Part shown: piece by piece, positions 1 through 13,148 of the stretch
Numbering within the stretch: position 1 is the stretch's first letter
Layout: each line of letters opens with the position of its first letter
Source: an uncultured Alistipes sp.
GTDB lineage: Bacteria; Bacteroidota; Bacteroidia; Bacteroidales; Rikenellaceae
Length of the DNA: 13,148 bases
Assembly (NCBI GenBank): GCA_947174575.1
Contig: CAMWJM010000007.1
Coordinates: 1 to 13,148 of the forward strand
Direction: 5' to 3'
Notes under the pieces: model-generated
The model's input: the letters and a program-made list of their open reading frames with translations, nothing else
Databases searched by the model: none
Told to the model about the DNA's origin: nothing
Made by a program: the position numbers and the translations under genes

Positions 1-89
1 GATAAATACTACATTCTTTCTCTCAAAAATAACCAGTAATTCAAAGAACCTATTGAAAAAACTCCGCATCTTGCGATGCGAAAGGACTG

Positions 90-121
90 CAAAGATAAGC
101 GATCTTTTTCAATCCTGCAAA
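90..121 (-). promoter_or_regulatory. Bacteroidota sigma-ABfr-type promoter, proximal copy
   Basis: On the minus strand, TTTG (118-121) is followed after exactly 20 bp by TATCTTTG (90-97), a perfect match to the Bacteroidota housekeeping promoter (TTTG, about 19-21 bp, TAnnTTTG). Transcription would run leftwards and start near position 83-86. The spacer and flanks resemble the second promoter at 237-267, so the two appear to be a tandem pair. Confidence 0.75.
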
Positions 122-236
122 TATTTTTTCAAGAACGTCGCATTTTTCGATTTCCACCGTCCGCACGAGGATTTCGAACCCTCTTTTCGCGAACTCTCGA
201 TCTTCGTAAGAACCGTGCTTTTCTCAAATGCGGATG

Positions 237-267
237 CAAAGGTAGCGACAATTTTCGAACCTGCAAA
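237..267 (-). promoter_or_regulatory. Bacteroidota sigma-ABfr-type promoter, distal copy
   Basis: On the minus strand, TTTG (264-267) is followed after 19 bp by TACCTTTG (237-244). Its sequence is related to the proximal promoter: both have TTTGCAGG at the -33 end and GCGA or TCGC just before the -7 element on the read strand. It lies about 147 bp upstream of the proximal copy, the tandem arrangement often seen ahead of stable RNA operons. Confidence 0.7.
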
Positions 268-480
268 TATTTTCGCATCTTTTTATCCGAAAAAGTCGAA
301 AATTTTTCGAAATCCGGACATCGCAGGAGCCATACCTATTATATAATCTTATATAATACGCCTCCTAACAAGTCGAAGAGTGGGGCGGTAGTGGGGCGGA
401 GAATGCTTCGGGGCGATTCGCCGACGCAGCACAGCGACCGGCTTTCGGATACGCCCGGGGTTCGATCGGCCACGAATTTA

Positions 481-512
481 TTTGGCATTGCGACATGTTT
501 GCGCTATCTTTG
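481..512 (+). promoter_or_regulatory. Promoter of lspA
   Basis: TTTG at 481-484 and TATCTTTG at 505-512, separated by 20 bp, match the Bacteroidota consensus exactly. Transcription would begin near 518, leaving a leader of about 60 nt before the lspA ATG at 578. Confidence 0.75.
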
Positions 513-577
513 CAGCAAATCGACATAGACAAGAGGAGTCGTTTTGCGCCCGTTTTGTCTATTCCACAAGTGCCCCT

Positions 578-1192
578 ATGAATCTAAAAAAAGTATCCTT
601 ACTCGTCATCCTGCTACTCATCGCCGACCAGGCGCTCAAAATATGGGTCAAGACCCACATGCAGATCGACGAATCGATCATCGTCTGCCCCGACTGGTTC
701 CAGATTCGCTTCATCGAGAACAACGGCGCGGCTTTCGGCATGCGCATCGCTTCGTCCGGCGCGTTCGACTGGGGTAAACTGCTGCTCGGACTCTTCCGCA
801 TCGGACTGGCCGGCACCCTCGGGTGGTTGATCGTCCATCTGCTCCGCCGCAAGGGCACGCCCGCCGGAGTCATCGTCGGCATGACCCTGATCTTCGCCGG
901 TGCTGTGGGCAACATCCTCGACAGCGCGTTCTATGGACTGCTCTTTTCGGAGTCGACACCCTACACAGTAGCCGAATTCGGCGGTCATTACGCAGGTTTC
1001 ATGATGGGCCGCGTAGTCGACATGTTCTACTTCCCGCTGTTCCAATGGAACGGCGTGCCCCGCATGCTGCGGTTCCTGGTCGACAGCAACAACTACTTCT
1101 TCGGCGCGATCTTCAACCTGGCCGACGCCTACATATCGGTAGCCGTAGTTTATCTATTGCTATTTCAATATAAGTTCTTCGACAAGCAATAG
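578..1192 (+). CDS. lspA: Lipoprotein signal peptidase (signal peptidase II)
   Basis: This inner-membrane aspartyl protease cleaves the signal peptide from diacylglyceryl-modified prolipoproteins, just ahead of the lipidated cysteine. The 204-residue product has the family landmarks: an N-terminal membrane helix ending in ADQALK (about residues 16-21), the ENNGAAFG motif (47-54), AGAVGNILD (107-115), GRVVDM with catalytic Asp148, and FNLADA with catalytic Asp183, followed by a last membrane helix. It is somewhat longer than the roughly 160-residue proteobacterial enzymes; the extra length lies mainly between the GNILD and GRVVD motifs and between the two catalytic aspartates, as in other Bacteroidota LspA proteins I recall. 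The ATG at 578 is chosen because it precedes the hydrophobic MNLKK helix and sits about 60 nt after a good promoter. The frame is open upstream to 482, but that would run into the promoter. It appears to be monocistronic here. Confidence 0.95.
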   Translation: MNLKKVSLLVILLLIADQALKIWVKTHMQIDESIIVCPDWFQIRFIENNGAAFGMRIASSGAFDWGKLLLGLFRIGLAGTLGWLIVHLLRRKGTPAGVIVGMTLIFAGAVGNILDSAFYGLLFSESTPYTVAEFGGHYAGFMMGRVVDMFYFPLFQWNGVPRMLRFLVDSNNYFFGAIFNLADAYISVAVVYLLLFQYKFFDKQ

Positions 1193-1333
1193 GTTGCATC
1201 GCCATTCCGGCAACGCTCCACACATTTCGCCTGCGCATCCTTTCTATTGAAGCAAACGAATAACAGCCTATCAATCCACTGACAGCGGGTCGCCGGCCGA
1301 AGCGAATTTATTTCGAAAGTTTTTCACATTTTT

Positions 1334-1364
1334 ATTGCGCTTTCGCAAAAAAGCGTTATCTTTG
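1334..1364 (+). promoter_or_regulatory. Promoter of tRNA-Leu
   Basis: TATCTTTG at 1357-1364 is a perfect -7 element and ATTG at 1334-1337 is a 3-of-4 match to the -33 TTTG, with a 19-bp spacer. The mature tRNA begins 18 bp after the -7 element. Confidence 0.7.
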
Positions 1365-1382
1365 CACTCCGTAATACCTAAT

Positions 1383-1467
1383 GCCCAGGTGGCGGAATAG
1401 GTAGACGCGCACGTTTCAGGTGCGTGTGCCGCAAGGCGTGCAGGTTCGATTCCTGTCCTGGGCACCA
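1383..1467 (+). tRNA. tRNA-Leu (anticodon CAG)
   Basis: The 85-nt sequence folds as a class II tRNA. The 7-bp acceptor stem is GCCCAGG (1383-1389) with CCTGGGC (1457-1463), followed by A and an encoded CCA (1465-1467). The anticodon arm is CACGT / GCGTG around the loop TTCAGGT, giving anticodon CAG, which reads CUG leucine codons. A long variable arm (GTGCCGCAAGGCGT region) and the T loop TTCGATT are present. It has its own promoter and terminator, so it is a single-gene unit. Confidence 0.95.
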
Positions 1468-1468
1468 C

Positions 1469-1499
1469 AACCCCCGCTGAACATAGTTCAGCGGGGGTT
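1469..1499 (+). terminator. Rho-independent terminator of tRNA-Leu
   Basis: A perfect hairpin with a 12-bp stem, CCCCCGCTGAAC (1471-1482) and GTTCAGCGGGGG (1486-1497), around a 3-nt loop ATA. AA/TT flanks extend it to 14 bp, and TTAATT follows. It starts directly after the CCA end of the tRNA. The U-tract is short but the stem is very stable. Confidence 0.85.
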
Positions 1500-1850
1500 A
1501 ATTCATTCGAGTGGTGCCAATTTCAATATGCAAGTACTCGACTCCTGCTGCGATTCGTAAGCCTCATCGGCCAATACAATAAAATCGATCGGGAATAACA
1601 GGATTCGATACAAAAAAGCACTGTCTCCCCATCAGTTCGCTACAAATAAATACAATTACACGTAACATTGTTACTAATAGATAATTGTACATACAAATAG
1701 TCTCCGGTCTTTTTATGCGATTCCACCGCAAACCGACATCCAAGCTATGCACCGAAATAAATTGTCCCAAATTGAATGATAATATATATTCCGCAATATT
1801 GATTTTTTGAAACTTTTCCGCGAAATTTGCGCGAACAATACCCCGAAGAG
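1500..1850. other. AT-rich intergenic region without a convincing gene
   Basis: This stretch separates the tRNA-Leu terminator from the promoter of the accessory module. It is markedly more AT-rich than the flanking genes. The longest open frame (minus strand, 1564-1770, 68 codons) has no recognisable features. A second minus-strand frame without an ATG, ending in a TGA near 1508, reads IVLADEAYESQQESST followed by a few more residues; it could be the decayed tail of a lost gene, but nothing supports that beyond its protein-like look. GTAACATTGTTAC near 1660 is a short near-palindrome. I see no integrase or attachment site. Confidence 0.5.
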
Positions 1851-1881
1851 TGTGATCGAAAGCTAAAATTTTCTATCTTTG
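1851..1881 (+). promoter_or_regulatory. Promoter of the propeller-caspase-barrel operon
   Basis: TATCTTTG at 1874-1881 is a perfect -7 element. TGTG at 1851-1854 is a one-mismatch -33 element with a 19-bp spacer. The bases just before the -7 (ATTTTC) nearly match those at the minus-strand promoter 9428-9435 (AATTTC), so the two promoters appear related. Transcription would begin around 1886-1889, leaving an untranslated leader of about 310 nt. Confidence 0.65.
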
Positions 1882-1885
1882 TCAG

Positions 1886-2139
1886 GTCGACGGGAGAAAT
1901 CCCAGGACAGACATATTTCGATGAAAGTGTTTAGCTTTTGTCCTTGAGCGAAAATGTGGCAGTTTTCAGTAAACAGGGATACGCTACACTCATTGCTTGT
2001 ATTGGTATGCGATATGATTATCCATGCGATACAAGTGTGGGGTATTGTTTATTTGTTTACGGGTAGCCACAACCTTCGCTCAGATAAACTAATCAACTCC
2101 ACACTTTCTTTTTGTTCAATCCCCATCCATCCGGAGTTG
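1886..2139 (+). ncRNA. Candidate structured 5' leader RNA, left copy
   Basis: A long leader ahead of the plus-strand operon that matches, block by block, the leader of the convergent operon (9189-9420, minus). Order of elements: GTCGACGG (1886-1893); a small GGGA-GAAA-TCCC hairpin (1892-1903); a 60-nt block nearly identical to the other leader (1916-1975), which can itself form GAAAAT/GTTTTC around GTGGCA; a copy-specific hairpin CTTGTATTG (1996-2004) with CGATACAAG (2027-2035); ACGGGTAG (2059-2066); AAACTAATC (2086-2094); and a hairpin CAACTCC (2094-2100) with GGAGTTG (2133-2139) around a 32-nt loop that begins ACACTTT and includes CCCCAT. TGTTTAC (2054-2060) could also pair with GTAAACA at the end of the 60-nt block. 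The pairings are my inference from sequence. I do not match this to a named RNA family. A regulatory DNA element is the alternative. Confidence 0.55.
1916..1975 (+). repeat. Inverted repeat flanking the accessory module, left copy
   Basis: This 60-bp block is present in inverted orientation at 9343-9402 with 58 of 60 identical bases; 1931-1975 is identical over 45 bp. The only differences are at 1922 (T versus C on the read strand) and 1930 (T versus G). Both copies lie about 35-50 bp downstream of a promoter -7 element. The block contains ATGTGGCAG, so a short frame starting MWQFSVN opens in both copies, but the two frames diverge immediately after the block, so a conserved peptide is unlikely. 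Confidence 0.95.
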
Positions 2140-2197
2140 TATGGATAATGTATTTGCCCTCTTAAAAAAAGAGCGAATTCAAACCATACTTGAAGAG

Positions 2198-4252
2198 ATG
2201 AAAAAAATCGTTTTTGTACTTCTGTGCGCCATAAGCGCACGCATGGCCTATGCACAATCCGAAAAATCGGGATATGCGTATCCGCAGAAAAACCGGCCCG
2301 CTTTATTGGACACCTATTCTTTCACGGGCTACTATGCCCACGGCCCCTACGCCTGCAATCTGCGACAGGCAACCCTATGCAAGGCTTCGGGAGACATCGA
2401 AGCATTGAGGATCAATCCTGCGGGGTCTTCTTTCGCCGTTCTTACCGCAACACGAAACCGCAAACCGCAGATATCGATCTACGATCTATGGAAAACCAAC
2501 GTCCTGCTGCACACCATAGCCCCCAAATACGCCCCGGCAGCCATCTGCTATGCTCCGGACGCAAAGAGCTTTGCCGTGGCCGACACCGACCGAAAAATCC
2601 ATCTGTACGACACCCGCACTTACGCAGAAAAGGCCGTATTCGGCATTAATTCACCGACAGACAAAATCGCCATAAGCCCGAACAACTACTTTCTGGCAGC
2701 AGAATGCGATCATGCACTGCTGGTCTATAACCTCCAGAATCGAGAACTGCGCAAAGAAATATCCCTGCCCGAACGTATCAACGGCTTCACATTCTCGGCC
2801 GACAACAGCCTGCTGGCCATACTTACCGCAGAAGGATCGCTGACGCTCTACGACACGCGTTCGTTTCTCCCTTTGCAGCAATTCGGCGGATTGGGAAGCG
2901 CCCGCAGCTGCGATATCCATGCAGACGGCAAATACATAGCCGTAGCAACGGACGATAATCGTATCGTACTGCTGAACAGGATGAACGGCAGCGATCGCCG
3001 ATACATCGAAAACAAAGAGGGCGGCATACAGGATGTCCGATTCGTAAAAGACGGAAAGGGGCAGAGTTTTCTGCTTTATAACACGGCCCGTTCAATCGTC
3101 TATGCGCTCCTCGGGGACCTTCGGCCCAACTATACGCAATTGTTGGCCGACGAACTGGACGAAAAGATGAACGTCTGGATGAAACAGATGGACGGCGAAT
3201 CGCTGGATGACTACCATGCACGCGTCAACGACCGCACCCGAGCGCAACAAATGGCGATCTTCGAGCAGGAAATCGCCACACGCATGGCCGACGACCTGCT
3301 GGCCATCTCCGACGTATCGCTCGGAAACTTCAACCCCGAGACGAACACGCTCGCGATCGAGTTCGATACCATGCCGTCGATCTATCTGAACATCCCGCCC
3401 GACAAAGTCGCCGGATTCTCCGACACGGACGACCTCGAATTCCGCAATGCGGTGTACGGCGTGACGGCTAACGACGATTTCGAGCTGGTATACGTCGATG
3501 TCTACAACAAGCGCACGGGCGAAATCTATACATTCGACAATCGCGAACGCCGTTCGCTGGAATATTTGCAGTCGGACGATCGCTTCGTGCCGCTCGAACT
3601 GGTACAGCTCTCGAATCTGGACGAAATAAAACTCCGGGAGATACGCAACGATATCGTTTCGCAAGCCCGCAAGACGAACCGCATCTCGGATCATACGCAG
3701 GTTGCTGTCAATACGGCAGTAATCTCGGACGCGAATGCGAACGGCGAGAAAATCCACAACTACCGAATAGGATTTTCGTATAATGTGGAGAAAGATTTCT
3801 CCGCCCGCGAGGATTTTGCACCGGGACGCTATAACACCGAGCAATCAGCTGCGGCCCTGTCGATGATCGCAATCATCAAAACCGCATTCGAGAACGAATT
3901 CAGCCAATATGTCAAAGCCGGCAAAAAAGTGCGGATCGTAATTACAGGCATGGCAGACCGGCTGCCTATAAACGGACGCATCGCCTACAACGGTGCCTAC
4001 GGGACTTTTGTCAACGAACCCGTTTACGGAGAGCAACTCTATGCGCTGACCGTCACGCCGGCGACCGGCATTACCAAGAACGATCAATTGGCATTTATCC
4101 GGGCTGCCGGAGTAAAAAGTTGCATTGCCCGAGATATCCGCACGCTGGAGGAGATGGATGCCGAATACGAATACCACATTAAAGTAACGGACAAGGCGGG
4201 CGGTGAATATCGCCGCATATCCGTCGACTTCATCTTTGTAGATGCTTTCTGA
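2198..4252 (+). CDS. Secreted beta-propeller (WD40-like) protein with OmpA-like C-terminus
   Basis: The 684-residue product begins with a signal peptide (hydrophobic residues 4-18, cleavage likely after AYAQ, residue 20), so it should be exported. Residues about 65-300 look like a degenerate WD40/YVTN-type propeller: repeats of the form INPAGSSFAVLT...ISIYDL, YAPDAKSFAVAD...IHLYDT, ISPNNYFLAAE...LLVYNL and FSADNSLLAIL...LTLYDT. Residues about 318-450 resemble residues 400-540 of the downstream caspase protein (ESLDDYHARV...TR matches ETIQEYRRRV...TR). Residues about 520-684 may be an OmpA-like fold (VRIVITGMAD, then EYRRISVDF), which could bind peptidoglycan; this part is a weak inference. 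The ATG at 2198 is chosen over an in-frame ATG at 2141 because only it puts the signal peptide at the N-terminus. It ends 1 bp before the caspase gene, so translational coupling is likely. The function is unknown; a scaffold or regulator for the protease is plausible. Confidence 0.8.
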   Translation: MKKIVFVLLCAISARMAYAQSEKSGYAYPQKNRPALLDTYSFTGYYAHGPYACNLRQATLCKASGDIEALRINPAGSSFAVLTATRNRKPQISIYDLWKTNVLLHTIAPKYAPAAICYAPDAKSFAVADTDRKIHLYDTRTYAEKAVFGINSPTDKIAISPNNYFLAAECDHALLVYNLQNRELRKEISLPERINGFTFSADNSLLAILTAEGSLTLYDTRSFLPLQQFGGLGSARSCDIHADGKYIAVATDDNRIVLLNRMNGSDRRYIENKEGGIQDVRFVKDGKGQSFLLYNTARSIVYALLGDLRPNYTQLLADELDEKMNVWMKQMDGESLDDYHARVNDRTRAQQMAIFEQEIATRMADDLLAISDVSLGNFNPETNTLAIEFDTMPSIYLNIPPDKVAGFSDTDDLEFRNAVYGVTANDDFELVYVDVYNKRTGEIYTFDNRERRSLEYLQSDDRFVPLELVQLSNLDEIKLREIRNDIVSQARKTNRISDHTQVAVNTAVISDANANGEKIHNYRIGFSYNVEKDFSAREDFAPGRYNTEQSAAALSMIAIIKTAFENEFSQYVKAGKKVRIVITGMADRLPINGRIAYNGAYGTFVNEPVYGEQLYALTVTPATGITKNDQLAFIRAAGVKSCIARDIRTLEEMDAEYEYHIKVTDKAGGEYRRISVDFIFVDAF

Positions 4253-4253
4253 A

Positions 4254-6779
4254 ATGAAACTATTGCGACTTTCGGTTGCCGCTGCACTCTGCTGTACCCT
4301 CTTCGGGGGTACAGCGGCAGCGCAATCCCTTGAACATGCCCAAGCGGCCTACCGTACGTTCCTGCAACTGAACGAAGAGAAAGGTGATCCGGAAACCATG
4401 TACGAAGCCCTGTATCGGAGCTACGAAGCATATGCCGACCTGCTGCGCACCTCGCCGGAAACGCCCATGGCTGCAGAAACCAAAACCGCCTTACGCAATA
4501 TACGGCCCTACCTGCAAAACGGCGCTATCTACTATTCGCAAAAAGGCGACAAACAACAGGCCGTCCGTTTGGCCCGGGCCTATGTCGATATCCCGTTAAT
4601 GGAGGCTTTCCGGGGCGAACACTTCATCAAGGACGAATACTATCCGACAATGGTCTATTTTGCGGCGGCAGAAAGCTACAATGCCCGCGACTATGCCGCA
4701 GCAGTACGTTATTTCCGGGAATATCTGCAATCGGGAGCTCCGGACAAGCGACAGGAAGTATATACCTACATGTCGAAGTCGTGCGTGAACATCAAGAATT
4801 ATTCACTGGCCAAACAGATGCTCGACGAAGCGACCACGGCCTATCCTTCCGACTTCAACCTGCTGTCGATGGCAATCAACGTTTCGATAGACAGCGAAGA
4901 CAACGCCGCTCTGCAAAAATATGTGAGCCGAGCCTTGCTGTTCAAGCCGAACGATCCGACCTTGCTCAACATTCAGGGCAAACTCCACGAAGACACCGGC
5001 GACTATCAGCAGGCGATCTCGATCTATACGCAGTTGCGGGACGCCCGGCCCCACAGTCTCGAAATAGCGAAACACCTCGCCCTGAACTATTTCAACATGG
5101 GCGTACTCTACAGCAACAAAAGTTTGAGCGTCAACGATCCGCAAACCGCATCGCACTACGATACGCAGTCGAAAGAATTTTTCGAGACGGCCATTCCGAC
5201 CATCAAGGATATTCTGACGACCGATCCCAACTCCACGAAGTTTCTCGAAGCCTTGGCGGTATCCTATCAATATACCGGACGAACCGACGAGCTGGGCGAA
5301 ACCAACCGCAAACTCGCTTCGCTCGGCGGACGCCAGATCACGGCCGCATCGAACCCGTCGCTGCTCTCCTCCTCTGCCGCACAACCCGCTCGGCCCGGAG
5401 AGCCGACGCCGGGACCTGCAGCCATGAACTCTGGTCCGCTTTATTCGCAGTACGCCAAGCAATATGTAGAAGCACGACTGAAATCGTGGCAGGCGAAAGA
5501 CCCATACGAAACGATTCAGGAATACCGCCGACGCGTCTCCGAACAAACCCGGGATGCCAAAGTTCGGGAACTGCTGGCCGAAGCCGAGGCGAACTACATC
5601 GATCTCTATGCAAAAGACGTGCGTCTGACAAGCATGAAGCTGCGTCCCTACGATGCCGAAAACGAAGTATTCCTTGCCGAATCGGACTACGGCGAACTGA
5701 TCGTGCCGGTTCCGCGCGCGAACAACGAAGCCCGCGTATTTGAAAGCACATGGAACGGCATGCAGTTCAAAAACCCGAAGTTCCGTATCGACAACGACCG
5801 ACTGAAACTGGCGGGGCTGACTTTCGTGACACCGCTGGGCAAAGCCTATCGATACGACGTAAAAAGCACGCGGGACTATACGGAGACCACCGTCGACGTA
5901 CGCTTCGACGCCATCGACTACGGTCAATTGGCGAATGCCGACCCCTCGGTCGAAAACAAATCGCAGATTCGGAAAAACACGGTGATGGTCGGCGCTTCGG
6001 ACGTAGACGAAAACATTCCGCAAACCAACGCAATCAGCGAAAAGACCTTTGCGGTCATCATCGCCAACGAAAAATACGAAATGGTCGCAGGAGTACCGAT
6101 GGCACTCAACGACGGCAAGGTATTCGGTCTCTACTGCCAACAGACGCTGGGGCTGCCGCAAGAAAATATCCGGCTCTACGAAAATGCCACCTACGGATCG
6201 ATGCTACGGGCGGTGCGGGATATTCAGAACATCTCGGATGCCTATGCCGGAGACATTCAAGTGATTTTCTACTACGCCGGCCATGGCATCCCGAATGAAA
6301 CGACCAAGGATGCGTTCCTGCTGCCGGTCGATGCCGACGGCCTGCAAACCGAAATCTGTTACCCGTTGAGCAGACTCTATTCGGAACTCGGCCGGCTGAA
6401 CGCCCGTTCGGTCTTCGTATTTCTGGACGCCTGCTTCAGCGGAGCCAAGCGCGACGGCGGCATGCTGGCATCGGCCCGCGGCGTAGCGCTGAAAGCCAAA
6501 AAAGAGGCGCCGCAGGGCAATATGGTGATCTTCTCGGCGGCCTCGGACGATGAAACGGCATTCCCCTACGAGGCGAAAGGACACGGTCTATTTACCTACT
6601 ACCTGCTGAAAAAACTTCAGGAAACCGCCGGGAATGCTACACTGGCCGAATTGAGCGACTATGTGATCGAAAAGGTCAAACAACAATCCATCGTCATCAA
6701 CCGCAAGGCGCAGACACCGGTCATCAACCCGGCATCCGCCATGCAGGAAAACTGGCGGGAACTACGTATGAAACCCTAA
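4254..6779 (+). CDS. Secreted TPR and caspase-like (peptidase C14) protease
   Basis: An 841-residue protein with a signal peptide (cleavage likely after TAAAQ, residue 24). Residues about 25-355 are helical TPR-like repeats (for example DYAAAVRYFREYLQ, NYSLAKQMLDEA, DYQQAISIYTQL). A Ser/Pro/Ala-rich linker (about 366-392) leads to a region shared with the upstream propeller protein (about 400-540). The C-terminal caspase-like domain starts with KTFAVIIANEKY (597-608) and has both catalytic residues: His677 in YYAGHG and Cys727 in DACFSG. Asp725 two residues before the Cys resembles metacaspases, which cut after Arg or Lys, so basic P1 specificity is inferred. The ATG at 4254 gives the cleanest signal peptide; an in-frame ATG at 4242, overlapping the upstream gene, is the alternative. 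A 9-bp hairpin lies in the signal-peptide codons (4291-4315). Export of a caspase-like protease suggests an envelope role rather than a cytosolic death effector. Confidence 0.88.
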   Translation: MKLLRLSVAAALCCTLFGGTAAAQSLEHAQAAYRTFLQLNEEKGDPETMYEALYRSYEAYADLLRTSPETPMAAETKTALRNIRPYLQNGAIYYSQKGDKQQAVRLARAYVDIPLMEAFRGEHFIKDEYYPTMVYFAAAESYNARDYAAAVRYFREYLQSGAPDKRQEVYTYMSKSCVNIKNYSLAKQMLDEATTAYPSDFNLLSMAINVSIDSEDNAALQKYVSRALLFKPNDPTLLNIQGKLHEDTGDYQQAISIYTQLRDARPHSLEIAKHLALNYFNMGVLYSNKSLSVNDPQTASHYDTQSKEFFETAIPTIKDILTTDPNSTKFLEALAVSYQYTGRTDELGETNRKLASLGGRQITAASNPSLLSSSAAQPARPGEPTPGPAAMNSGPLYSQYAKQYVEARLKSWQAKDPYETIQEYRRRVSEQTRDAKVRELLAEAEANYIDLYAKDVRLTSMKLRPYDAENEVFLAESDYGELIVPVPRANNEARVFESTWNGMQFKNPKFRIDNDRLKLAGLTFVTPLGKAYRYDVKSTRDYTETTVDVRFDAIDYGQLANADPSVENKSQIRKNTVMVGASDVDENIPQTNAISEKTFAVIIANEKYEMVAGVPMALNDGKVFGLYCQQTLGLPQENIRLYENATYGSMLRAVRDIQNISDAYAGDIQVIFYYAGHGIPNETTKDAFLLPVDADGLQTEICYPLSRLYSELGRLNARSVFVFLDACFSGAKRDGGMLASARGVALKAKKEAPQGNMVIFSAASDDETAFPYEAKGHGLFTYYLLKKLQETAGNATLAELSDYVIEKVKQQSIVINRKAQTPVINPASAMQENWRELRMKP

Positions 6780-6791
6780 CAATAAAACAAC

Positions 6792-7511
6792 ATGAAAAAA
6801 TCTCTTTTCACAATTCTTTTCTTGGGACTGGGGCTTGCAGCTACGGCCCAAAATGTCGTGAACGGCACGGTAACCGACAAACAAGGCAACCCGATACCCG
6901 GAGCACGGGTAGCGACGACCCAAGGTACGGAATCGGCCCTGACCGAGTTGGACGGGACATTCCGGCTCGAAACGCAGCGTCCCGCAAAACGGATCGCGGT
7001 GGATTACGTCGGATTGCGATCCAAGCAAGTCCGCACGCGCAACGATGATATGACGATCGTCCTCTCCCCTTCCAACTGGTTTTTCGACCACTATGAAAGC
7101 GAGGTGAATATCGGATACGGCGGCGGTGGAAAAACGGAGACCGACGGCATGACATTCGGCAGAATTTTCGCCGAAACGGTTCAAGGCCTGCGCATCAACA
7201 AATACGCCTATACAGGTATTGGTATCGGATTCCAATATTCCTATGGTTTGGATGTTGCTTTTTTACCGATTTTCGTCGATCTCAAAGGATATTATCCGCT
7301 GAATCAAAAAATCGCTCCCTACATCGCCGTCGATCTCGGCTATGCACTCGGGTTGACCAGAGAGGATAGCGACATGAGCGGTTTTTATACGACTGTCGGT
7401 GCCGGTTGCAATTATCTCAAATGGAATTTCAGTCTGGGATACCAGTATCAATCTTTCATATGGGGTGAAGCCATGAATTCATTCTATGTCAAAGTGGGTA
7501 TGAAGTTTTGA
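6792..7511 (+). CDS. Outer-membrane beta-barrel protein with carboxypeptidase-regulatory-like domain
   Basis: A 239-residue protein with a signal peptide (cleavage likely after ATAQ, residue 20). Residues about 23-95 look like the CarboxypepD_reg-like / CNA-B-type beta-sandwich common at the N-terminus of Bacteroidota outer-membrane proteins (NGTVTDKQGNPIPGARV, then ELDGTFRL and a VDYVGLRSK-like segment). Residues about 100-239 show alternating hydrophobic strands rich in Gly and Tyr and end in a terminal Phe (VKVGMKF), the usual signal for Bam-dependent outer-membrane insertion. The size suggests a small barrel of about eight strands and is far too short for a SusC/TonB receptor. It starts 12 bp after the caspase stop, so it is in the same operon, and a strong terminator follows. 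It could anchor the system at the outer membrane; no substrate can be inferred. Confidence 0.8.
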   Translation: MKKSLFTILFLGLGLAATAQNVVNGTVTDKQGNPIPGARVATTQGTESALTELDGTFRLETQRPAKRIAVDYVGLRSKQVRTRNDDMTIVLSPSNWFFDHYESEVNIGYGGGGKTETDGMTFGRIFAETVQGLRINKYAYTGIGIGFQYSYGLDVAFLPIFVDLKGYYPLNQKIAPYIAVDLGYALGLTREDSDMSGFYTTVGAGCNYLKWNFSLGYQYQSFIWGEAMNSFYVKVGMKF

Positions 7512-7531
7512 GGCCGCATAAGGATTATCAA

Positions 7532-7565
7532 AAAAGAACGGACTTCAGTCGAAGTCCGTTCTTTT
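7532..7565. terminator. Bidirectional terminator between the convergent operons
   Basis: A perfect 15-bp stem, AAAAGAACGGACTTC (7532-7546) with GAAGTCCGTTCTTTT (7551-7565), and a 4-nt loop AGTC. The stem ends in A-tract and T-tract, so it reads as a hairpin followed by U residues on both strands. It lies 20 bp after the barrel gene stop and 29 bp after the stop of the minus-strand gene at 7595, serving both operons. Confidence 0.93.
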
Positions 7566-7594
7566 CATATATCGTAAGCCCGAATGCCACAAGC

Positions 7595-8464
7595 CTACTT
7601 TCTGACGGTGATCGTCGTTTTCCGGACCACCATCCCTTTGTCCCGCATCCGGCTGCGGGTCAGCCACTGCTGAAAGCCGGCAAAATCCAGCTGCCGCGGC
7701 GCCCCGTCGTTGACCTGCGCATCGTTCGCCTTGACGAACGCATTCGTCGAAAAAACGACGTAAATATCGTTTTGCTCGACCGCCTGCCGGCAGGTCAGCG
7801 TATATTCGTCGACCGCCTGTTTGGGGACATCCCCCGGATGCTCCGAAGAGAAAAACACATAGTCCCGATCATTCCGAACCCCGACCTGCCCCGTGGCATT
7901 GGACATATAGGGAAGCAAGCAATAGGCCTGCTGCTCGTCGTCGACCAAGTAGACGACCAAATAGCCGTCGGCCGGAGTACGGAAATAAAGAAACATATCA
8001 TCGCCGTCCCGGAAATTCGAGTCCTCGTTACGGAGATCCGTGCCATTCTTAAGAATCCGGGCCTCGATATCGATCGACGAGGCGACGATCTCGCGGGCCC
8101 GCCCCGCGACCGACGCACGGATAGCCAGCATTCCCCGCTCGTGGATAATTTCCACGACCGGTTCGCGCGTGTCCTCGATCCATTCGCCTTTCACTTCGCT
8201 GCCGCCGGACGACAAGAATGACAGGTCCGACCGCCCGTCGGTATTTTCGACATGCGTGCTGTTGACTTGGGAAACGATCGTTCCGAATGCAGTCGCAAGG
8301 GCCTGAAGCCGGGCACGCTCGATTGCCGTGCGTCTGGCTATTTCGAGCGTAGCATCCTCCGGAACATGATAGAGATATTCCCCGCTGATGGTCTGCACCT
8401 TCTGGGCATACGACCAATGCGGGGAATAAATCAGCATACATACCAACAAGATATGCCGCATCAT
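7595..8464 (-). CDS. Secreted DUF4384-domain protein
   Basis: A 289-residue protein with a signal peptide (cleavage likely after WSYA, residue 20). Residues about 25-135 resemble the LPP20/FlgT-N type of alpha-beta domain (SGEYLYHVPEDATLEIARR, then an Ala-rich helix AIERARLQALATAFG). Residues about 150-245 match the DUF4384 pattern: a domain opening with FRDGDDMFLYFRTPADGYLVVYLVD, then YCLLPY and ending with DIYVVFSTNAF. From memory of the family, DUF4384 domains often occur beside or fused to caspase-like peptidases and kinases, which fits the neighbourhood. It lies 11 bp after the LPP20-like gene and is co-transcribed with it. Two adjacent ATGs (8464 and 8461) could start it; the choice does not affect the signal peptide. 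Its molecular activity is unknown. Confidence 0.8.
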   Translation of the reverse strand: MMRHILLVCMLIYSPHWSYAQKVQTISGEYLYHVPEDATLEIARRTAIERARLQALATAFGTIVSQVNSTHVENTDGRSDLSFLSSGGSEVKGEWIEDTREPVVEIIHERGMLAIRASVAGRAREIVASSIDIEARILKNGTDLRNEDSNFRDGDDMFLYFRTPADGYLVVYLVDDEQQAYCLLPYMSNATGQVGVRNDRDYVFFSSEHPGDVPKQAVDEYTLTCRQAVEQNDIYVVFSTNAFVKANDAQVNDGAPRQLDFAGFQQWLTRSRMRDKGMVVRKTTITVRK

Positions 8465-8475
8465 ATGTTTTCGGT

Positions 8476-9147
8476 TTAGAAGCCCAACGCCTTATCGAGC
8501 TGTTCATGCAGGTCGTCGCCTTTCTGTTCCAGCTGTTGATGTACGATCTCTTTGGCAGCATTCATAGCCATCGCCGAATTGTAAGCAATGACCACACGCA
8601 CTTCCTTGTTCTTGTTCTTCAAAACCCGGTAACACTCCACGACAGGAATCACGCGACCGATCTTTTGCGAAATGAGATTCTTGCTGGCCATGACCGTTCG
8701 AGTAATCGAAACAGCCTGCTCAGCGGACAGCTGTTCATTGGCTACCGTCTGATCGACCAATGCCGTGATCTCAGTTTGAATTTGACCGGCCAGATTCTGC
8801 TTGGCCAACTCCAGCGCCTGCATCTTTGCGGCATCGTAATTGGCACCCGGAGACATGGCCTCGCCCATCAAATACTTGGGAAAAGCATTCTCGTCGTATT
8901 CATACTGCATATTGTAAGCCCTGTCGAATTGTTTTTCGAGCGGCAAATTTCCCGGAGCGACAATCCAACCCTCCCGAATCGCGTCTTTTGCAGCTTTTCG
9001 AGCGGCCTTGCCGGCCTTGGCATTAAGCTCGCTTTTAGAGAGTTTCGCGATCTCTTTCCGTTCCTTGACGATGTCTTTGGCGTCTTGGCACCAAGCATTC
9101 GCCGAAATCGACAGCAGCATTGCTGCGAGAATCGAAATTTTTTTCAT
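8476..9147 (-). CDS. Secreted LPP20-like protein
   Basis: A 223-residue protein starting MKKISILAAMLLS, a signal peptide with likely cleavage after SANA (residue 18). The nearby cysteine at residue 20 is preceded by Trp, so no proper lipobox is present and it is probably not a lipoprotein. Residues about 28-60 are a charged, Lys/Ala-rich helix. The segment around 104-190 (AAKMQALELAKQNLAGQI, then ISQKIGRVIPVVECYRVL and a VRVVIAY strand) has the pattern of the LPP20 / FlgP-like family. The start at 9147 is chosen because it begins the signal peptide; an in-frame ATG at 9189 falls in the leader hairpin. It is the first gene of the minus-strand unit, preceded by the shared leader. LPP20 proteins occur in envelope assemblies; its role here is unknown. 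Confidence 0.75.
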   Translation of the reverse strand: MKKISILAAMLLSISANAWCQDAKDIVKERKEIAKLSKSELNAKAGKAARKAAKDAIREGWIVAPGNLPLEKQFDRAYNMQYEYDENAFPKYLMGEAMSPGANYDAAKMQALELAKQNLAGQIQTEITALVDQTVANEQLSAEQAVSITRTVMASKNLISQKIGRVIPVVECYRVLKNKNKEVRVVIAYNSAMAMNAAKEIVHQQLEQKGDDLHEQLDKALGF

Positions 9148-9188
9148 GGCAAACTGTTTGTAATAAACAAAAAAACGATTTACCCACA

Positions 9189-9420
9189 CGGCTCCGAATG
9201 GGGAAATAAAATACCAGAAAAGTGTGGAGCCGATTTAGTTTTTCTCCAAGAAGAATTGCGGCGAATCGTCGATATACAATCGTACTACCCGTTTCCGCGC
9301 GGAAACTCCTGCGGACCGAAAGACGAGTGTGCATCCGTTCCTTGTTTACTGAAAACTGCCACATTTTCGCTCAAGGACAAAAGCTAACCACTTTCGTCGA
9401 AAATATCATACCGTCGACAC
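9189..9420 (-). ncRNA. Candidate structured 5' leader RNA, right copy
   Basis: Leader of the minus-strand operon, homologous to 1886-2139. Read on the minus strand: a 5' hairpin TACCG/CGGTA (9420-9424 with 9409-9413) overlapping GTCGACGG (9411-9418); the 60-nt block (9402 to 9343); a copy-specific perfect palindrome GTTTCCGCGCGGAAAC (9291-9306); ACGGGTAG (9292 to 9285); AAACTAAATC (9241 to 9232); and a hairpin CGGCTCC (9232 to 9226) with GGAGCCG (9195 to 9189) around a 30-nt loop that begins ACACTTT and contains CCCCAT. Compared with the left copy, two stem pairs change from A-T to G-C on both sides, keeping the pairing. The start codon follows 41 nt later. The structure is inferred by eye. 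Confidence 0.55.
9343..9402 (-). repeat. Inverted repeat flanking the accessory module, right copy
   Basis: This is the reverse complement of 1916-1975 with 58 of 60 identical bases, and 9343-9387 is a perfect 45-bp match. It lies inside the leader of the minus-strand operon. The match cannot be chance at this length. It implies duplication, conserved regulatory function, or recombination between the two ends of the module. Confidence 0.95.
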
Positions 9421-9427
9421 GGTAATG

Positions 9428-9435
9428 CAAAGATA
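9428..9435 (-). promoter_or_regulatory. Promoter -7 element of the LPP20-DUF4384 operon
   Basis: The minus strand reads TATCTTTG at 9435 to 9428, a perfect Bacteroidota -7 element. No TTTG lies at the usual 19-21 bp upstream, so the -33 element is weak or absent and the promoter may depend on an activator. Transcription would start near 9420-9423, giving a leader of about 275 nt before the ATG at 9147. Confidence 0.6.
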
Positions 9436-9592
9436 GAAATTATTTGATAATAAAACCTTAATCTCCCGCTCTTTTTTGTGGTTTGCGATAGAATCCCGAC
9501 GATTTCTGAATATTGCAAACACCGATCTGCATTCTCGAAAGGTGGCCGCTGTGCAGAACAGCCTTACTCCGGGCGTATGAACGAATAAAAAA
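9436..9592. other. Intergenic spacer between the accessory module and the ribosomal operon
   Basis: This stretch lies between the module promoter and the ribosomal-operon terminator. I see no gene with recognisable features; a 72-codon minus-strand frame over 9406-9624 crosses the terminator and looks spurious. No attachment site, integrase remnant or direct repeat with the tRNA-Leu 3' end is visible. Confidence 0.5.
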
Positions 9593-9621
9593 CCGGACAG
9601 CGCTTTACGAGCACTGTCCGG
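9593..9621 (-). terminator. Rho-independent terminator of the alpha ribosomal operon
   Basis: The stem CCGGACAG (9593-9600) with CTGTCCGG (9614-9621), plus an inner GCT/AGC helix after one mismatch, is followed on the minus strand by TTTTTTATT. It lies about 40 bp beyond the rplQ stop and is oriented to end the infA-rplQ transcript. Confidence 0.9.
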
Positions 9622-9662
9622 CAAATAAACGGAAGCTGCGGCTGTGCCGCCGGATCCGGGAA

Positions 9663-10277
9663 TTACATCTTCTTACCCACGTTGGTCTTCTTGGCGACCT
9701 TGGGAGCCGACGCCTTGGCGGCAGCGGCCTTCGGGGCTTTGGGAGCGGCGGGCTTCTTCGGAGCAGCAGCCTTTTGGGGTGCTGCAGCCTTGGTTTCGCC
9801 ACCCTCTACGACCGTAGCATCTTCTACGGCATCCGTCGACTTCTTGGCGCCACGCGAACGACGCGTCTTGGGCTTGGCCTCCGCAGCGGCTGCAGGAGCA
9901 ACGCCCAGCGTGTAAGCCTCGTTGAAGTCCACGAACTCGATGATGCACATGTCGGCGCCATCGCCCAACCGGAAACCGGTCTTCAGGATACGGGTGTAAC
10001 CGCCGGGACGCGAAGCGATTTTGGGCGCGATGGTGCGGAACAGTTCCGTGACGGCCTCCTTCTGCTTGAGGTACGAGAAAACGACACGGCGCGAATGAGT
10101 CGTGTCCTCCTTCGACTTGGTTACCAGCGGCTCGACGAACATACGCACAGCCTTGGCTTTGGCAACGGTGGTCTCGATGCGCTTATGCAGGATAAGCGAC
10201 GACGCCATGTTCGAGAGCATCGCTTTGCGGTGTCCCGCCTGACGGCCGAGGTGGTTGAAATTCTTATTGTGTCTCAT
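9663..10277 (-). CDS. rplQ: 50S ribosomal protein L17
   Basis: L17 sits near the polypeptide exit tunnel of the large subunit. Residues 1 to about 124 are the conserved core: [20 protein letters not shown] at the start, then [18 protein letters not shown] and a C-terminal [10 protein letters not shown] strand. The remaining 80 or so residues (127-204) are a low-complexity tail rich in Ala, Lys and Pro, so the protein is much longer than the roughly 120-130 residues of many bacterial L17 proteins; such tails are common in Bacteroidota. It starts 3 bp after the rpoA stop and is the last gene of the operon before the terminator. Confidence 0.96.
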
Positions 10278-10280
10278 AAG

Positions 10281-11273
10281 TTAATCTTTGTCAAGTTTGT
10301 AGATAGATACGTCCATGCCGAACTTCAGGTTCAGGGAAGCCAGCAGCTCGTCCAGCTCCGTGAGCGACTTCTTGCCGAAGTTGCGGAACTTCAGCAGGTC
10401 GTTGCGGTTGAGCTTCACCAGATCGCCCACCGTATCCACGTCGGCAGCCTTCAGACAGTTCAGAGCGCGCACGCTCAAATCCTGGTCGGAGAGCTTGGTC
10501 TTCAGCAACTGACGCATGTGGAGCACGTCTTCGTCGAACTCCTCGGCACCGTTGTTGTCCTCCATGTTCACGGTGATCTTCTCGTCGGAGAAGAGCATGA
10601 AGTGCTGGATGAGGATCTTGGCGGCCTCTTTCAGAGCCTCCTTGGGATGGATCGATCCGTCGGTCGTAATCTCCAGATTCAACTTTTCGTAGTCGGTCTT
10701 CTGCTCGACGCGGTAGTTCTCGATAGCGTACTTCACGTTTTTGATGGGCGTGAAGATCGAGTCGATCGGCAGGGTGCCGATCTCGCTCTCGGCAGGGGCG
10801 TTCTCCTCGGCGGGCACGTAACCGCGACCCTTGCCGATGGTGAGCGTCATCTGCATCTTCGTACCGGGAGCCAGGTGGCAGATCACCAGATCGGGATTCA
10901 GCACCTTGAAGAACGAGAGATAATTCGAAATATATCCGGCAGTCAGCTCCGTCACACCCGCAACGTTAATGGAGACCTTCTCGGCATCCTGATTGTCGAC
11001 TGTGCGAATAAAACGAACCTGCTTGAGCTTGAGGATGATGTTCAACATATCCTCCATCACTCCGGGGATAGCGGCAAACTCGTGATCGACACCGGCTACC
11101 TTGACAGTCGTGATCGCATAGCCCTCCAGCGAGGAGAGCAGAATACGACGCAAAGCATTACCGACAGTCATCCCGAAACCAGGCTCCAGCGGACGGAACT
11201 CGAACTTTCCGAACGACGAAGTGGATTCGAGCATAATAACCTTCTCAGGTTTCTGGAATGCTAATATTGCCAT
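10281..11273 (-). CDS. rpoA: DNA-directed RNA polymerase subunit alpha
   Basis: The alpha subunit dimerises to start assembly of RNA polymerase and binds upstream promoter DNA and activators. The 330-residue length is standard. The N-terminal assembly domain (about 1-235) has [20 protein letters not shown] and [14 protein letters not shown]. After a linker, the C-terminal domain (about 255-330) has [20 protein letters not shown] and the helix-hairpin-helix [12 protein letters not shown]. It sits between rpsD and rplQ, the usual bacterial order. Confidence 0.98.
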
Positions 11274-11298
11274 AACAATGAAAGTGAATTTTTGATTA

Positions 11299-11907
11299 CT
11301 ACTTCGAGTACAACTCGACGATGAGCTGCTCCTTGATGTTCTCCGGAATCTCCTCGCGCTCGGGCTTCTGGAGGAACTTGCCGCTCATCGAAGCGTTGTC
11401 CCACGCCAGCCATGCGTAACGGCTGCGGGCCGCGCCGGCCAACGAAGCGGCGATCACTTCCAGGCTCTTCGACTTCTCGCGCACCGACACCACGTCGCCC
11501 ACGCGCAGCGAATAGGAAGGAATGTTCACCACGTTGCCGTTGACGCAGATGTGGCGGTGCGACACCAGCTGACGGGCTGCGGCGCGCGTCGGGGCGATAC
11601 CCAGACGATACACCACGTTGTCCAGGCGGCATTCGAGCAGCTTCAGCAGGTTTTCGCCCGTGATGCCGCCCATGCGGGCAGCCTGCTCGTAGGTACGCGA
11701 GAACTGCTTCTCCAGCAGACCGTACGTATACTTGGCTTTCTGCTTCTCGTTGAGCTGGGTGCCGTACTCCGACACCTTCTTACGCTTGCGCGCCAGACCG
11801 TGCTGTCCGGGAGGGAAGTTGCGCTTTTCGAGCACCTTGTCCGCACCGTAAATGGCTTCGCCGAATTTTCTGGCGATCTTCGATTTTGGTCCTATGTATT
11901 TTCCCAT
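11299..11907 (-). CDS. rpsD: 30S ribosomal protein S4
   Basis: S4 binds 16S rRNA early in 30S assembly. The 202-residue product starts [20 protein letters not shown]. It lacks the N-terminal zinc-binding cysteine cluster, so it is the zinc-free form. [19 protein letters not shown] is the conserved N-terminal segment, and residues about 92-155 form the S4 RNA-binding domain ([28 protein letters not shown]). It lies 47 bp after rpsK and 25 bp before rpoA. S4 is an autoregulator of this operon in E. coli; I cannot tell whether that applies here. Confidence 0.98.
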
Positions 11908-11954
11908 TGTCTTAACGTAATTAAAAAAACTTCGATAATCTCCTCATCCGCAGC

Positions 11955-12344
11955 TTATACGCGACGACGGTTGGGAGCGCGGCAACCGTTGTGCGGCAGC
12001 GGCGTGACGTCGATGATCTCCATCACCTCGATGCCGGCGCCGTGGATCGTACGCACGGCCGATTCGCGACCTGCGCCCGGGCCTTTGACGTACACCTTCA
12101 CCTTGCGCAGACCCATGTCGTAAGCGACCTTGGCGCAATCGGCGGCCGAAGTCTGTGCGGCATAGGGAGTATTCTTCTTCGAACCACGGAAACCCATCTT
12201 ACCGGCCGACGACCAGCTGATCACATCGCCGTTCTCGTTGGTGATGGTGATGATTACGTTGTTGAAAGTCGAATGGACATAGGCATTGCCCATGGCACCC
12301 ACCTTAACAACCTTTTTCTTGACTGTTCCAGTTTTCTTTGCCAT
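11955..12344 (-). CDS. rpsK: 30S ribosomal protein S11
   Basis: S11 lies in the 30S platform near the mRNA exit region. The 129-residue length is standard. Typical segments are [37 protein letters not shown] and the conserved C-terminal [10 protein letters not shown]. It starts 13 bp after the rpsM stop. Confidence 0.98.
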
Positions 12345-12357
12345 AATTCTCTAAAGA

Positions 12358-12738
12358 TTACTTTGTTGCCTTTTTCTTGTTTGCCACGGTCTTCTTGCGG
12401 CCCTTGCGGGTGCGGGCGTTGTTCTTGGTCGACTGGCCGCGAACCGGCAGGCCCAGACGATGACGGATGCCGCGGTAGCAACCGATGTCCATCAGACGCT
12501 TGATGTTGAGCTGCACGGCCGAACGGCATTCGCCCTCGACCTTGATGCCCATCTCGGCGATCGTCGAACGGATGGCGCCCACCTGGTCGTCCGTCCAGTC
12601 CTGTACCTTGACGTCGTAGCCGATACCTGCGCCGTCGAGAATCTTGCGAGCCGTAGAACGACCGATACCGTAGATATAGGTCAGGCCGATCTCGCCTCTC
12701 TTGTTTTTGGGTAAATCTACACCAACTATACGTGCCAT
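12358..12738 (-). CDS. rpsM: 30S ribosomal protein S13
   Basis: S13 is in the 30S head and forms bridges to the large subunit. The 126-residue product starts [19 protein letters not shown]. It has the helix-two-turn-helix segment [12 protein letters not shown], the [16 protein letters not shown] motif and a basic tail ([18 protein letters not shown]) that contacts tRNA in the family. It is placed between rpmJ and rpsK as expected. Confidence 0.98.
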
Positions 12739-12776
12739 AAAATTACTTTTTCTACTTTAACTTGATTGTTGAAACA

Positions 12777-12893
12777 CTACCCCTGGCGCATCTTGAACTT
12801 GGGATTCTTCTTGCAGATGACGTAAAGTTTGCCCTTACGCTTCACAATCTTGCAATCCTCGCTGCGCTTCTTGATGGATGCTTTTACCTTCAT
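12777..12893 (-). CDS. rpmJ: 50S ribosomal protein L36
   Basis: A 38-residue protein, [20 protein letters not shown] followed by [18 protein letters not shown], that matches the small basic L36 family over its full length. Of the four zinc ligands of the zinc-binding form, only Cys14 and Cys27 remain; the first Cys and the His are replaced, so it probably does not bind zinc, as in other Bacteroidota L36 proteins I recall. It sits 18 bp after infA and 38 bp before rpsM, the standard position. Confidence 0.96.
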
Positions 12894-12911
12894 AGTTTTA
12901 AAGCGATCTAA

Positions 12912-13130
12912 TTATTTGTACCTGAAAGATATACGTCCTTTCGACAAGTCGTAGGGCGTCATCTCCACTTTTACTTTATCTCCGGGAAGGATTTTGATGT
13001 AGTGCATGCGCATCTTCCCCGAGATGTGGGCCGTCAATACGTGGCCGTTGTCCAGCTCGACGCGGAACATCGCGTTCGACAGGGCCTCGATGATCGTGCC
13101 GTCGCGTTCGATAGCAGCTTGTTTTGCCAT
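12912..13130 (-). CDS. infA: Translation initiation factor IF-1
   Basis: IF-1 binds the 30S A site and helps IF-2 and IF-3 during initiation. The 72-residue single OB-fold protein starts [20 protein letters not shown] and carries the family segments [20 protein letters not shown] and the C-terminal [12 protein letters not shown]. It is the first complete gene of the operon in this window. The 18 bp upstream reach the window edge, so its upstream neighbour cannot be read. Confidence 0.98.
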
Positions 13131-13148
13131 TGAGTCTTAGTTGTTTAA

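Follow-up and report, generated by a model that had tools for sequence, protein, structure and literature searches.

Organization of the locus

The window, by which we mean the whole 13,148-nt stretch of DNA analyzed here, contains two convergent operons, each preceded by a copy of a long leader element (Table 1). The open reading frame that begins the forward operon has an additional, earlier ATG at position 2141.

Table 1. Coordinates of the leader elements, their pairing strands, and neighboring genes in the window
Feature	Position	Strand	Remarks
tRNA gene	1383–1464	+	upstream of leader copy 1; Rfam RF00005, 51.7 bits
Promoter −7 box TATCTTTG (TAnnTTTG), leader copy 1	1874–1881	+	just upstream of leader
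Leader RNA copy 1, intact	1886–2139; R1 match 1911–2109	+	179 bits, E 2.9e-44, own genome
Segment A (GAAAGTGT)	1923–1930	+	can pair with 3′ half of D (2101–2108); A–D p 0.01
Helix U, 5′ strand (TGAGCGAA)	1945–1952	+	partner 2075–2082; covariation
Helix K, 5′ strand TGTGG	1955–1959	+	partner CCACA 2067–2071; covariation
Helix S–T, 5′ strand GTAAACA	1969–1975	+	partner TGTTTAC 2054–2060; covariation
P4 / B–C hairpin, copy-specific tip	1987–2035	+	copy 1 fold; B–C covaries in non-Alistipes set
Segment C (AAGTGTGGGGT)	2033–2043	+	alternative partner for B and for D
Segment D (CAACTCC-ACACTTTC)	2094–2108	+	partner C (terminator-like), or A plus E
U-rich tract TTTCTTTTTG after C–D stem	2105–2114	+	T count across 184 copies
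Segment E (GGAGTTG)	2133–2139	+	P7 partner of 2094–2100; P7 p 0.0033
First gene of forward operon, β-propeller-like	2198–4252	+	signal-peptide-like start MKKIVFVLL...; presumed start
TPR-caspase (Peptidase_C14) protein	4242–6779	+	in one of the two convergent operons
DUF4384 protein	7598–8464	−	in one of the two convergent operons
First gene of reverse operon, LPP20-type (label of the original prediction)	8479–9147	−	no Pfam match
Leader RNA copy 2, 5′ half conserved, 3′ half diverged	9189–9423; R1 match 9217–9408	−	99 bits, without C–D stem
Promoter −7 box TATCTTTG, leader copy 2	9428–9435	−	just upstream of leader

The original prediction had described the same ordered elements in both leaders, which holds for the 5′ half and for an element at the 3′ end and fails for ACGGGTAG and for the diverged 3′ half. 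The near-identical block that it had pointed out is indeed present: positions 1916–1979 (+) and 9339–9402 (−) share 95% identity over 64 nt (E = 3.6e-23 for this pair in a BLAST search of the own genome). The 5′ hairpin is recognizable by eye in both copies, and the common 3′ element consists of CTCCACAC and its GGAG partner (2094–2100/2133–2139 in copy 1 and 9232–9226/9195–9189 in copy 2). On our reading, ACGGGTAG is a different element in each leader, forming the 5′ strand of hairpin P6 in copy 1 and lying ahead of the P5 region in copy 2. The near-identity is confined to the 5′ half. A comparison of 9217–9408 (−) with 1911–2109 (+) gives 95% identity in the 5′ halves and divergence in the 3′ halves, a pattern such as local gene conversion of the 5′ half would leave.

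A multicopy RNA family

The leader at 1886–2139 is one copy of an unnamed RNA family of ∼220 nt. A covariance model trained on 31 copies, both copies of the window among them (R1), spans these two at full length with 179 and 99 bits, respectively. R1 matches 139 of 151 genomes of Alistipes, the genus of the window, in a scan that scored at most 15 candidates per genome, so that copy numbers are lower bounds. In the order, it matches 47 of 198 genomes spanning 38 of 151 genera. A second model (R2) was built from 37 copies of a non-Alistipes sequence type, two of which stem from Fibrobacter MAGs and a few from MAGs labeled Alistipes or Rikenella. In the phylum, with seven candidates scored per genome, R2 matches occur in 38 of 296 genomes and 22 of 140 genera and reach 127 bits. 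The genome of the window itself is counted in the tallies of both models.

R2 also matches all 10 named genomes, which were picked since each already had a known locus and which include two Fibrobacter MAGs. Up to 15 copies per genome were found: 15 in a Fibrobacter succinogenes MAG, 14 in Alistipes sp. An66, 10 in Bacteroides acidifaciens DSM 15896, five each in a Fibrobacter sp. MAG and A. muris, four each in B. neonati, Bacteroides sp. An322, an A. senegalensis MAG, and a Pullibacteroides MAG, and two in Dysgonomonas ZJ279. The leader RNA is present in isolate genomes, namely B. acidifaciens DSM 15896, B. neonati MS4, A. muris, and Dysgonomonas sp. ZJ279. In the window's own genome (an assembly of 1.44 Mb, 72% complete), BLAST returned six matches, some of them pieces of one copy; the other copies there match copy 1 at 73–95% identity and mostly in part. 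R1 finds five distinct places there and R2 one further on C15, giving at least six copies.

Altogether, 186 copies were collected, of which 184 are distinct; this set excludes reverse-strand matches, copies cut by contig ends, matches below ∼27 bits, and repeats of one place. Many of the non-Alistipes copies were obtained with a sequence pattern (GAAATCTGGWAAATTT, AAGRA, RCTCR) that prescribes part of strand K, P2, and B, so the conservation of these parts in pattern-derived copies is to some extent a result of selection. The pattern does not touch U, D, C, or the covarying column of B. The pattern scan yielded at least 116 stretches; two Nitrosomonas loci among them (L130 and L178) had no model match at E ≤ 1 and were rejected. 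An exact 44-nt search returned no match in a genome contig collection from which records near the window's genome may be absent.

Three leaders (L108, L143, and L007) hold two copies within ∼450 nt. A copy of 178 bits lies at 7105–7307 of a viral contig (L241) beside ORFs resembling tyrosine integrases, and two phage records, both unverified (MT838511.1 and MT836914.1), contain similar stretches according to BLAST. A Dysgonomonas contig (L318) ends in two copies of equal model score at mirrored positions, 124–353 (−) and 6765–6994 (+), which possibly form a long inverted repeat.

Position between promoter box and start codon

From 5′ to 3′, the element comprises the TAnnTTTG box, a variable 5′ hairpin, ACATA, segment A, and strands U, K, and S, followed by the B–C hairpin with its copy-specific tip, strands T, K, and U, segment D, the U tract, segment E, and the start codon. 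The TAnnTTTG box is found within 80 nt upstream of 124 of the 127 Alistipes-type copies (8.2 expected from shuffles) and of 31 of 55 other copies (2.1 expected). Downstream, an ATG ORF of at least 40 amino acids begins 20–130 nt past the element in 168 of the 184 copies (16 are without one), and in 111 of these 168 it starts at 44–66 nt. Among the 141 copies with enough flanking sequence, an ORF of at least 100 amino acids starts at 44–66 nt in 76, compared with one on the divergent side, and at 20–130 nt in 112, compared with 13. In two genomes of the phylum (L242 and L247), the RNA lies ∼190 and ∼540 nt before ORFs that by eye resemble SusC-type TonB receptors, with further leader sequence between RNA and ORF.

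A promoter box upstream and a same-strand start codon at a fixed range mark the element as a cis-acting 5′ leader. Together with its covarying helices and the lack of an Rfam match, this lends good support to the original prediction of a cis-regulatory RNA, and to a place outside the named families. In our judgment, the sequence evidence settles that the family is structured and that its place is in 5′ leaders.

Covariation of the rod and of a strand with two partners

Covariation was assessed with a test modeled on R-scape (not R-scape itself), in which substitutions are replayed at random on the tree. In further homologues, this phylogeny-aware test supports the fold. The 127 Alistipes-type copies contain nine column pairs with E ≤ 0.05, all at least 94% canonical and all within U, K, and S–T. 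The alignment of 37 non-Alistipes copies (A5) likewise yields nine pairs at E ≤ 0.1, all at least 86% canonical. Here, column 105 of strand C covaries with column 174 of D (E = 0, 97% paired) and also with column 99 of B (E = 0.1, 89% paired). Strand C has two covarying partners, B and D, which is the key result of this analysis.

Tests of whole helices in the Alistipes set gave p = 0.0033, the floor of 300 simulations, for the 5′ hairpin, U, K, S–T, P2, and P7. A–D (p = 0.01), J and P5 (both p = 0.013), and C–D (p = 0.02) are supported as well. In the same set, P6 (p = 0.07), a single B–C pair (p = 0.15), P8 (p = 0.24), and P3 (p = 0.62) were unsupported, as was the A–A′ hairpin in the one register tried (p = 0.86). 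A–D occupies columns 249–256 and P7 columns 241–248; C–D, at columns 245–252, overlaps both and therefore excludes both.

The 47 copies of a further alignment (A7) come from a pair of Fibrobacter MAGs, two Bacteroides genomes, and other genomes of the phylum. Of these, 45 lie outside the R2 training set, L285 and L300 being the same elements as L238 and L235. Since R2 selected the A7 copies and they were fitted to the U, K, and B–C structure of this model, A7 leans toward those pairings; 93.0% of U and 98.5% of K are paired, with double changes in seven of seven pairs in each. When the strands are slid as a control, paired cells fall from 96.5% to 32–40%. C–D, toward which the alignment does not lean, is 96.0% paired, with double changes in three of seven pairs. 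B–C contains a conserved wobble, U–G in 39 of 44 cells of A7, and the C position of this wobble forms a G–C pair with D in 32 of 44 cells. This would let D displace B.

Two competing folds and a putative attenuator

Competing pairings are conserved in evolution at two strands: B–C against C–D at strand C, and A–D and P7 against C–D at strand D. One fold would be a long rod, in which strands U, K, and S of the 5′ half pair with strands of the 3′ half and B pairs with C; D would be divided, its 5′ half pairing with segment E downstream and its 3′ half being free to pair with A. The other would be a self-contained 3′ hairpin, in which paired C and D enclose P5 and P6 and the U tract follows directly. 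Our first structure, a junction with P3–P6 kissing loops used for R1, was revised because U, K, and S–T covary as parts of one rod, with P3 and P6 as possible parts of the other fold.

The folds can be followed in ViennaRNA predictions. Full-length copy 1 is predicted to form the rod with P7, segment A lying in a local A–A′ hairpin; a prefix that stops at the U tract forms A–D instead, and only in this prefix is A–D seen. The 3′ half of copy 1 alone folds into C–D, P5, and P6 at −26.7 kcal/mol and ends before the U tract. Across the family, the isolated 3′ half forms C–D in 180 of 184 copies, a figure that, like the z-score of this stem, is biased by the picking of C–D as the best helix. At least five T are present in the 8 nt after C–D in 174 of 184 copies, whereas random positions of the leader gave 26 of 184. 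The succession typical of an intrinsic terminator, a stem and then a U tract, is thus found across nearly the whole set. For the full element, the median z-score is −6.9 in a sample of 40 copies.

With the C–D hairpin directly before a U tract, transcription should stop ahead of the gene, and the competitor of C–D would act as an antiterminator. Where folding of the 5′ half on itself (A–A′, P2, and P3) is favored, the gene would be off; otherwise, the rod would form and the gene would be read. The anatomy is that of an attenuator or riboswitch-like RNA with a putative terminator. We consider it probable that the leader works as a bistable attenuator, as one member of a new family of 5′ leader RNAs that act in cis and occur in multiple copies in Bacteroidota and Fibrobacterota; this putative mechanism is the reading best supported by the sequences. 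That transcription terminates, in which direction control works, and that there is a signal at all, be it a metabolite, a protein, or an RNA, we infer. Because the rod is the predicted minimum-energy fold in isolation, formation of the terminator would have to be brought about by a regulator or by folding kinetics. Further points against the attenuator are the lack of C–D in copy 2, the helices unsupported in the Alistipes set, the pairing of A with A′ and not with D in the predicted full-length fold, and the copies that lie far from a gene (e.g. L247) or are without an ATG ORF in the range given above.

In copy 2, a best-helix search of the 3′ half found no C–D stem. This stem has 11 bp in copy 1 (z = −4.2, with the selection bias given above), whereas the best helix of copy 2 has 6 bp (z = −0.15). 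By eye, copy 2 retains A–D, P7, and the K pairing (TGTGG 9363–9359 with CCGCA 9261–9257) and may be a decaying or rewired copy. The proposal that a shared signal switches both operons of the window is not supported; the case for joint switching is weak because copy 2 is without the alternative, terminator-like C–D stem.

Genes downstream of the leader

The suggestion that the leaders serve one envelope module does not cover the range of genes that follow them. By sequence, the 168 downstream proteins form 87 clusters, and they include secreted lipoproteins as well as restriction-type and other non-envelope proteins; no uniting pathway was seen among them, and gene context therefore names no ligand. 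In a Pfam search of 141 of these proteins, the best 25 of 100 families include BspA leucine-rich repeats (10 proteins), BACON (6), zinc ribbon (4), CsgG (3), HSDR_N (2), and LytTR (2). By a crude rule, 96 of 153 downstream proteins start with a signal-peptide-like sequence. Another 34 proteins from Fibrobacter, Bacteroides, and other genomes contribute DNA methylases, a DrmD-like helicase, a TonB receptor domain, and four Fibrobacter major-domain proteins.

Defense as a theme that would explain the family was rejected, the 11 PADLOC models that match the 141 proteins at E ≤ 1e-8 having one or two members each. Among 34 of 38 later proteins, family counts give six defense matches (four DNA methylases, the DrmD-like helicase, and PDC-S29), which, like the earlier ones, are raw counts without a background set and not an enrichment. 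Four of the six appear from the sequences to come from one Fibrobacter MAG, and the PDC-S29 gene was seemingly already in the first set of 141. Fibrobacter copies precede restriction-modification or DISARM-like genes at L285, L286 (assigned by eye), L287, L289, and L295 of the F. succinogenes MAG and at L301 of the Fibrobacter sp. MAG, a tally that likewise has no background set.

Alternative explanations

The leader might instead control translation or mRNA stability, its alternative folds exposing or hiding the region before the start codon without any termination of transcription. The covariation of P7, whose strand E lies between U tract and start codon, would suit such a role, as would the rod as predicted full-length fold. 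Translation control alone leaves the U tract right after C–D unexplained, and we regard this explanation as conceivable but unlikely.

Quite unlikely, too, is a small RNA gene, whose promoter and U-tract terminator would yield a free, trans-acting RNA of ∼230 nt, the downstream gene being read by leakage or being incidental. An own promoter motif, a terminator-like 3′ end, several copies per genome, and a rod reminiscent of 6S RNA are what such a gene would have. A start codon on the same strand within a narrow range (76 of 141 copies, against one on the divergent side) is not, and neither is the absence of an Rfam family match on the element. Moreover, segment E, past the U tract, covaries with D in P7, and the conserved RNA hence reaches beyond the terminator.

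We give little credence to a promoter-bearing mobile DNA element, be it a MITE or a recombination site made of a folded single strand. The many copies, a palindromic shape that gives weak reverse-strand model matches, the location of some copies near contig ends, and the similar stretches in the phage records would fit it. However, the element is constrained in its orientation and in its distances to promoter box and start codon; the conserved U–G wobble of B–C favors an RNA of this strand, and the other copies of the own genome match copy 1 at just 73–95%, mostly in part. Least credible is conserved sequence without switching, with the alternative pairings as a by-product of repeated GTGTGG/CCACAC motifs: A, C, and D do share complementary motifs that give some double complementarity for free, but B–C and C–D both covary in one alignment against a phylogeny-aware null, and A–D and P7 tile D exactly, with C–D occupying its middle.

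Implications of a probable bistable leader

To our knowledge, few structured leader RNAs have been described in Bacteroidota, although this phylum is dominant in the gut. The present family is large, supported by covariation, found in isolate genomes, and without an Rfam 15 match in the loci tested, and its compensatory pairs make the model of a bistable switch directly testable. Tentatively, the copies can be pictured as one ancient RNA device of Bacteroidota and Fibrobacterota, through which a single cellular signal would gate horizontally gained accessory genes by way of dispersed copies. The genes gated might then be, equally tentatively, those for surface lipoproteins, BspA and BACON proteins, TonB receptors, restriction-modification, and other defense functions. 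If this picture is true, the flexible genome would possess a regulon run by RNA. Identification of the signal would give access to a regulon with surface proteins and anti-phage genes among its members.

Comparison with known RNAs

The original prediction recognized no named RNA family in the element, and Rfam 15 gave no match on the element of the window (E ≤ 5), nor on the element in 31 other loci (12 from the order, 10 from the phylum, and nine further; E ≤ 1). Cobalamin riboswitches feature long-range loop pairing and occur in many copies in Bacteroidales. The leader RNA resembles them in both respects and differs in having no Rfam match in either of these searches. 6S RNA is a long rod-like RNA, a shape that the leader RNA shares; unlike 6S and 6S-Flavo, the leader RNA has no match in these Rfam searches, is linked in cis to start codons, and is present in many copies per genome. 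6S-Flavo (RF01685) is among the RNAs listed in PMC2864571.

Flavo-1 (RF01705) is, similar to the leader RNA, a multicopy structured RNA motif of Bacteroidetes without an assigned function, but its model has 76 positions. It is present in eight of 16 genomes searched and absent from the four Alistipes genomes among them, and in shared genomes Flavo-1 and R2 never coincide among the places listed (seven candidates scored per genome for R2). In Flavobacterium psychrophilum, several 5′ regions coincide with Flavo-1 matches in sense or antisense, and many matches lie outside them, according to PMC9723704. The main texts of PMC11109978 and PMC8632094 contain none of six Bacteroidetes names. The published titles and abstract openings searched contained no description of the leader RNA; it may be an unnamed candidate in supplementary lists. 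For B. thetaiotaomicron, a transcript map has been published (PMC7366714).

With attenuators and riboswitches of the terminator/antiterminator kind, the leader RNA shares the position in a 5′ leader, the promoter box upstream, stems that exclude each other, a terminator-like stem with a U tract, and tandem copies in some leaders. It differs from them in that no ligand is known and that up to 15 copies per genome precede unrelated genes. Unlike in those systems, the competitor of the terminator-like stem is a rod over most of the leader, joined by a pseudoknot to a downstream segment.
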